Source of the DNA: a virus
Length of the DNA: 64,000 nucleotides
IMG/VR virus record: IMGVR_UViG_3300021068_000001
Coordinates: 1 to 64,000 of that record
Direction: 5' to 3' (one strand)
Part shown: positions 1-64,000 of the stretch, piece by piece
Numbering within the stretch: the stretch's first letter is position 1
Layout: each line of letters begins with the position of its first letter
Translations under genes and position numbers: made by a program
Notes under the pieces: model-generated
Database searches by the model: none
What the model was told of the DNA's origin: nothing
The model's input: the letters and a program-made list of their open reading frames with translations, nothing else

Positions 1-2
1 AT

Positions 3-170
3 GGTGTTAGAGAAATACTTGAATGCTTTTTTGATGGTTCAGAAATTAGAAATCAATATCTAATTGTTAAAGATGGAGACCTTGCAGGTATGGGTGCTCA
101 CTCTTATACAAAAGGAACAGCAACAGGTGGTTCCGAAGAGGCAACAAAGTTTAAAAAAAGGAGAATATAA
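3..170 (+). CDS. C-terminal end of an unidentified protein (5' truncated)
   Basis: An open frame runs from the left edge to a TAA that overlaps the next ATG (TAATG). The last 55 residues are visible. They hold a hydrophilic stretch with GDLAGMGAHSYTKGTATGG and a basic tail (KKRRI). The tight coupling to the next gene supports a real coding end. I do not recognise the family, and the start lies outside the window. Confidence 0.55.
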   Translation, partial: GVREILECFFDGSEIRNQYLIVKDGDLAGMGAHSYTKGTATGGSEEATKFKKRRI

Positions 171-361
171 TGGAAGCAATAATACAAAGAATAGGGAAAT
201 TTCATTCAAAGGTATTTGGAACACTTGCTAGAAAAGCAAAGACTTCAAAATTTTGGGCAATACTATTAACCCTTGCTGTACTATATGAGATTGTTGAACA
301 CATTGTTTGGCCGATATTAGTACCGTATCTGATCTATATGCAATGGTTTAATAATGGATAA
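170..361 (+). CDS. Small membrane protein, 63 aa
   Basis: The start follows an AAAGGAG ribosome site and overlaps the previous stop. The protein has a basic N-terminal part and one hydrophobic span at about residues 28-57 (WAILLTLAVLYEIVEHIVWPI), so it is probably an inner-membrane protein. Its last bases overlap the start of the methyltransferase at 354. The function is unknown. Confidence 0.6.
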   Translation: MEAIIQRIGKFHSKVFGTLARKAKTSKFWAILLTLAVLYEIVEHIVWPILVPYLIYMQWFNNG

Positions 362-1439
362 TCCTGCAAAAGAAGTAATAAAGAATTGGAAAGAGAATAA
401 AGGATTTCCATACTATCCTGAAGATAGAAAATGGCGTGATGATGAGTTTAATAAACTTACGTCATTTAATAGGGATACTTTATTAGATACACCCAATAAA
501 ATCATAGGTCAATCAACACACGGTTTATCACTTGCGTGGTCTTATATGCACCACGCTTGGGGAATTAAATGTGGTAAGATGAAAACACCTATGGAGATAT
601 GGGAAGACGAAGAACATTTAGAAAAAGGTATTAACAAGATACTTACAGGTACTTTCTTCACAAAACGAGAAGCACACAAAATTACAGAATCAGATATGAG
701 AGCTATGTTGAGAAGATATAGTGGTACTCAAATGGTATCTAATTTTAGACCTACAGCAGCCGCAACCTTATATGATATATTTGTAGATAAAGATAGTCCA
801 CTAGAAGGTACTGAAGCAGGTACAGTTTGGGATCCTAGTATGGGATATGGTGGTCGTTTAATAGGTGCAATTGCAGCTGGGGTTAATTATATAGGTACTG
901 ATCCGTGCGTACTTACTTTTAGTGGTTTAAAAAAGATAAAAGAACAATATGGACACGAGCACAAAATCTACACATTATTAAGACAAGGAAGTGAAACGTA
1001 TATACCTGATATGAATACTTTAGATTTTGTATTTACAAGTCCACCTTATTTAGGACACGAACAATATGGTGATGAACCAGAACAATCATATAATAAGTTT
1101 ACAGCACAAGATGAATGGCGTAATGGGTTTCTATTACAGACTATTAAAAACGCATACACAGGTTTGAAGCCAGGTAAATATGCAGGCTTCAATGTTGCAA
1201 ATGTAAAATCATATAAGACCTTTGAAGAAGATACCTACGATTGTATGGTTGAGGCAGGATTTGAAGATATAAAGATATGGTGGTTATCACTATCAACTCA
1301 ACAAGGTACAAAGATACAATCTACACTTGAAGGCACAGAAACAGAAAAGAAACAATCTCAAAACTATGTAGGTCGATTCGCAAGACCTGACATTCCAGGC
1401 AGAAAATACGAACCAATATTCATTGGAATTAAGAAATAA
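354..1439 (+). CDS. DNA methyltransferase with TSPPY motif
   Basis: This 361-residue protein has an AdoMet-binding region (VWDPSMGYGGRLIGA, about residue 160) and a catalytic TSPPY motif (about residue 226). That motif is typical of N4-cytosine or N6-adenine DNA methyltransferases. It shares layout with the second methyltransferase at 14963: an N-terminal helical region, then the D-x-S-x-G-x-G-x-R-L loop, then TSPPY followed by a Y-rich segment. The two look like diverged paralogs. No restriction endonuclease is adjacent, so it probably modifies phage DNA as a solitary enzyme. The target sequence and base cannot be read from the sequence. Confidence 0.8.
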   Translation: MDNPAKEVIKNWKENKGFPYYPEDRKWRDDEFNKLTSFNRDTLLDTPNKIIGQSTHGLSLAWSYMHHAWGIKCGKMKTPMEIWEDEEHLEKGINKILTGTFFTKREAHKITESDMRAMLRRYSGTQMVSNFRPTAAATLYDIFVDKDSPLEGTEAGTVWDPSMGYGGRLIGAIAAGVNYIGTDPCVLTFSGLKKIKEQYGHEHKIYTLLRQGSETYIPDMNTLDFVFTSPPYLGHEQYGDEPEQSYNKFTAQDEWRNGFLLQTIKNAYTGLKPGKYAGFNVANVKSYKTFEEDTYDCMVEAGFEDIKIWWLSLSTQQGTKIQSTLEGTETEKKQSQNYVGRFARPDIPGRKYEPIFIGIKK

Positions 1440-1444
1440 ATCAA

Positions 1445-1462
1445 ATGTTCTCATTTTGTTCT
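1445..1462 (+). repeat. 18-bp repeat upstream of an early promoter (copy 1)
   Basis: This 18-base sequence (ATGTTCTCATTTTGTTCT) recurs exactly at 53749-53766. Both copies sit about 65-85 bases upstream of a sigma70-like -35 box. The following CCTAAAAACC is also shared. It may be a regulatory element or the trace of a duplicated promoter region. Confidence 0.6.
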
Positions 1463-1527
1463 ATATAGCGCAATCTGACACACCCTAAAAACCCTTGTTT
1501 CCTGCGAAGGAATAATCCATTATTCGC

Positions 1528-1556
1528 TTGAATTTTATACCAATCTGTAGTAGCAT
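1528..1556 (+). promoter_or_regulatory. Early promoter (sigma70-like)
   Basis: TTGAAT (1528-1533) and TAGCAT (1551-1556) are separated by 17 bases. The downstream ATG at 1567 begins 10 bases after the -10 box. The -10 box and the bases after it (TAGCATAGCAGTATAA) closely match those of the promoter at 3812. Confidence 0.5.
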
Positions 1557-1566
1557 AGCAGTATAA

Positions 1567-3759
1567 ATGACAAAAGACACTATGAAAAATAAGTCGCAAC
1601 TTGCAAAATTACTTGCTACTGAAAATATTGAAGTACAAGAAAATGCTGTAAAGACTGCTTCCTTTGATGTCAAAAATAGAATTTTAACAGTTCCTATATT
1701 TAAAGAGGAACACAAATCAAAACACGTATATGATATGTTAGTTGGACACGAAGTTGCCCACGCTTTACATACACCATCAGATTCTTGGGAATCTATGGGG
1801 AATAGAAAACAAGAATTTAGATCATTTGTAAATGTTATTGAAGACGCTAGAATTGATAAACTTATACAGAAAAAATATCCTGGTCTTGTTAATGACTATC
1901 TAAAAGGTTTTGATAAAATGTACAAAGATAATTTCTTTGGTACTAATAAAAAAGATGTAATGACTTATGCGTTGATTGATAAAATCAACCTATACTATAA
2001 GTCTTCAAAAAGATTAAATTTCAATTTTACTAAAAAAGAAAATTACTTTGTTAAGGCTGTTGATGATTGTAAATCTTTTGATGATGTATTAAAACTTGCT
2101 GAAGATATATTAGGTCATTGTAAAGAAGAATTAAAGAAAAATCCAGTAATTAAAAAAACATACGTACCTATTATTAAGAAAAAAGAAGGCGAAGATAAAA
2201 AAGATGATAATTCATCTACTTCAATGCCAGGTAATGATGAAGATAAAAAAGATAATAATGAGAGTAAAGATAAATTACAAGAATGGTTAGATAAAAAAGA
2301 TCAGGAAGAAAATCCTAGTCCTAAACCAAAAGATAATAATGATAATAAAGATGATAGTAAAGATGATAAAAACGGTGAAGTTGGAAATGATGGCGCTGGC
2401 GGCGAACCTGCTCCAGTATTAAGATCAGTAACCAATGAACAATATGATACCGCTATCAAAGGAATTACAGATGATAAAAGTAGAGATAGAAGTTATTGTG
2501 AATTACCAAAAGTTAATCTTAAAAAATTAATTGTTCCTTGGGATAAATTAATTAGAGATGTTATGGTTTATGATCATAAGAATCACAATACAGATTATGA
2601 TAGAGAAAATCTTAATAAGGCAAAAATTAAAACACAACAATTTATAAAAGAATCTTCAAACGTTGTAAACTATCTTGTTAAAGAATTTGAAATGAAAAAA
2701 AATGCCAAGTTATATGCTCGTCAATCACAGGATAAAACAGGTGTTATTGACCCATTAAAATTACATAGTTATAAATTTGCTGAAGATATATTTAAAAAGA
2801 TTACTACTGTACCAAATCAAAAAAATCACGGTATGATTTTATTACTTGATTGGTCTGGTTCAATGCAAAAACATTTACTACCAACAGTTGAACAGTTATT
2901 AAATTTAACTTTGTTCTGTAAAAAAATTAATATACCATTTTCAGTTTATGCGTTTATGAATAACCACGATAGTTATCATAGAAAAGATAGATATGAAAAC
3001 TCTGGGTTTTCAGTTACACCTAAATCACTACTACCAGACGCTAGTACAAAATTAGTACACTTGTTTAGTCATAAACAATCTAAAGTTGACTATATGAGAG
3101 TTGCTCAAATAATTCATAGGGCTGCTTTATATTTTAATAGTCATTACAATTGGAGAAGTCCAGAAACAGATAAAGTTCCTAGTATGCCTAGTGAGTATTA
3201 TCTATCATCAACACCTCTTAATGAGTCGTTGATTGCAATGGATCATATTATTAAAAAATTTAAGAACGATTATAGAACAGATAAAGTTGCTTTAGTAACT
3301 CTTACTGATGGTGCTTCAAACTCAATGCACAAACACAACCCTGGTGAGATATGGTTAAAACTTAATAACAAGTATATAAATGCTGATAGTTATTGGGGAG
3401 ATAAAAATGATTTAACAAGTGTTATGTTAAGATATTTAAAAAGAAAATACGATTTACAAACTATTGGGTTTTACCTAGTATCAAAATATAGAGAGTTAAG
3501 ATATCAAATTAGAGTGCCTTACGAAAAAGAAATATTGGCTAGAAAAATGTTTAGTAAAGATAAGTTTATTGCTGACTACAGTACTTCTTATGATGTTTAC
3601 TTTTATGTTAATTCTGGCACTAGAGTTTCAAATAAAGTAATGGACGATTCAATAGATACAACTAATAAGAGAATATTAAAAAAGATGTTTATGTCAGGAA
3701 TGAAAAAAAGAATCAATTCCAGAGTATTATTACAAAATTTTATTAAGAGGATCGCATAA
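1567..3759 (+). CDS. Metallopeptidase / VWA-domain protein (CobT-like partner of the AAA+ ATPase)
   Basis: The N-terminal part contains a zinc-peptidase-like signature G-H-E-V-A-H (H61-E-x-x-H65). The middle (about residues 205-290) is a low-complexity acidic/lysine linker rich in D, K and N. The C-terminal half carries a von Willebrand A domain with a full MIDAS start D-W-S-G-S (D428, S430, S432) and a later TLTDG motif. Its layout resembles CobT/BatA-type VWA proteins, which work with MoxR/CobS AAA+ ATPases; such an ATPase is the next gene (3850). In cellular CobNST the pair inserts cobalt, and in phages the role is unknown. A short upstream leader and a second ATG at 1582 leave the exact start uncertain. 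Marine T4-like phages commonly carry this pair. Confidence 0.75.
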   Translation: MTKDTMKNKSQLAKLLATENIEVQENAVKTASFDVKNRILTVPIFKEEHKSKHVYDMLVGHEVAHALHTPSDSWESMGNRKQEFRSFVNVIEDARIDKLIQKKYPGLVNDYLKGFDKMYKDNFFGTNKKDVMTYALIDKINLYYKSSKRLNFNFTKKENYFVKAVDDCKSFDDVLKLAEDILGHCKEELKKNPVIKKTYVPIIKKKEGEDKKDDNSSTSMPGNDEDKKDNNESKDKLQEWLDKKDQEENPSPKPKDNNDNKDDSKDDKNGEVGNDGAGGEPAPVLRSVTNEQYDTAIKGITDDKSRDRSYCELPKVNLKKLIVPWDKLIRDVMVYDHKNHNTDYDRENLNKAKIKTQQFIKESSNVVNYLVKEFEMKKNAKLYARQSQDKTGVIDPLKLHSYKFAEDIFKKITTVPNQKNHGMILLLDWSGSMQKHLLPTVEQLLNLTLFCKKINIPFSVYAFMNNHDSYHRKDRYENSGFSVTPKSLLPDASTKLVHLFSHKQSKVDYMRVAQIIHRAALYFNSHYNWRSPETDKVPSMPSEYYLSSTPLNESLIAMDHIIKKFKNDYRTDKVALVTLTDGASNSMHKHNPGEIWLKLNNKYINADSYWGDKNDLTSVMLRYLKRKYDLQTIGFYLVSKYRELRYQIRVPYEKEILARKMFSKDKFIADYSTSYDVYFYVNSGTRVSNKVMDDSIDTTNKRILKKMFMSGMKKRINSRVLLQNFIKRIA

Positions 3760-3788
3760 AAATGAGGGTTTATAACGCTTTTTTGTGC

Positions 3789-3817
3789 TTGACTTCTAAT
3801 GAAAACAATGATAGCAT
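3789..3817 (+). promoter_or_regulatory. Early promoter (sigma70-like)
   Basis: TTGACT (3789-3794) and TAGCAT (3812-3817) have a 17-base spacer. The segment AACGCTTTTTTGTGCTTGACT upstream is nearly repeated at the 53811 promoter. It drives the CobS-like gene, which also has an AAAGGA ribosome site. Confidence 0.6.
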
Positions 3818-3849
3818 AGCTGTATAACTTAAATGAAAGGACTTATATA

Positions 3850-5052
3850 ATGATTGAGTTATCAAAAACACAAAAATCCGTACTTCAAGTATTGAAAGAT
3901 ACTTACAAAAAAGATACGGTGACTAGGGCACAAATAAATGCTCTTGTTAAAAAGAAGGTAATCAAAAATCCTTCTTGGTTAAAATCAGACAAGTTTAAAG
4001 TCGGTAGAGGAGTTTACACTCTTGTTATTGACAATACTGTTGATGATACAACCACAGTAGAACACGTTGATGTGAAACCTACTGATACAAAGGCTGCTTA
4101 TATAGTTAGTTCGCTAACTGATAATGTAGTTCCTACTAAAGATAAAAACTTTGTAAATTTCGGAAACTTTTCAGATGTTAAAAATATAATAACTTCTAAA
4201 AAATTCTATCCTGCATTTATCACAGGTCTTTCAGGTAACGGTAAAACTCTTGCTGTAACCCAGGCGTGTGCTGTTGCAAAAAGGGAGATGATTAGAGTTA
4301 ACGTAACAATTGAAACTGATGAGGATGATTTACTTGGCGGTTATAGATTAAGAAACGGTGAAACTGTTTGGCAAAACGGACCAGTTATTGAGGCGATGGA
4401 AAGAGGCGCTGTTCTTTTACTTGATGAGATAGACCTTGCAAGTAATAAGATAATGTGTTTACAACCTATCCTTGAAGGTTCAGGAATCTATGTTAAGAAA
4501 ATTAACAAGTTTGTTAAACCTAAATTTGGTTTCAATGTGATTGCAACTGCTAATACTAAAGGACAAGGTAGTGATGACGGTAAGTTTATCGGTACTAATG
4601 TTTTGAACGAGGCATTCCTTGAAAGATTTCCAGTTACATTTGAACAACAATATCCTTCTGCTAAAACAGAAGAAAAAATTGTTTCTAATTCTTTGCAAAC
4701 TGCAGGAAAAAGAGATCAAAAATTTGCTCACAATTTAGTTACTTGGGCTGACGTTATAAGAAAAACTTATAATGATGGCGGTGTTGATGAGATTATATCA
4801 ACAAGAAGATTAGTACACATTGCTGAGGCATATGGAATCTTTAAAAATAAAATGAAGGCAATCGCTGTCTGTACAAATAGATTTGATGATGATACTAAAA
4901 CATCATTTGTTGACCTGTACACTAAAGTTGATAGTGGTGCTTCAGTAGAACAGATTCTTGCTGATAAGAAAAAGGCTGAAGAAGCTGAAATATTATCAGA
5001 AAAAGAATCCGATGATAGTGAGGATGATAGTGAAGAAGACTTTACTGTCTAA
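3850..5052 (+). CDS. cobS: CobS/MoxR-like AAA+ ATPase
   Basis: This 400-residue protein has a Walker A motif GLSGNGKT (about residue 125), a Walker B motif LLLDEID (about 188) and an ATANTKGQG sensor region followed by a glutamine/arginine-finger segment (FLERF). This is the MoxR/CobS branch of AAA+ ATPases. The N-terminal 70 residues form a small basic, possibly winged-helix, domain, and the C-terminus is very acidic. The name cobS follows phage usage; cobalt chelation by this phage protein is not shown. It likely acts with the VWA protein encoded upstream as a remodelling machine. A clear hairpin terminator follows. Confidence 0.85.
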   Translation: MIELSKTQKSVLQVLKDTYKKDTVTRAQINALVKKKVIKNPSWLKSDKFKVGRGVYTLVIDNTVDDTTTVEHVDVKPTDTKAAYIVSSLTDNVVPTKDKNFVNFGNFSDVKNIITSKKFYPAFITGLSGNGKTLAVTQACAVAKREMIRVNVTIETDEDDLLGGYRLRNGETVWQNGPVIEAMERGAVLLLDEIDLASNKIMCLQPILEGSGIYVKKINKFVKPKFGFNVIATANTKGQGSDDGKFIGTNVLNEAFLERFPVTFEQQYPSAKTEEKIVSNSLQTAGKRDQKFAHNLVTWADVIRKTYNDGGVDEIISTRRLVHIAEAYGIFKNKMKAIAVCTNRFDDDTKTSFVDLYTKVDSGASVEQILADKKKAEEAEILSEKESDDSEDDSEEDFTV

Positions 5053-5074
5053 ATCTATCCATAGTGTAAGTCCG

Positions 5075-5102
5075 CTTGTGGCCAGAAATGGCCACAAGTT
5101 TT
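5075..5102 (+). terminator. Rho-independent terminator after cobS
   Basis: A perfect 9-bp stem (CTTGTGGCC/GGCCACAAG) with a 6-base loop (AGAAAT) runs into TTTT. It is among the best terminators in the window and ends the transcript of the VWA/AAA+ pair. Confidence 0.8.
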
Positions 5103-5118
5103 CTTACAAGGAGGGACA

Positions 5119-5253
5119 ATGAAAAAAGAAAATAAAAGAAATAAATTAGAAAGATTTTTAGATAGACATAACCATACAATGGAATTAATTAGAACAATAC
5201 TTCCAATTGTATTGTTAATTATGCAAACAATAATTATGATAAAGATATTTTAA
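5119..5253 (+). CDS. Small membrane protein, 44 aa
   Basis: ATG follows a strong AAGGAGGG ribosome site. The protein has a basic N-terminal half and a C-terminal hydrophobic segment (LIRTILPIVLLIMQTIIMIKIF), so it is probably a single-span membrane peptide. The next gene starts 2 bases after its stop. The function is unknown. Confidence 0.6.
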   Translation: MKKENKRNKLERFLDRHNHTMELIRTILPIVLLIMQTIIMIKIF

Positions 5254-5254
5254 T

Positions 5255-5521
5255 ATGAAGAAAGAAACCGTAGAAGAATTTGTAGCAAGAGGTGGTAAGA
5301 TTCAAAAATTAAGACCTGGATCTGCTGCTAAATTAGGCAGTTTAGATAAGTCTAAAAAACCACAATGGGATGCTGACGAAATTAAAAAAGGAAAAACAGG
5401 TACAGCACCTATACCTGATTATTCAAATACTAAACCTAATACATACCACGATTATGATTTAGGTGGAGATAAGATACCAGTTTATGAACCAACAAAGAAA
5501 AACGGAGGTGAAAGTAAGTGA
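5255..5521 (+). CDS. Conserved phage-type small protein, 88 aa
   Basis: It begins with an M-K-K-E-T-V-E-E-F-V-A-R-G-G-K-I helix of a type seen at the start of many short phage proteins. The remainder is lysine- and proline-rich with no enzymatic motif. Its stop overlaps the GTG start of the bS21 gene, so the two are translationally coupled, and it may have a linked role in translation. The function is unknown. Confidence 0.6.
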   Translation: MKKETVEEFVARGGKIQKLRPGSAAKLGSLDKSKKPQWDADEIKKGKTGTAPIPDYSNTKPNTYHDYDLGGDKIPVYEPTKKNGGESK

Positions 5522-5760
5522 GTATTACAGTTGAAGTAAGAGGTGGTAACCTTGAAAAAGCTATGCGTGTATTGAAGAAGAAGATTCAAAAATCAGGCTT
5601 AATGGCTGAGGTAAGAGATAGAAGATATTACAAGAAACCATCTGAAATTAAACGTGAAAAAGCCAAAGAACGATCTAAACTTTTAAGAAAAGCACAAAAA
5701 CTTAATGATGAAACTTTAGGTTATAAGTGGGTTAAAGGGAAAAAAGTAAGAAAAATTTAA
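5518..5760 (+). CDS. rpsU: Ribosomal protein bS21 homolog
   Basis: This 80-residue basic protein matches the bS21 pattern: an early V-E-V-R-x-G-N-L-E-x-A-x-R-x-L-K-K-K, then the AEVRDRRYYKKPSE segment, then a long basic helix (KREKAKERSKLLRKAQK). bS21 is a 30S subunit protein near the anti-Shine-Dalgarno region and is the ribosomal protein most often found in phage genomes. A phage copy probably replaces the host protein and biases initiation. The start is GTG at 5518, chosen because a GGAGG lies 9 bases upstream and the protein aligns from there. Confidence 0.9.
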   Translation: MSITVEVRGGNLEKAMRVLKKKIQKSGLMAEVRDRRYYKKPSEIKREKAKERSKLLRKAQKLNDETLGYKWVKGKKVRKI

Positions 5761-6076
5761 GGAATTCTATGCCGTCTGTGTTGAATATTATATATATTAT
5801 TACTATAAGGCCATTCGTAAGACCTTGTAGGGGTATAGATAGGTTGGGCAGTACCTGTAAGGTTAAAAGACTTACGAAACTGCCCACGTGGTCCATTGGT
5901 CTTCATAGACTTTCGGGTATAGGCTTAGTAAGATAAGTTAGGGTAAAGATGGCTGTTGACCTACCACTACCACAATATAAGGGCTTGTAATTTTATAAAT
6001 AGTTCTTATATAATATAAGAGAACGCCTTAAAGGGTTCTCACAGAAGATAACTTTGCTTAACAAAAGGAGGTTAAT
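5761..6076 (+). other. 316-base gene-free region with structured RNA candidate
   Basis: No credible open frame is present. Positions 5845-5886 form a 7-bp stem (TGGGCAG/CTGCCCA) enclosing a second stem (GTAAG 5857-5861 / CTTAC 5871-5875). The surrounding sequence is more GC-rich than the genome average by eye. The last 85 bases contain the late promoter at 5994 and a leader hairpin (GAGAAC..CC/GGGTTCTC, about 6018-6040) before the AAAGGAGG ribosome site of hsp20. It may encode a small RNA or a long leader. I recognise no known RNA family. Confidence 0.35.
5994..6001 (+). promoter_or_regulatory. T4-type late promoter TATAAATA
   Basis: An exact TATAAATA box lies about 75 bases upstream of hsp20. 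It predicts a start near 6013 and a leader that includes a hairpin. T4 late promoters are read by host RNA polymerase with gp55, gp33 and the clamp. Confidence 0.6.
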
Positions 6077-6547
6077 ATGACCAATTCAAAAGCACTATCT
6101 ATTTTCAATCAATTAAGACCAGTAACCGTAGGGTTTGATAACGTCTTTGATCATTTTGAAAGAATGTTTAATGACGATGGCAACTTATTTAATGTTGCAA
6201 ATCTACCTACATTTCCACATTACAATATAGTAAAACTAGGAAAGAATAAGTACGATATAGAAATCGCACTTGCTGGTTATAATAAAAAAGATATAACAGT
6301 AAACCTTGAAGAAGGTGTACTATCAATCAAATCTAAAAAAGAAGAAAAGATTGATAACGAAGATAAGGTAAAATCTGATGGCGAAATCTTGCATAAAGGT
6401 ATAGCTAAAAGATACTTCTCTAAATCTTTCACAATCGCTGATGACGTAAAAGTTAAAGGCGCTGAATTGAAAGACGGTCTTTTAAAAGTGTCTTTGGAAA
6501 GATTAGTTCCAGAACACAAAAAACCAAAAACAATAGATATTAAATAA
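6077..6547 (+). CDS. hsp20: Small heat shock protein Hsp20 (alpha-crystallin family)
   Basis: This 156-residue protein contains an alpha-crystallin domain (about residues 45-140: YNIVKLGKNKYDIEIALAGYNKKDI, FSKSFTIADDV and ADLKDGLLKV-like AELKDGLLKVSLER). The N-terminal motif SIFNQLRPVTVGFDNVFDHFERMF resembles bacterial IbpA. Hsp20 is a usual gene of marine T4-like phages and is thought to assist folding of virion proteins late in infection. The late promoter upstream and the AAAGGAGG site fit this. A terminator follows directly. Confidence 0.93.
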   Translation: MTNSKALSIFNQLRPVTVGFDNVFDHFERMFNDDGNLFNVANLPTFPHYNIVKLGKNKYDIEIALAGYNKKDITVNLEEGVLSIKSKKEEKIDNEDKVKSDGEILHKGIAKRYFSKSFTIADDVKVKGAELKDGLLKVSLERLVPEHKKPKTIDIK

Positions 6548-6561
6548 CAATATCATAGATA

Positions 6562-6590
6562 GGGCGGCCTATTGACAGGTCGCCCTTTTT
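6562..6590 (+). terminator. Rho-independent terminator after hsp20
   Basis: The stem GGGCG(G)CCT/AGG(T)CGCCC encloses a short ATTGAC loop and is followed by TTTTT. The loop contains the -35 box of the next promoter. Confidence 0.75.
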
Positions 6591-6600
6591 AGTATATAAT
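6572..6600 (+). promoter_or_regulatory. Consensus sigma70 promoter inside the terminator
   Basis: TTGACA (6572-6577) and TATAAT (6595-6600) are both perfect and separated by exactly 17 bases. The -35 hexamer lies in the loop of the hsp20 terminator. It drives the peroxiredoxin gene, whose ATG at 6630 is preceded by GAAGGAG. Confidence 0.8.
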
Positions 6601-6629
6601 GATTCATATAAATTGAAGGAGAAAATATT

Positions 6630-7151
6630 ATGAACAAAGGTGATAAAATACCACACGTACACTTTAGAGTAAGAGAGTTAGGTGATTGGGCATTTACTAA
6701 TTCTGATACTTATTTTAAAGATAAAAGAGTTATACTATTCTCATTACCAGGAGCATTTACTCCAACGTGTTCAAATCAACAACTACCAGGATACGAGAAA
6801 TTACATAGCGTATTTAAAGAACATAACATAGATGAAATTTATTGTATGTCAGTAAATGATTCGTTTGTTATGAATGCCTGGGCACAAAATCAAAAATTAC
6901 AAAACGTAAAACTTATACCAGATGGCAATGGTGACTTTACTGACCAAATGGATATGCTTGTAGAGAAAATCCAAATTGGATTCGGTATGAGGTCTTGGAG
7001 ATATGCAATGATTGTAAACAATTCTGTTATTGAAGCAATGTTTGTAGAACCAGGTAAGGGTGATAACGTACAAGGCGACCCATATGGTGAGTCTTCTCCA
7101 GAAAACGTACTAAAATATTTACAGACAAAGGTTGACAAATCTACAAATTAA
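6630..7151 (+). CDS. Peroxiredoxin (Prx5/AhpC-TSA type)
   Basis: This 173-residue protein has the signature PGAFTPTCS with the peroxidatic cysteine at C47 and a conserved Arg further on (GMRSWRYAMIV). The PGAFTPTCSxQQLPGYE context is typical of the Prx5/redoxin group. These enzymes reduce hydrogen peroxide and organic peroxides using thiols such as glutathione, glutaredoxin or thioredoxin. A glutaredoxin is encoded at 58980. A role in protecting the infected cell from oxidative stress is inferred. It has its own strong early promoter. Confidence 0.9.
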   Translation: MNKGDKIPHVHFRVRELGDWAFTNSDTYFKDKRVILFSLPGAFTPTCSNQQLPGYEKLHSVFKEHNIDEIYCMSVNDSFVMNAWAQNQKLQNVKLIPDGNGDFTDQMDMLVEKIQIGFGMRSWRYAMIVNNSVIEAMFVEPGKGDNVQGDPYGESSPENVLKYLQTKVDKSTN

Positions 7152-7160
7152 TGTTACAAT
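7132..7160 (+). promoter_or_regulatory. Early promoter, leaderless type
   Basis: TTGACA (7132-7137) and TACAAT (7155-7160) have a 17-base spacer. The ATG of the next gene starts at 7167, just 6 bases after the -10 box, where transcription should begin. No ribosome site precedes it. The promoter lies across the end of the peroxiredoxin gene. Confidence 0.7.
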
Positions 7161-7166
7161 TATATT

Positions 7167-7430
7167 ATGAAATACAATGAAGACAAAATCTTAAAAGAGA
7201 TTGGTGACTATATTAAGTCAACTTACGGCCAACATTATTCAGAAGATAAGAGAGGCTTTCAAGTTTTAGATTTATTAAGAACACTCAACATTGGAAAAGA
7301 TTTTTGCCACGCCAACGCAATTAAATATTTGTGTAGGTATGGGAAGAAAAACGGACATAATCGTGCTGACTTATTGAAGGCAGTACACTATGTTATACTA
7401 TTATTAAATTATGATAAGGAGATGAAATGA
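7167..7430 (+). CDS. DUF3310 family protein, 87 aa
   Basis: The core FCHANAIKYLCRYGKKNG followed by DLLKAVHYVILLL is typical of DUF3310, a small helical family widespread in phages and sometimes labelled as nucleotide kinase; its function is unproven. It heads the replication operon and its stop overlaps the start of gene 45. It is likely translated from a leaderless mRNA. Confidence 0.75.
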   Translation: MKYNEDKILKEIGDYIKSTYGQHYSEDKRGFQVLDLLRTLNIGKDFCHANAIKYLCRYGKKNGHNRADLLKAVHYVILLLNYDKEMK

Positions 7431-8092
7431 AAATAAGTGATAATACAATAGGCATTTTGAGAAATTTCTCGGACATAAATGCCAACATACTATTTAAACC
7501 TGGGAAAACATTAACTACTGTTTCAACTATGAAAAACATTATGGCTGAGGCCATTGTTGATAATGATTTTGAGCAAGAGTTTGGTGTATATGATTTACCA
7601 GAGTTTTTAAGAGCATTAGATTCTTTTGCACAACCTGTGCTGAATTTTAATGGAACTACAAATCTAAAAATAGAGGATGAGAAATCTAGTCTATCAGCTA
7701 GATATGCGTTTGCTGATAAATCTACATTGAGATATCCTTCCAAATCAATAACAATGCCAGACAAAACAGTTTCGTTTACATTAAAGAACGAGGACTTTGA
7801 AAAGGTTAAAAAATTATATACTAATTTAAGTTTACCTGATGTTGCATTTAAAGGTGAGAATGGTAAGATTAAACTAGTTGCTTTAGATAAAAAGAATAGT
7901 AACTCAAACGAATCATCTATTGAAGTGGGTAATACCAACATAGAGTTTACTGCATATATTAAGGCTGAGAATATGAAAATTGTTCCTGGCGATTATGATG
8001 TGGCTTTATCAAAGGCAAAGATTGCTCATTTTATCAATAAGAAAGTTAAAGTACAATACTGGATAGCATTAGAAGCTGACTCAACATTTTAA
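7427..8092 (+). CDS. 45: DNA polymerase sliding clamp gp45
   Basis: This 221-residue protein is of T4 gp45 size. Clamp-like features include the start MKISDNTIGILRNFSDIN, then the EFGVYDLPEFLRAL segment and DYDVALSKAKIAHF near the C-terminus. The trimeric clamp tethers gp43 and, in T4, activates late transcription. It sits in the conserved 45-44-62-regA-43 order, overlaps the DUF3310 stop by 4 bases and has a GGAGATG-type ribosome site. Confidence 0.92.
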   Translation: MKISDNTIGILRNFSDINANILFKPGKTLTTVSTMKNIMAEAIVDNDFEQEFGVYDLPEFLRALDSFAQPVLNFNGTTNLKIEDEKSSLSARYAFADKSTLRYPSKSITMPDKTVSFTLKNEDFEKVKKLYTNLSLPDVAFKGENGKIKLVALDKKNSNSNESSIEVGNTNIEFTAYIKAENMKIVPGDYDVALSKAKIAHFINKKVKVQYWIALEADSTF

Positions 8093-8101
8093 GGTGGTTA
8101 T

Positions 8102-9046
8102 ATGTCAGAATTTCTATGGGTTGAAAAATACCGTCCAAGAAAAATATCAGAATGTATCTTAACCGAAGACCTTAAAAATACATTTATAAAATTTCTTTCA
8201 CAAAAAGAACTACCAAACCTTCTCCTTTCAGGCACAGCAGGCACAGGTAAGACTACTGTAGCACGTGCTTTATGTGAAGAGCTAGGTGTTGATTACATTA
8301 TGATTAATGGATCAGATGAAGGTAGGCATATTGATACTTTAAGAACTACAATTAAAAACTTTGCGTCTAGTGTTTCTTTAGATGGCAATTCAAAACATAA
8401 AGTTGTTATTATAGACGAGGCAGATTATATGAATGCTGATAGTGTTCAACCTGCGTTAAGAAACTTTATAGAGACCTTTCATAGTAATTGTAGATTTATA
8501 TTTACTTGCAATTTTAAGAATAAGATTATACCTGCCTTACATAGTAGGTGTACTGTTATTGATTTTCGTATTATAAATGGTCAAAAAGTAAAAACTGCTA
8601 CTGAATTTTTAGGTAGACTAGGTGATATACTTAAACAAGAACAAATAGAGTACGATAAAAGAGTACTTGCTGAACTAATACAAAGACACTATCCAGACTT
8701 TAGACGGACTATCAATGAACTTCAAAGATATTCTGTAAGAGGTAAAATAGATAGTGGTATACTTGTATCTTTATCAGAAATTAATAACAAAGAGTTAATC
8801 AAGTTATTAAAAGAAAAAAGATTTGGTGATATGCGTAAATGGGTTGTTCAAAACCTAGACAAGGATCCTTCATCTTTATTTTCTGGCATTTACGATATTC
8901 TTTATAAACATCTTCAACCATCATCTATACCTGCAGCCGTATTAACAATTGCTGATTACCAATATAAATCCGCTTTTGTGGCTGACCACGAGATAAATAT
9001 GGTTGCGTGCCTGACACAAATCATGGCAGAATGTAAATTTAAATAA
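8102..9046 (+). CDS. 44: Clamp loader large subunit gp44
   Basis: This is a 314-residue AAA+ ATPase of the RFC/gp44 type. It has LWVEKYRPRKISE at the N-terminus, Walker A GTAGTGKTT (about residue 46), Walker B VVIIDEADYMN (about 103), sensor 1 FTCNFKNKI and the SRC motif LHSRCTVIDF. With gp62 it opens and loads gp45 on primed DNA. It starts 9 bases after gp45 with an AAGGTGG site. Confidence 0.95.
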   Translation: MSEFLWVEKYRPRKISECILTEDLKNTFIKFLSQKELPNLLLSGTAGTGKTTVARALCEELGVDYIMINGSDEGRHIDTLRTTIKNFASSVSLDGNSKHKVVIIDEADYMNADSVQPALRNFIETFHSNCRFIFTCNFKNKIIPALHSRCTVIDFRIINGQKVKTATEFLGRLGDILKQEQIEYDKRVLAELIQRHYPDFRRTINELQRYSVRGKIDSGILVSLSEINNKELIKLLKEKRFGDMRKWVVQNLDKDPSSLFSGIYDILYKHLQPSSIPAAVLTIADYQYKSAFVADHEINMVACLTQIMAECKFK

Positions 9047-9064
9047 AGAGAGAGTAAAAGTAAA

Positions 9065-9196
9065 GTGGCAAAGAGAACATTATGGAGAGTAATGATAGTA
9101 AAATTAAGAATGTGGTATGCTGATATAAGAGGACATCACGGACATAAATGGAACTACGAACCTTCAGAAAATTATATGGGCAGAAAACGAAAGTAG
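9065..9196 (+). CDS. Small basic protein, 43 aa (GTG start)
   Basis: A short frame between gp44 and the tRNA encodes a basic peptide with RMWYADIRGHHGHKWNYEP and a C-terminal GRKRK. The only in-frame start giving this length is GTG at 9065, with a weak GAGAG site upstream. The patterned H/W/Y content suggests it is real. The function is unknown. Confidence 0.45.
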   Translation: MAKRTLWRVMIVKLRMWYADIRGHHGHKWNYEPSENYMGRKRK

Positions 9197-9197
9197 A

Positions 9198-9273
9198 GCT
9201 GCTTTAGCTCAGCTGGTAGAGCAACTGATTTGTAATCAGTAGGTCCGCGGTTCAAGTCCGTGAAGCAGCACCA
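9198..9273 (+). tRNA. tRNA-Thr (anticodon TGT)
   Basis: A complete 76-base cloverleaf: acceptor stem GCTGCTT/AAGCAGC, D arm AGCTCAGCTGGTAGAGC, anticodon stem ACTGA/TCAGT with loop TTTGTAA, T arm with GTTCAAGTC, and an encoded CCA end. It reads ACA, a threonine codon favoured in AT-rich genomes. It lies inside the replication operon between genes 44 and 62 and begins 1 base after the stop of the small gene. Confidence 0.96.
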
Positions 9274-9284
9274 GAAAGTATATT

Positions 9285-9683
9285 ATGATTGAGTATAAAT
9301 TAAGTGATTATTTGAATGCAATTAACTGGACAAAGGTTAATCTGCTTGATGGAGACGACCTAACTTGGGAAAAGAAATACCCACCATACGTAATAAATCG
9401 TTGTTTATCACAACACGTGGACGCTATAATGATGGCGAATGAGATGAATTTTCACCACAGCCTCACTAAACGTCTGCAATTTCACTTCCTACTAAATACT
9501 ATAAGAAAACGAAAACGGTTTGGCGGCAAGTGGACTACTACTGCAAGACCTAAAAATTTAGAGTATGTGAAAGAATATTATGGTTATAGCAATACGAAAG
9601 CAAAAGTAGCCCTTGACATACTGAACAAGAAACAATTAAACTTTATCAAAGAGAAGTTAGATAAGGGTGGGAGAAAAAGATGA
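9285..9683 (+). CDS. 62: Clamp loader small subunit gp62
   Basis: This 132-residue protein carries the gp62 hallmark YPPYVINRCLSQHVDAI, followed by HFLLNTIRKRKRFGGKW. It forms the clamp loader with gp44. It is shorter than T4 gp62 (187 residues), as usual in marine relatives. Its last bases overlap the start of regA. Confidence 0.9.
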   Translation: MIEYKLSDYLNAINWTKVNLLDGDDLTWEKKYPPYVINRCLSQHVDAIMMANEMNFHHSLTKRLQFHFLLNTIRKRKRFGGKWTTTARPKNLEYVKEYYGYSNTKAKVALDILNKKQLNFIKEKLDKGGRKR

Positions 9684-10144
9684 GTGATGAAAGTTTTGAT
9701 TGGTCACCTGAGCAAATGTTAGAGGTTACACTCAAACAGCCAGATGACTTTCTAAAAATAAGGGAGACCTTGTCCCGAATAGGTGTCGCAAGTAGGAAAG
9801 ACAAAACGTTATTCCAATCTTGCCATATACTACACAAACAAGGAAAATATTACATAGTACATTTCAAAGAACTTTTTGCTTTAGATGGCAAGAAGGCAAC
9901 GTTAGTTGAGAATGATATTCAAAGACGTAACACAATTTCAGTTTTATTACAAGATTGGAATTTATTATCAATTGTAAAACCAGAAACTGCTGAAAACAAA
10001 GCACCATTATCACAAATTAAGATTATTGCTTTTAAAGAAAAGAGTGAATGGAACTTACAAGCTAAATATAACATAGGAAAAAAACAATCTACTGAAGAAC
10101 CAAAAAAAGATGATTTTGTAGTTAAAAAAACATTTACTGAATAG
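9680..10144 (+). CDS. regA: Translational repressor RegA
   Basis: The 154-residue protein shows the RegA core RIGVASRKDKTLFQSCHILHKQ and YYIVHFKELFALDG. In T4, RegA binds near start codons of many early mRNAs and represses translation. It is placed between 62 and 43, as in T4. The C-terminal extension (KKQSTEEPKKDDF) is lysine-rich. Confidence 0.93.
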   Translation: MSDESFDWSPEQMLEVTLKQPDDFLKIRETLSRIGVASRKDKTLFQSCHILHKQGKYYIVHFKELFALDGKKATLVENDIQRRNTISVLLQDWNLLSIVKPETAENKAPLSQIKIIAFKEKSEWNLQAKYNIGKKQSTEEPKKDDFVVKKTFTE

Positions 10145-10153
10145 GAGTATATT

Positions 10154-10456
10154 ATGATTAGATTATACAGACTCACAACAGGTGAGGATGTAATTGGCAC
10201 ACCAGTTAAAGAAGACACAACGGATTCACTTCAAGCAATCAAAAAACCTTTTGTATTAATTCCAATGCAAGGTCAACCAGGTAAACCTATGCAAATAGGA
10301 TTTCATCCTTATATACCTTATACAAAAGACGAAGTTATAAAAATTAAAAAAAATAATATTATTGTAGAAACAACACCAGATAATAATATGATGGATGCTT
10401 ATGAGCGAAATACAAGCTCATTAGTTACCCCTAAAAAATCAATCATCACACACTAA
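10154..10456 (+). CDS. Small protein, possible Sm-like fold, 100 aa
   Basis: It opens with MIRLYRLTTGEDVIGTPV, a pattern of two short strands around T-G-E-D like those in Sm/LSm-type phage proteins. It then has hydrophobic strands (PFVLIPMQ, IGFHPYIPY) and a polar tail. The fold is a guess from pattern. It lies between RegA and polymerase and has a GGAGTAT ribosome site. Confidence 0.5.
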   Translation: MIRLYRLTTGEDVIGTPVKEDTTDSLQAIKKPFVLIPMQGQPGKPMQIGFHPYIPYTKDEVIKIKKNNIIVETTPDNNMMDAYERNTSSLVTPKKSIITH

Positions 10457-10485
10457 TTGACTTTTTAGTTTTTTTTTGATATAAT
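10457..10485 (+). promoter_or_regulatory. Early promoter of gene 43, leaderless type
   Basis: TTGACT (10457-10462) and a perfect TATAAT (10480-10485) have a 17-base spacer that includes a T9 run. The gp43 ATG at 10491 is 5 bases after the -10 box, which places it at the predicted transcription start. Confidence 0.75.
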
Positions 10486-10490
10486 ATATT

Positions 10491-12992
10491 ATGAATTTGG
10501 CAAGCACTTTTTATACAAACGTAATTGAAAACAAGGGTAAGCTCCTTGTTAGAGGAGTCGCTGACGGCAAATCATATTTAAGTCGTATCAATTTTAGTCC
10601 TAAACTATACCTACCTACAAAAAATAAAACAAATCACAAAACACTAGACGGCATATATCTCAAAGAAAAACAATTTGATACTATATCAAAGGCAAAACAT
10701 TTCTATAGTGAGTATAGTACTATACCTGGGTACAAAATCTATGGTATGAATAGATACAACTATCAGTACATAGCAGACACATATAGAGATGATATGCAAT
10801 GGAAGAAAGATTATATTAAGATATTCACACTTGATATAGAAACCGAGTGTGAGAGCGGCTTTCCAGATCCTGATACTGCAAAAGAGAACATTATCTGTAT
10901 TACAGTAAAAAATCATAGTAATAAACAGATATTAACGTGGGGGTCTGGCGATTTTATTTCTAAAAAATCTAACGTGACATATGTAAAATGTCAAAATGAA
11001 AAACATCTATTAATGGAGTTTCTAAAATTCTGGTGTAAAAATCATCCTGATATTGTTACTGGTTGGAACGTTAAATTTTTTGACATACCTTATCTAATGA
11101 ATCGTATGAGATTTATATTTGATAACGATACGATCAATAAATTTTCACCATGGAATTATGTTAACGCAGACCGAGTACAACTCGGACAAAAAAATCAACA
11201 GTATTGGAACATACTTGGTGTTTCCATATTAGATTATTTTGATTTATATAAAAAGTTTACATATACTAGACAAGAGTCTTACAGATTAAATTATATTGCT
11301 AAAGTAGAATTAGGCGAATCTAAATTAGATAATCCATATGAAACATTTAAAGACTTCTATACAAAAGACTATCAAAGGTTTGTAGAATACAATATACAAG
11401 ACGTTGAACTTGTTGATAGGTTAGAAGACAAGATGAAATTGATTGAGTTATGCTTGACTATGGCATACGATTACAAAGTAAATTATAATGATGTGTATTC
11501 ACAAGTTAGATGTTGGGATACTTTAATCTATAATCATTTACTTAAAAAGAATATTATAATCCCACCAAGAGAAGACCAACAAAAAGATTCACAATACGAA
11601 GGTGCATATGTAAAAGATCCACAATTAGGTTTACACAATTGGATTGTTTCATTTGACCTCAACTCACTTTATCCACATTTGATTATGCAATACAATATAA
11701 GTCCTGAAAAGTTTATAGGAGTTGAAACAAAATCAATTGGTGTAGAAAATTTTTTAAATGAAAAGTTAGATTTGAATTGGGCTCAGTCCAAGGATGTGAC
11801 CATCGCACCAAATGGTGCTATGTTTAAAAGAGATAAGCAAGGCTTTCTTCCAGAGTTAATGGAGAAGATGTATGGTGATAGAGTTATATTTAAAAAGAAA
11901 GCAATAGAAGCTAAAAAAGAATTCCAAAAAACAAAAGACCCAATTTATAAAAATGAAATTTCAAGGTGTCATAATATTCAAATGGCAAAAAAGATTGCAT
12001 TAAATAGTGCTTATGGTGCTATCGGCAATCAATACTTTAGATATTTTGATGTTAAACAAGCAGAAGCAATTACACTTGGTGGCCAATTATCTATTCGTTG
12101 GGTTGAAAAAGATGTCAATAAGTTTATGAATAAGATTTTAAATACAAACAATGTAAATTATGTTGTAGCATCCGACACAGATTCTATCTATCTTAAATTA
12201 GATACACTTGTTGAAAAGGTTTGTAAAGATAAAACACCAAAACAAATTACAGACTTTATTGATAAAGCTGCTGAAGACAAAATACAAAAGGTAATTGATA
12301 AAAGTTTTGATAGACTTGCTAAGTATGTAAATGCTTATGGACAAAAAATGATTATGAAAAGAGAATTAATTGCTAATAAAGGTATATGGGTTGCCAAAAA
12401 AAGATATATGATGAACGTATTTGATGAAGAAGGTGTCCGATATGAAATACCTAAACTAAAAATTATGGGTGTTGAAGCTGTCAAATCATCTACACCTGAA
12501 GTTTGTAGAGGAAAAATTAAGGATGCTATACGTGTAATAATGAATGAAAGTGAAGAAGTCCTAATTAAATTTGTAAATGATTTTAAAGAAGTGTTTAAAA
12601 CATTATCGCCTGAAGAGGTTGCATTTCCTAGGTCTTGTAATAATCTAAACAAGTATAGTGATTCATCACAGATTTATAAAAAAGGATCCCCTATACACGT
12701 TAAAGGTTCATTGATTTACAATCATAACATTTATAAAAATAAACTACAAAGAAAATATCCACTTATTAAAGATGGTGATAAAATTAAATTCCTAATGTTA
12801 AAACAACCTAATACAGTTAAAGATACTGTCATTGCTTTTTCTACAAGGATACCAGAGGAATTTGATTTACACAAATATGTTGATTACGATACACAATTTG
12901 AAAAAACATTTACTGATCCATTAAGATTTATTTTAAATTCTATTGGTTGGAAACTAGAACGTGAAGCAAGTTTAGAAAGTTTTTTTGAATGA
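10491..12992 (+). CDS. 43: DNA polymerase gp43 (family B)
   Basis: The protein is 833 residues long and complete. Exonuclease motifs: FTLDIETE (D115, E117), WNVKFFDIPYL and YNIQDVELV. Polymerase motifs: A FDLNSLYPHLIM (D389), B KKIALNSAYGAIGNQ, and C ASDTDSIYL (D562, D564). Both activities should be present. The last eight residues ASLESFFE correspond to the C-terminal clamp-binding peptide of T4-type polymerases. The same ending occurs on the next protein. The predicted leaderless start means that initiation would not depend on a Shine-Dalgarno site. Confidence 0.97.
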   Translation: MNLASTFYTNVIENKGKLLVRGVADGKSYLSRINFSPKLYLPTKNKTNHKTLDGIYLKEKQFDTISKAKHFYSEYSTIPGYKIYGMNRYNYQYIADTYRDDMQWKKDYIKIFTLDIETECESGFPDPDTAKENIICITVKNHSNKQILTWGSGDFISKKSNVTYVKCQNEKHLLMEFLKFWCKNHPDIVTGWNVKFFDIPYLMNRMRFIFDNDTINKFSPWNYVNADRVQLGQKNQQYWNILGVSILDYFDLYKKFTYTRQESYRLNYIAKVELGESKLDNPYETFKDFYTKDYQRFVEYNIQDVELVDRLEDKMKLIELCLTMAYDYKVNYNDVYSQVRCWDTLIYNHLLKKNIIIPPREDQQKDSQYEGAYVKDPQLGLHNWIVSFDLNSLYPHLIMQYNISPEKFIGVETKSIGVENFLNEKLDLNWAQSKDVTIAPNGAMFKRDKQGFLPELMEKMYGDRVIFKKKAIEAKKEFQKTKDPIYKNEISRCHNIQMAKKIALNSAYGAIGNQYFRYFDVKQAEAITLGGQLSIRWVEKDVNKFMNKILNTNNVNYVVASDTDSIYLKLDTLVEKVCKDKTPKQITDFIDKAAEDKIQKVIDKSFDRLAKYVNAYGQKMIMKRELIANKGIWVAKKRYMMNVFDEEGVRYEIPKLKIMGVEAVKSSTPEVCRGKIKDAIRVIMNESEEVLIKFVNDFKEVFKTLSPEEVAFPRSCNNLNKYSDSSQIYKKGSPIHVKGSLIYNHNIYKNKLQRKYPLIKDGDKIKFLMLKQPNTVKDTVIAFSTRIPEEFDLHKYVDYDTQFEKTFTDPLRFILNSIGWKLEREASLESFFE

Positions 12993-13768
12993 TAAAAGAG
13001 ATTACAAAATATGTTGCAACGGAATTTATTATGTCAAGGCATTACTCACCAGTTATGCCTAAACTTACTAAACATTATTGTGGTTATTATGTAGATGATA
13101 TACTACAAGGCGTTGTAACTTTTGGTTGGGGAACAAGACCTAAACATACAATACAAAAATTGTTTCCAACATTAGATACAAGAGATTATTATGAAATAGG
13201 TAAGATGTGTATGGACGATAGTATGGGTAAAAATTCTGAAACACAAATGTTATCAAAAGTATTAACTTGGTTAAAACAAAATACTACAATTAAATTTTTA
13301 TTTACTTGGGCAGATGGCCTAGTAGGTAAACCAGGTTATGTATATCAAGCATTTAATTTTTTATATGGTGGGTACATATGGACAGATACATATGTTACAG
13401 ACAAGGGTGAGAAGGTACATCCTAGAACTATACAAAGTAAATTACCTAACATACATAATTACAAATATGGCAGTAGACCTAATCCAACACAATTAGAACA
13501 ATTAAAATTAAGTAGAGTAAAAGGTAAACAGTTTAGATATATTTTACCTATGAATAAAAAAATGAGAAAATTTTTAAAACAAAGTACAGTAGATTGGAAT
13601 TTAAATTATCCTAAAGATAAAGATTTAATATGGAAGATTAAAAGACCTGGTGAATTATCATATACTTTAACAGATATAATGCCATTTAAATTAACAAAAG
13701 AAGTATATTATAACAAAGACAATGTTGAAAGAAATAAAGGTGCAACGTTAGAAAGTTTTTTTGAATGA
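12989..13768 (+). CDS. Mom-like DNA modification acyltransferase with clamp-binding tail
   Basis: This 259-residue protein resembles phage Mu Mom, a GNAT-like enzyme that modifies N6 of adenine in DNA. Shared features are HYSPVMPK near the start, a GVVTFGWG strand, YEIGKMCMDD, GKNSETQMLS (N-x-E-S-like) and ADGLVGKPGYVYQAFNFLYGG, matching the Mom A-D-x-x-G-x-x-G-x-x-Y-Q-A-x-N-x-x-Y-x-G pattern. The C-terminus GATLESFFE nearly repeats the gp43 clamp-binding end, so the enzyme may ride on the sliding clamp. Its start overlaps the gp43 stop by 4 bases. The chemistry of the added group cannot be read from the sequence. Confidence 0.78.
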   Translation: MIKEITKYVATEFIMSRHYSPVMPKLTKHYCGYYVDDILQGVVTFGWGTRPKHTIQKLFPTLDTRDYYEIGKMCMDDSMGKNSETQMLSKVLTWLKQNTTIKFLFTWADGLVGKPGYVYQAFNFLYGGYIWTDTYVTDKGEKVHPRTIQSKLPNIHNYKYGSRPNPTQLEQLKLSRVKGKQFRYILPMNKKMRKFLKQSTVDWNLNYPKDKDLIWKIKRPGELSYTLTDIMPFKLTKEVYYNKDNVERNKGATLESFFE

Positions 13769-14235
13769 AAAAATTTAAAGATAGTTTAGAAGATTTTTTT
13801 AAATGGGTAAAAGGAACCGAGTTAGTTGAGCTTGATGACATAGATGTAGCTGAGGATCCTATTAGACCTCAATTAACTTTAGGTTTTAGAATTACACACG
13901 GTAGAAAAATATTTGGATTAAAATATAATGATGAAATTGAATCAATTGCTTGTATCGCATTTTGTCCTGAAGTACCTAATACAGTTAGAGAAATGGATTA
14001 TATGTCCAGAGTAAAAGGTGGTAAGATTGCCATTGCATATACAGTATGGTCAAGGAAAAGAGGTGCAGGTAAAGAGATTATAAACAAGATAAGAGAGTGG
14101 ATAATAGAAAAACAATATAAAAGATTGGTAACTTTATCACCATTAACACCTATGGCAACTCACTTTCATATTAGAAATGGTGCAAAACAGATACACATTA
14201 ATGAGGAGACACAAAATTTTGAATACAAGTTATGA
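13765..14235 (+). CDS. GNAT-family acetyltransferase-like protein
   Basis: This 156-residue protein has a GNAT layout: strands GLKYNDEIESIACIAF and KIAIAYTVWSRKRGAGKEI (the R-x-x-G-x-G/A acyl-CoA loop), then a helix IINKIREWIIEKQY and the strand KRLVTLSP. The substrate is unknown. Its start overlaps the Mom-like gene stop, so the three genes 43-Mom-GNAT are translationally coupled. The N-terminus contains SLEDFF, which echoes the clamp peptide but is not C-terminal. Confidence 0.65.
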   Translation: MKKFKDSLEDFFKWVKGTELVELDDIDVAEDPIRPQLTLGFRITHGRKIFGLKYNDEIESIACIAFCPEVPNTVREMDYMSRVKGGKIAIAYTVWSRKRGAGKEIINKIREWIIEKQYKRLVTLSPLTPMATHFHIRNGAKQIHINEETQNFEYKL

Positions 14236-14375
14236 AAGAATTAATTATATGGTTGATTGTGATACATTGGGGTTATGCAACAGGATCATATTTGGCTTGG
14301 AGAACTGATTGGAGTATTGAAAAATTTTCAATTATTATATTATTGATATGGATATTAACAAAAAATATGGGGTGA
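14232..14375 (+). CDS. Small membrane protein, 47 aa
   Basis: The start overlaps the GNAT stop (ATGA). Two hydrophobic segments (LIIWLIVIHWGYATGSYLAW and FSIIILLIWIL) suggest a two-pass membrane peptide. It overlaps the start of the MT-A70 gene by 28 bases. The function is unknown. Confidence 0.5.
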   Translation: MKELIIWLIVIHWGYATGSYLAWRTDWSIEKFSIIILLIWILTKNMG

Positions 14376-14899
14376 TATATGCGGACCCGCCATGGCATTT
14401 CCAAAATTGGAACAATGCTAACGCACAAACTAATCCAGAAAATCATTACCCTACAATGACAATGAAAGACATTGAAAATTTACCAGTAGGAAATATTGCT
14501 GATAAAGATTGTGTATTGTTTATGTGGTGTACAGACCCATTATTACACAAACAAATACCTATAGTTGAGAAGTGGGGTTTTGAATACAAGACAGTAGGAT
14601 TTACCTGGGTGAAAACTAATAAAGATAAAATGAAAAATTATTATTTTAAAGGTCCAGGTTATTGGACTAGGGCAAATGCTGAAATTTGTATTTTGGCAAC
14701 AAAAGGTAAACCAAAAAGATTAAGTGGTAATGTAGATAGATTAGTTGTAAGTGAACGGAGAGAACATAGTAGAAAGCCAGATAGAATCAGATCAGATATT
14801 GTAAAGTTGTGTGGTGATGTACCACGTATTGAATTATTTGCTAGACAAGAATGGGATGGTTGGGATTGTTGGGGAAATGAGGTAAATAAATGGAATTGA
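14348..14899 (+). CDS. MT-A70 family adenine methyltransferase
   Basis: This 183-residue protein has the catalytic DPPW motif (YADPPWHFQNW, about residue 11), then FMWCTDPLL, FTWVKTNK, GYWTRANAEICILATKG and the conserved SERREHSRKPD segment of bacterial/phage MT-A70 N6-adenine methyltransferases. It probably methylates phage DNA, though some relatives act on RNA. It belongs to a run of modification genes and overlaps small genes on both sides. Confidence 0.9.
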   Translation: MDINKKYGVIYADPPWHFQNWNNANAQTNPENHYPTMTMKDIENLPVGNIADKDCVLFMWCTDPLLHKQIPIVEKWGFEYKTVGFTWVKTNKDKMKNYYFKGPGYWTRANAEICILATKGKPKRLSGNVDRLVVSERREHSRKPDRIRSDIVKLCGDVPRIELFARQEWDGWDCWGNEVNKWN

Positions 14900-14982
14900 C
14901 TTTAGCGATAACATATGTTATAATAATATATGGTTTTATATATTGGTTATTAAGAAAGTGGAATGATGAAGTACCTAAATGA
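14890..14982 (+). CDS. Small membrane peptide, 30 aa
   Basis: This short frame overlaps the MT-A70 stop and the next start. It encodes one hydrophobic span (LTLAITYVIIIYGFIYWLL) and a charged tail. A perfect early promoter lies inside the same bases, so coding status is uncertain. Confidence 0.3.
   Translation: MELTLAITYVIIIYGFIYWLLRKWNDEVPK
14896..14924 (+). promoter_or_regulatory. Early promoter of the second methyltransferase
   Basis: TTGACT (14896-14901) and perfect TATAAT (14919-14924) have a 17-base spacer. The predicted start is near 14931, giving a leader of about 32 bases before the ATG at 14963. It begins at the end of the MT-A70 gene. Confidence 0.65.
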
Positions 14983-16267
14983 TTATGCAGATGTAAATAA
15001 ATTACCCATAATGGATCAACAAACGTTTGAAACTATTACAAACGATATTGGTAAAGAACAATTTAGATTAGATTTAGCACAATACATTGCAGACAATAGA
15101 CCAAAGTTTCCTTTAAAGGAGATTTCGTTTGAAGCAATGCGTCAAGCATTTAAAAGTTTACAGAAACAAGACGTATGGGAATATGTAAAACCCATAGAAC
15201 AAATACATAAAAATGTAAAAGAAAAATATGACGATTACAAATACACTTTTAAAAAACACGGTCTTGGTATTATAGACGCACCATCTTTATACAATGACGT
15301 ATCAAATTATTTTCATCAACATTTAAGATTAAACTGTTCAAGTTATAGTTTTAAATCACCATTAGATGTATGGTATAATGGTACAGCGAAAGATATATGG
15401 AGATGTTTAGGTCCTATGTGGCGTGGTATTAATGGAATGAAACCAGTTACAGTTGGAGATAAAACAGAATTAAGAGGTGGCAGATTAGATGATAAGAGTT
15501 ATGTATCTGCTTTTAGATTACAGACATATATTGCAACACAATTTAAACCTAATGTTGCGAAGACAATATATCAAATGACAAATGCTAAAAGAGTATTAGA
15601 TACATCTTGTGGTTGGGGTGATAGACTTGCAGGTTTTTTTGCTAGTGACGCTGAAGAATATATAGGTTGTGATCCTAATCCAAATACTTACAAACAATAT
15701 TTAAAACAAATAGAAACATATAACAGTTTTCTAACTAGACCTAAAAAGGTAACAATATATAATTGTGGCGCTGAAGATTTACCTTGGAATGAAATTGATA
15801 ATATAGATTGTGCCTTTACAAGTCCACCTTATTTTTCTACTGAAAGATATAATGAGGGTGGTGAAAAAGAAGAAAATCAATCTTGGAAAAAATTTGATGA
15901 ATATTTTAAATGGCGTGATGATTTTTATTTACCTGTATCACAGAAAAGTTTTGAGAGATCAAAACATACATTTATTAATATAATGGACCCTACAATAAAA
16001 GGTAAAAGATATTATAGTTGTGATGAATTAGTTGGTAGTTTAAAGGATAACTTTGTAGGTCAAATAGGAATGAGAATTATGCAAAGACCTAAATCAGATA
16101 AGTTATTTGAAAATGAAGAAGAAAAAAAAGAGTTTATGAATCGTACTTACATTGAAAATATATGGTGTTTTTCAAAACCAGAAAAACAAAATCCTAATCA
16201 TTTTCAATCCAATTTTCAGGAAAAATTAGATTACTTTAGGCACAGCAGAAGGGCAACGTTATTTTAA
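14963..16267 (+). CDS. DNA methyltransferase with TSPPY motif (paralog of 354-1439)
   Basis: This 434-residue protein has an AdoMet loop VLDTSCGWGDRLAGF (about residue 212), an acidic turn GCDPNP and the catalytic TSPPY motif (about residue 288) followed by a Y-rich segment. The layout matches the enzyme at 354. The N-terminal 190 residues hold a conserved-looking segment (CSSYSFKSPLDVWYNG) that may recognise the target. ATGATG offers two starts 3 bases apart. Its stop overlaps the ThyX start by 1 base. Confidence 0.8.
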   Translation: MMKYLNDYADVNKLPIMDQQTFETITNDIGKEQFRLDLAQYIADNRPKFPLKEISFEAMRQAFKSLQKQDVWEYVKPIEQIHKNVKEKYDDYKYTFKKHGLGIIDAPSLYNDVSNYFHQHLRLNCSSYSFKSPLDVWYNGTAKDIWRCLGPMWRGINGMKPVTVGDKTELRGGRLDDKSYVSAFRLQTYIATQFKPNVAKTIYQMTNAKRVLDTSCGWGDRLAGFFASDAEEYIGCDPNPNTYKQYLKQIETYNSFLTRPKKVTIYNCGAEDLPWNEIDNIDCAFTSPPYFSTERYNEGGEKEENQSWKKFDEYFKWRDDFYLPVSQKSFERSKHTFINIMDPTIKGKRYYSCDELVGSLKDNFVGQIGMRIMQRPKSDKLFENEEEKKEFMNRTYIENIWCFSKPEKQNPNHFQSNFQEKLDYFRHSRRATLF

Positions 16268-16893
16268 TGGAAGTTGAATTAATTGATAAAATGGGAAGTG
16301 ACCTATCAGTAGTAAATGCTGCTAGAGTTTCTTTCAATAAAAGAAAATTTGCGTGGGAAGAAAAAGATGAGAAGTTAATAAAATATTTAGCAGAACATAA
16401 TCATTGGTCCCCATTTGCTCACGCCACATTACAATTCAGAATTAAAGCACCAATATATGTAGCAAGACAATTAGTAAAACATCAAGTTGGTTTAAGTTGG
16501 AACGAAGTGAGTAGAAGATATGTAGATCATAAACCAGAATTTGATATTCCTTTTATGTGGAGAAAGAGACCTGATAAAAATATTAAACAAGGCTCAAGTA
16601 AAGAAGAAGTACCTTATGACATTATGAAGTTAATAAAGGTTGCTACAGAAACTTATAATGATATGTTAGAGGAAGATATAGCACCTGAAATGGCACGTAT
16701 GATATTGCCTCAAAATTTATTAACAGAATGGATATGGTCAGGCACTTTATATGCTTTTGCTAGAGTATGTAATTTAAGAGACCACGATAATGCTCAAGTA
16801 GAAACAAGAGAAGTTGCAATGGAGATTTCAGGAAATATTAAAGACCATTTCCCTATAAGTTGGAAGTATTTAACCGATGATAGAAATAGTTGA
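16267..16893 (+). CDS. thyX: Flavin-dependent thymidylate synthase ThyX
   Basis: This 208-residue protein has the ThyX signature in the form KHQVGLSWNEVSRRY (family R-H-R-x-x-S-x-N-E-x-S-x-R-Y). It also has the HWSPFAHATLQFRIKAPIYVARQ segment and a C-terminal LRDHDNAQVETREVA. It makes dTMP from dUMP using FAD, NADPH and methylene-tetrahydrofolate. ThyX is common in marine T4-like phages. The stop overlaps the radical SAM start by 17 bases. Thymidine synthesis sits beside DNA modification genes. Confidence 0.93.
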   Translation: MEVELIDKMGSDLSVVNAARVSFNKRKFAWEEKDEKLIKYLAEHNHWSPFAHATLQFRIKAPIYVARQLVKHQVGLSWNEVSRRYVDHKPEFDIPFMWRKRPDKNIKQGSSKEEVPYDIMKLIKVATETYNDMLEEDIAPEMARMILPQNLLTEWIWSGTLYAFARVCNLRDHDNAQVETREVAMEISGNIKDHFPISWKYLTDDRNS

Positions 16894-17533
16894 TTTAAAT
16901 ATTACAAATCTATGTAACGCTAGATGTCCACAATGTCAAAGAACAGCACGGATAGGATTAGAAGTTTGTAGAGAATTACCATTAACAACGTGGTCATTAG
17001 AAGACTTTAAAAATAAATTTCCTGTAGATACTTTAGACGATATGAAAGAATATAGTTTTTGTGGTACGTGGGGAGATCCATTAATGGCAAAAGACATAGA
17101 AAAAATATGTCATTATATTATTAACAATTCAAAAGCAAAAATTATTATAACAACCAATGGTAGTATTCGTACAGCTGAATTTTATAAAAACCTTGGCGAC
17201 TATTGTGGCAGAAGATTGTCAATGGTCATAGATGTAGATGGTATTGATGAGCAAATGCACCAGAAGTATAGAAGAGGAACATCATTGAAAAAATCATTGG
17301 CTGCATTGAAAGCATTATCACAAACAAAAGCTATACCATTATCACAAACAGTATTATTTAAACATAATGAAGAACATAAAAATGCTATAAAAAAATTATG
17401 CTTAGATAATGGTTCTCACTTCCACTTATCTTATCCATCAGATAGATTCCCTGAAGGTTATGATGAATGGTGGTTTATAAATGAAGAAGGTCAAAAAGAA
17501 TCATTAGAGAAGGTTGTAAATGTCCACAATTAG
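16877..17533 (+). CDS. Radical SAM protein, catalytic part
   Basis: The N-terminus ITNLCNARCPQC holds the C-x3-C-x2-C iron-sulfur triad (C13, C17, C20). It is followed by the GDP-like segment GTWGDPLMAKD, IIITTNGS and IDVDGIDEQMHQKYRRG, all typical of a radical SAM half-barrel. The frame stops after HN at 17533, while the next frame (ATG at 17520, +1) supplies a cysteine-rich tail like a SPASM domain. The protein therefore looks split into two overlapping frames. The substrate is unknown. Confidence 0.82.
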   Translation: MIEIVDLNITNLCNARCPQCQRTARIGLEVCRELPLTTWSLEDFKNKFPVDTLDDMKEYSFCGTWGDPLMAKDIEKICHYIINNSKAKIIITTNGSIRTAEFYKNLGDYCGRRLSMVIDVDGIDEQMHQKYRRGTSLKKSLAALKALSQTKAIPLSQTVLFKHNEEHKNAIKKLCLDNGSHFHLSYPSDRFPEGYDEWWFINEEGQKESLEKVVNVHN

Positions 17534-17810
17534 TTGTAAATGGCGAGCCAAAAAAAAATGTATGGTTAATCCAGACGGTCAAGTTTTTCAATGTTGTTAT
17601 TTAAAGGAAGACTTTCCTGTCAATCATTGGAGAACAGACCAGAAAGATGATCCTGTTATTAAACAATATAAATTTGAAGATAACAATTTAAATAATCACA
17701 GTTTAAAAAGCATATTGAACAATGAATGGTTTACAAAAATATTGCCTGATAGTTGGAAGAATCCTGACACAGCGCCGAAAGCTTGTCAGCTAAATTGTAA
17801 GGAGGAATAA
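17520..17810 (+). CDS. SPASM-like auxiliary iron-sulfur part of the radical SAM system
   Basis: This 96-residue protein has cysteines in CKWRAKKKCMVNPDGQVFQCC and the C-terminal CQLNC. They resemble SPASM/auxiliary cluster domains (C-x-n-C-N-P-D/D-G-x-V-x-x-C), which normally continue on the same chain as the radical SAM domain. It overlaps the previous frame by 14 bases in the +1 frame. It may be a separate coupled subunit, a product of frameshifting, or a sequencing or assembly error. Confidence 0.7.
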   Translation: MSTISCKWRAKKKCMVNPDGQVFQCCYLKEDFPVNHWRTDQKDDPVIKQYKFEDNNLNNHSLKSILNNEWFTKILPDSWKNPDTAPKACQLNCKEE

Positions 17811-17815
17811 TAAAT

Positions 17816-18169
17816 ATGATTATGGCAATATCTAAAGAATCATACCAAGACCTTAAAGCCTATTGGGACTATCAAAGATTAAGAGAGTATAACAAAGAAC
17901 TTTTAAGGCACCGATTAAGCAGAGTAAAAGCTCAAATGTCTAATCATATGATTGGACCAGGTCAGTTAGACGCTAATGCTATGTTTGAAGATATATGGGT
18001 GAACGTACAAGATGAAGATTTAGAAAACCCATTACCAGGTTGGATACCACAAGAAGAAAAATTACGATTCGAGTGGGAAGGTGAACCAGACAATACAGTT
18101 AAGTTGCCTAAATATAAGGGAGGAAGACCAGTAATATTGAGAGCAAGACCAGAAGATGTATGGGAATAA
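17816..18169 (+). CDS. Unidentified protein, 117 aa
   Basis: A GGAGG ribosome site lies 9 bases before ATG 17816. The N-terminal half is a charged helix (SYQDLKAYWDYQRLREYNKELLRHRL-like). The C-terminal half is acidic and proline-rich (LPGWIPQEEKLRFEWEGEPD). No motif is recognised. A second ATG lies 6 bases downstream. Confidence 0.6.
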   Translation: MIMAISKESYQDLKAYWDYQRLREYNKELLRHRLSRVKAQMSNHMIGPGQLDANAMFEDIWVNVQDEDLENPLPGWIPQEEKLRFEWEGEPDNTVKLPKYKGGRPVILRARPEDVWE

Positions 18170-18301
18170 ATGCAGATTATTATATACAAACAACAAAAGT
18201 ATATGACATACAATTTTCATAGATCAGAGCTTGACATTATCAGAAAGATATGTTATGATTTAGGTATAAAATATTATTGTATTAACTATCAAGGAGAATA
18301 A
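18170..18301 (+). CDS. Possible small protein, 43 aa
   Basis: The frame begins directly after the previous stop (TAAATG) and ends at the TAA just before the uvsX ATG. It encodes SELDIIRKICYDLGIKYYCINYQGE at its end, with a mixed helical pattern. The uvsX promoter lies inside it, so it may be chance. Confidence 0.35.
   Translation: MQIIIYKQQKYMTYNFHRSELDIIRKICYDLGIKYYCINYQGE
18231..18259 (+). promoter_or_regulatory. Early promoter of uvsX
   Basis: TTGACA (18231-18236) and TATGAT (18254-18259) have a 17-base spacer. The leader is about 36 bases and ends in an AAGGAGAATAA ribosome site before ATG 18302. Confidence 0.65.
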
Positions 18302-19324
18302 ATGAGTAATGATTTTTTGAAAGACATAATTAAAGAAACTGGCAATGAATATGCTAGTTTAGCAAGTGAGGGACTGGACACAGGTGATGTTGATAGTTTT
18401 ATTGACACAGGATCGTATGCTTTAAATGGTTTACTATCTGGTTCAATCTATGGAGGCTTGCCGTCAAATAAAATTACTGCTATCGCAGGTGAAGCTGCAA
18501 CAGGTAAAACTTTCTTTGCATTAGGTATTATAAAACACTTCCTTGATAAGAACAAAGACGCAGGTGTAATTTACTTTGAGTCTGAAAGTGCATTAACAAA
18601 AGATTTAATTGAGGCTCGTGCTATTGATAGTAAAAGAATGGTTGTAGTGCCAGTTTCTACAGTACAAGAGTTTAGACATCAATCAATCAAAGTGATTGAC
18701 AAGTATATAGAACATAGTGAAGACAAAAGAAAACCATTGATGTTTGTATTAGATAGTTTAGGTATGTTATCTACTACAAAAGAAATGGAAGATACTGCTG
18801 AAGGTAAAGAAACTAGAGATATGACAAGGTCTCAAATTGTTAAGGCTGCATTTAGAGTTTTAACATTGAAATTAGGTAAGGCAAAAGTGCCAATGATTAT
18901 GACCAACCACACTTATGATGTGATTGGTTCAATGTTTCCACAAAAAGAAATGGGCGGTGGTTCAGGTTTGAAATACGCTGCTAGTAATATTGTATACCTA
19001 TCTAAAAGAAAAGAAAAAGATGGTAAAGAGATTATAGGTAATATAATACATTGTAAGAATTATAAGTCAAGGCTGACAAAAGAAAACGCTAAGATTGATG
19101 TAAGATTAACTTACGACAAAGGTTTAGATAAACATTATGGTTTATTAGACCTGGCAATTAAACACGGTATATTTAAATCAGTATCAACAAGAGTAGAATT
19201 ACCAGACGGAAGTAAACAGTATGCTAAAACAATCAATAATGAACCTGACAAATTCTTTACTAAAGAGATTCTCGCTAAGATTGACCAAGCAGCCAAAAAA
19301 GAGTTTCTCTATGGCACAGAATAA
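18302..19324 (+). CDS. uvsX: RecA-like recombinase UvsX
   Basis: This 340-residue protein has Walker A GEAATGKT (about residue 63), Walker [12 protein letters not shown] (about 137) and a [18 protein letters not shown] loop after the MGGGSGLKY segment, the usual UvsX/RecA order. It forms filaments on single-stranded DNA and drives recombination-dependent replication and repair. It is followed by gp41 helicase, as in other T4-like phages. Confidence 0.94.
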
Positions 19325-19601
19325 AAGATACGTCTTTGCTCAAAGAGATGTTGACGATTATAGTTGTATAAAGATTGTAGAAGGACAATATCAGGATATC
19401 ATATACACATATGGGCACGTAAAATTTGCCTCCGAGGAAAATGACCAAGGTCAGTTACCTTTAAAATTTGATTATGATATAAAGAAAAATCCTAACAATG
19501 TTGACACCACAAGTATTGATTTTAGAAATTACATTGGTGATATATTAATAGAAGTAGTTGAGAAACAGTTAGAAAATGGAACAATTAGATTTGACAAATA
19601 A
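19311..19601 (+). CDS. Conserved small protein downstream of uvsX, 96 aa
   Basis: The chosen start MAQNKRYVF overlaps the uvsX end by 14 bases. An upstream in-frame ATG at 19221 would overlap uvsX by 100 bases and is unlikely. The protein has mixed strands ([23 protein letters not shown]) and ends [12 protein letters not shown]. Its place between uvsX and 41 suggests a replication-linked role; the function is unknown. Confidence 0.55.
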
Positions 19602-20142
19602 GTATATAAAAACTTATGATAATGTTTTGACAAAAGAAAACTGTCAGCATTTAATAGATAAATTTGAAGACTCATCCTCACAATGGGTTAAAACAGATTT
19701 AGATAACCATAGACATTTTACAGAAATCAATTTAAATTTACACAAGGATTGGCAAGACTATGCTAAATTATTATTTGATAAGTGTAGATCACTTGTTGAC
19801 AAATATACAAAAGATGTTAAAATAGATAATGTAAAACAATGGCCAGAAACTTTTGGCTTTGAACAGATAAGATTTAAGAAATACGAAGACAATGATAAAG
19901 ATGAGTTTAAACAACACGTTGATGTTACAGATTACAATAGTGCTAGGAGATTTTTAGTTATATTTTTATATTTAAATGATAATGATGGCGGCGAAACAAC
20001 ATTTGCAGATTATGATATTAGAGTTAAACCACAAGCTGGTAAGGCTCTTTTGTTTCCCCCATTGTGGACTTACCAACACACAGGTGAAAAACCAAAAAAT
20101 AAACCAAAGTATATTGTAGGAACTTATCTCCATTATGTCTGA
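19576..20142 (+). CDS. 2-oxoglutarate-Fe(II) oxygenase (prolyl-4-hydroxylase type)
   Basis: This 188-residue protein has the iron triad H114-x-D116 (QHVDVTDY) and H168 (YQHTGEKP), plus a basic residue about ten positions later for 2-oxoglutarate. NDGGETTFADYDIRVKPQAGKALLF is characteristic of the P4H subfamily. These genes are common in marine T4-like phages. The substrate is unknown: a protein side chain or a DNA base are both possible. The gene overlaps its neighbours on both sides. Confidence 0.88.
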   Translation: MEQLDLTNKYIKTYDNVLTKENCQHLIDKFEDSSSQWVKTDLDNHRHFTEINLNLHKDWQDYAKLLFDKCRSLVDKYTKDVKIDNVKQWPETFGFEQIRFKKYEDNDKDEFKQHVDVTDYNSARRFLVIFLYLNDNDGGETTFADYDIRVKPQAGKALLFPPLWTYQHTGEKPKNKPKYIVGTYLHYV

Positions 20143-21526
20143 TCAATTTGAAAAAACACTTTTATCCAATCTAATATTCAACGAAGATTTTACTCGTAAA
20201 GTTATTCCTTTTCTAAAGGAAGATTTCTTTAAAGATAGGGATCAAGTAACTTTATTTAACATCATTAATACCTTTGTTATAAAATATAATAATCTTCCTA
20301 CAAAAGAAGCCATATCAGTTGAGCTATCTAATAACAAAACACTTACCGAAGACGAATTTAAAAATACAAATCAATTATTAAACAGTTTAACATATGACGA
20401 AGTTGAACAACAATGGTTGTTAGATACAACTGAAAGATGGTGTAAAGATCGTGCTGTTTATAATGCTGTACTCAAAGGTATAAAAATTATAGATGGTAAA
20501 GATAAGAAACATACACCAGAAGCAATACCAACTATATTATCAGAAGCACTTGGTGTTTCATTTGATTCACACATAGGACACGATTATTTAAAACAAACAG
20601 AAGACCGATTTGAATATTACCATAGAACTGAAGAAAGATTAAAATTTGATTTAAGTTATTTTAATAGAATTACAAAGGGTGGCTTACCACCAAAAACTTT
20701 AAACGTAGCACTTGCAGGCACAGGTGTAGGTAAATCTTTGTTTATGTGCCATCTGGCTGCGTCTATGATAAGTCAAGGTAAGAATGTATTGTACATTACT
20801 TTAGAGATGGCTGAAGAAAGAATTGCTGAAAGAATAGACGCCAACTTATTAGATGTAACCATTGATGACCTTTATGAAATGCCTAAAGCGATTTATGATA
20901 ATAAAGTTTCTAAACTTCAAAACAAAATAAATGGTCAACTTATTATAAAAGAATACCCTACTGCTGCTGCTCATAGTGGTCATTTTAAAAATTTACTTGA
21001 TGAACTTGCATTAAAGAAATCATTTAAACCAGATGTATTGTTTATAGATTATTTAAATATATGTTCAAGTAGTAGATTTAAAGGTGGAAACATATCATCA
21101 TATTTTTATGTTAAGGCAATCGCTGAAGAATTAAGAGGCCTTGCAGTACAATATAATGTACCAATAATGTCTGCTACACAAACAACAAGAACTGGTTATA
21201 TGTCAAGTGATGTGGGGTTAGAGGATACTTCAGAAAGTTTTGGTCTTCCTGCAACAGCAGACTTTATGTTTGCTCTTATATCAAATGAAGAATTAGAAGA
21301 ACTTAATCAGATGAAAGTTAAACAATTAAAAAATAGATACAATGATCCTGCAATCAATAGAGCATTTATCATAGGTGTTGATAGAGCTAAAATGAGATTG
21401 TATGATGTAGAACAAACAGCACAACAGATTGTAGATAGTAATCAGGAATCAAAAGAGAATATAGAGAAACCATCAGGTCCACAACCTGCTGAAGCGTATG
21501 ATAAATTTTCAGATTTTAAAGTATGA
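20135..21526 (+). CDS. 41: Replicative DNA helicase gp41 (DnaB family)
   Basis: This 463-residue protein has Walker A AGTGVGKS (about residue 194), the LYITLEMAEERIAERIDANL segment, Walker B DVLFIDYLNIC and a later MSATQTTRTGY switch. It forms a hexamer and unwinds the fork with the gp61 primase encoded at 47941. The N-terminal 140 residues are the DnaB-like collar. Confidence 0.95.
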   Translation: MSDQFEKTLLSNLIFNEDFTRKVIPFLKEDFFKDRDQVTLFNIINTFVIKYNNLPTKEAISVELSNNKTLTEDEFKNTNQLLNSLTYDEVEQQWLLDTTERWCKDRAVYNAVLKGIKIIDGKDKKHTPEAIPTILSEALGVSFDSHIGHDYLKQTEDRFEYYHRTEERLKFDLSYFNRITKGGLPPKTLNVALAGTGVGKSLFMCHLAASMISQGKNVLYITLEMAEERIAERIDANLLDVTIDDLYEMPKAIYDNKVSKLQNKINGQLIIKEYPTAAAHSGHFKNLLDELALKKSFKPDVLFIDYLNICSSSRFKGGNISSYFYVKAIAEELRGLAVQYNVPIMSATQTTRTGYMSSDVGLEDTSESFGLPATADFMFALISNEELEELNQMKVKQLKNRYNDPAINRAFIIGVDRAKMRLYDVEQTAQQIVDSNQESKENIEKPSGPQPAEAYDKFSDFKV

Positions 21527-21825
21527 TTAAAAAGATGAACAAACCTGCAAGAAAAAGAAAACCATCCATCTATTATAAAACAGAAATGGTTAAAGTAAAA
21601 GGTGATATACTTTGGCGTGCTGTAGAAATGCCAAGTAAATTAGTTTTGAAAGAATCATTTTTTGAGGAAGATGTCAAACAACTTGTTAAGTTTCAGAACA
21701 AACACAAGACATTTGGTGTATTTGGATTTCCTAAATTTTTTGATATAAGAAAATCAGAGGAAATAATACTAGATAATGGTAAATCTTCTTATAATCACCC
21801 ACCATCCACAAGAGGTCGCAGATAG
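21523..21825 (+). CDS. Conserved protein after gp41, 100 aa
   Basis: This basic protein starts MIKKMNKPARKRKPSIYYK and has a central helix KESFFEEDVKQLVKFQNKH. Its start overlaps the gp41 stop by 4 bases. No family is recognised. The position suggests a helicase- or replication-associated role. Confidence 0.55.
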   Translation: MIKKMNKPARKRKPSIYYKTEMVKVKGDILWRAVEMPSKLVLKESFFEEDVKQLVKFQNKHKTFGVFGFPKFFDIRKSEEIILDNGKSSYNHPPSTRGRR

Positions 21826-21843
21826 ACATACATAAATATATGT

Positions 21844-23001
21844 ATGGCAGGTGCAATAGAAACAAAAAAACAAGAGAATGGCTCAAAGGTCGTATTTGAG
21901 TCTGTAATAGAAAAAGGACAGTTCCCAGCAACGTCTTTAATTGAAAAGGTATATCCCAATGTACCTGCAAAGTGGGTTGACACTTACAAACTCCAATCAA
22001 CAGCCCTTAAAAAATATTTAGGTTATCATAAACATTTTGTTTATAGTAGAGATGAAGGTATAATGCCTTTCATTGAAAAACTAGCGAATAAAAAAATGGG
22101 TGTGTCTAAAAAGGATGCTTGGAATCCTATGGACATTATCATAGTTAAAAAACAAGCTGAAGCTAAGGTAATGAAACAGATTGAGAAGATAGCAGACACT
22201 AATGGTATGTTACCTAAAGATAAACTTATACAGTTAAATCTTTATATGAAAGACCTTTTACAAAAAAGAATTATGATACCTATTTCTCTTAAAGAGATAA
22301 AGGTAGGTGTAAGAGAAGCTCATATTGATGAATCTAATGTAGGTGCAAAGTCAAAAGGTGTAAGATTTAGGTTAGTTCCTAAATCATTAACTTGTGATTT
22401 AGATGTAACCAAACCACCTCTATTAGATACAGGAGAGTTTGGTTTTAAAATGTTTGTAGATGATGAGATGGTCAAAGTGCAAGTAAGAAGTTTTAGATAT
22501 AGTAAACCAAGCACAAGTGTACAAACAGATTTAACTCCTATAGGTCGTCAAAGTGGTGCCAAATTAGGTAAAGCAGCTGCTGACGCAATGGTTCAGTTTT
22601 TAACAAAAGCTAATTTACAAAGACCTCTATCACCAACACAAGATCCAATGATTGCAGTTGATGGTAAATTTACAAAAGCTCAAATAAATTTTTGGGATAA
22701 ATTTTACAAAACTATAAAAGATGTTGCGATAGAAAAAGAGAAAGTAAATTGGGATGCACCAATAGATTTAGGTAGTAAACGTGTTACCTTTCAAAGAATA
22801 ATAGAATATTGTTTAGCAAATAAAGACAAAGATAGAAATGTTTTAGGTAGATTGTATTCAAAATTAGTAACATTAAGACATATAAAAATGTATCAAACTA
22901 TAAGTCAGAAGAAAAAATTTAATGAATGGTTAAGTGTTCTATATTATGGTGCTAAAAAAGAGTTTTCAGATACAAACGGCCCTTTCATAAAGATATATTA
23001 A
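21844..23001 (+). CDS. Unidentified protein, 385 aa, possibly virion-associated
   Basis: The protein contains KDAWNPMDIIIVKK, a K-rich helical middle, a beta-rich segment (KGVRFRLVPKSLTCDLDVTKPPLL) and a basic C-terminus. No catalytic motif is seen. It lies at the switch from replication genes to late genes. A CATAAATA box at 21831 is only 6 bases upstream of the ATG, so this late promoter, if used, would give a leaderless or nearly leaderless mRNA. Confidence 0.6.
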   Translation: MAGAIETKKQENGSKVVFESVIEKGQFPATSLIEKVYPNVPAKWVDTYKLQSTALKKYLGYHKHFVYSRDEGIMPFIEKLANKKMGVSKKDAWNPMDIIIVKKQAEAKVMKQIEKIADTNGMLPKDKLIQLNLYMKDLLQKRIMIPISLKEIKVGVREAHIDESNVGAKSKGVRFRLVPKSLTCDLDVTKPPLLDTGEFGFKMFVDDEMVKVQVRSFRYSKPSTSVQTDLTPIGRQSGAKLGKAAADAMVQFLTKANLQRPLSPTQDPMIAVDGKFTKAQINFWDKFYKTIKDVAIEKEKVNWDAPIDLGSKRVTFQRIIEYCLANKDKDRNVLGRLYSKLVTLRHIKMYQTISQKKKFNEWLSVLYYGAKKEFSDTNGPFIKIY

Positions 23002-23009
23002 TATAAATA
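23002..23009 (+). promoter_or_regulatory. T4-type late promoter TATAAATA
   Basis: An exact box lies directly after the stop of the 385-residue gene and 92 bases before ATG 23101. Together with the early promoter at 23054 it gives the downstream block both early and late expression. Confidence 0.55.
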
Positions 23010-23053
23010 GTCAAGTAAGTAGTGATTTATTAATGGAACTAGTGGATTTTCGC

Positions 23054-23082
23054 TTGACTAAAAGCGTCAAATTTGTTATAAT
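23054..23082 (+). promoter_or_regulatory. Sigma70-type promoter
   Basis: TTGACT (23054-23059) and perfect TATAAT (23077-23082) have a 17-base spacer. The leader is about 11 bases with a GGGAGA ribosome site before ATG 23101. Confidence 0.7.
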
Positions 23083-23100
23083 GGACATAGTGGGAGACAA

Positions 23101-24324
23101 ATGTATAGTTTTAAACAATATTTAAATGAGGCAAAGAACACTCATTTAGAACATTTAGAAGACGAAATAATTAATAACGGTTACGAAGGTGGCCTTAACG
23201 CAGTAGAATTTCTTAAATCATTAAGAAATATGCTGACAGGATCATCACGTAAACGTTTAAATGTATCTGTTAAATGGGATGGAGCACCAGCAGTATTCTG
23301 TGGTATCAATCCTGAAAACGGAAAGTTCTTTGTTGGATCAAAATCTGTATTCAACGTCACTCCTAAAATCAATTACACACAAGCAGACATAAGAAGAAAT
23401 CACGGTGGTGGTTTAGCAAAAAAATTAGCAATCTGTTTAAAAGAATTGCCGAAACTTAATATAAGTGGTGTTGTACAAGGCGACTTGTTATTTACACCAG
23501 GTGATATTAAGTCGGTATCTATAAGAGGTGAGGATGCTATTGCATTTACACCTAATACTATAACATATGCCGTCCCAGAAAATACTGACCTTGCCAGAAG
23601 AATTACAAGAGCTAAATTAGGTATCATTTTTCACACTACTTACACAGGAAGAAAAATGGCAGACTTAAAAGCAGGCTTTGGCGTCAATGTAAAACGATTT
23701 GCAAAGACGCCATCAGTATTTTTTGATGACGCAAGTTATAAAGACTCATCTGGTGTTGCTACATTTACAACTGCTGAAAGCGCTCAGTATGATGGTATGT
23801 TAAGAATGGCAATGGGATCAATATCAAAAGGTAAAAGAATTTTAGATTTATTAAAAAGACAAACCAATATATTATCAGTTGGTGCAAGATTAAAAATATA
23901 TTTTAACACAATGATTAGACAAGGTCAATCAGTTAGTAATGTTAAAAGATTACAAGCAGATTTTAGAAAATATTATGCTTCAGTTTTAGATGATGAAATG
24001 TCTAAAAGAAAAACAGATACAGCTAAAAGAAAATACAAAGCAATAAGAGATGATGGTTTAAAATTTATTGATAGATATGATAATGAAATTTACTTTGCAA
24101 TTGCAAGTTATGTTACCTTACAAAGAGCTAAAACTTTTCTTGTAAGTAAGATGAATCAAATAAAATCTATTGGTACATTTTTACAAAAAGGCAATGGGTT
24201 TGTAGTAACAAATCCTGAAGGTTATGTTGCTGTTGATAGAATGGGTAACGCAGTAAAATTAGTAGATAGACTAGAGTTTAGTACCGCAAACTTTACTTTA
24301 GCAAAAAATTGGGTAAAAGGATAA
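23101..24324 (+). CDS. Ligase/nucleotidyltransferase-like protein with capsid-targeting N-terminus
   Basis: The 407-residue protein begins MYSFKQYLNEAK, like the T4 capsid-targeting peptide, with a possible cut after L-N-E. Residues 58-61 are K-W-D-G in SVKWDGAPAVFCG, the motif I form (K-x-D-G) of ATP-dependent DNA/RNA ligases. V-Q-G-D (about 128) could be motif III. E-G-Y-V (373-376) and K-L-V (about 386) resemble motifs IV and V. I infer a covalent nucleotidyltransferase fold; it resembles T4-like proteins of DUF6267 type. A virion-internal location is inferred from the N-terminus. Confidence 0.6.
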   Translation: MYSFKQYLNEAKNTHLEHLEDEIINNGYEGGLNAVEFLKSLRNMLTGSSRKRLNVSVKWDGAPAVFCGINPENGKFFVGSKSVFNVTPKINYTQADIRRNHGGGLAKKLAICLKELPKLNISGVVQGDLLFTPGDIKSVSIRGEDAIAFTPNTITYAVPENTDLARRITRAKLGIIFHTTYTGRKMADLKAGFGVNVKRFAKTPSVFFDDASYKDSSGVATFTTAESAQYDGMLRMAMGSISKGKRILDLLKRQTNILSVGARLKIYFNTMIRQGQSVSNVKRLQADFRKYYASVLDDEMSKRKTDTAKRKYKAIRDDGLKFIDRYDNEIYFAIASYVTLQRAKTFLVSKMNQIKSIGTFLQKGNGFVVTNPEGYVAVDRMGNAVKLVDRLEFSTANFTLAKNWVKG

Positions 24325-24404
24325 TGAATAAACAATACGCTTATTTTCTTTTGAAAAAAAAGAGAATGCAAAAGAAAAGAAAACCAAGAAAGAGAAAGAA
24401 ATGA
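24324..24404 (+). CDS. Very basic peptide, 26 aa
   Basis: The start overlaps the previous stop (TAATG) and the end overlaps the next ATG. The second half is almost all lysine and arginine (KKRKPRKRKK), as in small DNA-binding or internal head peptides. It could be spurious, but the tight coupling on both sides favours translation. Confidence 0.4.
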   Translation: MNKQYAYFLLKKKRMQKKRKPRKRKK

Positions 24405-24529
24405 TAACGTCTATAAAAAAATTATATAATTGGAAGATTAATCTAATCAGAAAGTATCCTGTTTGGTGTGCTTATGGTGCTTGGGTTGAAGGATTCCTAA
24501 TAGCATTGCTAATAGTATGGATATGGTAA
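24401..24529 (+). CDS. Small membrane protein, 42 aa
   Basis: The ATG overlaps the basic peptide stop (ATGA). A charged N-terminal half is followed by a hydrophobic C-terminal span (GFLIALLIVWIW). The function is unknown. Confidence 0.45.
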   Translation: MITSIKKLYNWKINLIRKYPVWCAYGAWVEGFLIALLIVWIW

Positions 24530-24530
24530 A

Positions 24531-24698
24531 ATGATTACTGTAGAAAAAAGATATAAGGATTCAAATGACAAATGGGAATTTGATATGATTTATGTTGATG
24601 GTATGGAAGGCGGGAAACAAAGAGAAGAAGACCTTGCTAAACAAATGGAAGATAAAGATAGTGAAAGTCATTTTGAATATAGAGTAGAACGTAAATGA
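24531..24698 (+). CDS. Small acidic protein, 55 aa
   Basis: The frame starts 2 bases after the previous stop and overlaps the adenylate kinase start (ATGA). It is strongly charged (REEDLAKQMEDKDSESHFEY), with a first-half strand pair. The function is unknown. Confidence 0.45.
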   Translation: MITVEKRYKDSNDKWEFDMIYVDGMEGGKQREEDLAKQMEDKDSESHFEYRVERK

Positions 24699-25276
24699 AA
24701 GGTTTTAGAGATTTTATATTTGAACAAATAGGTCGTATGAGAATTGTGATGTTAGGTGGACCAGGTTCAGGTAAATCTACTTATGCAGAATATTTAATTA
24801 AACACTTTGATATAACACATATTTACCCAGGCGATATGTTAAGAAAAGAAATGGAAAAAAAGAGTGAAATAGGAAAAGAAATAAAAGATTTAATGGCAAA
24901 AGGTAAGTTTGCTCCTAATGATATTGTTTTAGAATTAATAAAAAAGAAAGTTGATCAATCACCTAAAGGTTATGTGTTTGATGGATGGCCAAGATATATG
25001 GAACAAGTTAATGATATGCTAAAGGCACAAATAGGTTACGACCGTGCAGTATTTTTGAACGTAAGTAAAGAGGAAGTTATGAAAAGATTGTTAGCAAGAG
25101 GTCGTGCTGATGATACAGTTGATATTATTAATGATAGAATTGCTTTATATAAAAAAGAAACAGGTCCTGTTGTTGAATACTTTAGAAAGCAACCAGGATT
25201 TATTGAAATAAAAGCAGAGGGTGGCACACCTAAAGAAACGGCCAACGAAATTATAAACAGAATAGAAGGAGAATAA
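24695..25276 (+). CDS. adk: Adenylate kinase with capsid-targeting-like N-terminus
   Basis: Adenylate kinase features are Walker A GGPGSGKST (21-29), YPGDMLRKEM, the VFDGWPRYMEQ segment (normally DGFPR, here DGWPR), R in LLARGRADD and the final IDD-like DTVDIINDRI. The lid is short. Before the usual start (MRIVMLGG) lie 14 extra residues, MKGFRDFIFEQIGR, resembling the T4 capsid-targeting peptide with a possible cleavage after I-F-E. The enzyme interconverts AMP, ADP and ATP. I infer packaging in the head. Confidence 0.88.
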   Translation: MKGFRDFIFEQIGRMRIVMLGGPGSGKSTYAEYLIKHFDITHIYPGDMLRKEMEKKSEIGKEIKDLMAKGKFAPNDIVLELIKKKVDQSPKGYVFDGWPRYMEQVNDMLKAQIGYDRAVFLNVSKEEVMKRLLARGRADDTVDIINDRIALYKKETGPVVEYFRKQPGFIEIKAEGGTPKETANEIINRIEGE

Positions 25277-25277
25277 A

Positions 25278-25430
25278 ATGGGATTTTTTACAGGCTTATG
25301 GAAAGATTGGGGTAAAGGTAAACAAGCTGGACCCAAAACAAACAAAGTAGCAAAACCAAAATTAAAGAAAGTTAATACTAGAAAGAAAAAAAAATATCCA
25401 AAGAGGATAGAAACATCATTATCAGGATAA
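25278..25430 (+). CDS. Small basic protein, 50 aa
   Basis: An AAGGAG site precedes the start. The protein begins MGFFTGLWKDWGKGKQAGP and continues as a lysine-rich, probably disordered tail. It starts 1 base after the adenylate kinase stop. The function is unknown. Confidence 0.5.
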   Translation: MGFFTGLWKDWGKGKQAGPKTNKVAKPKLKKVNTRKKKKYPKRIETSLSG

Positions 25431-25438
25431 GGAAAAAA

Positions 25439-25627
25439 ATGATAAAGAAAAACGGCACATTTAAAACTATATTACTATGGGTAAATACTTTTGCAATATT
25501 ATTCATATTGTATAAGTTATATGTCACAGAGCAGGATATAATGTCTTTATGGTTACAATTAGGTGATCAATCAGATTTATATCACAAGCTTATGAACTGG
25601 CTTAACCCGCCAGGAGAAACCCTATGA
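25439..25627 (+). CDS. Small membrane protein, 62 aa
   Basis: One hydrophobic span (TILLWVNTFAILFILYKLYV, about residues 10-29) is followed by a polar C-terminal part. An AAGGAAAA site precedes it. The end overlaps the next start by 4 bases. The function is unknown. Confidence 0.55.
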   Translation: MIKKNGTFKTILLWVNTFAILFILYKLYVTEQDIMSLWLQLGDQSDLYHKLMNWLNPPGETL

Positions 25628-26310
25628 GATTAAAAAGTTTTATGCAAAATATATCTGAAGGTTTATATGACCCAGGTATATTTAAAGCATTCTTCTTAGC
25701 AGGAGGTCCTGGGTCTGGCAAATCATTTGTAACTTCAAGTGCATTTTCAGGCACAGGATTAAAACTAGTTAATTCAGATAACAAATTTGAAAGAGATTTA
25801 AAGAAGGCTGGTATGTCATTAAAAATGCCAGATGATGAAGAATATTTTAGAAATATTATTAGAACACACGCAAAGAAATTTGCTGTTACACAATTAGACC
25901 AATACATTAAAGGTAGATTAGGTTTAGTTATTGATAGTACAGGTAGAGATTATGATGGTATTGCTAGAAACGCTAGTATGCTTAGACAATTAGGTTATGA
26001 TTGTTATATGGTATTTGTTAACTCAACTTTAGAAGTTGCTTTAGCAAGAAATGCTAGACGTGAAAGAACTATACCAGAATACATTACAAAATCTAGTTGG
26101 CAAACTGTACAAAGTAATATGGGGAGATTTCAAAATTTATTTGGCCAAGGTAATTTTTTAGTAGTTGATAATAATAGATCAGATTTAGAATTAACAACCG
26201 TTATAATGAATAGAGTAAGAAAGGAAGTTAATAAATATATGAGGGCGCCTATCTCTAGTTATATAGCAAAAAGATGGATGGCAGGTGAGAGAAAGGCCAA
26301 GAGAAGATAG
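25624..26310 (+). CDS. P-loop kinase (zeta-toxin/PNK-like) with capsid-targeting-like N-terminus
   Basis: This 228-residue protein has Walker A GGPGSGKS (27-34), a KLVNSDNKFE segment, LGLVIDSTGRDYDGIARNASML with the D-x-T-G motif of zeta-toxin and polynucleotide-kinase-like enzymes, and an R-rich lid (NARRERTIPEY). The N-terminus MRLKSFMQNISEG fits a capsid-targeting peptide with cleavage after I-S-E. The substrate may be a nucleic acid end, a sugar nucleotide or another small molecule. Confidence 0.75.
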   Translation: MRLKSFMQNISEGLYDPGIFKAFFLAGGPGSGKSFVTSSAFSGTGLKLVNSDNKFERDLKKAGMSLKMPDDEEYFRNIIRTHAKKFAVTQLDQYIKGRLGLVIDSTGRDYDGIARNASMLRQLGYDCYMVFVNSTLEVALARNARRERTIPEYITKSSWQTVQSNMGRFQNLFGQGNFLVVDNNRSDLELTTVIMNRVRKEVNKYMRAPISSYIAKRWMAGERKAKRR

Positions 26311-26312
26311 AG

Positions 26313-28784
26313 ATGAGATTTAAAGAATTTATAAAAGAGTCTATAATAGACATACCTAGAAAGACTTATGCTGGAGGAGTATTTGATAAAGCAGATACAC
26401 CTAAACCTACAATAAAGCCTTCAGTAAAAAAACAAATATTAGACGGAATTAAAACGTTTGAAAAATTTGGAAAAGTAGTTAAGTATACCTTAATAGGATC
26501 AATACTAACTAAACAATATAGAGATGACGCCGACCTTGATATCAATATACTATTTGACATCCCTGGTTCACAAGCAGAACAGGAAAAAGTCCACGATAGT
26601 ATAAGAGAATATCAAGGAGAGATAAATGGTAAAGTAATACCAGGCACAAAACATCCTATCAACTACTTTTCTATCATAGATCCTGCAACATTTAGTAAGG
26701 CTCGGGACATGGCTGATGGTACTTTTGATATTGACACTAACAAGTGGATCAGAAGACCAGAACCTGGTAAATTTGAGCCAGAAAAATACGTTGCGGATTT
26801 TCAGAAACACGTTTCTGAAATAGATGTTGTTAAAGGTGAATTGGTGAGGGATATGATTGATTATGAGGAACTAAAGAGTTTGACGAGCTCCGAAATTGAT
26901 AACTTGTCAAAATTAGTATCCGAAAAGTTAGATGAAATTAAAGATTCTATTAACACGTTAATTGATATTGGCGCTAAGACAATTGCAAACCGAAAGGCTG
27001 CTTTTGATAAAGATATGTCGCCAGACGAAATCAGAAAGTTCGGTGTGAAGAATCGACTTCCGAAAAATGTGATTTATAAAATGTTAGAAAAGTATCATTA
27101 TCTCAAATTTTTCAAAAAGTTGAACGAGATTATGGAAGACGGTAAAATTACACCAGATGAACTGAAATCACTATCAAAAATAAAGGAAGCGGCTGGGGGT
27201 AGATCAATAGCATTTACCTTTGGTCGCTTTAATCCACCTACAATAGGACACGAAAAACTTATTAACAAAGTGGCACAACAAAGAACAGATGATTACAAAA
27301 TTTATTTAAGTAAAACTGAAGACACATCTAAAAATCCACTATCACATAGAATTAAATTAGCAACTATGAAACAAATGTTTCCTAGACACGCTAGAAATAT
27401 GTTAGTCAATTCATCTAATATGATTTTAGATATTGCAACTGATTTATATAAACGAGGTTATTCAGACATAACAATGGTTGTTGGTAGTGATAGAGTAAGA
27501 GAATTTGATACTATCTTAAAAAAATATAACGGCGTTAAGAGCCGTCATGGTCTATATGACTTTGATAGTATAAATGTGGCGTCAGCAGGAGAAAGAGATC
27601 CAGACGCTGAAGGTGCCACAGGTATGAGTGCTAGTAAAATGAGAATGGCTGCAAAAGAAAAAGACTTAACATTATTTAAAAGAGGTCTGCCATCCAATTT
27701 TGCTAGAACTAAAAATGCACAAGACCTTTTTAGAAACGTAAGAAAAGGAATGATGTTAACCTCAAGTATGGACTACACAACTTTAGGTGCATTTAAATTT
27801 AAGCCATTTATAACTGCCTCTACAAAAGAGGAGTTAGAAAAGATGACATTAAGGGACAAATATATTTCTGAACATTTATATGATGTAGGAGATATAGTTG
27901 ATGATATAGAGAGTAATATAACTGGTGTTATCATAAGAAGAGGAACAAACTATGTAACTTTAGAAGATGTTGATATGAAGTTACACAAAGCTTGGTTGTA
28001 TAATATAATGGAAACTCCTGTTTATCCTACTAGTTTAGAGGAAAGAGCAAAGAAGTTGAAAGAAGAAAAAGACCAACCGAAAGATAAAGGATTAAAAGAT
28101 TCAAACGAACTTGTAGGGTTTAAAGTACAAACTAAAGCAAGTAAAACCAAACGATTTAAAGAAATTTATAAAGAATTAAAGACAAAAAAAGGTGAGTCAG
28201 AACCTGAAAAAAGAGGTAATGAATTTCAAGCAGATGTAGGTGGACCACTAGCGTCCCTAAATGCACCACAAGAGGCATACGAAATAGGCCACGATTGGGC
28301 AAAATATACATCTTCAATTACCCCAGGTGAGAAGAATTATAATCCTAAATTTCAAGGTGGTCCTTATAAACCAAGTAAACATAGTGATAATTTAATCAAC
28401 GTTAACGCAGGTAAGGATATAAAACCAATGAATAAGAAAGTTGAACTAAAAGATATAGAGGAATGGGCAAGTAACGCACAAACAATAGATAAATATAAGG
28501 AAAGATATGGGGAAGAGTGGAAATCAAAAATAGAAGAAACATACAATAAAATGTTTAATAAAGTGATTGACACCAGCAAAAATATGCAAGAAGGAAGAAT
28601 GAAAGACATCGCTATTGACCTTAAATCTAAGGAAGAAGGCGGGTTAGATCCAGAAACATTTAAAAGAAAATATGCTAAATCTAAAGCCGATATGGAGAGA
28701 GATTTAGGGGGACAACCTAGTGTCATTAAGAAATCATTTAAAGAATTTTGGGCACAATCGGAGACTAAAAATGAGCAAGTATAA
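26313..28784 (+). CDS. Pol-beta-like nucleotidyltransferase fused to NMNAT-like cytidylyltransferase, capsid-targeting-like N-terminus
   Basis: The 823-residue protein starts MRFKEFIKESII (possible cut after I-K-E). Residues about 60-80 (LIGSILTKQYRDDADLDINILF; G-S and D74-x-D76) match the nucleotidyltransferase fold of the pol-beta type. A second domain begins at 304 with GRFNPPTIGH and ends near 438-444 with MSASKMR, matching the (H/T)-x-G-H and I-S-S-T-x-x-R motifs of NMNAT-type adenylyltransferases; VVGSDRVREF lies between. About residues 525-565 look like a small beta barrel. The C-terminal 250 residues are charged and unassigned. It may make NAD or modify a nucleotide. The fusion with the packaging signal is unusual. 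Confidence 0.7.
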   Translation: MRFKEFIKESIIDIPRKTYAGGVFDKADTPKPTIKPSVKKQILDGIKTFEKFGKVVKYTLIGSILTKQYRDDADLDINILFDIPGSQAEQEKVHDSIREYQGEINGKVIPGTKHPINYFSIIDPATFSKARDMADGTFDIDTNKWIRRPEPGKFEPEKYVADFQKHVSEIDVVKGELVRDMIDYEELKSLTSSEIDNLSKLVSEKLDEIKDSINTLIDIGAKTIANRKAAFDKDMSPDEIRKFGVKNRLPKNVIYKMLEKYHYLKFFKKLNEIMEDGKITPDELKSLSKIKEAAGGRSIAFTFGRFNPPTIGHEKLINKVAQQRTDDYKIYLSKTEDTSKNPLSHRIKLATMKQMFPRHARNMLVNSSNMILDIATDLYKRGYSDITMVVGSDRVREFDTILKKYNGVKSRHGLYDFDSINVASAGERDPDAEGATGMSASKMRMAAKEKDLTLFKRGLPSNFARTKNAQDLFRNVRKGMMLTSSMDYTTLGAFKFKPFITASTKEELEKMTLRDKYISEHLYDVGDIVDDIESNITGVIIRRGTNYVTLEDVDMKLHKAWLYNIMETPVYPTSLEERAKKLKEEKDQPKDKGLKDSNELVGFKVQTKASKTKRFKEIYKELKTKKGESEPEKRGNEFQADVGGPLASLNAPQEAYEIGHDWAKYTSSITPGEKNYNPKFQGGPYKPSKHSDNLINVNAGKDIKPMNKKVELKDIEEWASNAQTIDKYKERYGEEWKSKIEETYNKMFNKVIDTSKNMQEGRMKDIAIDLKSKEEGGLDPETFKRKYAKSKADMERDLGGQPSVIKKSFKEFWAQSETKNEQV

Positions 28785-30174
28785 AACAACTTGGACAGAA
28801 ATAAGAAATCATCTACACGAAATACAATTAGCATATGTTGTAAGATATTTGGACCCTAAAAATGGTAAGAGATTTGCTATACCATATAAAACTGAACCAG
28901 ACGCAAAGAAAAAACGTGACCAATTAAAAGGTGATGGTGCTAGACAGTTATCAATTACAAAAGATTATTTAAAAGGTAAGTTTAAAGAAGAAGTAGATTT
29001 ACAAGAGCTTATTAGAACAGGCGGTGGTGCTGTTCGTTATGATAATAAAAAAGTTGGTTGGTTTGATAAGTCAGGTAAGAGAGTTTATCTTGGCAAGGCT
29101 GATACACAGAAATTAATGTCAAAAGATTTAGAAAGAAAAAAACAAACAGGTGATTGGATTACTCCATATGATTTGTCAAAAGAAGATGTATCTAAAGATA
29201 GTGCATACGCAATCGGTATGGCAAAAGCTAAAGATATGAAAAATGATGAACCGCCTGTAGAAAAAAGTACAATTACAAAAGCACACGATATTGCTAAAGC
29301 AATATTAAGAAAAGAAGAAGTTATTAGTGAAGAACTATTAATAGAATGGGACAAACAAGAACTACAAGAATTTTCTAGGTCTCAATTAGACGCTTTGGCA
29401 AGACAATATTCAGACCTTAAAGGCAAAACTATATCTATTGATAATGCAAACAAATTAAGAAAAATTTTTGATAAGATACCTAATCATTTTTTAAATGATT
29501 TAAGAAAAAAACATATACCTTTCTTATCAGGTTTAGCTTTATCACGTATGGTACAAAAAGGCATACCTGTTAGAGAAGATACTGATTATTTAAAAAGTAA
29601 ATTAACTACCTTCCAAATAAACAATATTAAAAATACATGGAAGATGAAAAAGGCTTCGGATGTAACTCCTGCTGTTAAAGATATGATTAAGAAAATGGAT
29701 ATACCAACTCAAATAGCAATTAAACAAGCAAATATTCCACACTTATCAAAACTAGTAGAAGAAATTGAAGAAGCTAGTAATACAACTTACAAAGTAAAAA
29801 AAGATGGTAAGGTAGTATTCACAGGTAAGTATAATGATGTTTTATTATACCGTAAAAAACATGGTGGAGAAATAGTTACCGAAGACGCTTCTGATATGGC
29901 ACAAGCAAAAGCGACAGGTACACAAAAGAAAATTGCAGACCTGACAACACGTATTAAAGATACGGAAGTTAGGGGAAGAGATATACCCCTAGTTGATAAA
30001 CCTAAAATTGCAATTAATAAAGCTGATGTCAATCATATGAAATTGAAACTTGCAGATTTAAAAAACAAGTTGAGATCAGATAGACAGCAGAGAGCAATGG
30101 CGGCTCAGAACGAACCTGAAACAGATAGTTCAGGTAAACCCAATAAGAAAAAGGAAATTACAGAAAATGAATAA
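28771..30174 (+). CDS. Unidentified late protein, 467 aa
   Basis: The ATG at 28771 overlaps the previous gene by 14 bases; a longer start at 28720 is less likely. The N-terminal region reads VVRYLDPKNGKRFAIPYKTE followed by KKKRDQLKGDGARQLSITKDYL, a strand-rich block seen in marine T4-like late proteins. The rest is helical, charged and repeated in character (KKHIPFLSGLALSRM, KQANIPHLSKLVEE). It is possibly an internal head or tail-associated protein. Confidence 0.55.
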   Translation: MSKYKTTWTEIRNHLHEIQLAYVVRYLDPKNGKRFAIPYKTEPDAKKKRDQLKGDGARQLSITKDYLKGKFKEEVDLQELIRTGGGAVRYDNKKVGWFDKSGKRVYLGKADTQKLMSKDLERKKQTGDWITPYDLSKEDVSKDSAYAIGMAKAKDMKNDEPPVEKSTITKAHDIAKAILRKEEVISEELLIEWDKQELQEFSRSQLDALARQYSDLKGKTISIDNANKLRKIFDKIPNHFLNDLRKKHIPFLSGLALSRMVQKGIPVREDTDYLKSKLTTFQINNIKNTWKMKKASDVTPAVKDMIKKMDIPTQIAIKQANIPHLSKLVEEIEEASNTTYKVKKDGKVVFTGKYNDVLLYRKKHGGEIVTEDASDMAQAKATGTQKKIADLTTRIKDTEVRGRDIPLVDKPKIAINKADVNHMKLKLADLKNKLRSDRQQRAMAAQNEPETDSSGKPNKKKEITENE

Positions 30175-30880
30175 GAAATACTTTGAAACAAAGTCTGGCA
30201 GCTTAGAAGAAGTTTCTACAAAAATTGCTACCGAGCAGCCGACAATAAAAAAACAAGAACCAAAAGTTAAATTAACAGTAGATAAAACTTACTTTGATGT
30301 CAAACCAGGATCACTTGCAGACGCAGCTGCTAAAGTCGTAAGTGAAGGTAAAGAAATTAAAGAAGACTGTGAATGCAAATGTGGTAAATCTCCATGCAAG
30401 GCGTGTGGTAAAGATCATCATCCAGTTAAAGAAGAAACTATTGTAGAATTTACAACACAACAAATCAAACAAGCGTATGGCATATTGAATGATCCTAGAT
30501 ACAAACAAGGTAATTATTCAGGTGCTGTTAAGGCAATTGAAAAACTTGCAAAAGGTTTATCAGACCATCCAGATGTTGCAAACGCATTAAAGAGAGCTAA
30601 TGAATCAGTTGTAAAAGAAAATCCATTAATGGCTTTAGGAAGAACTGCAGCCGCAGCTGCTGGTGCAGCCGCAGGCGAAACAGCAGTAAATAAAGCTGCT
30701 GAGTTAATGAGCAATGTTGCTTCTGATAAAAAAATTGTTGGTAAGAAAGATAAAAAGTCTTTTTCAGATATACGTAAAGAACAGAAGTTAGTTAAGACAG
30801 GTGACAAAGTAAAGGGAAAGACTGCAACAGGAAAAAAAGCTGCAGTTATTGATGTAGAACCGTCATCTCGTCCAATCTAG
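30167..30880 (+). CDS. Late protein with repeated N-terminal unit and Cys/His cluster, 237 aa
   Basis: Residues 3-23 and 40-60 are two copies of one unit (K-x-Y-F-x-x-K-x-G-S-L-x-x-x-x-x-K-I/V). Residues 68-85 hold five cysteines and two histidines (CECKCGKSPCKACGKDHH), a likely zinc site. An Ala-rich stretch (AAAAAGAAAGE) follows, and the C-terminus is lysine-rich. The Y-F-x-x-K-x-G-S-L unit recurs in marine T4-like virion proteins from memory. The function is unknown. Confidence 0.55.
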   Translation: MNKKYFETKSGSLEEVSTKIATEQPTIKKQEPKVKLTVDKTYFDVKPGSLADAAAKVVSEGKEIKEDCECKCGKSPCKACGKDHHPVKEETIVEFTTQQIKQAYGILNDPRYKQGNYSGAVKAIEKLAKGLSDHPDVANALKRANESVVKENPLMALGRTAAAAAGAAAGETAVNKAAELMSNVASDKKIVGKKDKKSFSDIRKEQKLVKTGDKVKGKTATGKKAAVIDVEPSSRPI

Positions 30881-30896
30881 GAAGTAGTAGTCTAAT

Positions 30897-31385
30897 ATGA
30901 AGCCTATTATTTACTGTGACATGGACGGAGTATTAGCAGATTTCAAAACAGCCGCACAAAGAACTACAGGTATGTCCATTAATAAATGGATGAACATACC
31001 ATCTTCAAAAGAAAAGTGGGCACCTATTAAAGCTAATAAGAATTTTTGGTCTACTCTTCCTTGGATGGCTGGGGGAAGACAACTATGGACTTACATATCA
31101 AAGTTTGACCCACATATATTATCAGCATACGTAGAAGGATCATTTGATCCAAATTGTATACCTGGCAAAACTCAATGGGCAAGAAGTCGTTTAGGTATTG
31201 GTAGTTCAAAAATCAATTTAGTAACAAGAAAAGAAAAGAAACTCTTTGCTAAAAGAGGCCAACCTGCAATCTTAATTGATGATTATGAGAAGAATGTTAG
31301 AGAATTTACACGATCAGGCGGCGTTGGTATTCACCACACTAGTACATCAAAGACTATTTCTCAACTGAAAAAGTTGGGTTACTAA
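30897..31385 (+). CDS. HAD-family 5'(3')-deoxyribonucleotidase-like phosphatase
   Basis: This 162-residue protein starts with the HAD motif I D8-M-D10-G-V-L-A-D-F. Later it shows DPHILSAY (motif II-like), a lysine region (RKEKKLFAKRGQPA) and the motif IV LIDDYEKN. This fits the 5'(3')-deoxyribonucleotidase (NT5C-like) group, which dephosphorylates nucleoside monophosphates. It adds to the nucleotide-enzyme set of this late block. Confidence 0.82.
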   Translation: MKPIIYCDMDGVLADFKTAAQRTTGMSINKWMNIPSSKEKWAPIKANKNFWSTLPWMAGGRQLWTYISKFDPHILSAYVEGSFDPNCIPGKTQWARSRLGIGSSKINLVTRKEKKLFAKRGQPAILIDDYEKNVREFTRSGGVGIHHTSTSKTISQLKKLGY

Positions 31386-31395
31386 TCTCATTCCT

Positions 31396-31403
31396 TATAA
31401 ATA
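31396..31403 (+). promoter_or_regulatory. T4-type late promoter TATAAATA
   Basis: An exact box 51 bases before ATG 31454. The leader ends in an AAAGGAGAAAAG ribosome site. The strong signals suggest a highly made structural protein. Confidence 0.7.
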
Positions 31404-31453
31404 GTACTAGTTATATAACAGAATAAATTAATTAATTTAAAAGGAGAAAAGAT

Positions 31454-32068
31454 ATGAGTGGATGGGCAAAAGGAGCGGATACCGCTACAAATAAACCAAA
31501 ACATTTATCTACTAACGAGAACTCCCAGTATAAAAAGCAAGATGTTTACGCAACCAATTCAGGTTGGGTACAAAGAGCTGGTACGAAAGCGTCTGGTAAC
31601 GATAATGCCAACGCACAACCAGAAGTCTTGGTCGCTATACGAGGGCTTGCAGGTACATCAGCAACGACTGGACTACAGGAAGCAACTATTACAAATGTAA
31701 GATTTGTAGCAGGCACTACTGCAGCTACAGACTTAACTGCTGGTTCATCTAGTCAAACAGTTCAAATAGAGGTAACTTGGGATGAAGCAGTTACAGTTAC
31801 TGGAGCACCAGTAATGAAAGTTGTAAATGGTGGCGGTGGAACACACGATTGTGTTTATACTGCAACTGGTTCAACAGCTAACAGAAAGAGATTTACAGTA
31901 GCGAGTCAAACACTTGCAACTGGCAATGTTCTTTCATTAGGAACTGCTCTCCATGACGCAGTAACATTACCAGGTGGAGCAACAATCAAAGATACTGCTT
32001 CAGGTACTATTAATTCGCAAAGAACTATTGCTGCTGGTATAAGAGTTACACATACAGTAGCTGCGTAG
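31454..32068 (+). CDS. Virion decoration/structural protein with Ig-like domain
   Basis: The 204-residue protein begins MSGWAKGADTATNKPKHL and has a conserved-looking GWVQRAGTKASGNDNANAQPEVLVAI segment. About residues 70-200 are Thr/Ala/Gly/Val-rich beta strands of an Ig-like/SwmB type fold (VTWDEAVTVTGAPVMKVVNGG). It has no catalytic motif. The strong late promoter, good ribosome site and terminator point to a single abundant virion protein, likely head decoration. Confidence 0.7.
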   Translation: MSGWAKGADTATNKPKHLSTNENSQYKKQDVYATNSGWVQRAGTKASGNDNANAQPEVLVAIRGLAGTSATTGLQEATITNVRFVAGTTAATDLTAGSSSQTVQIEVTWDEAVTVTGAPVMKVVNGGGGTHDCVYTATGSTANRKRFTVASQTLATGNVLSLGTALHDAVTLPGGATIKDTASGTINSQRTIAAGIRVTHTVAA

Positions 32069-32093
32069 TAGAACATAATTATTAACAATTTAG

Positions 32094-32113
32094 GGGCGGT
32101 CAATCCGCCCTTA
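32094..32113 (+). terminator. Compact terminator overlapping the next late promoter
   Basis: The 6-bp GC stem GGGCGG/CCGCCC with loop TCAAT is followed by TTATAAATA. The T-tract is short because it merges into the TATAAATA box of the following gene. Confidence 0.6.
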
Positions 32114-32119
32114 TAAATA
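32112..32119 (+). promoter_or_regulatory. T4-type late promoter TATAAATA
   Basis: An exact late box begins 2 bases after the terminator stem. It drives the structural gene at 32185. Confidence 0.65.
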
Positions 32120-32133
32120 TATTAACAAAGTGA

Positions 32134-32169
32134 TCTAGGCAATTACCTAGAGTAGCATTCCCGAAAGGG
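32134..32169 (+). promoter_or_regulatory. 5' leader with two hairpins
   Basis: TCTAGG (32134-32139)/CCTAGA (32146-32151) forms a 6-bp stem. CCC-GAAA-GGG (32160-32169) forms a GNRA-capped stem just before the AAAGGAG ribosome site. Such leaders may stabilise an abundant late mRNA. Confidence 0.45.
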
Positions 32170-32184
32170 TTTAAAGGAGAATAA

Positions 32185-32643
32185 ATGGCAGACAAAAAGA
32201 TAACGGCATTGACCGATTTGGGAGACTCGTTGGCAGCAGCTGACTTGCTCCATGTAGTTGACGATCCGTCAGGTACACCAATCAATAAAAAAATATCAGC
32301 AGAAAATGTGTTTAACAATATACCATCGTGGTTAGGTTTAGCACAGACTTCACAGTCAATTACTGCTGACGCTTCATCACAAGTTGCTAACATAACAAGC
32401 GCTGTAACTGAAATCAACGCTACAAGTGCAACAGGTGCTATCTCATTAGCAGATGGTTCAGATGGACAAATTAAAACTTGTATAAACACTTCAACATCAG
32501 GTACAAACAACGTAGTAATTACACCAACTAATTTAAGAGGTGGTTCTACAGTTACTTTGAACGCTGAAGGTGAAAATGTGACTTTGTTATTTAAAAATTC
32601 AAATTGGAATGTAATCGCAGGACACGGTTACGTTGTTGCATAA
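32185..32643 (+). CDS. Structural protein (head fiber/decoration-like), 152 aa
   Basis: The N-terminus (MADKKITALTDLG, then DLLHVVDDPSGTPINKKI) is a motif found in marine phage virion proteins that attach to the head or tail. The remainder is Thr/Ser/Ala-rich and beta-strand forming, ending FKNSNWNVIAGHGYVVA. It has its own late promoter and leader hairpins, which suggests high late expression. Confidence 0.7.
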   Translation: MADKKITALTDLGDSLAAADLLHVVDDPSGTPINKKISAENVFNNIPSWLGLAQTSQSITADASSQVANITSAVTEINATSATGAISLADGSDGQIKTCINTSTSGTNNVVITPTNLRGGSTVTLNAEGENVTLLFKNSNWNVIAGHGYVVA

Positions 32644-32660
32644 TTTTATAGGAGAATATT

Positions 32661-33002
32661 ATGGGTATAACTACACAAACGTTAATGAAAGAAAGATTTA
32701 CATTACAAAAAACGCTGAGCGATATGAACGGCAAAATACAAGTGATTGAAAAGGAAGTGACGCAGATGAAAAATAATATGAATGCTGTACACGGAGCTTT
32801 ACAACAATGTGAGAAACTAATTAAACTTGACGCTGAACATGGAAGAGATGATGGAACACAAGCACCGATAAAAGAAATTGAAAACGGTCCACCAGCTCCT
32901 TTTGATGACGCTCTTAATGTATTGAATAAAGGGTCATCTTTAGATATTAAACCTAAAGAGGAGGCTCATCTTTTAAATGAAAAGAAAGAGCAAGAAAAAT
33001 GA
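32661..33002 (+). CDS. Coiled-coil protein, 113 aa
   Basis: Residues about 5-60 form a heptad-like coil (KERFTLQKTLSDMNGKIQVI, EKEVTQMKNNMNAV), followed by a proline/acidic tail. A TAGGAGAAT site precedes the start. The stop overlaps the next ATG. It is probably a small virion or assembly component. Confidence 0.5.
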   Translation: MGITTQTLMKERFTLQKTLSDMNGKIQVIEKEVTQMKNNMNAVHGALQQCEKLIKLDAEHGRDDGTQAPIKEIENGPPAPFDDALNVLNKGSSLDIKPKEEAHLLNEKKEQEK

Positions 33003-33175
33003 AAGAAGATATCAACAATTTTTTAGAAGAACTGGCTAACAACACACCACACGTAGATCAGTTTAAAGATGTTGATAAGTTGAAGGAAAGTAATATGAAA
33101 GAGGTTGAAGAAGACCTTGTGGGTGGTAAAACTTTTAAGAAATTAAAGGACGAAGTAAACAGAGGAGAAAAATGA
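32999..33175 (+). CDS. Small charged protein, 58 aa
   Basis: ATGA overlaps at both ends link it to its neighbours. The sequence is helical and acidic/basic (NNFLEELANNTPHVDQF, EVEEDLVGGKTFKKLK). The function is unknown. Confidence 0.5.
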   Translation: MKEDINNFLEELANNTPHVDQFKDVDKLKESNMKEVEEDLVGGKTFKKLKDEVNRGEK

Positions 33176-33597
33176 AAACATTTAAACAACATATAAAAGA
33201 AGATGGTAAGATGGTTGGCACAGCCACATCTAACGCAGTTGAAGATGGTTCTATTGGTGTTCATAACATCCATGAACCTGCAATTTTGAATAAAGTAAAT
33301 GCTTTTGTTGGCTCTATTGCTAATGGAGAATACATCAAACCTGAGGCTGCTCTTAATCAATTAAGTGCAAAATTAAGTACAATTGGTGTGACAGTAAAAG
33401 ATAAAATTGAAATTAAAGATAAAAAGGGTAACTTTGAAAGTGCATTAGTTTATGCTGGAGGCCGTTTCGGAAAAGATACTGACGGTTCTGATTTAAATGA
33501 TGATGGTATATCTCATAAAGGTAATAGTATAAAACTAAAAGGTAATTACGAAACATTAAAGAACGGCGCTGTTAAAGTTTATGCAGAGCTTGGCTAA
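33172..33597 (+). CDS. Putative internal virion protein with capsid-targeting-like N-terminus, 141 aa
   Basis: It begins MKTFKQHIKEDGK, nearly the T4 pattern M-K-T-Y-Q-E-F-I-A-E, with a possible cut after I-K-E. The remainder (SIGVHNIHEPAILNKVN, IEIKDKKGNFESALVYAGG) is mixed alpha/beta with no catalytic motif. GAGGAG precedes the start. Confidence 0.55.
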   Translation: MKTFKQHIKEDGKMVGTATSNAVEDGSIGVHNIHEPAILNKVNAFVGSIANGEYIKPEAALNQLSAKLSTIGVTVKDKIEIKDKKGNFESALVYAGGRFGKDTDGSDLNDDGISHKGNSIKLKGNYETLKNGAVKVYAELG

Positions 33598-33959
33598 TGT
33601 TTGATAGGATAACAAAGAAAAATTGGTTATTTTACGCTATAAAAAACTACAATGTTCCTAATTTAGATAGTGAACAGGAGTTTTATGAGGATGTAAAAAG
33701 ATTTAAATATCTTAAACGTCTATTTCGTAAATATAAAACCACAGGCGAACTGAAAACTAGATTAGTATTAAATCATATTATAGTATTAACAAATGTATTT
33801 GGTAATGAGGCAGCGGCTACATTATTATTATTTAAAGTTGAAAGAGAGTATTGGTCGGTATTAAAAACTTTCTTACAATATTTAAATGTAATTACAATAG
33901 ATGAGTTGCCAAACATAAAAGTACATAAAACTTTGTTGTCAAGTTTGGAGAAATTATAA
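33597..33959 (+). CDS. Conserved late helical protein, 120 aa
   Basis: A helical protein with KRFKYLKRLFRKYKTTGELKTR and VLTNVFGNEAAATLLLFKVE. This pattern is known to me from marine T4-like phages as a conserved protein of unknown function. Its start and stop overlap neighbours by 1 base, showing strong coupling. Confidence 0.6.
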   Translation: MFDRITKKNWLFYAIKNYNVPNLDSEQEFYEDVKRFKYLKRLFRKYKTTGELKTRLVLNHIIVLTNVFGNEAAATLLLFKVEREYWSVLKTFLQYLNVITIDELPNIKVHKTLLSSLEKL

Positions 33960-34549
33960 TGGGACGAGCCATAGATTTATTAATAACATATAGAGTAATC
34001 AAAATGTTGGTTACACCTTGGACGAGCCATGACGCATATAAGTATGGGATTATTGATGATAATGGAAAAATATTACGAAGAATGAGAGACCTGAAGATAG
34101 CTAAAGAGAAAGATTCTTATACTATACTTCATAGATTTGTTTTTAATTTGAAAAGATTACTAGGGTTATTACCTGGAGGTAAATCAAAGTTTGCTTCATA
34201 TGCAGCTGCTTTGGCTTTATTATTAAAAGAAAACAAAGATGTAAATGCTATTGAAATAGAAAAAGCATTGTACAAACATCTTGTTGAGAATAATTTAATA
34301 GCATATGATGATGATGTAAAAGAGTCTGTTGGATTTGATTTCTTACCAGAAGGTAAATATATAATGACAGATAGATTGGAAGATTTAGAAGGTGATACAA
34401 CTGGTGATGTAGGTGATGTTGTTTATACAACTGAAAACCAAAAACCTTTTGAGAATTATTTTGGAGTTAATCTTTACCATGTTATAAACGAAGATACAAG
34501 AAAACAGATTATAGTATCCGAGGATAATATAGAGAGGATAAAATTGTAA
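33959..34549 (+). CDS. Conserved late protein, 196 aa
   Basis: The N-terminal part (ITYRVIKMLVTPWTSHDAYKYGIIDDNGKILRR-like) and a central helical region (KSKFASYAAALALLL) are recognisable as a conserved protein of T4-like marine phages. No catalytic motif is visible. It lies between coupled late genes and may be part of the prohead core or tail; this is a guess. Confidence 0.6.
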   Translation: MGRAIDLLITYRVIKMLVTPWTSHDAYKYGIIDDNGKILRRMRDLKIAKEKDSYTILHRFVFNLKRLLGLLPGGKSKFASYAAALALLLKENKDVNAIEIEKALYKHLVENNLIAYDDDVKESVGFDFLPEGKYIMTDRLEDLEGDTTGDVGDVVYTTENQKPFENYFGVNLYHVINEDTRKQIIVSEDNIERIKL

Positions 34550-34957
34550 ATGAAATCGTTTAAAGAATTTAGAATTTCAGAAGACGCTCCTACAAATGCA
34601 GTAGGCGATGGATCAAATGTTGCAATGCCACCATCACACGAGCCTGGTGTTCACGTAAAGAAGAAAAAGAAAGAGAATCCTTTAACAAGATTAATCAGTA
34701 GATTTAAAGTAAAGGAAGACTATAATAAGATAGAGGTTGAAAACTTAATTAACAAGATTGAAAGTAGCCAAGAGGTACAATTAACTCAAATTGAACCTAT
34801 CAAAAACAATATAAAATCTAAAAAACAACAAGGTACATATACTGAACAATTTGGTATGGCTGCATTTAGATATGTGGTAGATAGTCAAATCACATCAACT
34901 GTATCTGAAAAATTTAGAAATCAGGTTGCTTCTCAATTACTTTCAAAACACGTATGA
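34550..34957 (+). CDS. Putative internal virion protein with capsid-targeting-like N-terminus, 135 aa
   Basis: It begins MKSFKEFRISEDAP, with a possible cut after I-S-E. After a low-complexity linker (HVKKKKKENPLTRLISRFKVKED) it forms helices with EVENLINKIESSQEVQLTQIE. The basic linker could bind packaged DNA. Confidence 0.5.
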   Translation: MKSFKEFRISEDAPTNAVGDGSNVAMPPSHEPGVHVKKKKKENPLTRLISRFKVKEDYNKIEVENLINKIESSQEVQLTQIEPIKNNIKSKKQQGTYTEQFGMAAFRYVVDSQITSTVSEKFRNQVASQLLSKHV

Positions 34958-35211
34958 AAACATTTAAAGAAATAAGAGGAGAGAGTTATATGAGAGGGTT
35001 TGGAATAGGTCCTTTAGATACATTAAAACCTATGAACTCTATGGGTTCATCTGGTCAATTTTTTCCAAACAGAAGATACGCAACTACAATGCCTGCTTTA
35101 ACAGCAACGGCAAAGGGACCTGGGTTGGGAACAATTAAACCGTCAGCAAGTATGTTGACTGCAAACAAAAAGAAAAACAAAAAGGGAGATAAAGATGTCA
35201 GAAGAAATTAG
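34954..35211 (+). CDS. Small basic late protein with capsid-targeting-like N-terminus, 85 aa
   Basis: It begins MKTFKEIRGESYMRG. The remainder is Gly/Pro/Ser-rich and basic at the end (KKKNKKGDKDVRRN), probably disordered. The start overlaps the previous stop by 4 bases. It may be an internal head peptide. Confidence 0.5.
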   Translation: MKTFKEIRGESYMRGFGIGPLDTLKPMNSMGSSGQFFPNRRYATTMPALTATAKGPGLGTIKPSASMLTANKKKNKKGDKDVRRN

Positions 35212-35362
35212 ATATGGCGCTGGTGGCGTTCCTTACAAAGCAAAAGCCGCAGTAGCGCCTAAGGAAAAAGTTAAAAAAGCTGAAGTTAAAGACGAAGTAA
35301 TTTCAGAAATTTTAATTAAAAATCCTAATAAAGAAGACAAAGAAGAAAACAAAAAGGACTAA
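35195..35362 (+). CDS. Small lysine-rich protein, 55 aa
   Basis: A GGGAGAT site precedes ATG 35195, which overlaps the previous gene by 17 bases. The protein starts MSEEIRYGAGGVPYKAKAA and continues with Lys/Glu-rich helices. The function is unknown. Confidence 0.45.
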   Translation: MSEEIRYGAGGVPYKAKAAVAPKEKVKKAEVKDEVISEILIKNPNKEDKEENKKD

Positions 35363-35368
35363 TCATAT

Positions 35369-35950
35369 ATGATAGAAACATTAATCGCATTAGCAATGAA
35401 GTTTTGGATGTGGTCATTATTAATATTATTTGTTGTTATAGGTTTTGTTATTAATTTACTAGATAAAAGAAAAACAACGAGCTTAAATTTTTCTTATGAA
35501 AAGTTACCACACTTACAACCACTTGTTATGCCTACAAAAGATAAAGGTTTTTTTAGAGGTATAGTGATGTGGTTATTAAGCACAAGAAATTGGAAACTTT
35601 TAACTGATTTTAGATATACTATGCACGGTATAGATTATGTGATACCTGAAGGTTTTACATTTGACGGTGCAAGTATTCCTAAATTTTTAAGATCGTTTTT
35701 TTCACCAGTTGGTGTATTACTAATTGGTGGTCTTGTACACGATTTTATGTACAAGTATGCTGCTTTAAAACCTGCAGCTAAAAAAGGTTCACTTCTATTA
35801 GTTGATCAAAAGAAAGCAGATCAAATCTTTAGAGATATAAACATAGAGGTAAACGGCTTCTATTTTATGAACTACTTGGCGTACTGGTCATTAAGATTAG
35901 GTGGTTGGCTCGCTTGGAATGGTCATAGAAGAAGAAATATTAAACTTTAA
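35369..35950 (+). CDS. DUF1353 membrane-anchored protein, 193 aa
   Basis: An N-terminal membrane span (FWMWSLLILFVVIGFVINLL) precedes a DUF1353 domain with WKLLTDFRYTM, VIPEGFTFDGASIPKFLRSFFSP and the histidine motif GGLVHDFMYKYA. DUF1353 is common in phage lysis or tail regions and has unknown chemistry; the GxxHDxxY pattern suggests a hydrolase-like site. Neighbours are membrane and spanin genes, so an envelope role is likely. Confidence 0.75.
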   Translation: MIETLIALAMKFWMWSLLILFVVIGFVINLLDKRKTTSLNFSYEKLPHLQPLVMPTKDKGFFRGIVMWLLSTRNWKLLTDFRYTMHGIDYVIPEGFTFDGASIPKFLRSFFSPVGVLLIGGLVHDFMYKYAALKPAAKKGSLLLVDQKKADQIFRDINIEVNGFYFMNYLAYWSLRLGGWLAWNGHRRRNIKL

Positions 35951-35966
35951 AAAGGAGATAAAAAAT

Positions 35967-36128
35967 ATGTTAAGTTGGATTACAAATAGAGTAAAAGAAG
36001 TATCATCATGGCATGGCGGTGCTTTAATTGCAATGGGTCTAATAATATTGTTTGCTGGACCTATAGCTAAAATGGCTGCATGGGCTGCTATCGCTTGGGG
36101 CTTGTGGGCAATTTGGAAAAAAGGCTAA
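35967..36128 (+). CDS. Small membrane protein, 53 aa
   Basis: The ATG at 35967 follows AAAGGAGAT; an upstream in-frame ATG lies inside the previous gene and is rejected. Residues about 18-48 form a hydrophobic hairpin (GALIAMGLIILFAGPIAKMAAWAAIAWGLWAIW). Two short spans and a position just before the spanins are suggestive of a holin, but this is not shown. Confidence 0.55.
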   Translation: MLSWITNRVKEVSSWHGGALIAMGLIILFAGPIAKMAAWAAIAWGLWAIWKKG

Positions 36129-36129
36129 A

Positions 36130-36597
36130 ATGTTTGGCCTTAGATTATTTTTTATAGGAATAGTTGCTACCGCCATTGCTGGCGGTGGCTTCTATGTGAT
36201 GAAGTTGAGAAGTGATAATGCTATTTTGAAACTAAATCAAATCAAATTAGAATCAGCAGTCGCTGAACAACAACAACTCATAGAAAATCAACAGAAGGAC
36301 TTTGAAGAAATACTAGTCGCAAATCAAAAGATGAACGAGTTAGTAGGTGTTTTGAAAAAAGACCTTGATGATTTAGATAAAAGATTTAACAAAAAAAATA
36401 GAGATGTAGGCAAGCTTGCAATTTCAAAAACAAAAGCAATAGAACGAATTACAAACAATGGTTCTAAAAATGCTAATAGATGTATGGAAATAGCAAGTGG
36501 TGCTGAATTAACAGAAAAAGAAAAGAATGCTACAAAGAAGTCCGAAATTAATCCTGAATGTCCTAGTATCGCTAATCCTAATTACGTTCCTTACTAG
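36130..36597 (+). CDS. Inner-membrane spanin (Rz-like)
   Basis: This 155-residue protein has an N-terminal signal-anchor (LRLFFIGIVATAIAGGGFYVMKL), then a long periplasmic coiled coil (residues 28-90) and an acidic/proline C-terminus. This is the i-spanin pattern. The o-spanin gene starts inside its 3' end in another frame, as in Rz/Rz1. Spanins fuse inner and outer membranes at lysis. Confidence 0.75.
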   Translation: MFGLRLFFIGIVATAIAGGGFYVMKLRSDNAILKLNQIKLESAVAEQQQLIENQQKDFEEILVANQKMNELVGVLKKDLDDLDKRFNKKNRDVGKLAISKTKAIERITNNGSKNANRCMEIASGAELTEKEKNATKKSEINPECPSIANPNYVPY

Positions 36598-36919
36598 TTG
36601 CTCGGGTGTTAAAAAATTAAGTATCTTCAAAGAAGAGGTGCCTAGAGCACAACTTAATTTAGATAAACCTACGCCACTACAATTAGAACAATTACAATGG
36701 ATTATTATTACTAGTGAGAACGCTGAGGAAGTGTTCAAAAAACTAGAGGAAAAGGGTATAGACCCAGTATTATGGGGATTAACAGACAAAGACTTTGAAT
36801 TATTAGCAAAAAACTTCGCAAGAATTAGAAATCAAATGAAGATTACAAATGATTTACTAGATAAATATAAAGAGTATTACGAAGGAGAAGACGAGAAGAA
36901 AGAGGGAGACTCAAAGTAA
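36527..36919 (+). CDS. Outer-membrane spanin lipoprotein (Rz1-like)
   Basis: The gene begins within the Rz-like gene in the +1 frame. The first 24 residues form a lipoprotein signal ending L-T-S-C (C25). The mature part is 105 residues, longer than classical Rz1, with helices and an acidic tail. The embedded layout and lipobox support the o-spanin call. Confidence 0.72.
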   Translation: MLQRSPKLILNVLVSLILITFLTSCSGVKKLSIFKEEVPRAQLNLDKPTPLQLEQLQWIIITSENAEEVFKKLEEKGIDPVLWGLTDKDFELLAKNFARIRNQMKITNDLLDKYKEYYEGEDEKKEGDSK

Positions 36920-36985
36920 ACCAGGAAAAAAGATGTCGCTCCAAAAGCGGAGTAGCTTTTTGCTGAAAAAGACGGACAATATAAT

Positions 36986-37435
36986 ATGGGTAGATTAAAT
37001 ATATCAAGTGAATCGGCAGTAAGTATGCCAATGAAAAACTTAATTGCTATTGTTGGAGCAGTAGCTATGGGAGTGTGGGCTTACTTCGGTGTGATTGAGC
37101 GATTGAACAAATTGGAAACTAATACAACACTATTAGAAAAAGATTTAATACAGACAGAGGAAGCGCTTACAACTGATATTGAACAGAATAACGAATTTAG
37201 GATTAAATGGCCAAGGGGAGATTTAGGTTCTCCACCTGCTGATTCAGAGCAATTTATGCTGATTGAATTTTTAAGTGGCCAGGTGGAATCTATACAGAAG
37301 CAACTTGAAGGAATGATGAACAATAAGGTTAACATTGAAAGGTTACAGACAGATATGGATAAAGCTTTAGAAGATATAGAAAAATTAAAGGACAAATTAA
37401 GAGAAGCCAAGAACGGCTATAACACAGGAGAATAA
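36986..37435 (+). CDS. Membrane-anchored coiled-coil protein, 149 aa
   Basis: A membrane span (AIVGAVAMGVWAYFGVI, about residues 20-38) is followed by two coiled-coil segments (IERLNKLETNTTLLEKDL and the C-terminal DMDKALEDIEKLKDKL) separated by a Pro/Gly-rich turn. It resembles conserved proteins near lysis genes in marine T4-like phages. The function is unknown. Confidence 0.55.
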   Translation: MGRLNISSESAVSMPMKNLIAIVGAVAMGVWAYFGVIERLNKLETNTTLLEKDLIQTEEALTTDIEQNNEFRIKWPRGDLGSPPADSEQFMLIEFLSGQVESIQKQLEGMMNNKVNIERLQTDMDKALEDIEKLKDKLREAKNGYNTGE

Positions 37436-37438
37436 CAT

Positions 37439-37741
37439 ATGGACGCAACAACTTTAGTCACTATAATAACAATGTTTGTTGTGACAAATACATCAAGCGA
37501 ATTTATAAAATATGATGGATTAATGGATTGTCTTAAAGACAAAAGAGCCATAGAAAAGAAAAAAGATGGTCGTAGAGCAATTTGTGGTCCATCCATGGCA
37601 GAAATTGACGCAGACGGTAACATTGTCAGTATTAAAAATAAAATGCCAGACCAATCAGGTAGTTTAAAACTTGGTGGTACAGCGAAGTCACTTACTGAAA
37701 AGAAAAAGAAGAAACAAACAGAAGTGTTAACACAGGATTAA
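37439..37741 (+). CDS. Small protein with hydrophobic N-terminus, 100 aa
   Basis: The N-terminus TTLVTIITMFVVT may be a signal or membrane segment. Two cysteines (C30, C49) could pair in the periplasm. The C-terminal 35 residues are lysine-rich. An ACAGGAG site precedes it. The function is unknown. Confidence 0.5.
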   Translation: MDATTLVTIITMFVVTNTSSEFIKYDGLMDCLKDKRAIEKKKDGRRAICGPSMAEIDADGNIVSIKNKMPDQSGSLKLGGTAKSLTEKKKKKQTEVLTQD

Positions 37742-37745
37742 TTAT

Positions 37746-38780
37746 ATGAAAAAATTATTAATGATATTATTTACAACTCTATTATTAGTAGGTTGTAATA
37801 CAAATAAAAGTATTAAAATAGAACAAGAAGTAGGTTTACTTCAAACTGTAAAAGAACGAGGTTATGTTGTATGTGGAGTTAATGCAGGCTTGCCTGGTTT
37901 CTCTGCTCAGGATGACGCAGGAAACTGGAGTGGTTTAGATGTTGACTTCTGTAAAGCAGTATCCGCTGGCATATTTGGAGATTCAAGTAAAGTAGAATTT
38001 GTAGGATTAAATGCTGCTCAAAGATTTCCAACATTAGCGTCTGGCAATATTGATGTACTTGCAAGAAACACAACTTGGACAATCAGTAGAGATGTGAACT
38101 TAATGTTTGAATTTGCAGGTGTTAATTATTATGATGGTCAAGGATTTTTAGTACCAACACATTTAGAGATTAGAAGTGCAACACAATTAGATGGTGCGTT
38201 TGTTTGTATTACAAAAGAAACTACAAGTGAATTAAATCTAAATGATTATTTTGCAGAAAATAATATGCAATATCAACCAATTTATGTTGAAGGTAATAAA
38301 GACGCAAAGGCAAAACTATTTGCTGGCGAGTGTGATGTATTTACTACAGACGCTTCTGGTTTAGCATCCGCAAGAGCAGGTGCAGAAGACCCTAGTAAAT
38401 GGGTAGTCTTACCAGAAATTATATCTAAAGAACCATTAGGTCCACTTGTAAGACAAGGCGACCAAGAGTGGGAAGATGTAATAAGATGGACACATTTCAT
38501 TATGATAAATGCTGAAGAGGCAGGTATTACTTCTGAAAATGTTGACTCAATGTTAGATAGTAAGAACAAAGAAGTTTTAAGAATTTTAGGTGAAGAAGGT
38601 TATATCGGTCCTATGTTAGGACTTGGTATGAAATTTGGTTATAATATTATCAAACAAGTTGGTAATTACGGAGAATCTTTTGAAAGAAACGTAGGACCAA
38701 AAACACCTCTTGCATTAGAAAGAGGACTAAATAAACTATGGAAGGATGGTGGCGTGATGTACGTACCACCAATCAGATAA
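37746..38780 (+). CDS. Periplasmic amino-acid-binding protein (AapJ/BztA-like) as a lipoprotein
   Basis: This 344-residue solute-binding protein of ABC-transporter cluster 3 type has TVKERGYVVCGVNAGLPGFSA, WSGLDVDFCKAVSAGIFGD, RFPTLASGNIDVLARNTTWTISRD, and a C-terminal AapJ-like LGLGMKFGYNIIKQVGNYGESFERNVG. The signal peptide ends L-V-G-C (C17), so the mature protein is probably lipid-anchored. AapJ proteins bind many L-amino acids. A phage copy may change amino-acid uptake late in infection. The transfer source is likely an alphaproteobacterium (inference). Confidence 0.88.
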   Translation: MKKLLMILFTTLLLVGCNTNKSIKIEQEVGLLQTVKERGYVVCGVNAGLPGFSAQDDAGNWSGLDVDFCKAVSAGIFGDSSKVEFVGLNAAQRFPTLASGNIDVLARNTTWTISRDVNLMFEFAGVNYYDGQGFLVPTHLEIRSATQLDGAFVCITKETTSELNLNDYFAENNMQYQPIYVEGNKDAKAKLFAGECDVFTTDASGLASARAGAEDPSKWVVLPEIISKEPLGPLVRQGDQEWEDVIRWTHFIMINAEEAGITSENVDSMLDSKNKEVLRILGEEGYIGPMLGLGMKFGYNIIKQVGNYGESFERNVGPKTPLALERGLNKLWKDGGVMYVPPIR

Positions 38781-38781
38781 T

Positions 38782-39252
38782 ATGTTTAAAAAAATTAAAG
38801 ACGCAATTAAATTTCACAATCCATGGGAAAAATGGGCTGTGATAATTTGTCTTGCTGTATTATTATGTGTTAGTTTTTCAGCTGCTAAAGCAGACTGCAC
38901 AGGTTGTGGAGATGATGGTCATCAACAATGTCCATTAGACGGCAATGAACATTCACACGCACCAAAACCCGAAGTAGTATTTGCTGTTTGTGTATTTGCA
39001 GATGGCTCATTGATAGACCATAAAGGTGCTAACTCAATGTCCGATTGCTTAAAGACTAAAAGAGAAGTTGAAAAGGCTTGGAGAAATAAATCAGAAGAAA
39101 CAGATAGTGTTGAAATAAATGGTATTACTTACAAGATTGATGGAGAAAGTTTAGCATTTATGTGTGATTTAGTGGATGCTCAAGTACATCATTATGAAGA
39201 TGGTACTTGGGAAATTATAGAAATTTTAGGTAAACATAAAAAGGACGAATAA
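38782..39252 (+). CDS. Exported Cys/His-containing protein, 156 aa
   Basis: A membrane/signal segment (WAVIICLAVLLCVSFSAAKA) ends at an A-K-A cleavage-like site. The mature part starts with CTGCGDDGHQQCPLDGNEHSHAP, a Cys/His-rich potential metal site, followed by a soluble domain. It starts 1 base after the binding-protein stop and may work with it. The function is unknown. Confidence 0.55.
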   Translation: MFKKIKDAIKFHNPWEKWAVIICLAVLLCVSFSAAKADCTGCGDDGHQQCPLDGNEHSHAPKPEVVFAVCVFADGSLIDHKGANSMSDCLKTKREVEKAWRNKSEETDSVEINGITYKIDGESLAFMCDLVDAQVHHYEDGTWEIIEILGKHKKDE

Positions 39253-39258
39253 TTTACA

Positions 39259-39426
39259 ATGATAGATAATGATACAATATTGACAATATCCAGATTATGG
39301 CCAATCTTTGTGGCATTTATTATCCTAATTATTAACCTAGCACAATCTCATTACAGAATTAAGGTATTAGAGGAAAAAGTTAAGACAGCTTTTGATTTAA
39401 TTAATAAGTTACAAGATAAAAAATAA
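39259..39426 (+). CDS. Small membrane protein with coiled coil, 55 aa
   Basis: A membrane span (LWPIFVAFIILIINLA) is followed by a short coil (YRIKVLEEKVKTAFDLINKL). The function is unknown. Confidence 0.5.
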   Translation: MIDNDTILTISRLWPIFVAFIILIINLAQSHYRIKVLEEKVKTAFDLINKLQDKK

Positions 39427-39440
39427 ATAAATATTATATT

Positions 39441-40259
39441 ATGGGAACGAACTTGAAAAGAATGATAGTAAGTGGTGATAGTTGCACCGAAGCAGAATTT
39501 TGGTCTAATTGTCATCCTACTTGGGATTTTAATTATCCAAAATGGCCTGAATATGTAGCCGAACATTTTGGTTTGAAGTTAATTAATTTAGCTAGAGGCG
39601 GACAAGGCAATCAATACATATATCACACACTATTAGAAGAAGTTACAAATACACCTAAAGAAGACATAGGTTTAGTTATGGCTGGTTGGTCACAATGTCA
39701 TAGAAAAGATTATGAAACAGGTTGGATGAATAATTGTTGGCATTCCAAAAGAGTAGATCAGGATGGCGACTTATTACATTGGGTAAGTAAAACTTTAAGA
39801 CACTATTTAAGTTTTCAAATAATGTGTGAAAGATATAGTCTACCATACTATCATTTCCAAATGGGTGATTTATTTGAATGTTATTTGAACGGATTACAAC
39901 CTACTGAAAATGACAGATTATTAGGCAAGACAGATGAAAATGATACAATGGAATATCCAGGAAAAAGAGATAGAGATGAACAACATATACTTGGTAGAAT
40001 TACGTCATATGATCCTCACATAAAGAATTTTATTGGTTGGCCAGGCCTACAAGATAAGTATAGAGGATTTAATTGGCAGTTAGCTGGTAAAAAAGGATTT
40101 ACTATGCACGATCAAATAATAGGTAAAGATAGGGTAGAAATAAAAAGAAGACAAAGATCCGTATCAGAATTAGATGATCATCCGAATAAAGAAGGTCATA
40201 AAGCAATGGCAGATTTTATAATAGGACAAATGACTGGCTTTGATCCAAATGCTAGATAA
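39441..40259 (+). CDS. SGNH-type hydrolase
   Basis: The 272-residue protein starts with block I G-D-S (G12-D13-S14, nucleophile S14). It continues with ARGGQGNQ (block II/III-like, N) and ends with DDHPNKEGH, a block V D-x-x-H pattern. SGNH enzymes cleave esters of lipids, acylated sugars or polysaccharides. Similar proteins occur near virion genes in marine phages and may act on the cell surface or on nascent glycans. No signal peptide is visible. Confidence 0.75.
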   Translation: MGTNLKRMIVSGDSCTEAEFWSNCHPTWDFNYPKWPEYVAEHFGLKLINLARGGQGNQYIYHTLLEEVTNTPKEDIGLVMAGWSQCHRKDYETGWMNNCWHSKRVDQDGDLLHWVSKTLRHYLSFQIMCERYSLPYYHFQMGDLFECYLNGLQPTENDRLLGKTDENDTMEYPGKRDRDEQHILGRITSYDPHIKNFIGWPGLQDKYRGFNWQLAGKKGFTMHDQIIGKDRVEIKRRQRSVSELDDHPNKEGHKAMADFIIGQMTGFDPNAR

Positions 40260-40341
40260 GATTTACTTCTACGCAGGTATTATCGGTATAGTAATTACTT
40301 TAAGTATCACTCTTATTTGGCTATTCAGTTTTTTATTCTAA
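40249..40341 (+). CDS. Small membrane peptide, 30 aa
   Basis: The frame overlaps the SGNH stop by 11 bases and touches the next ATG (TAATG). It encodes a single hydrophobic span (FYAGIIGIVITLSITLIWLF). Coupling on both sides supports it weakly. Confidence 0.4.
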   Translation: MLDKIYFYAGIIGIVITLSITLIWLFSFLF

Positions 40342-40955
40342 TGAAAAAAAATATAATTAAAAAAGATAAAACTTTATTATTATTAATTGAGTTTGAAGGC
40401 GTTCCAGAAGCACAAGCCGACAATCTACTTGATGAGATTAGGTATAGTTATCTAAAAAGATTACTATTTGAGCACCCAGCAACTTCTTTACTTATTCTAT
40501 CAGACCACCGAAGAGCAAATACTAGAATAGCCGCAATATTAGATCATTTACAAGATAGTAGAAGAACACATACACATTCCATTGTGAATATTACACCAAT
40601 CAAAACAACAATGGAAGATATCTACTCTATAGCAGATGTCCAAGGTTATAATATTCAGAATGTTATTGTAGCAGGTTGTAATACAACAGGTTGTGTCTTT
40701 GAATCTATGCCTTATTCAGCAGTAAAATGGGCTCAAGCAGGCCATTTTGTACAGATAGTATTACCAATGTGTGGTGACGCTGACATACACGGTATAGGTC
40801 CTGAAAAATATATAAGATCATTTGCTCGTTTATATAAAAAAATTAAAAAGGCTAATGTTTTTAAAAATGTTGAAATAGTAAGTGAACTTCATACTGTGTT
40901 GCATTTTAATAATGGTGTGCAATCTAACAGATTTGATATAGAACCTAAAATTTAA
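40341..40955 (+). CDS. Isochorismatase/nicotinamidase-like protein
   Basis: The chosen ATG (40341) directly follows the small peptide; an upstream in-frame ATG at 40317 lies inside that peptide. The 204-residue protein has TLLLLIEFEG, matching the family's first strand (usually L-L-V-I-D, here Glu for Asp). VIVAGCNTTGCVFESMPYSAV-type sequence matches the nucleophile region, with C118. Family members hydrolyse nicotinamide, isochorismate or ureido compounds. The Asp-to-Glu change may alter activity. It ends 11 bases inside the convergent cyclase gene. Confidence 0.5.
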   Translation: MKKNIIKKDKTLLLLIEFEGVPEAQADNLLDEIRYSYLKRLLFEHPATSLLILSDHRRANTRIAAILDHLQDSRRTHTHSIVNITPIKTTMEDIYSIADVQGYNIQNVIVAGCNTTGCVFESMPYSAVKWAQAGHFVQIVLPMCGDADIHGIGPEKYIRSFARLYKKIKKANVFKNVEIVSELHTVLHFNNGVQSNRFDIEPKI

Positions 40956-42582
40956 TAGTATAGACGTTTATAGGTTCTTCTTTACCTTTTACTTTAATCT
41001 CATCAATATATTTAAAATTAAATCTTTCAAATAAAGGTTCTCTAGTATTTTCAGATATAACAATATCTTGTCCTAAAGTTTTACTTGAACTTTCCAATCT
41101 ACTTGCTAAATTAACAGCGTCTCCTATTACTGAATAATCAAACCTTTGTTCAGACCCCATATTACCTACAAGACATTGACCAGTATTGATACCTATACCT
41201 ATGTTTAAAGGTGGATCAAACTCTTTAGTTTTATTCATTAATGCTAGTTTTTGTTTCATCTCTTTAGCAGATTTAACTGCCATCTCTCTATGATTTTTAC
41301 AATCTAATGGTGCGTTCCAAAATGCCATAATACAATCACCCATATACTTGTCTATTGTCCCTTCATTTTTTAATATAATATTTGTCATTGCAGTTAGAAA
41401 CTTATTAACATAACGAGTAAGTTGTTCAGGATTATCTTTAAACCTTTCCGATATAGGAGTAAAACCTCTAATATCTGAAAATAAAAATGTTAATTCTTTT
41501 CTTTCCCCACCTAGTTTTAATAGAGAAGGATCTTTTTGTAATTTTTTAACCATACCAGGTGCAAGGTAATGCTCAAATTGTTTTTTGATTTGTAGTTTTA
41601 ATCTATTCTCTCTAGCAAAATTATTATAGATTAAATGAGACCATATAATACTTCCTATAATCATAGGAGTTATCCAATCAACCATTATCATATGTTGAGT
41701 CCATAGATAACCACTTGCAAGTGCTATATCAAAATAGAAACCTACTAAACATAATGCAGACCATAGTAATCCTAATCTAGGCATTATAATCAAAAGGAAT
41801 AATAAAGCAATTATAGTTATTCCTATTTCACTTATATACAACCAATTAGGTCTTGTAATAAACTTACCAGACAATAAAGTTTCTGTTGACAATGCCATTA
41901 TTTCGTGTGTGTTTTTTAAACCGTTTGGAGTAAGAACGAAAGTAGAACCTTTAAAGGTTGTTCCAATAAAAACTATTTTACCCTTCATAGATGACCAATC
42001 TTTATCAGTATAATCTATTCTAGGTATCTGGTGTCTGAAATCAATCCAAATATCGTCTTGGTTAGGTATTGGAAATTTAATGACTTTCAGTATAACACTT
42101 GGGACGGATTTGTCAAGCGGTAATTTTCTAATAGTACCATCAATATCAATAGGCACTTCTACATTTCCTACAGCAAGTGCTTTTCTCTCTATACTTTTTA
42201 GGTTTTTTGCTTGACTTGTTTCAGTTAATATGATAGGGTACTTGGTAATCATCTTCAAAAACATTTCATCACCACCTAATCTATCTTTATGTACAAAGAC
42301 TACATTTAAGAAGACTAGAGCTGCACCATTTTTATATGCGTTGATTATAGTACGACCTAATAAATCTCTTTTCCAAGGCCATTGACCAGATTTAACTAAA
42401 GCTTCATCCGAAATATCCAGGAGTACTAGACTTTTGGATTCGTAGTTATTCCCAAAATTTTGATAATTATCTAAAGCAGAAAGTCTTGTTTTTTGTATCA
42501 ATACAGGATTAGAAATATAGATTATAATCAATATTAAAGCAATCATCCATACAGACCATTTATTAGTTAGCAGTTTTATCAT
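40945..42582 (-). CDS. CHASE2-domain class III adenylate cyclase
   Basis: This 545-residue protein is the only minus-strand gene in the window. An N-terminal span (WMIALILIIIYISNPVLI) is followed by a periplasmic CHASE2 sensor (LVLLDISDEALVKSGQWPWKRDLLGR). Three further spans (about residues 245-325) and a cytosolic class III cyclase follow. The catalytic domain has FSDIRGFT (metal Asp, about 369), KYMGDCIMAFWNAP (second metal Asp; K for adenine) and DYSVIGDAVNLASRLE (D, N and R), so all key residues for ATP-to-cAMP conversion appear present. Its start is 58 bases from the divergent curli operon. Likely acquired from a bacterium; the signal sensed is unknown. Confidence 0.9.
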   Translation of the reverse strand: MIKLLTNKWSVWMIALILIIIYISNPVLIQKTRLSALDNYQNFGNNYESKSLVLLDISDEALVKSGQWPWKRDLLGRTIINAYKNGAALVFLNVVFVHKDRLGGDEMFLKMITKYPIILTETSQAKNLKSIERKALAVGNVEVPIDIDGTIRKLPLDKSVPSVILKVIKFPIPNQDDIWIDFRHQIPRIDYTDKDWSSMKGKIVFIGTTFKGSTFVLTPNGLKNTHEIMALSTETLLSGKFITRPNWLYISEIGITIIALLFLLIIMPRLGLLWSALCLVGFYFDIALASGYLWTQHMIMVDWITPMIIGSIIWSHLIYNNFARENRLKLQIKKQFEHYLAPGMVKKLQKDPSLLKLGGERKELTFLFSDIRGFTPISERFKDNPEQLTRYVNKFLTAMTNIILKNEGTIDKYMGDCIMAFWNAPLDCKNHREMAVKSAKEMKQKLALMNKTKEFDPPLNIGIGINTGQCLVGNMGSEQRFDYSVIGDAVNLASRLESSSKTLGQDIVISENTREPLFERFNFKYIDEIKVKGKEEPINVYTIKF

Positions 42583-42610
42583 ATTATCTATTTATTTAGC
42601 CAACTTATCA

Positions 42611-42618
42611 TATAAATA
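42611..42618 (+). promoter_or_regulatory. T4-type late promoter of the curli operon
   Basis: An exact TATAAATA lies 22 bases before ATG 42641. The leader contains a GGGGAG ribosome site. It sits in the 58-base divergent gap with the cyclase gene. Confidence 0.7.
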
Positions 42619-42640
42619 ATAGTATCATAAGGGGAGAAAT

Positions 42641-43105
42641 ATGAGAATTATACTAACAATTTTAGTGTGGTTTTCTATGTTTTCTATGACGAATGCTAGT
42701 GAATTAGGATTTAAATTTGATAGTCCATCGTTTTCTGGTCAAGGAAAGTCATCACATTATTTAACAATTGAAAATATAGAGAAAACAAGAAAAGACGCAA
42801 TTAAGGCTGCGAATAAAGCAGCAGCAGATAAAGTAATAGCAGACGCCAAGGCAACAGCCATAGCAAAATTCAAAGCAAATGTAGAGGCAAGATTCTATAC
42901 AGCACTTGCTAAACAGCTTACAGATAATGTTTTCGGTACAGATGGTCTACAACAAGACTCTGGTACATTTACATCACCAATTGGTGGTGAAGTAGTTACT
43001 TGGGCAACAACAACTACAGGTAATAATGATACTGTAACCGTAACTGTTACAGAATCAGATGGTACCGTAACAACATTTACAATGCCTAAAGAGGACAATT
43101 CATAA
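42641..43105 (+). CDS. csgF: Curli assembly factor CsgF-like
   Basis: A signal peptide (IILTILVWFSMFSMTNA) precedes the mature start SELGFKFDSPSFSGQGKSSHYL. This matches the CsgF pattern of F-x-F-x-x-P-x-F-x-G near the mature N-terminus, the part that plugs the CsgG pore. An Ala/Lys helix and a Thr-rich C-terminus follow. In bacteria CsgF couples curlin nucleation to CsgG. It overlaps csgG by 1 base. Confidence 0.82.
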   Translation: MRIILTILVWFSMFSMTNASELGFKFDSPSFSGQGKSSHYLTIENIEKTRKDAIKAANKAAADKVIADAKATAIAKFKANVEARFYTALAKQLTDNVFGTDGLQQDSGTFTSPIGGEVVTWATTTTGNNDTVTVTVTESDGTVTTFTMPKEDNS

Positions 43106-44142
43106 TGTTAAGAGCAATAGGAATATTTTTATTAACATTGTTGTTAGTTAGTTGTGCTGGAAGACCTGATTTTGATGTACGAACCCAACCTGTACAATAT
43201 AAAGATTTAACTGAAATCAAATCACCAAAAGGCGATCCAATAGTGATTGCAGTTTATGATTTCCTAGATATGACAGGACAAAAGAAACCAGGTGGTAACT
43301 TTGCCTCAATGAGTACAGCGGTTACTCAAGGATCATATCAGTTATTAATTAAAGCATTACAGGATGCAGGTGATGGTAATTGGTTTAAAGTAGTAGAAAG
43401 AACAAGTCTCCCAAGTCTATTACAAGAAAGAAAACTAATTAGGTCTACAAGACAACAAGTTAATGGAGAAGGTGCAGAACCTTTACCACCATTATTATTT
43501 GCAGGTGCATATATCACAGGTGGTATAGTAGGTTACGATTCAGATATTAAATCTGGTGGTGTTGGTGCTAGAATTTTAGGCATACAAGCACATAAACAAT
43601 GGCGACAAGATGTAGTTACTGTTATATTAAGACTAGTTAATGTACAAACTGGTGAAGTAGTTGTATCAATTACTGTTGAGAAAACTATAATTTCAGGTGA
43701 AACTGGTGGCGATATATTTAAATATTTAGATACTGATACAATGTTATTAGAAGTTGAAGCTGGTGTTGCTAGAAATGAACCTGTTACTTATGCAGTAAGA
43801 AAAGCAATTGAAAAAGGTGTAGTAGAATTAATTAATGAAGGTGCTAAAAAAGATTTATGGGAATTTGATATACCAGTTGTAGAAATTACTGAAAAAAAAG
43901 TAATAGATTATACAAATAATACTGAAATAGGTGTACACGTTGATATGGGAGTGGTAAAAGAGGAAAAGACTTACGAAGAATACCTTGAAGAAAAGAAATT
44001 AAAAGAAGAAAACGAAGTAGCAGACGAGAAATTAAAAACAGAAGCTGCTGAAGAAGAATGGAACCAAATAGATACAGACGAGGAGGAGCAAGATGAAAAA
44101 ACTGATAATGATTCTAGTGACTCTGGTAACCCTAACCAGTAA
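43105..44142 (+). CDS. csgG: Curli secretion pore CsgG-like lipoprotein
   Basis: The lipoprotein signal ends L-V-S-C (C17). The 345-residue protein has CsgG features: IVIAVYDFLDMTGQKK, WFKVVERTSLPSLLQERKLIR, LLFAGAYITGGIVGYDSD, and QDVVTVILRLVNVQTGEVV (transmembrane hairpin region). An acidic tail of about 60 residues (EEEWNQIDTDEEEQDEK) exceeds the bacterial protein. CsgG forms a nonameric outer-membrane channel. The curlin-like gene starts inside its 3' end. Confidence 0.9.
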   Translation: MLRAIGIFLLTLLLVSCAGRPDFDVRTQPVQYKDLTEIKSPKGDPIVIAVYDFLDMTGQKKPGGNFASMSTAVTQGSYQLLIKALQDAGDGNWFKVVERTSLPSLLQERKLIRSTRQQVNGEGAEPLPPLLFAGAYITGGIVGYDSDIKSGGVGARILGIQAHKQWRQDVVTVILRLVNVQTGEVVVSITVEKTIISGETGGDIFKYLDTDTMLLEVEAGVARNEPVTYAVRKAIEKGVVELINEGAKKDLWEFDIPVVEITEKKVIDYTNNTEIGVHVDMGVVKEEKTYEEYLEEKKLKEENEVADEKLKTEAAEEEWNQIDTDEEEQDEKTDNDSSDSGNPNQ

Positions 44143-45187
44143 TTGCTGGGCAGGTAATTCAGTTTGGATTCAGCAAGATAACCAAAACAGCAACAACTCT
44201 ATCTTTATAAAACAAGATGGTACAGGCAACACGGTTGGTTATAGCACATCATATCCATTTAAAATAGATGGAGAGAACATCACCATCATCATTAAACAAA
44301 TAGGCGACAATAATAAAACTGATTGGTCAAATCATAACTCTTTTAAAGGTGATGATATGACTTTTGATTATACAGCAACTGGTGATTCTAATACATTGAG
44401 ACCAGATATTGATGATACAGGTGCTGATGGTCATTATTATGACATAGATATTACAGGTGATTCAAACAATGTAGATTTTGATACTTGGACGGCCGATGAT
44501 GTACAGAAAACTAATGTTGATTTAGATATTACAGGTGACTCAAATGTTTTTTGGGTGCGTAGTAGAGGTGATGGTCATTTCTGGTATGTTCTTATGTCTG
44601 GCGACTCAAATAATGTACAAATTTATACCACAGCAGATTCAGTAGGATTTAATACAAACTCCAATAAGGCTATTGGTCCACAAACAACATCACACGGACA
44701 ATTTGCAGATAGTTCAGGTAGTGAAGGCGCAAGTGCCGACATTTATATTATTGGTAATTCCAATACACTACACACTTCATCATACGGTACAGGCAATTAT
44801 CAACTACACGATATTATAGGTAATGATAATCTTTTAGATATTCATTCTAGTTATACTAGTGCCGATAGCGACCCATATGGAGATACAATGACGATATTAG
44901 GTGATAGCAATTGGTTAAGAACAATAATAAATGGTGATGATAACACAATAAGATTACATATGGCAGGTGGAAATAATACTGCTAGAATTTTCCTTTATAC
45001 AGATGATTCAGTAATAAACTTTGCTCAAGTGGGTGGTGGTAATACTGGTAAGGTAACTATCACAGGTGATTCAATTTACGATTACACATTAAACTTTTCA
45101 CAAGACGGTTCAGATAATTGTACATACTCATATAATAGAAATAATCAAACAGCAGACGTAACTGCTACAGTATCAAACGGTTGTTAA
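44093..45187 (+). CDS. Curlin-repeat (CsgA/B-like) secreted protein
   Basis: A signal peptide (MKKLIMILVTLVTLTSNCWA) precedes about 340 residues rich in G-D-S-N-x-x repeats. WIQQDNQNSNNSIFIKQDGTGN at the start fits the curlin repeat (S-x-N-x-x-x-x-x-Q-x-G-x-x-N), and TGDSNxx units recur through the protein. It is longer and more Asp-rich than CsgA (about 130 mature residues). A beta-solenoid or amyloid fibre exported through CsgG is inferred. It overlaps csgG by 50 bases. Confidence 0.75.
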   Translation: MKKLIMILVTLVTLTSNCWAGNSVWIQQDNQNSNNSIFIKQDGTGNTVGYSTSYPFKIDGENITIIIKQIGDNNKTDWSNHNSFKGDDMTFDYTATGDSNTLRPDIDDTGADGHYYDIDITGDSNNVDFDTWTADDVQKTNVDLDITGDSNVFWVRSRGDGHFWYVLMSGDSNNVQIYTTADSVGFNTNSNKAIGPQTTSHGQFADSSGSEGASADIYIIGNSNTLHTSSYGTGNYQLHDIIGNDNLLDIHSSYTSADSDPYGDTMTILGDSNWLRTIINGDDNTIRLHMAGGNNTARIFLYTDDSVINFAQVGGGNTGKVTITGDSIYDYTLNFSQDGSDNCTYSYNRNNQTADVTATVSNGC

Positions 45188-45188
45188 A

Positions 45189-47345
45189 ATGAAGAAGTTA
45201 TTTTTATTAGTATCAATCTTGGTACTTTTATGTACTAGTCTTTCCTCAGCACAAATAACAGGACCTAAAGTAGGTACTGTATCAGGCCAAATGGGTACTA
45301 CTTGGAATGAGCGTGATGGTCAAACTGAAAATACAGCAATGGGTTATGAGTTGCAGATGAACGACTTTCTCCAAACTGGAGAAGATGGTGGTATGATTTT
45401 ATCTTACGTTGATGATACTAAATTTACAATGGGACCAAATACAGAATTAGTTATTGATGAATTTGCTTTTGATACTTCTTCTGTACCAATTGAAATTGCA
45501 ATGAACATATCAGTTAATGTAGGTTCATTTACATATGAATCAGGTCAAGTATCCAATTTAGGTGGTGAAGTTAATATCAATGCTGGATTCGCTACAGTTA
45601 CAGTACAAGGTACTGCCTTTTCAGGAACAGTTGACACTAGTGGTGAGGTTACAATTACCTTACTACCAGATAGTGATGGTGATATAGGGTCTGTAACGGT
45701 CTCTAATGACGCAGGTTCTCAAACCATAACTAACGCATACAATTCAGTAACAGTTGTGTCAAACGACCTGACACCAACTCCTCCAAAGATAGAAACTAAT
45801 AAATCAGACATTATTGAGTTAGAAGAATTTGAAGAAGATATAAAAGATGAATCAACAAAAACTTTTGGTGATGTAGATAAAAAATCTGAATTGTCTAAAG
45901 ACGAACAAGAAGCTCAGGAAATGGAAGAGGCGATAATAAATGAAGAGGCAAGTATTGTAGAAAATAGTGATACAATTGTTGCTACAGATTTATCTGCTAG
46001 TGAAGCAGATACAATGATTGAAACAAAATCAGTAGAAGAAAATACTTTAGTTGAAGTAGATGAAGTTGATACATCTTACTATGATGAATGGGAAGATGAT
46101 TTAAAAGATTGGGGTTATATAGATGAAGACAACCAGATTTCAGTTTGGGATGCCGAAGGTGAAAAAACTATGGATTGGGATGACGCAAAGAAAATGTATG
46201 CTGAAATGGACCAAGCATACTTTGACGCTATTGGTTGTTCAGATTGTACCTGGGATACTATTGATTGGGATACTATTGATTGGGACGCTGTAGATTGGGA
46301 CGAATATTCGGACAAATATAATGAACTATTAGAAGACTATGGTTTAACTTCTTGGAATGTTGATGTAGATGAACAAGATGTTGTTGAAGATACAAAAGAT
46401 GAAACAGAAGCAACTGTTGTTGAAGGATATACTTGGGAAGATTTTGCTTTAGATGATGACTATTATAATAATAATGAATACAAAAACGCAGGTGGTCCTC
46501 CGACATTAACAGTACAAAACTATTGTGAGTACAATGGCTATGATGATTACTGGTGTAACCAAGATTATGTTGATTATCTAAATGACTGGTACAAAGATGA
46601 TTGGACTTTAAAAGTAACCAATGATAGTTGGACTAAAGAATCTAAAAAGATATTTGGTAAACTATATGGTTGGTGTGGAAGTTGGCCAAACTATAAAATG
46701 TGTGATGACCAGCCTAAACCTTGGAAGATGAAAGACTTAAAGAAGACTTATATAACTAATTGGAGTTGGGACGATTGGGACATATATTGGGACGCATTAT
46801 ACGATTGGTGGTGGACAGGTTACGATTATAATAATGAAGATGATGAGAGTAATTGGGAAGATGAATATTCTTATGAAGATGACTATGATATAGACGCAGA
46901 ATTGGAAATATTATTAGCAAGTTATGATGAGGAAGATTGTTTAAATTATGGATACTATTGGGACAATGCAAATCAATCCTGTGGTACAGAATGGGTTGAC
47001 AATAGTGGTTCAGAAACACAGGTAACTGCTAGTGGTGAAACTTTAAATTATACTACTGGAGATGTAACTCAAACTTTAACTACAACAAGTGGTGGTGTGT
47101 CAACAAGTACCACTTCAACAGGAAGAGTTTCAACGTTAGATAACGACTTTAACGCAACAGCTTCAACCTCTGGTGATTACACAATCATAAATAGATATAA
47201 CGACAATCATAGGGCTTATATTAAGGTTGAAACTTCCAAGACAGCTGATATTCAAATTTTACAAGATTCAGAAGCACAGAATATAGATGTTGGCGATATT
47301 ATACCTCCTGGATACCCATACATAACAATAATACAGACGGACTAA
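45189..47345 (+). CDS. FecR-domain exported protein with Trp/Asp/Tyr-rich region
   Basis: A signal peptide (FLLVSILVLLCTSLSSAQ) precedes a FecR-like domain (about residues 35-190: GTVSGQMGTTWNERDG, LQTGEDGGMILSYVDDTKFTMGPNTELVIDEF). Residues about 215-295 are acidic. Residues about 295-600 are remarkably rich in W, D, Y and E, with repeated D-W-D units (DWDTIDWDTIDWDAVDWD). A Ser/Thr-rich beta C-terminus follows. It is the last gene of the curli block. I infer an extracellular partner or an adhesive matrix protein. Confidence 0.68.
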   Translation: MKKLFLLVSILVLLCTSLSSAQITGPKVGTVSGQMGTTWNERDGQTENTAMGYELQMNDFLQTGEDGGMILSYVDDTKFTMGPNTELVIDEFAFDTSSVPIEIAMNISVNVGSFTYESGQVSNLGGEVNINAGFATVTVQGTAFSGTVDTSGEVTITLLPDSDGDIGSVTVSNDAGSQTITNAYNSVTVVSNDLTPTPPKIETNKSDIIELEEFEEDIKDESTKTFGDVDKKSELSKDEQEAQEMEEAIINEEASIVENSDTIVATDLSASEADTMIETKSVEENTLVEVDEVDTSYYDEWEDDLKDWGYIDEDNQISVWDAEGEKTMDWDDAKKMYAEMDQAYFDAIGCSDCTWDTIDWDTIDWDAVDWDEYSDKYNELLEDYGLTSWNVDVDEQDVVEDTKDETEATVVEGYTWEDFALDDDYYNNNEYKNAGGPPTLTVQNYCEYNGYDDYWCNQDYVDYLNDWYKDDWTLKVTNDSWTKESKKIFGKLYGWCGSWPNYKMCDDQPKPWKMKDLKKTYITNWSWDDWDIYWDALYDWWWTGYDYNNEDDESNWEDEYSYEDDYDIDAELEILLASYDEEDCLNYGYYWDNANQSCGTEWVDNSGSETQVTASGETLNYTTGDVTQTLTTTSGGVSTSTTSTGRVSTLDNDFNATASTSGDYTIINRYNDNHRAYIKVETSKTADIQILQDSEAQNIDVGDIIPPGYPYITIIQTD

Positions 47346-47347
47346 CT

Positions 47348-47440
47348 ATGGACTACGGAACTATAAATTTATTAATAATATTCGGTTTATTAATTTGGAT
47401 GAATTGGTCTATTAACAAATGGATAGATAGGAATTTTTAA
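47348..47440 (+). CDS. Small membrane peptide, 30 aa
   Basis: A short frame with one hydrophobic span (INLLIIFGLLIWMNWSI) fits exactly between two genes: its TAA is directly followed by the next ATG. The function is unknown. Confidence 0.45.
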   Translation: MDYGTINLLIIFGLLIWMNWSINKWIDRNF

Positions 47441-47899
47441 ATGGCGGATAGTGATATTCAAAAATTAAACACACAATTACAAGTCTTAAAAAATGAAGTA
47501 GGACAAGTATCAACTGTTAACTCAAAACTTGATCAGGCAATAGATAAACTAACAGATATTTCTGCTAGTATTAAATCTATGTTGGCTGTACACGAAGAAA
47601 AATTAGCAAAGCAAGAAGAAATAGATAAAGCGATATTCAATTTATTAGAAAATCGTAGAGTTGAAAGTGACAATAAATTTGAAGATATACACGGCAGATT
47701 GAATAAGTCTGTTGATAATTTAAGACAAGAAGTTGAACTATCAGAAAAGCGTTTAATGTGTGAAATTAAGACTTTAGCGTCAAATTTAGACGGTAGGATC
47801 GGCGTGTTTGAGAAATATAGATATATCATCATAGGTGCCTCAATCATCATAGGACTGTCTATGCCATCTATATTAAGTGTCTTAAAGATAGTAGGGTAA
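47441..47899 (+). CDS. Coiled-coil protein with C-terminal membrane anchor, 152 aa
   Basis: Long helices with heptads (KLNTQLQVLKNEVGQVSTV, LDQAIDKLTDISASIKSML) are followed by a C-terminal span (YIIIGASIIIGLSMPSILSVL). It resembles conserved tail-anchored proteins of marine T4-like phages. The function is unknown. Confidence 0.55.
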   Translation: MADSDIQKLNTQLQVLKNEVGQVSTVNSKLDQAIDKLTDISASIKSMLAVHEEKLAKQEEIDKAIFNLLENRRVESDNKFEDIHGRLNKSVDNLRQEVELSEKRLMCEIKTLASNLDGRIGVFEKYRYIIIGASIIIGLSMPSILSVLKIVG

Positions 47900-47904
47900 A
47901 CTGC

Positions 47905-47933
47905 TTGACTTTTTCACATATATAGTATATACT
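47905..47933 (+). promoter_or_regulatory. Early promoter of primase, leaderless type
   Basis: TTGACT (47905-47910) and TATACT (47928-47933) have a 17-base spacer. The primase ATG at 47941 lies 7 bases after the -10 box, at the predicted start of transcription. No ribosome site is visible. Confidence 0.7.
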
Positions 47934-47940
47934 TTTTGTT

Positions 47941-48963
47941 ATGAGTGGTTACATTGATTTAAATTATATATCTAAAATACAGCCGAGATTACAACAGTTT
48001 AAAAAGAAAAGAGATTATCTTTTCAATTTTAGATGTCCAGTTTGCGGAGATTCTAAAAAATCTAAAACAAAAGCAAGAGCATATCTTTATAGAGTTAAAA
48101 ATGATATGTTTTTTAAATGTCATAATTGTAGTGCTTCACACAATTTGGCTAATCTTATAAAATTAGTTGACAGACCTCTATATGATGAATATATTTTAGA
48201 AAGATATAAGGGTAGTAAACCTACCAATGAACAAAGTCTATTTGATAAATTCAAAACAGACACAAAAGCAAAATTAAAATCTACACCCCTACAAGGCCTT
48301 ACAGCCTTTAGTACTTTGGAGGATACACATCCTGCAAAAAAATATTTGCTAAAAAGAAAAATACCAAAGGATTACTTTGATAGATTATATTATTGCGACA
48401 AGTTTCAAGCCTTTGTAAATAAGGTGCGTCCAGGGACTTTCACCTCCCTAAATACACTTACAAGATACGAACATCCGAGATTGATTATACCATTTTATGA
48501 TGTTGACAATGAAGTCTTTGCTTTGCAAGGACGATCATTTGGGAAAGAACAGCCAAAATATCTAACAATTAAACTACAGGAAAACAAACAAAAAATATTT
48601 GGACTTGAACGAGTAAATCTTCATAATACTTTATACATAGTTGAAGGTCCGTTAGATAGTTTATTTTTAGATAATTGTCTTGCTGCTGGTGGGGCTGACT
48701 TACAACTACCTGTTGAAAAAAAGGATGTTGTTTTTATATTTGATAATGAGCCGAGAAATAAAGAGATAATAGATAGAATGTATAAAATGATTGATAAGAC
48801 TTATATGATAGTAATATGGCCAGAAGGTACAAAGGAAAAAGATATTAACGAAATGATAGTGAACGGCAAGACAAAAGAAGAAATACAAAATATTATATCA
48901 GATAATACCTATTCAGGTTTATCAGCAATCACACAACTAAATTCATACAAACGCATAAGTTAA
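47941..48963 (+). CDS. 61: DNA primase gp61
   Basis: This 340-residue protein has an N-terminal zinc-binding pair CPVC (C32, C35) and CHNC (C60, C63), then a Toprim-like domain with TLYIVEGPLDSLFLDN and VVFIFDNEPRNKEI. It works with gp41 to make RNA primers. The predicted leaderless mRNA starts at its ATG. Confidence 0.92.
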   Translation: MSGYIDLNYISKIQPRLQQFKKKRDYLFNFRCPVCGDSKKSKTKARAYLYRVKNDMFFKCHNCSASHNLANLIKLVDRPLYDEYILERYKGSKPTNEQSLFDKFKTDTKAKLKSTPLQGLTAFSTLEDTHPAKKYLLKRKIPKDYFDRLYYCDKFQAFVNKVRPGTFTSLNTLTRYEHPRLIIPFYDVDNEVFALQGRSFGKEQPKYLTIKLQENKQKIFGLERVNLHNTLYIVEGPLDSLFLDNCLAAGGADLQLPVEKKDVVFIFDNEPRNKEIIDRMYKMIDKTYMIVIWPEGTKEKDINEMIVNGKTKEEIQNIISDNTYSGLSAITQLNSYKRIS

Positions 48964-48971
48964 GGAGTAAT

Positions 48972-51299
48972 ATGGTAAGCACAGGATACGAGTCTATTAA
49001 TGTCAATAAAAGAAATGGAAGAAAAAGCGAACCCCTTAACATTGATAAGATACACGAAATGGTGGAGTATGCTTGTGAAGATATAACAGGTGTATCAGCT
49101 TCACAGGTAGAAATGAATAGTGGCTTACAATTTTATGATGGAATATCTACCAACGAAATACAACAAATTTTAATAAAATCAGCTGCAGATTTAATTTCAT
49201 TAGAAACTCCTAACTACACTTATGTAGCATCCAGATTACTACTTTACAGTTTAAGAAAACAAGTTATACACAAATTATGGGACCATCCACACTTTTATGA
49301 CCACGTAAAAAAAGTTGTAGATTCAGGTTTATATGATAAAGAAGTAACTACACATTATCAAAGAAAAGATTTTGATAGAATGGAGAACTGGATTAATCAT
49401 AATAGAGATTATGATTTTACCTATGCAGGTTTAAGACAAGTTATAGACAAATATTTAGTACAAGATAGGAGCATTAATACAATATATGAAACACCGCAGT
49501 TTATGTATATGATGATTGCTGCTACTCTCTTTGCAAAATATCCAACAGAAAGGAGAATGTCATATGTTAAAAAATATTATGACGCAATTAGTCAATTCAA
49601 AATCAATATACCTACGCCTGTTATGGCTGGTGTTCGTACTCCTCTTCGGCAGTATGCGAGTTGTGTATTGGTTGATATTGATGATACCTTACCTTCTATT
49701 TTCTCTGGCGATATGGCCATTGGAAGGTATATCGCACAAAGAGCTGGAATCGGAATCAATGCTGGAAGAATACGAGGTATCAATAGCAGGATCCGAGGGG
49801 GAGAGGTCCAACATACTGGAGTTATACCTTTTCTTAAAAAGTTTGAAGCTACGGTTAAGTGTTGCACTCAAAATGGAGTTAGAGGCGGTTCAGCAACTGT
49901 ACACTTCCCTATCTGGCACCAAGAAATAGCAGACATTATAGTCTTAAAAAATAATAAAGGTAGTGAAGATAATAGAGTTAGAAAATTAGACTACTCTATA
50001 CAACTATCTAAATTATTTTATGAAAGATTTATTAATGAAGAAGAAATAACATTATTCTCACCACACGAAGTTCCTGAATTATATGAAGCGTGGGGTACAC
50101 CAGAGTTTGATGAACTTTATGTAAAGGCAGAAAGAAAAATAAGTGTTAATAAAAAGAAAGTATCAGCACAAACTTTATTTTTTGATATTTTAAAAGAAAG
50201 AGCAGAAACAGGTCGTATATACATAATGAATATTGACCATTGTAATACTCACTCCTCTTTTAAAGATAAGGTGACTATGAGTAACCTATGCCAAGAAATT
50301 ACTTTACCAACCACTCCAATACAACACATTGATGGAGAAGGTGAAATTGCTTTATGTATTTTATCTGCCATCAATGTGGGTAAAATAAACCAATATGATG
50401 ACTTACAATCATTGTGTGATTTAGCAGTTAGGGCTTTAGATGAAATTATAGATCACCAAAAATATCCAATTAATGCAGCTGAAGTTTCTACAAAAGCGAG
50501 AAGAAGTTTAGGTGTTGGTTATATTGGACTTGCTCATTATCTTGCTAAAAAAGGATACAAATATGACCAGAAATTAGCTTGGAGAGAAGTTGATAAATTA
50601 TCAGAAGCATTCCAATATTTCTTATTAAGTGCTAGTGTTAAACTTGCAAAAGAAAAAGGACCTTGCTCAGCATTTAAACAAACAAAATATGCTGATGGTA
50701 TATTACCTATTGATACATATAAGAAAGATGTTGATGATATAGTTAAACGAGATTTAACATATGATTGGGAATGGTTAAGAAAACAAATTAAAGAACACGG
50801 ATTAAGACATAGTACATTATCAGCACAAATGCCAAGTGAGTCGTCTAGTGTTGTTTCAAATGCTACAAATGGTATTGAACCACCTAGAGATTATTTGTCT
50901 GTTAAGAAATCTAAAAAGGGACCATTAAAACAGATTGTACCTGAATATAATAAATTAAAAAACTTTTATACCCTTCTTTGGGATATGAAAGGGAATGAAG
51001 GATACATAAATATCGTTGCAGTAATGCAAAAATATTTTGACCAAGCAATTAGTGGTAATTGGTCATACAATCCTGAACATTATACAGAAGGTCAAGTGCC
51101 AATATCAAAAATGGCCGAAGATTTATTGACAACCTATAAATTAGGTTGGAAGACTTCTTATTATCAAAACACTTATGATAGTAAGAGAGATGAAGATGAA
51201 CCAGCACATCCTATTGGGTTCCATGACAATGTGTTAGATGATAAACAAGAAGTAAAAGAGGAAGACGATCCAGAAAACTGTGATACGTGTACAATTTAA
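48972..51299 (+). CDS. nrdA: Ribonucleotide reductase class Ia large subunit NrdA
   Basis: This 775-residue protein starts with an ATP-cone-like region (VNKRNGRKSEPLNIDKIHEMVEYAC). It has the active-site segments RQYASCVLVDID, AGIGINAGRIRG, CTQNGVRGGSATVHFPIWH and NLCQEITLP, plus the C-terminal redox pair CDTC. It reduces ribonucleotides to deoxyribonucleotides with NrdB. An AAGGAG site precedes the start. Confidence 0.96.
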   Translation: MVSTGYESINVNKRNGRKSEPLNIDKIHEMVEYACEDITGVSASQVEMNSGLQFYDGISTNEIQQILIKSAADLISLETPNYTYVASRLLLYSLRKQVIHKLWDHPHFYDHVKKVVDSGLYDKEVTTHYQRKDFDRMENWINHNRDYDFTYAGLRQVIDKYLVQDRSINTIYETPQFMYMMIAATLFAKYPTERRMSYVKKYYDAISQFKINIPTPVMAGVRTPLRQYASCVLVDIDDTLPSIFSGDMAIGRYIAQRAGIGINAGRIRGINSRIRGGEVQHTGVIPFLKKFEATVKCCTQNGVRGGSATVHFPIWHQEIADIIVLKNNKGSEDNRVRKLDYSIQLSKLFYERFINEEEITLFSPHEVPELYEAWGTPEFDELYVKAERKISVNKKKVSAQTLFFDILKERAETGRIYIMNIDHCNTHSSFKDKVTMSNLCQEITLPTTPIQHIDGEGEIALCILSAINVGKINQYDDLQSLCDLAVRALDEIIDHQKYPINAAEVSTKARRSLGVGYIGLAHYLAKKGYKYDQKLAWREVDKLSEAFQYFLLSASVKLAKEKGPCSAFKQTKYADGILPIDTYKKDVDDIVKRDLTYDWEWLRKQIKEHGLRHSTLSAQMPSESSSVVSNATNGIEPPRDYLSVKKSKKGPLKQIVPEYNKLKNFYTLLWDMKGNEGYINIVAVMQKYFDQAISGNWSYNPEHYTEGQVPISKMAEDLLTTYKLGWKTSYYQNTYDSKRDEDEPAHPIGFHDNVLDDKQEVKEEDDPENCDTCTI

Positions 51300-51476
51300 A
51301 TGAAAAGAAAAAACAAAAAAATAAATAAGGTTGTATGTGACTCTTGGCCACATCCACATTCATATGAAAGTCTATATGATTGTATAGTATCAGACCAAGT
51401 ACCAGCTGAAGATATAGCATTTTACTTTGAAGATATGGGATTTAAAAAGTATTACGATAATAGAGAAAGTATTTAA
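51300..51476 (+). CDS. Small protein between nrdA and nrdB, 58 aa
   Basis: The frame starts directly after nrdA (TAAATG) and ends directly before the Cys-rich gene. It has CDSWPHPHSYESLYDCIV (Cys/His positions) and an acidic helix SDQVPAEDIAFYFEDMGF. The function is unknown; co-transcription with nrd genes suggests a reductase-related role. Confidence 0.5.
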   Translation: MKRKNKKINKVVCDSWPHPHSYESLYDCIVSDQVPAEDIAFYFEDMGFKKYYDNRESI

Positions 51477-51614
51477 ATGGAAAAATGTAAGAACTGTAAA
51501 TGTGAAGCTCATTGTCCCGAAACTTGTATGAATTGCAAGTGTAAGAAATGTGATTGTTCGGTTTGTGAGAAACCAAGACCAAATGTTAAAACAGGAGATG
51601 AAATAGTACAATAA
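51477..51614 (+). CDS. Metallothionein-like Cys-rich peptide, 45 aa
   Basis: Ten cysteines fall within residues 4-30 in a C-x2-C-x-C-x3-C-x3-C-x2-C-x-C-x2-C-x-C-x2-C spacing, with lysines and two acidic residues between, followed by a polar 15-residue tail. The spacing resembles bacterial metallothioneins but I recognise no exact family. It starts right after the previous stop and its TAA overlaps the nrdB ATG. A role in delivering or buffering iron, manganese or zinc for NrdB is inferred. Confidence 0.6.
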   Translation: MEKCKNCKCEAHCPETCMNCKCKKCDCSVCEKPRPNVKTGDEIVQ

Positions 51615-52720
51615 TGAAAAGTGTATTTAATAAAAGTAAAAAACTAGACGCTACAAAACAACAAATGTTTTTTGGTCCTGATTTAGCAGTACAAAGATAT
51701 GATACGTTTAAATATCCTGTCTTTGATAGATTGGCACAACAACAATTAGGGTTCTTTTGGAGACCAGAAGAAGTATCTTTACAAAAAGATAGAAACGATT
51801 ATAATGAATTATCTGAAGCACAAAAGTTTATATTTACAAGTAATTTAAAATATCAAACAATGTTAGATAGTGTACAAGGTAGAGGACCTTGTTTAGCATT
51901 CTTACCTTTTGTTTCTTTACCAGAACTAGAAGGTTGTATAGTTGCTTGGGATTTCTTTGAAACAATCCATAGTAGAAGTTACACATATATTATCAAAAAT
52001 TTATATTCAAATCCTAGTGAAGTTTTTGATACTATAATAGAAGATGAAAAGATAGAGAAAAGATCAAAGTCAGTTACAGAAGCATATGACCATTTGATTC
52101 ATTTAGGTTATAAGTATCAATTAAATCCTAAATCAGTTAATGAATATGATTTAAAGAAAGCATTATATTTAGCAATGATAACTGTAAATGTATTAGAAGG
52201 AATAAGATTTTATGTTTCATTTGCTTGCTCATTTGCATTTGGAGAACTTAAATTATTAGAAGGTTCAGCAAAAATTATTTCAATGATTGCTAGAGATGAG
52301 AGTCAACACCTTGCAATGTCACAACAAATTCTTAACTTATATAAAAACAAAGAGAACGATAAAGTGATGTTAAAAATAATTAAAGATACAGAAAAAGAAG
52401 TTTATAAAATTTATGATGAAGCTGTACAAGAAGAAAAACGTTGGGCGACCCATTTGTTTTCACAAGGCAGTATGATTGGATTATCAGAAAAATTATTACA
52501 CCAATATGTTGAATATATAGCAAATAGAAGAATGAGAGCAATAGGATTAGAACAAAAGTATGAGCAATCATCAGCAAATAATCCATTACCTTGGACGACA
52601 CATTGGTTGAATAGTAGATCACAACAAAACGCACCACAAGAAACTGAAATAGAAAGTTATGTAATTGGTGGTGTTAAACAAGATGTTATAAAGGATCAAT
52701 TTAAAAAGTTTAAACTATAA
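51614..52720 (+). CDS. nrdB: Ribonucleotide reductase small subunit NrdB
   Basis: This 368-residue protein has the di-metal carboxylate motifs EGCIVAWDFFETIHSRSYTYI (E, E/H) and IARDESQHLAMSQQ, plus FFWRPEEVSLQKD. It supplies the tyrosyl-radical cofactor to NrdA. The nrdA-two small genes-nrdB order with overlapping codons implies coordinated synthesis. Confidence 0.95.
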   Translation: MKSVFNKSKKLDATKQQMFFGPDLAVQRYDTFKYPVFDRLAQQQLGFFWRPEEVSLQKDRNDYNELSEAQKFIFTSNLKYQTMLDSVQGRGPCLAFLPFVSLPELEGCIVAWDFFETIHSRSYTYIIKNLYSNPSEVFDTIIEDEKIEKRSKSVTEAYDHLIHLGYKYQLNPKSVNEYDLKKALYLAMITVNVLEGIRFYVSFACSFAFGELKLLEGSAKIISMIARDESQHLAMSQQILNLYKNKENDKVMLKIIKDTEKEVYKIYDEAVQEEKRWATHLFSQGSMIGLSEKLLHQYVEYIANRRMRAIGLEQKYEQSSANNPLPWTTHWLNSRSQQNAPQETEIESYVIGGVKQDVIKDQFKKFKL

Positions 52721-53040
52721 TGCCATCATACGAACCATTACCAGCAAGTTTAAGAATAGAAAAGAGTGAAATAGAAGGACAAGGTTTATTTACTTTGATG
52801 TTTCTAAAGAAAGATACAAATTTAGGAGTATCTCATATAATTTTTAACCAAGGGCAACACAACCAATTTCCAGATGAAATCATAAGAACACCATTAGGTG
52901 GTTTTATTAATCATAGTGAAGACCCTAACTGTACTAAAGTGAAAGAAGGCCATAAGTATTATTTAAAAACAATAAAAGATATAACTGGTGGTGAGGAATT
53001 AACCGTAAAATATAGTTTTTATAGTATAAATAAAAAATAA
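52720..53040 (+). CDS. SET-domain protein (possible lysine methyltransferase)
   Basis: This 106-residue protein has the SET core EGQGLFT near residue 20, FINHSEDPNCT (N-H-S motif) and GEELTVKYSFY (E-x-x-x-x-Y-motif). It is a minimal SET domain lacking pre-/post-SET parts. SET enzymes methylate lysines on proteins using AdoMet. The target could be a host protein, ribosomal protein or phage protein. The start overlaps the nrdB stop by 1 base. Confidence 0.85.
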   Translation: MPSYEPLPASLRIEKSEIEGQGLFTLMFLKKDTNLGVSHIIFNQGQHNQFPDEIIRTPLGGFINHSEDPNCTKVKEGHKYYLKTIKDITGGEELTVKYSFYSINKK

Positions 53041-53231
53041 TGCCAGAAGACGAATCAAAAAAAATACAAATCAGCTGTAGCAATTGTGATGTATCTTATT
53101 GGGTAAAATGGAAGATTGAAGAAGAAGCTGAACCAGAACATTGTCCTTTTTGTGGTGCTGACGCCACAATAACAGAAGATGAGGATGCGATATTTGATGA
53201 TGAAGACGAAGACCAAGATAGTTGGAATTGA
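53040..53231 (+). CDS. Zinc-ribbon protein, 63 aa
   Basis: CSNC and CPFC pairs, separated by about 19 residues, make a zinc ribbon. An acidic tail (EDEDAIFDDEDEDQD) follows. Such small ribbons often bind nucleic acid or transcription machinery. It overlaps the SET stop and the resolvase start. Confidence 0.7.
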   Translation: MPEDESKKIQISCSNCDVSYWVKWKIEEEAEPEHCPFCGADATITEDEDAIFDDEDEDQDSWN

Positions 53232-53748
53232 TTATAGTTTAAGTAGTCCTGCAATTTGTATTTGTAAAGGACAATTTAAGTTTAAAAACTGTAAGATATA
53301 TTATTTAACAAATGTGAAAAAATATGAAGGTAATTTTTATAATGGACAGATAAATGGCAGACTACATTTACCCTATACCTCCCAGACACAACGACACGAC
53401 CAAATTTCAGATTGGGCGCTTTCTATTATTGATACTGCTATTGGTAATATTTTTATAGAAGGTTACTCATTTGGAAGTAAAGGACTTGTATTCAACCTAG
53501 CAGAGAATATGGGTGCTCTCAAACATAAACTATACAAACTCAATAAACGATTTGATATGATAGTGCCAGGTAGAATTAAAAAGAACGCTACAGGCAAAGG
53601 TAATGCAGACAAACTTAAAATGTATGAGCAGTTTGTAAAAGATACTAATATTGATTTAATGAAAGAATTTGATCAGACAAAACTCAACAATCCAGTTACA
53701 GACATAGTTGACTCGTATTATATCACAAAATATGGGTCAGAATCATAG
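53200..53748 (+). CDS. RuvC-like Holliday junction resolvase
   Basis: From ATG 53200 the protein has 182 residues. Catalytic acids of an RNase H-like resolvase appear in IVGIDYSLSS (D), NIFIEGYSFGSKG (E) and NPVTDIVDSYYI (D). The start chosen gives the first strand near the N-terminus; an upstream ATG at 53179 adds 7 residues. In T4, gp49 resolves branched DNA before packaging; here this RuvC-type protein may take that role. Confidence 0.8.
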   Translation: MKTKTKIVGIDYSLSSPAICICKGQFKFKNCKIYYLTNVKKYEGNFYNGQINGRLHLPYTSQTQRHDQISDWALSIIDTAIGNIFIEGYSFGSKGLVFNLAENMGALKHKLYKLNKRFDMIVPGRIKKNATGKGNADKLKMYEQFVKDTNIDLMKEFDQTKLNNPVTDIVDSYYITKYGSES

Positions 53749-53766
53749 ATGTTCTCATTTTGTTCT
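53749..53766 (+). repeat. 18-bp repeat upstream of an early promoter (copy 2)
   Basis: Exact second copy of the sequence at 1445-1462, located 45 bases before the -35 box at 53811. CCTAAAAACC follows here as it does at copy 1. Confidence 0.6.
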
Positions 53767-53810
53767 TATAATTATTCCTAAAAACCTAGTAAAATCAACG
53801 CTTTTTGTGC

Positions 53811-53839
53811 TTGACTTTCTTATGTTTTTAGTGTATTAT
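53811..53839 (+). promoter_or_regulatory. Early promoter
   Basis: TTGACT (53811-53816) and TATTAT (53834-53839) have a 17-base spacer. The ATG at 53850 is only 10 bases after the -10 box, so the leader would be about 4 bases. Confidence 0.6.
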
Positions 53840-53849
53840 ATACGTATAA

Positions 53850-54269
53850 ATGATAAAAAACACTATGAAAAAACAAGTTTCCAAAGAATTATTAGAACAT
53901 CTTAAACAGATGAACATCAAATCCCAAAAGTGGGTTGATGAAGACCCAAAACATAGATGGTCTTCAATGATTACAGAAGACCCAAAACATTGGGCAAATT
54001 ACAAAATTTACACCCTAAAAGAATTTAAACATTATATGGCTGAATCTACACATTGGGATTTATACAAATCTATCAATGGAGTAAGACCTAGATTTATGCA
54101 ATATCATTTAATGACTACAGAAGAAATTGAAGCAGAAAATGACGCTATGTTCAAAGAACAAGAAGAACAAATTGCTGCTGAAAAAAAAGAGAAAGAAGAT
54201 ACTATAAAAAGAGTATCACAATACGGTAATTTTACCGAAAAACAATTAGAGAAATGGAGAGTAATATAA
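53850..54269 (+). CDS. Conserved early protein, 139 aa
   Basis: The N-terminal codons (ATGA-AAAA-ACACTATGAAAAA) match those of the 1567 gene at the DNA level. The middle has an HWDLYKSINGVRPRFMQY motif like the D-L-(H/Y)-K-x-x-x-G-x-R-P-R box of a family known from marine T4-like phages. A charged coil (EEQIAAEKKEKEDTIKR) follows. The function is unknown. The start could also be at 53865. Confidence 0.55.
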   Translation: MIKNTMKKQVSKELLEHLKQMNIKSQKWVDEDPKHRWSSMITEDPKHWANYKIYTLKEFKHYMAESTHWDLYKSINGVRPRFMQYHLMTTEEIEAENDAMFKEQEEQIAAEKKEKEDTIKRVSQYGNFTEKQLEKWRVI

Positions 54270-54270
54270 T

Positions 54271-54714
54271 ATGAGTTTAGATACAAACATACATCCTTTT
54301 AAAGAGGATTTAGGAAAGAACCTATACAGAAAGAAAACTTACTACACCTTATGTGTAGAACAAGAAGTATTGGCAAAAAATAAAGATGACGCTGATAATA
54401 AATTTATGGACGGTGGTGGAATAAACCATTCAAACATTGGTAGAGATTTAACAGATGAAAATCAAGGTGTTGAAACCTATATGGTAGACGCCAACTATAC
54501 AGATTCAGGTGATACTGAATATGTTGCTAAAGTTTGTTATGAAGATGATGAATTTGCTAAAGAAGATGGTTTTGTAGAATTAGATACCTATGCTTTAGAA
54601 GATGACATAATCAACGAAAAGGGAGATTGTGTTGCTAAAGAAAAAGAAATTAAACCTTTAGACGATTTAAAAAAAATTGTTGATGAACACAAACCAATTA
54701 AGGCAATATTATAA
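54271..54714 (+). CDS. Unidentified acidic early protein, 147 aa
   Basis: The protein has mixed strands with many Asp/Glu residues (VETYMVDANYTDSGDTEYVAKVCYEDDEF). It starts 1 base after the previous stop; its own stop overlaps the next ATG. No motif is recognised. Confidence 0.55.
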   Translation: MSLDTNIHPFKEDLGKNLYRKKTYYTLCVEQEVLAKNKDDADNKFMDGGGINHSNIGRDLTDENQGVETYMVDANYTDSGDTEYVAKVCYEDDEFAKEDGFVELDTYALEDDIINEKGDCVAKEKEIKPLDDLKKIVDEHKPIKAIL

Positions 54715-54911
54715 TGATTGAAATATTAAAATTTATAGAAGAACTAGAACTATTACATAAAATGCTTACTGTTGACAATTCAATAGATGATGACCCAAGG
54801 AAGATTTTTACTAGAGGTAAAATTAGAGAATTGCTTGCGAAGTATAAAAAAATAGAGTCAGATTTTGACATTCATTTAAATTTAGAAAATGAAAGTAAGT
54901 TAGGAAAATAG
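54714..54911 (+). CDS. Small helical protein, 65 aa
   Basis: It begins MIEILKFIEELELLHKML and is mainly helical. Its first 11 residues nearly match those of the gene at 63711 (MIELLKFIEEL), so the two may be paralogs. The function is unknown. Confidence 0.5.
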   Translation: MIEILKFIEELELLHKMLTVDNSIDDDPRKIFTRGKIRELLAKYKKIESDFDIHLNLENESKLGK

Positions 54912-55009
54912 TGAAATTAGGGGGATACAATCATACACAGACAGCTCTTAAACCGTCCCAGGAGGCGGCTATGAGAGGATTATTCCACGGAAATATGAGG
55001 AAACAATGA
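54911..55009 (+). CDS. Possible small peptide, 32 aa (GTG start)
   Basis: GTG overlaps the previous stop and the TGA overlaps the next ATG. The sequence LGGYNHTQTALKPSQEAAMRG with GLFHGNMRKQ is not obviously random, but the start codon and missing ribosome site keep this uncertain. Confidence 0.35.
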   Translation: MKLGGYNHTQTALKPSQEAAMRGLFHGNMRKQ

Positions 55010-55428
55010 GAAACGGATATTTTGCAGTTGTATTGAATAAAGAGAGCTGTGATGCTGTGAGGAAATATTCCACGATGGAAGATGTAAAAGGAGACCATAT
55101 TACACTTGCATATAAACCAGATGATAAAACTTATGAACAGTTAAACGGATTGGTTAATGAGGATGTTGACGCTTATATTAGTGAGATAAGATCAAATAAA
55201 AATATAGAAGCATTGTGGGTTGACGAAATGAACTTAACTAGATTTCCATCAATAAAATTAAAAAGATTTAATCCAGGCCCAGCACACGTTACAATATCAC
55301 ATAAGAAAGATTTTAAATCTGGTGACGCAAATAGTATGTTTAAAGATCCAGACCACCTTGTTCCAGTAGACCATACACACGAATTGGGATATTTGAAAGG
55401 TACAGTTAAATGGATATCATATGAGTGA
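55006..55428 (+). CDS. 2H phosphoesterase-like protein
   Basis: This 140-residue protein carries two H-x-T motifs, H31-I-T33 (GDHITLAYKP) and H94-V-T96 (PAHVTISHKK), separated by 63 residues. This fits the 2H phosphoesterase superfamily, which cleaves cyclic phosphodiesters, including 2',3'-cyclic ends and signal nucleotides. Size and spacing are near those of the phage anti-CBASS nuclease Acb1. Homology to Acb1 is a hypothesis only. Confidence 0.6.
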   Translation: MRNGYFAVVLNKESCDAVRKYSTMEDVKGDHITLAYKPDDKTYEQLNGLVNEDVDAYISEIRSNKNIEALWVDEMNLTRFPSIKLKRFNPGPAHVTISHKKDFKSGDANSMFKDPDHLVPVDHTHELGYLKGTVKWISYE

Positions 55429-55576
55429 AAAAATAAAAGAATTACAAAAAGAAGTTAAAGAGTTGGAAGAAGAAAAAAAGATTACCAATTCTCAAGCAAG
55501 AATTAATGATATAGATGAGAGTATCTATAATACAAATCAAAGTATTGAAGAATTGAGGAAATATGAAAGACATTGA
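55421..55576 (+). CDS. Small coiled-coil protein, 51 aa
   Basis: An almost continuous charged helix (KIKELQKEVKELEEEKKITN and IDESIYNTNQSIEELRKYE). The frame overlaps its neighbours by 8 and 14 bases. The function is unknown. Confidence 0.5.
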   Translation: MSEKIKELQKEVKELEEEKKITNSQARINDIDESIYNTNQSIEELRKYERH

Positions 55577-56012
55577 TATGAAAACAGAAGCACCAGAATT
55601 ATACATTAATGGTATGGAGACTTTACCAGATGTAATTAATATGATTAAAGATACAATGGATGAAGGTAAAACTGAATCTGCTAAAGATTACTTAAATCAA
55701 TTACAAGAATATTTAGCAAAAAGAGATATCAATATTTTAGAATTACAGGAGACAGGTGAAAAAATATTACAAGGACTTGAAAAAAATACAGAAATTTTAG
55801 ACCCACAACAAACAGTAGTTGATAATTTCCACGAGTGGAATATGAAACAAATGGATAGATATGAACCTGTTATGGTACTAATGACAATTTTAGGACAAAC
55901 GTTGAAGATTATGAAATCGGCAATGCCTAAACACCAATACGATTCAATTATGGACAACGTCTATGAGTCGAAGGACAGAATTGAACCGTTTACTAAACCA
56001 CAAATACATTAA
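55563..56012 (+). CDS. Unidentified helical protein, 149 aa
   Basis: The protein is helical throughout, with LPDVINMIKDTMDEGKTES and NVYESKDRIEPFTKP near the end. A GAGGAAAT site precedes ATG 55563. A second in-frame ATG lies 15 bases downstream. No family is recognised. Confidence 0.55.
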   Translation: MKDIDMKTEAPELYINGMETLPDVINMIKDTMDEGKTESAKDYLNQLQEYLAKRDINILELQETGEKILQGLEKNTEILDPQQTVVDNFHEWNMKQMDRYEPVMVLMTILGQTLKIMKSAMPKHQYDSIMDNVYESKDRIEPFTKPQIH

Positions 56013-56021
56013 TGGAGGAAA

Positions 56022-56228
56022 ATGAAAACTTTAATGTCAATATTAGTATTAATCTGTTTAACAGTTAGTGCTAACGCAAATCCAGTATTGAACTGGTTTG
56101 AAACTGAAAAAAACAAAACAATTGAGTTTCAAAAGAAATCGTGGGCTGATGGCAAAGTGCAATTAGCAAACACAAAACAATCTATTATAGACCTATTTCA
56201 CAAGGTAACTAATGTTACACAGGATTAG
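56022..56228 (+). CDS. Small exported protein, 68 aa
   Basis: The signal peptide (MKTLMSILVLICLTVSANA) ends with A-N-A. The mature part is a 49-residue helix (FETEKNKTIEFQKKSWADG). A GGAGGAAA site precedes the start. It is probably periplasmic. Confidence 0.6.
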   Translation: MKTLMSILVLICLTVSANANPVLNWFETEKNKTIEFQKKSWADGKVQLANTKQSIIDLFHKVTNVTQD

Positions 56229-56403
56229 TGATTTCTGTAAAAAGATTGATAGTATCAAAGCCCAGGCGGATAAGTTGTATAATTTAAAGTATAACAACAC
56301 TAAAACGCCTGGTCGGGATGCTGAGATTAACCATTTAATAGAAGATATACAATCAACGTGTAAAATCGTTGGTGCAGATAAGACACCCTATCAAAAAGGT
56401 TGA
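56212..56403 (+). CDS. Small helical protein, 63 aa
   Basis: The ATG overlaps the exported protein by 17 bases. Helical sequence with two cysteines (DFCKKIDSIKAQADKLYNL and IQSTCKIVGAD). The function is unknown. Confidence 0.5.
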   Translation: MLHRISDFCKKIDSIKAQADKLYNLKYNNTKTPGRDAEINHLIEDIQSTCKIVGADKTPYQKG

Positions 56404-56425
56404 AAAATCAACGTTTTTAGAGAGC

Positions 56426-56454
56426 TTGACAAATCTGTTATATTATGATAGAAT
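56426..56454 (+). promoter_or_regulatory. Early promoter
   Basis: TTGACA (56426-56431) and TAGAAT (56449-56454) have a 17-base spacer. ATCAACGTTTTTAGAG upstream resembles the ATCAACGCTTTTTGTG before the 53811 promoter. Confidence 0.6.
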
Positions 56455-56493
56455 ATATTACATACAATGAAAATAAGTGAGAAGGACGATACT

Positions 56494-56886
56494 ATGGTAA
56501 CTAAAGAAGAAATATTTGAAGAATTTAAGATTGCAAAACAAAAAGACATTGCAAAATCAACAACAAAACCACCTTATGAGAACTGTTTTAAAAACAGATT
56601 AAAGTTATTAAAATCTCATAGGGACGCAAAAATAACAAATCCAAAAGTGTACAGACATTTACAAGTAAATTTTGATAATCTAATACTTGCTTATTCGTCA
56701 CCTGTACCTATTGACGCATTCTATAAGACAGTATTCAATAAGACATTTACTCAATATAATGAGTCTAAAAGAGTTGAAGATATGACAGAATTACAAAAAG
56801 AAAAAGATGAAAGACGTAGAAAAAAAGAAAAAGAAGAATTAAAGAAACAAAAAGCTGAAGATGTTAAAGAAATTACTATTAATTAG
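56494..56886 (+). CDS. Unidentified early protein with basic coil, 130 aa
   Basis: The start at 56494 is chosen because GAGAAGGA lies 8 bases before it; an in-frame ATG at 56467 is near the promoter start and would add 9 residues. The N-terminal part has TKEEIFEEFKIAKQKDIAK and YENCFKNRLKLLKSHRDAK; the C-terminal 35 residues form a K/E-rich coil. The function is unknown. Confidence 0.55.
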   Translation: MVTKEEIFEEFKIAKQKDIAKSTTKPPYENCFKNRLKLLKSHRDAKITNPKVYRHLQVNFDNLILAYSSPVPIDAFYKTVFNKTFTQYNESKRVEDMTELQKEKDERRRKKEKEELKKQKAEDVKEITIN

Positions 56887-57352
56887 TTGTTTGTTGTTAC
56901 TTACAAATTGTGCCAGTAAGCAGTCTTATATAGGTGCTAGCACCACCGCAGCTGTTGCTGGTACAGCGTGTTGGCAGTATATAAGTGACAATCCTGCAGT
57001 TGTGGCGACTTGTGCTGTTGTAGGTTCATTTAAAGGTGCCGATATGATGAATAGTGAAACGGATGATCAATTAATGACAAGAGCATTTGTGGATCATTTA
57101 GACAATGCACCTAATAGTCCAGGTTTTACAACGTGGATGAATCCTAAAACAAATAGTAATGGTATAATTAAAACTACAGGTTTCTATTTAAAGGGACCTA
57201 TTAAATGTTCAATGGTTGAAGTTACACATAATCAGAATTTAGATAATACAAGATTTTTTGATTCAATATTATATGGAAATCCATATAGACAAATACAATT
57301 ACACGAAGTTTGTAAAATGCCCGATGGAAGGTGGATGATGATAAATGATTAA
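56861..57352 (+). CDS. Lipoprotein, 163 aa
   Basis: The signal ends L-T-N-C (C17). The mature part starts with a Gly/Ala-rich segment (YIGASTTAAVAGTACWQYI) like glycine-zipper surface antigens, followed by a soluble domain with QLMTRAFVDHLDNAP and CKMPDGRWMMIND. It overlaps the upstream gene by 26 bases. An outer-membrane role is likely. Confidence 0.7.
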   Translation: MLKKLLLISCLLLLTNCASKQSYIGASTTAAVAGTACWQYISDNPAVVATCAVVGSFKGADMMNSETDDQLMTRAFVDHLDNAPNSPGFTTWMNPKTNSNGIIKTTGFYLKGPIKCSMVEVTHNQNLDNTRFFDSILYGNPYRQIQLHEVCKMPDGRWMMIND

Positions 57353-57806
57353 AAATATTATAATTTTTGTACTGTTATTAATTTGTGTATCACAATGTGG
57401 TGGTAACGATACGAAAGCAAAACAAATAGAATTAAAAGCAATGGATAACTTTTTTGATAAACTATTGCAAAATGCAACACCAATACCTTTAGTAGATAAA
57501 CAATGTTTGAAATATGAAGATTGTCCTAAATGGGATGGTAATCCAGATACTAAAATGTATTATGACCTAATGAAAGGTCTTAACGGCTCTGGGAAGATTG
57601 AAAAATCAGACTTCAATTGGAATGTTCATCTATATCTATGCCACCAAAATAAGTTGTTGGATAGTATAAACGGTGAAGGTGCATTTGAAAGACTTGCAAT
57701 CATTTCAGCAAAAGACGGAATGATACCTTGTCCTATAGATAACAATCCACATTGGAATTATGATTGGGAAAATCATATATTAAAAGCTAGAGCGGAGGCA
57801 GTATGA
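57345..57806 (+). CDS. Lipoprotein, 153 aa
   Basis: The signal (IIIFVLLLICVSQC) has a lipobox-like V-S-Q-C (C18). The mature part has CLKYEDCPKWDG and NVHLYLCHQNK, offering disulfide cysteines. The gene overlaps both neighbours. The function is unknown. Confidence 0.65.
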   Translation: MIKNIIIFVLLLICVSQCGGNDTKAKQIELKAMDNFFDKLLQNATPIPLVDKQCLKYEDCPKWDGNPDTKMYYDLMKGLNGSGKIEKSDFNWNVHLYLCHQNKLLDSINGEGAFERLAIISAKDGMIPCPIDNNPHWNYDWENHILKARAEAV

Positions 57807-58228
57807 TGAATAATAATTTTAAAAGAATTGTTATGTTTACATTTACAATTATAGCACTATTATTAATATGTAATATATTATACGCTGAAGATTCATTTGA
57901 AAACACAATTAAAAAAATAAACATATTAGAAAATGGAAACAATGAAGTCACTTATGATAAAATACAACCTTTAAAAGACCAGTATTGTTTCATAAAAGTA
58001 AAAATTACAGAAGTTGATGGTGAAATCATCAAAGAAGAAGTTGTTGAATGTGCCGATGGTAGAAAGGCGTATGATGGACCAAGTTATTGGGAGTTATTCG
58101 CTATGTTTTATTATGGTGATATGAATACACCTGCCTATTGTAGGCATTATGAACGACCTAAACACGCATACCATAAACCTGGTAAAGTATGTTTAGACAA
58201 AAATGGAAACTGGGAGGTAAAAAAATAA
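57803..58228 (+). CDS. Exported protein, 141 aa
   Basis: An N-terminal signal segment (FTFTIIALLLICNILYAED) ends with a Y-A-E/D cleavage-like site. The mature part has three or four cysteines and tyrosine-rich segments. ATGATG gives two starts 3 bases apart. It is part of a run of envelope proteins. Confidence 0.6.
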   Translation: MMNNNFKRIVMFTFTIIALLLICNILYAEDSFENTIKKINILENGNNEVTYDKIQPLKDQYCFIKVKITEVDGEIIKEEVVECADGRKAYDGPSYWELFAMFYYGDMNTPAYCRHYERPKHAYHKPGKVCLDKNGNWEVKK

Positions 58229-58389
58229 TGATAAAAGGTATAATAACCCTAGTAGTACTATGGATAATCATAGCTTTTACTTGGGATCCATTTGTATCAA
58301 CAGTTGAGAAAACACAGGCTGTTGACAAAACTAAGGAATTAGTGTATAATGTGTTTAATAAAGCGAAGGAGAAAGTGAAAAATGAGTAA
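58228..58389 (+). CDS. Small membrane protein, 53 aa
   Basis: The ATG at 58228 overlaps the previous stop by 1 base; an upstream in-frame ATG at 58189 lies inside the previous gene. Residues 2-20 form a membrane span (IKGIITLVVLWIIIAFTW), followed by a charged helix. The function is unknown. Confidence 0.5.
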   Translation: MIKGIITLVVLWIIIAFTWDPFVSTVEKTQAVDKTKELVYNVFNKAKEKVKNE

Positions 58390-58990
58390 AGTACTCAAAT
58401 ATATAATAATTGGTTTATTAAGTGTCACGCTTGCAAATTGTTCAAGCAATACTTATAAAATCAAAAAAGAAAGCAAGAATCAGGTACTAAAAGTTCCTTC
58501 TTGGTATATGAAAGACTATTCCGAGAATAAAGAATGTGGTACTAAAATGTTCGGCAAAAAGAAAGACAAAAAATGTGTCTTCGGTGTCGGAACTTCTACA
58601 TCACCTGACCTAGAATTGGCAATTGACAAGGCGACAATGATCGCTAAGGCTGAAGTTGCTGATAAGATAAAAGGGGAGATGAATAAGAAGGCAAAGATTT
58701 TTACTACCGAGTTAGGTAAATCTCAAACCAAAACTGTTGTAACAGATGTTGAAACAACTATAGTAAACATTATTAAGAATACACCAGTACGTGGTTATGA
58801 AGTATTTAAGCAAGAGGTAACTTTAACGAAAAATGGTTACTACCGTGCTTGGATAGGATTAAGATTGCCTATGGGACCATACAACAAGATGTACAATTAT
58901 TCTTTAGAAGAAATAGTTGACGCTTACAAGTTAAAAGAACTTGCTGAAAAATCGTATGATGAAGTAGAGATAATTGCTAATGAGCAGTAA
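58382..58990 (+). CDS. LPP20-family lipoprotein
   Basis: The signal ends L-A-N-C (C20). The mature protein has VPSWYMKDY, KKCVFGVGTSTSPDLELAIDKATMIAKAEVADKI and a C-terminal YYRAWIGLRLPMG, matching the LPP20/LPP20-like family of outer-membrane lipoproteins. It is the third lipoprotein in the 56.8-59 kb run. A role in envelope change or superinfection exclusion is possible. Confidence 0.78.
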   Translation: MSKVLKYIIIGLLSVTLANCSSNTYKIKKESKNQVLKVPSWYMKDYSENKECGTKMFGKKKDKKCVFGVGTSTSPDLELAIDKATMIAKAEVADKIKGEMNKKAKIFTTELGKSQTKTVVTDVETTIVNIIKNTPVRGYEVFKQEVTLTKNGYYRAWIGLRLPMGPYNKMYNYSLEEIVDAYKLKELAEKSYDEVEIIANEQ

Positions 58991-59249
58991 AATCCAAATA
59001 TACTCAAAGCCTAATTGTACTTATTGTACAAAATCAAAACACTTGATGAAAACGTTAGGCTTTGAATACGAAGAACATATGTTTGGGAAAGATTTTACTA
59101 CACCTGAACAGTTATTTGAGGCAATAGGTAAACAAGTACGAACTATGCCTCAAATTGTTATAGAAGATAAACATATCGGCGGCTATAACGAATTAATAGA
59201 GTATTTTGCCGATAAGAAGTTAGTAAATTACAAAGGTGAAAAAATATAA
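58980..59249 (+). CDS. grx: Glutaredoxin
   Basis: The 89-residue protein has the active site C13-T-Y-C16 in YSKPNCTYCTKSK, the cis-Pro segment TMPQIVIEDKHIGG and GGYNEL. It could reduce ribonucleotide reductase or the phage peroxiredoxin. An in-frame ATG 6 bases upstream (58974) is an alternative start. It overlaps the lipoprotein stop by 11 bases. Confidence 0.9.
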   Translation: MSSKIQIYSKPNCTYCTKSKHLMKTLGFEYEEHMFGKDFTTPEQLFEAIGKQVRTMPQIVIEDKHIGGYNELIEYFADKKLVNYKGEKI

Positions 59250-59250
59250 T

Positions 59251-59661
59251 ATGAGTGATGATGGACAATTAGAATTTGATTTTGGGTTAGAATCTAAAAT
59301 ACCCGATAATGTAATATTATTTCCTAAAATACCTTTACGAAGACCTAATTGGGCACAACAAAAATTAGACGCTAAAAAACAAGATATGTTGAGAAGACAA
59401 CACAATCAGGTTTACGTACAGGCCATTACAGAACAATTAACTGAACAGATGTTATTAAGATTAAGAGAAGAAAACATTAACATAACAACAAAAGAATTTT
59501 TAAGTGACTATAAGTTGTCACTAGAGGCGCTTAAGTCTATGTTGCTTAGGGCAGTACATATGAAACACCCATTACAACAACGTGTAGATAGGGCGGTCAA
59601 ATGTAAACAAGGAGAAGGTAAGGACGTATATGCCATTACCATTGACTATAACAAATTTTAA
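59251..59661 (+). CDS. Unidentified protein, 136 aa
   Basis: It starts MSDDGQLEFDFGLE and has a helical middle (RRPNWAQQKLDAKKQDMLRR). ATG 59251 is preferred; an in-frame GTG at 59236 would add 5 residues. Its stop codon lies inside the left arm of the long inverted repeat at 59654. Confidence 0.55.
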   Translation: MSDDGQLEFDFGLESKIPDNVILFPKIPLRRPNWAQQKLDAKKQDMLRRQHNQVYVQAITEQLTEQMLLRLREENINITTKEFLSDYKLSLEALKSMLLRAVHMKHPLQQRVDRAVKCKQGEGKDVYAITIDYNKF

Positions 59662-59898
59662 ATTAGATAACAATATGCGTAACATTTATATAATTGCAAA
59701 TATATTAATCTGTCTGGCTGAACATAGTTTAAGAGGACTAAACGCATGGACAAGGAGGGTTATGGGCGAATGCCTGAAGACACCTTGGGCAGTTTTGAGT
59801 AGGGACCTATCTTGCAATAGATGGACTCTTCCTGGAAGATTGTGGGTGAGTTCCAACAAATCCCACGACAGACACATATTGTTATCTAATTTAAAATT
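59654..59898 (+). ncRNA. Candidate structured noncoding RNA closed by a 24-bp perfect inverted repeat
   Basis: Arms 59654-59677 and 59875-59898 are exact reverse complements over 24 bases. The enclosed 197 bases contain further pairings: TCTGTC (about 59712)/GACAGA (about 59868), a GTGGG/CCCAC hairpin (about 59852-59866), a TCTTC-CTG-GAAGA hairpin (about 59828) and CTAT/ATAG (about 59811). A 119-codon frame crosses it, but its translation has no plausible protein character. I recognise no known RNA family (not RNase P, tmRNA or tRNA by eye). A pure DNA role (such as a replication or recombination site) is also possible. Confidence 0.55.
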
Positions 59899-59925
59899 AC
59901 AGAATTCCATAAAGCACTTTGGGAT

Positions 59926-59954
59926 AATTGCTAGTACTGGCAAAGTTAGCAATT
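59926..59954 (+). other. Hairpin downstream of the inverted repeat
   Basis: AATTGCTA (59926-59933)/TAGCAATT (59947-59954) forms an 8-bp stem, with ACT/AGT pairing in the loop. No T-run follows, so this is more likely an RNA processing or stability element than a terminator. The rest of 59899-59992 holds no gene. Confidence 0.45.
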
Positions 59955-59992
59955 CTAATTATAATGCCACAATAGAAAAGGAGATTTAAACA

Positions 59993-60325
59993 ATGTTTAA
60001 ATTTTTATTTAAAAACGACTCATTAAGAGTTGTATCAAAATCTAAAAGAAAATCTACTAGAGGTAGAAAAACTTTATCAAAAAGAGTTAAAGTTTTAAAT
60101 CTTTTAAACAAAGGCGAATCTGTTACTTGGAAGACTTTAAGAAGCAGATTTGATCTAGTGTCTCCAAGAGCACTAGTTGACACATTGAGATCAGAAGGTA
60201 ATATGATCTATGTTAACAAATCAGCAAAAGGAACATCTTATAGAATAGGTGAACCTACAAAAGCGATAATCGCTGCTGGGATCAAAAAATTATATGGTAC
60301 TCCGTACGCATATAAAACTGCCTAA
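59993..60325 (+). CDS. Basic winged-helix-like DNA-binding protein, 110 aa
   Basis: An AAAGGAGAT site precedes the start. The N-terminal 35 residues are Lys/Arg-rich (SKSKRKSTRGRKTLSKRVK). VLNLLNKGESVTWKTLRSRF and SPRALVDTLRSEGNMIYVNK fit a helix-turn-helix plus wing, ending GTSYRIGEPTKAIIAAG. Similar small proteins are conserved in marine T4-like phages. A regulatory role is inferred. Confidence 0.65.
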   Translation: MFKFLFKNDSLRVVSKSKRKSTRGRKTLSKRVKVLNLLNKGESVTWKTLRSRFDLVSPRALVDTLRSEGNMIYVNKSAKGTSYRIGEPTKAIIAAGIKKLYGTPYAYKTA

Positions 60326-60336
60326 TACTCATTGAG

Positions 60337-60344
60337 TATAAATA
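60337..60344 (+). promoter_or_regulatory. T4-type late promoter TATAAATA
   Basis: An exact box 58 bases before ATG 60402. The predicted transcript starts about at the hairpin at 60352. Confidence 0.65.
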
Positions 60345-60351
60345 GAGGTAT

Positions 60352-60373
60352 AGGGGTAGGGAGACTTACCCCT
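60352..60373 (+). terminator. Hairpin, weak terminator or leader stem-loop
   Basis: AGGGGTA (60352-60358)/TACCCCT (60367-60373) with an 8-base loop is followed by only TT. It may end the upstream transcript and also cap the 5' end of the late transcript from 60337. Confidence 0.45.
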
Positions 60374-60401
60374 TTACACATAACAAAATGAGGAGGCAAA
60401 T

Positions 60402-60890
60402 ATGCCAATGACATCCGCACAATTAAACGCAGGTATGGACACATCAGGATCAGGTGCTCCACTACTACACGAAATCTTACTAAAAGTAAACAACGCAAAA
60501 GACAAATCCCAAAAAATTGAGGCTCTGAAAAAGAACGATTCAGTACCTTTAAGACAAATTTTAAAAGGTGCTTTTGATCCTAGTATCAAGTGGGATTTAC
60601 CAGAAGGTACGCCACCATATAGAGAAAATGACGCACCAGCAGGTACAGAACACACGTCCCTATTTACAGAAGCCAAAAGATTATGGCACTTTGTAGAGGG
60701 AGCAGATAAGAAAACTTCCAGAACGAAGAAAGAAATGATGTTTATTCAATTGCTTGAAGGATTACACGCTAATGACGCTAAACTTATGATTTCAGTTAAA
60801 GAAAAAGAACTGAATCTCGTATATAAAGGGTTAACAGACGCTGTGGTTAAAGAAGCATTTGGATGGAATGCAGATTACAAAACATCCTAA
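60402..60890 (+). CDS. DUF6433-like conserved phage protein, 162 aa
   Basis: The 162-residue protein has LLHEILLKVNNAKDKSQKI, IKWDLPEGTPPYREND and AKLMISVKEKELNLVYKGL, patterns of a protein conserved in T4-like phages (DUF6433 type from memory). It has a GAGGAGG ribosome site and a late promoter, suggesting abundant late expression. The function is unknown. Confidence 0.65.
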   Translation: MPMTSAQLNAGMDTSGSGAPLLHEILLKVNNAKDKSQKIEALKKNDSVPLRQILKGAFDPSIKWDLPEGTPPYRENDAPAGTEHTSLFTEAKRLWHFVEGADKKTSRTKKEMMFIQLLEGLHANDAKLMISVKEKELNLVYKGLTDAVVKEAFGWNADYKTS

Positions 60891-60898
60891 TATAAATA
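60891..60898 (+). promoter_or_regulatory. T4-type late promoter TATAAATA
   Basis: An exact box begins right after the stop of the 162-residue gene. The following 190 bases are gene-free and contain the inverted repeat at 60927 and an early promoter at 61022. Confidence 0.5.
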
Positions 60899-60926
60899 TT
60901 GTAGAGTGATTCTATAATATTTCAAC

Positions 60927-60982
60927 TATAGGGTGTAGAACAAAAGTAGAACATTCTACTTGACAGATTGTCGCACCCTATA
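60927..60982 (+). repeat. Nested inverted repeat in the 60.9-61.1 kb regulatory region
   Basis: TATAGGGTG (60927-60935) pairs with CACCCTATA (60974-60982). Between them, GTAGAA/TTCTAC (about 60946-60959) forms an inner near-palindrome. The structure lies between a late and an early promoter and could be an operator or leader RNA. Confidence 0.5.
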
Positions 60983-61021
60983 ACCCTTTGATTTTACACA
61001 ATTATTTACTCCATTTTTTGC

Positions 61022-61050
61022 TTGATTTATAGTGCAATATCTGATATATT
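61022..61050 (+). promoter_or_regulatory. Early promoter
   Basis: TTGATT (61022-61027) and TATATT (61045-61050) have a 17-base spacer, with a T-rich TTTTTTGC segment upstream as in other early promoters here. It drives the gene at 61092, which has an AAGGAG site. Confidence 0.5.
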
Positions 61051-61091
61051 AGTACTATGAAATCAAATAATTATAAGGAGAGATATATATT

Positions 61092-61286
61092 ATGGGTAAA
61101 GTAAAACAATGGGCTGAAGATACAGCCGAAAAAGCAGTTGATACTGTCCTTGTTAAATTGACAAAAGGATTAATCAATAAAGAAGTTGCTAAAACTGAAA
61201 TTATGAAGTTAGATGTAAATTTAGGTCTAGTAGGTATTGACGAATTTAATATAGATGAAGTTATTGATGAGGCCGCTAATGCGTAA
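61092..61286 (+). CDS. Small helical protein, 64 aa
   Basis: A helical, acidic protein with KQWAEDTAEKAVDTVLVKLTKG and DEFNIDEVIDEAANA. An AAGGAGAGA site precedes it. The pattern is familiar from marine T4-like phages but the function is unknown. Confidence 0.6.
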   Translation: MGKVKQWAEDTAEKAVDTVLVKLTKGLINKEVAKTEIMKLDVNLGLVGIDEFNIDEVIDEAANA

Positions 61287-61599
61287 ATCATTTTTAATAT
61301 TATTTCTAGTATTCATTTATACTTGGTCTTGGGCAATATTTAATGCTGTCAAGGCTGACGACTATAACACCGCAGTTATTGGACACGTTATATCTGAAAA
61401 AATTAAAGGCACAAATATTGATACGTCATATATAATGGAGCAAGAGATAGAAAAACTTGTACATAAGTTTGCTATTGATTCAGTATATATTTTGCAGGCA
61501 TACCTTCCACAAATATTAGAAGGTGTTGCGAGTGATTTAAGATTAAAACTTGACGAAAAATACAAAAAGGAAATTTTAAATGGCGAAAACAGTAACTAA
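61279..61599 (+). CDS. Exported or membrane-anchored protein, 106 aa
   Basis: The ATG at 61279 overlaps the previous stop by 8 bases; it places a hydrophobic N-terminus (SFLILFLVFIYTWSWAIFNAVKA) at the start. The remainder is helical (EQEIEKLVHKFAIDSVYIL). An upstream in-frame ATG at 61255 is less likely. The function is unknown. Confidence 0.55.
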   Translation: MRKSFLILFLVFIYTWSWAIFNAVKADDYNTAVIGHVISEKIKGTNIDTSYIMEQEIEKLVHKFAIDSVYILQAYLPQILEGVASDLRLKLDEKYKKEILNGENSN

Positions 61600-62008
61600 A
61601 AAAACTAGAAAAAAGAAGGCAATTAAGTTAAAGAAAAAACTTAAAAGAGAATTTTCTTTAAAAAGAAAATATAAGACCACCTACAAAGATATTAGGATTT
61701 GGTTTAAACAATTTAATGACACCGTATTTGAAGGTAAACTATCTCCATTCGGACAGGTAGAAATAAAAGATTTAGCAAGAGAAAAATGTATAGGACAAGT
61801 AGTGACCTTGGAATGGAAAAGAAAAGGAACAAGACTTTTTAGATTAGAGATGTTACCTGACTATCCTGAAAAGAAGGATTTTTTAGATACTTTAGTACAC
61901 GAAATGGTACATTTATATCAAATGCAAAATTTAGGAGATACAGGAAACCATAACGATTTGTTTTGGTCGTTTGAACCAAAAGTAAACTACGTAGGTTTAC
62001 GACTATAA
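61580..62008 (+). CDS. SprT-like zinc metalloprotease domain protein
   Basis: This 142-residue protein has the zinc motif H107-E-M-V-H111 in DTLVHEMVHLYQMQ, and a later H (GNHNDLFW). IRIWFKQFNDTVFEGKLSPFGQVEI matches the SprT N-terminal pattern. The first 30 residues are very basic. SprT/Spartan proteins cut proteins cross-linked to DNA; a repair-related role is inferred. Confidence 0.8.
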   Translation: MAKTVTKKTRKKKAIKLKKKLKREFSLKRKYKTTYKDIRIWFKQFNDTVFEGKLSPFGQVEIKDLAREKCIGQVVTLEWKRKGTRLFRLEMLPDYPEKKDFLDTLVHEMVHLYQMQNLGDTGNHNDLFWSFEPKVNYVGLRL

Positions 62009-62025
62009 CAAAAGAAGTTTATATT

Positions 62026-62307
62026 ATGAAAAATAAAGATGAAAAAAACCACATTGACGAATGGTTAAAAATACAAATTAAAAAAGGTATTGAAATCATT
62101 GATAATGTTTTAAGAAACAATAATAATAAGTGGGAATTATATTATACAGGTCATTTACAAAAAGACATTTTCAATAATTTTCCAGGCAGAACTAGTAAAA
62201 AGATATTCAAAGGCTATAGAGCACATTTGGATAATAATAAACTTTTGTTTGTTCAAAAGAAGTTTGAACATAACGGATATGAATATTATGTAAAGAGAGG
62301 TATATAA
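62026..62307 (+). CDS. Unidentified small protein, 93 aa
   Basis: A basic protein with an N-terminal helix (HIDEWLKIQIKKGIEIIDNVL) and a C-terminal strand-rich part (NKLLFVQKKFEHNGYEYYVK). Its stop overlaps the next ATG. The function is unknown. Confidence 0.55.
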   Translation: MKNKDEKNHIDEWLKIQIKKGIEIIDNVLRNNNNKWELYYTGHLQKDIFNNFPGRTSKKIFKGYRAHLDNNKLLFVQKKFEHNGYEYYVKRGI

Positions 62308-62591
62308 TGAAAAAACTTGATAAAAAATCTAAAGACATATTGAAACTATTGGTTAAAGGTAAAGGCTTCTATAAGACGCCGATTGTACCTAAAGACCATA
62401 CGGATGGAAACATTAACTTGCTTGTACCGTTGTACCTTGCAGGTCTTCTTTCCTTTCAAAGACAATACGACATCCCCCTTATAGGTCCTTCTAACGAACA
62501 CCTAGTAAGGTTTAAATGGTATGATGTTATGATAGACAAAAAGAAAACTGTAAAGGATTTAAAAAAGGTAATTAAAAATGGCCAAATTTAA
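62307..62591 (+). CDS. Unidentified small protein, 94 aa
   Basis: The protein has KKSKDILKLLVKGKGFYKTP and NINLLVPLYLAGLLSFQRQY, a layout compatible with a small winged helix. It overlaps both neighbours, by 1 and 14 bases. The function is unknown. Confidence 0.55.
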   Translation: MKKLDKKSKDILKLLVKGKGFYKTPIVPKDHTDGNINLLVPLYLAGLLSFQRQYDIPLIGPSNEHLVRFKWYDVMIDKKKTVKDLKKVIKNGQI

Positions 62592-63270
62592 ACTAACAAT
62601 GAAGTGGCAAAAAGTATTAGATAGAACCTGGTTTTTGACCAAAGTATTTGCTATTCTATGTATTATGTGTGGAGTTGCTTTTACGTGGGGTACTTTTTAT
62701 CCCAATCAAACTGCTGTGAAGAACGTCAATTTAAAACTGGATCAGTTTTATATGCAGAAGATAAAAGATATGGACCTACGAGAACCTGAATTTACATACA
62801 ATAACGATATTCAATTTGTACGTGCTATGCACAAATGTATAAATTATATAAATTTTTCATTACCTAAAACTAAAAGAGTTCCATATGAAATGATTATAGG
62901 TCAGGCTGCATTAGAGTCTGGTTGGGGAACTAGTAGATTTGGAACAGAAGGTAATAATTTATTCGGGATAAGAACTTGGACCAAAGAAGTGCCACACCTT
63001 ATGCCTTTAGGTATTAAGAAATGGCCTGGTTGGGGTGTTAAAGTATTTGCTAGTAAGTGTGATAGTGTAAAAGAATATATTAGATTATTAAATGAACATC
63101 CTGCTTATAAAGAATTTAGAGAAATCAGAGCAAATATGCTTAAACAAAATAAACAATTAGATAGTTTGGTCTTAATAAAGACACTTGATAAATTTTCTAC
63201 AACTGCTGACTATGATAAAAGAGTTACTAGAATGATTATGAAGATAAGAAAACTTGAGGTGAACAAATGA
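62578..63270 (+). CDS. Signal-anchored glucosaminidase (Bax-like) endolysin
   Basis: An N-terminal hydrophobic segment (WFLTKVFAILCIMCGVAFTWGTF, about residues 18-40) is followed by a glucosaminidase domain with IGQAALESGWGTSRFG (catalytic E113), GNNLFGIRTW and VKVFASKCDSVKEYIRLLNEHPAY, matching the Bax/FlgJ-like group. A signal-anchor endolysin that cuts peptidoglycan at lysis is likely. Confidence 0.82.
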   Translation: MAKFKLTMKWQKVLDRTWFLTKVFAILCIMCGVAFTWGTFYPNQTAVKNVNLKLDQFYMQKIKDMDLREPEFTYNNDIQFVRAMHKCINYINFSLPKTKRVPYEMIIGQAALESGWGTSRFGTEGNNLFGIRTWTKEVPHLMPLGIKKWPGWGVKVFASKCDSVKEYIRLLNEHPAYKEFREIRANMLKQNKQLDSLVLIKTLDKFSTTADYDKRVTRMIMKIRKLEVNK

Positions 63271-63425
63271 TGACAATTGCAGATGGAATATTACTATTTT
63301 TTATAGGGTGTACATTAACAGTAATTGGATTTGGTATTGCTTTACACATAGGAAGTAAATCACTTAAACCAAAAGAGAAATTAACAACTGTACAACAATC
63401 ATTAAAAGATATAAGGGGTAAATAA
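63267..63425 (+). CDS. Small membrane protein, 52 aa
   Basis: ATGATG overlaps the endolysin stop. One hydrophobic span (ILLFFIGCTLTVIGFGIAL) is followed by a basic helix. Adjacent to the endolysin, it could be a holin or antiholin, but this is not shown. Confidence 0.5.
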   Translation: MMTIADGILLFFIGCTLTVIGFGIALHIGSKSLKPKEKLTTVQQSLKDIRGK

Positions 63426-63426
63426 T

Positions 63427-63534
63427 ATGCTTTGGTTAATATTAATATGTATGTTGCTGGGATATATTATAGCAACAAGAAATGAAATTATTAGTTATTT
63501 AAAAATGAAATGGGATAAATTTAAACAATGCTAG
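63427..63534 (+). CDS. Small membrane peptide, 35 aa
   Basis: A short frame with one N-terminal span (WLILICMLLGYIIA) and a basic tail. It starts 1 base after the previous stop and overlaps the next gene by 7 bases. Possible lysis accessory peptide; the function is unknown. Confidence 0.45.
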   Translation: MLWLILICMLLGYIIATRNEIISYLKMKWDKFKQC

Positions 63535-63701
63535 TGTGGGCAGAAAGACAAGGTATGAGTGATACAGAAATATTATTTTGGCATAGAGTTGAAAACCTAG
63601 AGAAGGCAATTGAGAATGCCCAAAGTATAGATTTTAAAGCGGTATGGACAGATAAGTTAAGAGAACTTATGAAGAAACTACCAAAACGATTAATTAACTA
63701 G
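63528..63701 (+). CDS. Small helical protein, 57 aa
   Basis: A charged helical protein (SDTEILFWHRVENLEKAIEN) with a basic end (KKLPKRLIN). The ATG overlaps the previous stop. The function is unknown. Confidence 0.5.
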   Translation: MLVWAERQGMSDTEILFWHRVENLEKAIENAQSIDFKAVWTDKLRELMKKLPKRLIN

Positions 63702-63710
63702 GAGTATATT

Positions 63711-63893
63711 ATGATTGAACTATTAAAATTTATAGAAGAATTAAAAGAAATTAAAGAACAATTACATAAAGGTAAATTGTTAGCACAAAAGGAAACGTAT
63801 GACGTTTTAAAAAGTGTTCAAAATAAAATAGATAAATATGAAAAACAAGTAAGGGACTTTGAGGACGAAATGGCTAGTTCCATTGTAATGTAG
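63711..63893 (+). CDS. Small coiled-coil protein, 60 aa
   Basis: It begins MIELLKFIEELKEIKEQL, close to the start of the protein at 54714, then forms a coil (VQNKIDKYEKQVRDFEDEM). A TAGGAGTAT site precedes it. The function is unknown. Confidence 0.55.
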   Translation: MIELLKFIEELKEIKEQLHKGKLLAQKETYDVLKSVQNKIDKYEKQVRDFEDEMASSIVM

Positions 63894-63895
63894 TT

Positions 63896-64000
63896 ATGCC
63901 AGGTAAATGGGACGGGAAAAGTAGAATACCAACTAAAAAATATAAAGATAATTATAATAGAATCTTTAATGTCAAAAATACACAAAAGAATATTAAAGTT
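63896..64000 (+). CDS. Start of an unidentified basic protein (3' truncated)
   Basis: The frame starts 2 bases after the previous stop and runs off the right edge after 35 codons. It begins MPGKWDGKSRIPTKKYKDN, a pattern I have the impression of in related phages. The remainder is outside the window. Confidence 0.5.
   Translation, partial: MPGKWDGKSRIPTKKYKDNYNRIFNVKNTQKNIKV

Follow-up and report, generated by a model that had tools for sequence, protein, structure and literature searches.

A T4-like virus record was found to carry a gene for a full-length solute-binding protein (SBP) of the AapJ/BztA type, which lies in a conserved four-gene cassette. We propose that it is an auxiliary uptake gene feeding the AapQMP permease of the host, a reading in which our confidence is modest, a little above even. 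The analysis centred on a window of 64,000 nucleotides from this record (G000; 170,818 bases, 170.8 kb), and positions are counted from the first letter of the window. The features are collected in Table 1.

Table 1. Coordinates of the SBP, its cassette and associated features.
Feature	Position	Strand	Basis
Rz-like inner-membrane spanin, neighbour outside the cassette	36130..36597	+	PHROG 739, E 7e-9
Rz1-like outer-membrane spanin lipoprotein, neighbour outside the cassette	36527..36919	+	PHROG 812, E 9e-7
g36986, 149 aa, N-terminal hydrophobic segment and coiled coil; putative lysis-module protein by position only	36986..37435	+	PHROG 20984 (unknown function); beside the SBP module
g37439, 100 aa, hydrophobic N-terminus, CLKxKR...C motif	37439..37741	+	linkage to the SBP; dN/dS 0.07; alignment
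AapJ-type amino-acid-binding protein (SBP)	37746..38780	+	PF00497; 4z9n by sequence and fold; phage clade adjoining SAR11 AapJ
Lipobox codons L14-V15-G16-C17 (predicted lipidation at Cys17)	37785..37796	+	sequence; same type in 47/65 full-length phage copies
g38782, 156 aa, probably secreted, CTGCG motif, conserved C-terminal domain with CLKxKR	38782..39252	+	linkage to the SBP; alignment
Phage-borne TctA	G000:C1:124710-125915 (outside the window); L450; L059:9618-11054		

Identity of the SBP and its viral carriers

The SBP reading frame starts with ATG and encodes 344 amino acids. It matched the Pfam family SBP_bac_3 (PF00497) at an E value of 3e-13, better than the family cut-off. It also matched PDB entry 4z9n, a Brucella ovis amino-acid-binding protein whose structure was determined with glutathione bound, at an E value of 8.5e-107 over residues 31-344, a stretch that covers the entire mature protein with its long C-terminal extension. 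The structure model built from phage sequences only had a pLDDT of 42, and the model with bacterial relatives added had a pLDDT of 81, with residues 111-125, R115 among them, below 50. A fold search with the latter model ranked 4z9n first (TM 0.83/0.88). The SBP_bac_3 domain, a full-length match to AapJ and the C-terminal extension are all present, and the sequence comparisons confirm the product as a full-length AapJ/BztA-type SBP, as a first, sequence-only reading of the window had claimed. Among the phage proteins of the viral library, those closest in fold were periplasmic binding proteins of the Bug/TctC type (BFVD, uncultured Caudovirales), which belong to a separate SBP family and are distantly similar, with 10-14% identity.

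In a quick tree of 128 proteins without bootstrap, the phage SBPs formed one clade (SH-aLRT 100) that was sister to SAR11 AapJ (SH-aLRT 94), a comparison that the sequence-only reading had proposed as a check. The stem branch of the phage clade was long, at 0.78 changes per site. The mean identity of the phage SBPs was 61% to SAR11 AapJ and 56% to other bacteria, and identity among the phage copies went down to 79%. Fold, length and clamp positions are common to the phage SBP and the AapJ/BztA proteins of Alphaproteobacteria (SAR11 AapJ; B. ovis 4z9n), whereas the phage proteins differ in being phage-borne without adjoining permease genes, in the lipobox of most copies and at nine positions conserved in bacteria.

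The record also carries a T4-type Gp23 capsid gene, and genes for DNA polymerase B, a RecA-like protein and ribonucleotide reductase lie within the window. In IMG/VR, 93 viral contigs encode relatives of the SBP, 80 of which were kept (identity 77-100%); 208 further matches from a broad viral scan lie outside the set analysed. The gene and its flanks recur at 99-100% identity in L002 and L003, contigs of two further metagenome projects, and therefore the SBP is not an assembly accident. These copies, the 93 viral relatives and the capsid gene exclude the chimera or contamination at 37.7-38.8 kb that had been named as a possible flaw, and the viral location of the gene is right. The SBP gene is of a metabolic kind, derives from a host and lies in genuine viral genomes, and it is in this sense an auxiliary metabolic gene. 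Since no close relative of the SBP was found among 50,697 deposited phage records, its carriers appear to be uncultivated; deposited phages also had no close relatives of g37439 or g38782. The carrier records other than G000 and a 177-kb genome (L014) are mostly fragments. The carriers are large marine T4-like phages that probably infect SAR11.

The median pairwise dN/dS (NG86) was 0.19 for the SBP, 0.07 for g37439, 0.12 for g36986 and 0.20 for g38782, and the SBP frames were intact in the copies examined. The SBP is under purifying selection. A functionless passenger acquired from the host might be considered, given that the hosts possess the gene, but a passenger would give a dN/dS near 1 and broken copies. 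With a ratio of 0.19, intact frames, divergence down to 79% identity and retention in several genomic contexts, neutral carriage is scarcely credible. The median dS of the SBP was 0.55, about half that of the three other cassette genes (0.85-1.14), which may reflect recombination or gene conversion of the SBP.

Ligand-binding site

The clamp positions were placed by alignment to Shigella DEBP, whose ligand contacts we take to correspond to R93, N108, T110, R115, T160 and D202 of the SBP. All six residues were identical in the 45 phage sequences of the tree, and only a single one of the bacterial sequences compared deviated from them; the loss of ligand-binding residues, against which the sequence-only reading had advised a check, was not seen. 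The AapJ-specific C-terminal residues G306, N307, Y308, E310, R326, W332, G335 and G336 were kept as well. Arg24 of DEBP, which presumably contacts the side-chain carboxylate of the ligand, is replaced by Asn in the phage SBPs and by Thr in SAR11, and therefore acidic amino acids need not be preferred.

At nine positions conserved in bacteria, the phage SBPs have a different residue that is fixed or nearly so. Among the phage-fixed changes are G158E and T161S, which flank T159/T160, and P275K, all at positions invariant in the bacteria compared. Because the clamp is conserved and phage-fixed changes lie beside the pocket, ligand binding has likely been kept, and the specificity may have shifted. 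In the strongest form of such a shift, the AapJ fold would be kept for another solute (a peptide, glutathione or other), with a part in uptake or redox balance instead of amino-acid supply. The glutathione in the nearest solved structure, the pocket-side G158E and T161S and the stem branch of 0.78 would fit such a switch, but six out of six clamp positions are kept, and we consider it distinctly improbable.

Signal sequence and lipobox

In the N-terminus of the SBP (MKKLLMILFTTLLLVGC-NTNKS), an n-region and a hydrophobic stretch are followed by the lipobox LVG|C17, which is the arrangement of a lipoprotein processed by signal peptidase II. The SBP is predicted to be lipidated at Cys17, and the lipobox stands where the sequence-only reading had located it. 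Lipoboxes of the types LVGC, LVSC, IVSC, LIGC and LTGC were present in 47 of the 65 full-length phage copies. The other copies, about a quarter, have a long hydrophobic N-terminal stretch with no Cys and include one well-defined subclade; two changes among the phages are needed to explain the distribution of the lipobox on the tree. SAR11 AapJ is soluble and has an ordinary AHA|G-type signal, unlike the SBP of the window. The earlier description of the protein as changed into a lipoprotein holds for this copy and for most phage copies, but not for the quarter without a lipobox. The lipobox is a localisation variant inside the AapJ/BztA family and does not mark a different family.

The residue following Cys17 is Asn. 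By E. coli rules, Asn after the lipidated Cys leads to sorting to the outer membrane, a rule that may not be that of SAR11. An abundant, lipid-anchored SBP in the periplasm or the outer membrane could block other phages by superinfection exclusion or receptor masking. Phage lipoproteins with exclusion roles exist, for example Llp of T5, and this copy combines a lipobox with a neighbourhood of late or envelope genes. However, the known exclusion lipoproteins are small and do not resemble SBPs, conservation focuses on the ligand clamp and about a quarter of the copies have no lipobox, so that we regard this role as very unlikely.

The four-gene cassette

The order g36986, g37439, SBP, g38782 was observed in nearly all loci with room for it, and the genes are mostly 0-10 nt apart. 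The cassette occurs in at least five T4-like contexts with different outer neighbours: the tail-tube region, the spanin/curli region (this window), the vicinity of a conserved 400-aa gene, the sheath-to-capsid region, and the terminase region followed by TctA. Every one of the 81 assessable g37439 loci also contained the SBP; these loci overlap those of the SBP scan. g38782 adjoined the SBP in 72 of its 79 assessable loci, and the remaining seven had g36986, a small gene and g38782 with no SBP. In five of these seven, tblastn detected no similarity between the small gene and g37439; in those five the small gene occupies the position of g37439 and mostly has a similar CLK/CMK motif by eye. Two loci without the SBP (L338 and L358) have both outer neighbours in common with one that contains it (L063). 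Given these shared neighbours and the seven contigs with the module minus the SBP, the SBP looks like a later addition, probably to an older pelagiphage module.

Among deposited phages, 45 records contain relatives of g36986, and 40 of these records are named Pelagibacter phages. One relative adjoins an M15 peptidase gene in HTVC027P. In HTVC121P another is found a short distance ahead of DNA maturase B and lysozyme, in an area that, as we infer, T7-like phages often use for lysis genes. Of 70 related loci, 11 had the T4-type late-promoter sequence NATAAATA in the 130 nt upstream of g36986 (background 4.6%) and none had TATAAATA (background 2.3%), which gives no firm indication of a late promoter for the cassette. 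By eye, the C-terminal domain of g38782 and the smaller g37439 have the CLKxKR...C motif in common. Some relatives of g38782 (L057, L060 and L338) contain a His-rich stretch, which could bind metal.

These observations bear on the main rival to uptake, an envelope or sensor role. As a repurposed envelope component, the SBP would act with its cassette partners in lysis or envelope remodelling, and its ligand might be a lysis-timing signal. The invariable linkage to g37439, the close spacing of the genes, the relatives of the cassette core beside M15 peptidase or near maturase B and lysozyme, the spanins upstream in the window and the phage-fixed changes next to the pocket all argue for such a role. 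However, a purely structural role would not need the clamp and the AapJ C-terminal residues, which are fully kept, and the occurrence of the module without the SBP indicates that the SBP is dispensable for its basic function. On balance we judge this alternative unlikely. A membrane-anchored ligand sensor in the cassette, through which external amino acids would influence the lysis or envelope state, seems to us decidedly improbable.

Proposed role in amino-acid uptake

SAR11 has aapJQMP, and in one SAR11 locus (L109) the genes after aapJ encode two BPD_transp_1 permeases and an ABC ATPase. In the phage carriers the SBP is not encoded beside AapQMP. Neither G000 nor any of eight other carrier records, most of them fragments, yielded a BPD_transp_1 permease gene, and the one ABC_tran match in G000 was weak and below the cut-off. 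As the phage has no ABC permease of its own, use of the host permease is proposed. The SBP would be exported and, in most copies, lipid-anchored; in the periplasm it would capture an amino acid, or a small ligand resembling one, for delivery to the host AapQMP permease, and the supply of nitrogen and carbon would be sustained during phage DNA and protein synthesis. From the sequence evidence, boosted uptake by the SBP is plausible. Against it count the phage-fixed G158E and T161S on the pocket side and P275K, the outer-membrane sorting by the E. coli rule, which would put the SBP away from the permease, and the probable lysis genes that accompany the cassette in several of its contexts.

Uptake through the host permease is the simplest account and is modelled on the proposal for cyanophage PstS. 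This phosphate-binding protein (P-SSM2, Syn19) is likewise a phage-borne SBP proposed to aid uptake in the infected cell, but its solute, SBP family and hosts are different. SAR11 are among the most abundant bacteria of the ocean. If the uptake proposal is true, the large marine phages that probably infect them directly manage amino-acid capture during infection, and the phosphate precedent is extended to organic nitrogen and carbon. The cassette also points to two partners of the SBP, both strongly conserved and probably exported, and its genes are an entry to how phages rebuild the SAR11 envelope.

The carriers hold other transport genes too, since TctA, the membrane subunit of the tripartite tricarboxylate transporter, is present in G000, L014 and the contig L059. 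In L059 it directly follows the cassette; in G000 a 261-aa reading frame with a signal-like N-terminus comes after it. Marine T4-like SAR11 phages (pelagimyophages) with the curli genes CsgF/CsgG have been described (PMC7029224). That article describes freshwater pelagimyophages as having no substrate-transport genes, a phrase implying that the marine ones have some, and no protein of the ABC, solute-binding or periplasmic kind is mentioned in its main text. No published report of a phage-borne AapJ-type SBP was found in the literature, and phage-borne SBPs as such are known from cyanophage PstS.

Neighbouring genes in the window

The SBP had been described as lying beside lysis and envelope genes. 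Spanin-type genes do lie upstream and CsgF/CsgG downstream, but the unit that matters is the four-gene cassette, whose order is kept across contexts. A functional link between the SBP and curli was considered and is weak, CsgF/CsgG being present in only 7 of the 80 loci. A T4-type late-promoter-like site, TATAAATA, is located at 42611, 30 nt upstream of the CsgF start.

Right after CsgG, a secreted 364-aa reading frame (44093-45187, +) contains degenerate curlin-like repeats (IFIKQDGTGN, IIIKQIGDNN, INFAQVGGGN, LNFSQDGSDN and many GDSN). Its Pfam Curlin_rpt match had an E value of 0.012, below the cut-off, and the product is a candidate CsgA/B-like subunit; such a subunit was reported missing in pelagimyophages in PMC7029224. 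The next frame (45189-47345, +) encodes a secreted protein of 718 aa with no Pfam match, whose N-terminal part is FecR-like by eye and which always accompanies the curli genes in the loci seen. Three reading frames further downstream (56861-57352, 57345-57806 and 58382-58990, +) have lipoprotein-like N-termini and no Pfam match. A protein with CHASE2 and adenylate/guanylate cyclase domains is encoded at 40945-42582 (-), and relatives with the same architecture are present in other loci, for example at L364:2834-4897.

Follow-up and report, generated by a model that had tools for sequence, protein, structure and literature searches.

An adenylate cyclase and a FecR protein have been described in the type VIII secretion (T8SS, curli) modules of pelagiphages, and both were stated to lie outside the T8SS operons of bacteria (Wittmers et al. 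2022, PMC9599517). In phage HTVC008M, the genes for CsgF, CsgG, curlin, FecR and a CHASE2 cyclase are located at one site (gp014–gp019), with the cyclase gene being the last in the operon. The same order is found in the Melnitz phages, which are OM43 phages (MZ577095-98).

The DNA analysed here, referred to as the window, comprises positions 1–64,000 of a virus record of 170,818 bp. The five components csgF, csgG, curlin, FecR and cyclase are also co-located in the window, which corresponds to the composition of a phage T8SS/curli module. The cyclase shows 35% identity to that of HTVC008M and 30% to that of the Melnitz phages. It differs from HTVC008M in its position, since it is divergent from csgF, and its sensor belongs to a separate branch with 28% identity to the HTVC008M sensor. 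The Melnitz cyclase (L083) has Ser instead of the transition-state Asn, and Asp at the position of Ser484; because of these two exchanges its activity is uncertain and is possibly altered or lost. The first-pass annotation of the window had proposed a search of pelagiphage genomes for synteny. This search led to annotated homologues in HTVC008M and Melnitz, in both cases in co-directional modules. The novelty which the same annotation implied was overstated, as cyclases of pelagiphage curli clusters were published in 2022 (PMC9599517) and HTVC008M has one. A cyclase in a phage curli module is already known in kind.

The cyclase and the curli genes of the window

The features of the locus are as follows.

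40945–42582, minus strand: CHASE2-class III adenylate cyclase, 545 aa (ORF; Pfam CHASE2 and Guanylate_cyc; AlphaFold model)
41794–42540, minus strand: CHASE2 sensor domain, residues 15–263 (Pfam, model helices, hydropathy)
40954–41499, minus strand: class III cyclase catalytic domain, residues 362–543 (Pfam, conservation, PDB matches)
42611–42618, plus strand: T4-type late promoter sequence TATAAATA, directed towards csgF (invariance in 21 aligned loci)
42641–43105, plus strand: csgF, type VIII secretion, curli (Pfam CsgF, E 5e-10)
43105–44142, plus strand: csgG, curli outer-membrane pore (Pfam CsgG, E 3e-49)
44093–45187, plus strand: curlin-like fibre protein of CsgA/B type (position; QxGxxN/GDSN repeats; Curlin_rpt match weak, below cut-off)
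45189–47345, plus strand: FecR-like secreted protein with the curlin-like C-terminal tail ITIIQTD (homology to FecR of HTVC008M and L028; phrog_37870)

The window was thought to encode a complete sensor-type class III cyclase, and this is borne out by the reading frame, the Pfam domains and the full set of catalytic residues. The reading frame starts with ATG and contains no internal stops. In the Pfam search of the protein, CHASE2 (PF05226) was found with E 7e-26 and 91.8 bits (cut-off 26.3), and Guanylate_cyc (PF00211) with E 2e-25 and 90 bits (curated cut-off 21.9). The model and the hydropathy profile place transmembrane helices on both sides of CHASE2, the N-terminal one at about residues 8–24 and the others after residue 245. 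The catalytic set consists of D370 and D416 for the metals, K412 and S484 for adenine, and N491 and R495 for the transition state. These positions are kept in nearly all of the phage homologues (n = 73); K412 is invariant and S484 is present in 72 of them. A Lys combined with Asp, Thr or Ser is the criterion for an adenylate rather than a guanylate cyclase, and K412 with S484 agrees with it. The AlphaFold model, built with 37 sequences, has a mean pLDDT of 87, and its catalytic half resembles P. aeruginosa CyaB (3r5g; TM 0.84 over the target) and also cyanobacterial CyaC (1wc0). The catalytic fold and residues are shared with these two enzymes, whereas the sensor domains differ. By its sequence, the window protein is a plausible adenylate cyclase, predicted to produce cAMP.

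The window belongs to a marine T4-like phage (record G000), as shown by its terminase, tail sheath, portal and major head protein, all of which have PHROG matches. The Pfam domain Portal_T4 (PF07230) was rejected as a phage marker, as it matched just 2 of 13 related records, and the PHROG hits settled the identity instead. The DNA polymerase of the record shares 59% identity with that of Pelagibacter phage Mosig, and Rz-like spanins are encoded close to the cyclase site. From the relatives HTVC008M and Mosig, we infer a SAR11-type host. A phage-borne family 3 solute-binding protein with lipoprotein-like features is encoded near the curli site at 37746–38780 and is also present in L028; bacterial proteins 52–56% similar to it are encoded in L139 and L157, in the vicinity of CHASE2 cyclases. 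The small protein at 55006–55428 contains two HxT/S-like motifs, seen by eye, which resemble those of 2H phosphoesterases. It was considered as an Acb1-like/2H phosphodiesterase partner and dropped, as searches of Pfam and PHROG gave no match and those of the PDB none that was convincing.

Gene order and the late promoter

The cyclase gene had been regarded as the sole gene on the reverse strand. Within the 64-kb window this holds: no other gene on the minus strand is convincing, and the GC and AT skews dip at the cyclase alone. In the whole record it does not, since 28 minus-strand ORFs (at least 80 aa, non-overlapping set) were found, most of them in blocks at 84.9–91.2, 109.3–119.7 and 126.8–128.9 kb of the record; the cyclase is thus not the only reverse gene of the phage. 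A chimeric junction at 42.6 kb is excluded, as the identical junction is present in about 20 other contigs. On the 40.95 kb side, the cyclase of contig L043 is followed by a convergent gene homologous to the SGNH-like gene that lies second from the cyclase in the window.

The usual order, in which the cyclase follows FecR in the same direction, is variable and is not that of the window, where the gene is placed upstream of csgF and is divergent from it. Both orders are found among the relatives, the divergent one recurring in more than 20 contigs, and both occupy one place in the genome, upstream of the genes for DUF7201, primase and ribonucleotide reductase. The gap between the cyclase and csgF, which begins at 42641, comprises 58 bases, as earlier claimed. 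It contains the late promoter sequence, and the motif [T/C]ATAAATA towards csgF is invariant in all 21 aligned divergent loci. The sequence TATAAATA occurs 8 times in the 64-kb window, always on the plus strand, against 16 times in shuffles. This rarity and the bias to one strand are what a sequence set aside for late promoters would be expected to show. Across the full record, 29 copies are found on the plus strand and 1 on the minus strand, though about 20 kb of genes are on the minus strand.

In the co-directional loci, the late motif is located upstream of csgF in 13 of 17 cases and is missing between fecR and the cyclase gene in 16 of 17; the only exception is Melnitz, where it directly precedes the cyclase. 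Since the motif precedes csgF and not the cyclase in these relatives, the cyclase would normally be part of the late curli transcript. In the window the gene is turned and located on the other side of csgF. It would therefore be outside the late transcript and could differ in its time of expression. For the cyclase itself no convincing promoter was found, with 12 sigma70-like matches compared to 12.3 in shuffles. The divergent order of cyclase and csgF, with a late promoter facing csgF, appears to be new here.

Secretion modules, sensors and FecR proteins

The first-pass annotation had linked the cyclase to surface-fibre genes. This link proved to be very strong. Curli/FecR or type I secretion genes are present in 94 of the 95 cyclase loci with at least 700 bp of upstream sequence and a near-full cyclase, a count biased towards these phage clades by the collection of loci through cyclase similarity. 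When viral sequences were scanned with the L084 cyclase, a longer protein, a second phage module was found, in which the cyclase gene, of a related clade, follows a type I secretion set:

L060:131-9839, L084:3-7718, L182–L240: FecR-cadherin-RTX adhesin, TolC-like OEP, 248-aa membrane protein, HlyD, then CHASE2 cyclase

No Pfam match was obtained for the 248-aa membrane protein, which resembles the transmembrane half of an ABC transporter without the ATPase domain. In L183 both modules adjoin each other and two cyclases are encoded; two cyclases are also present in L024/L242 (one contig), L030 and L246. A search of open papers for phage type I secretion together with a cyclase returned nothing relevant. 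As judged on this literature, the second module, which pairs the cyclase with a FecR-cadherin-RTX adhesin and TolC/HlyD export, appears to be new. In bacteria, the CHASE2 cyclases of L104, L117, L143 and other loci of Bradyrhizobium type are preceded by FecR-domain genes, either immediately or at a distance of a few kb. Some of these FecR-domain genes are giant and cadherin-like, such as that of L104 (1739 aa).

To obtain separate trees of sensor and catalytic halves, the cyclases were divided where the transmembrane part ends. Sensors cluster by secretion module (T1SS 99, window-type curli 100). The catalytic halves of the same proteins reject the grouping by module with p-AU values of 2e-72 and 3e-83, which are indicative, as the groups were named after the context had been seen and the trees are of a quick type. 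Individual pairs illustrate the same pattern. The cyclases of L031 (curli) and L203 (T1SS) share 31% identity in the sensor and 98.6% in the catalytic half; those of L044 and HTVC008M share 29% and 85%, respectively. The catalytic half of the window cyclase is 73% identical both to that of L183 (T1SS-type) and to that of its nearest curli relative L002, and its sensor shares 32% with the former and 84% with the latter. In terms of sequence, the sensor stays with its secretion module and the catalytic output half is exchangeable between modules. Such fidelity is as expected if CHASE2 recognises something module-specific. That enzyme halves have often moved from one sensor half to another appears to be new, again as judged on open literature. 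This swapping provides natural evidence for a matching of CHASE2 to the module, and could make the question of the CHASE2 ligand approachable via the FecR proteins.

The mosaic nature of the proteins also bears on the history of the gene order. A single origin of the divergent order is supported by the full-length tree (95/93), yet it is not claimed here because the proteins are mosaics and the other trees need several changes: two in the sensor-only tree and about three in the CsgG tree. From the latter, L242 was set aside as a mislabelled duplicate of L024.

The FecR proteins differ between the two modules in their C-terminal ends. An I-x-I-x-Q tail, which resembles a strand of the curlin repeat, is present on all 57 curli-linked FecR proteins (ITIIQTD in the window) and on none of the 8 adhesin-linked ones, which have other endings such as DVTVVT. 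The 8 proteins without the tail correspond exactly to the type I module loci and the other 57 to the curli loci; the adhesin query matches every FecR domain. By chance, the tail is found in 4 of 196 ORFs of the window phage. The FecR-like protein of the window has no match to Pfam FecR, but its homologues do. Because the tail matches the fibre, the FecR domain may travel with the exported fibre or dock on it. The shared curlin-like C-terminal tail of the curli-linked FecR proteins appears to be new here.

Possible role of the cyclase and comparison with known systems

We propose that the window encodes the inner-membrane cyclase of a phage-borne curli (type VIII secretion) module, which would sense FecR or fibre export and signal by cAMP; we give this proposal an even chance of being correct. 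The FecR protein with its curlin-like tail may travel with the fibre or cap it, the periplasmic CHASE2 domain would read the state of its own module via the FecR-domain protein, and this reading of FecR or of the export state would be converted into cAMP. In most relatives the cyclase gene closes the late curli operon, and that of the window would be free for another timing of expression. If this is true, a phage cAMP sensor tied to adhesin export would constitute a signalling circuit foreign to the host.

Few cells in the ocean are as abundant as SAR11-type bacteria. The host family was reached via two genomes matching a SAR11 16S probe sequence from the literature, and 60 genomes of the family were searched. 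The cNMP-binding domain PF00027 is present in just 2 of the 60 and was not found in the whole phage record. Class III cyclases (PF00211) were likewise found in 2 of 60 genomes and CsgG in the same two, where csgG and the cyclase are a few kb apart on short contigs. These short MAG contigs with csg modules and cyclase (G393:C1 and G429:C11; L179, L180) are probably phage contigs binned with the host. The sampled SAR11-type genomes, which come from fragmentary collections, thus mostly lack class III cyclases and CRP-type receptors, which raises the question of what would read the cAMP.

These data bear on the earlier suggestion that a phage cAMP source could rewire the catabolite control of the host, for which a CRP-like regulator would be the route. 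In its favour, K412 and S484 mark the protein as a credible adenylate cyclase, and Wittmers et al. (PMC9599517) cite the control of curli by cAMP-CRP in E. coli, which acts via csgD. The suggestion nevertheless has to be regarded as improbable, since most SAR11-like hosts, and the phage as well, lack the canonical means of reading cAMP, the few class III cyclases of the family are probably of phage origin, and pelagiphages do not have CsgD (PMC9599517). The absence of a canonical receptor leaves room for another target, such that the cyclase might counter a nucleotide-signal defence or supply a non-canonical receptor that has nothing to do with curli. The data implicate neither a defence gene nor a receptor, and the strict linkage to secretion modules points elsewhere, which makes this extremely unlikely.

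The cyclase may instead time the stickiness of the infected cell, leading to sibling capture or exclusion of competitor phages, with cAMP controlling the fibre rather than reporting on it. The linkage to two different surface-adhesion systems agrees with this, and ideas of "sibling capture" and superinfection have been put forward (PMC7029224, PMC9599517). It seems rather unlikely, however, as Melnitz showed no clumping (PMC9004378) and no cAMP receptor is known. Beyond our proposal of a cyclase that senses FecR or fibre export, a wider and more tentative view is that T4-like marine phages possess a self-contained, modular second-messenger system, in which swappable cyclase outputs are placed on sensors dedicated either to curli or to FecR-cadherin-RTX/type I secretion. 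As the hosts lack a canonical receptor, this view would call for some cAMP reader in the infected cell.

Among bacteria, a Caulobacteraceae MAG contains csgF-csgG-curlin-curlin-fecR-CHASE2 cyclase in one direction (L085:5992-12049), with clearly bacterial flanks. This operon appears to be new here and qualifies the statement on bacterial T8SS operons in PMC9599517. Since the entire six-gene operon is present in this MAG, joint acquisition of the complete set is possible. A bacterial operon of the same content would also allow the cyclase to be a passenger with no selected role in the phage. This is very improbable: the catalytic residues are retained over 73 divergent phage proteins, the gene was relocated and yet kept in many phages, and catalytic domains have been exchanged while sensors follow the modules.

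The proposed coupling of FecR and CHASE2 is supported by known pairs. In Sinorhizobium, the CHASE2 cyclases CyaD1, CyaD2 and CyaK combine CHASE2 with a class III cyclase, as does the window protein, and make cAMP upon an outside signal relayed by an outer-membrane barrel protein (PMC13001267). There, the cAMP is read by the CRP-type Clr and the outer-membrane protein is NsrA, whereas no such reader was found in most SAR11-type hosts. The BiofilmReg operon of Burkholderia encodes a periplasmic FecR-domain protein next to a CHASE2 sensor histidine kinase and is tied to biofilm formation (PMC5192318). Its output is the histidine kinase with a response regulator, while that predicted for the window is cAMP.
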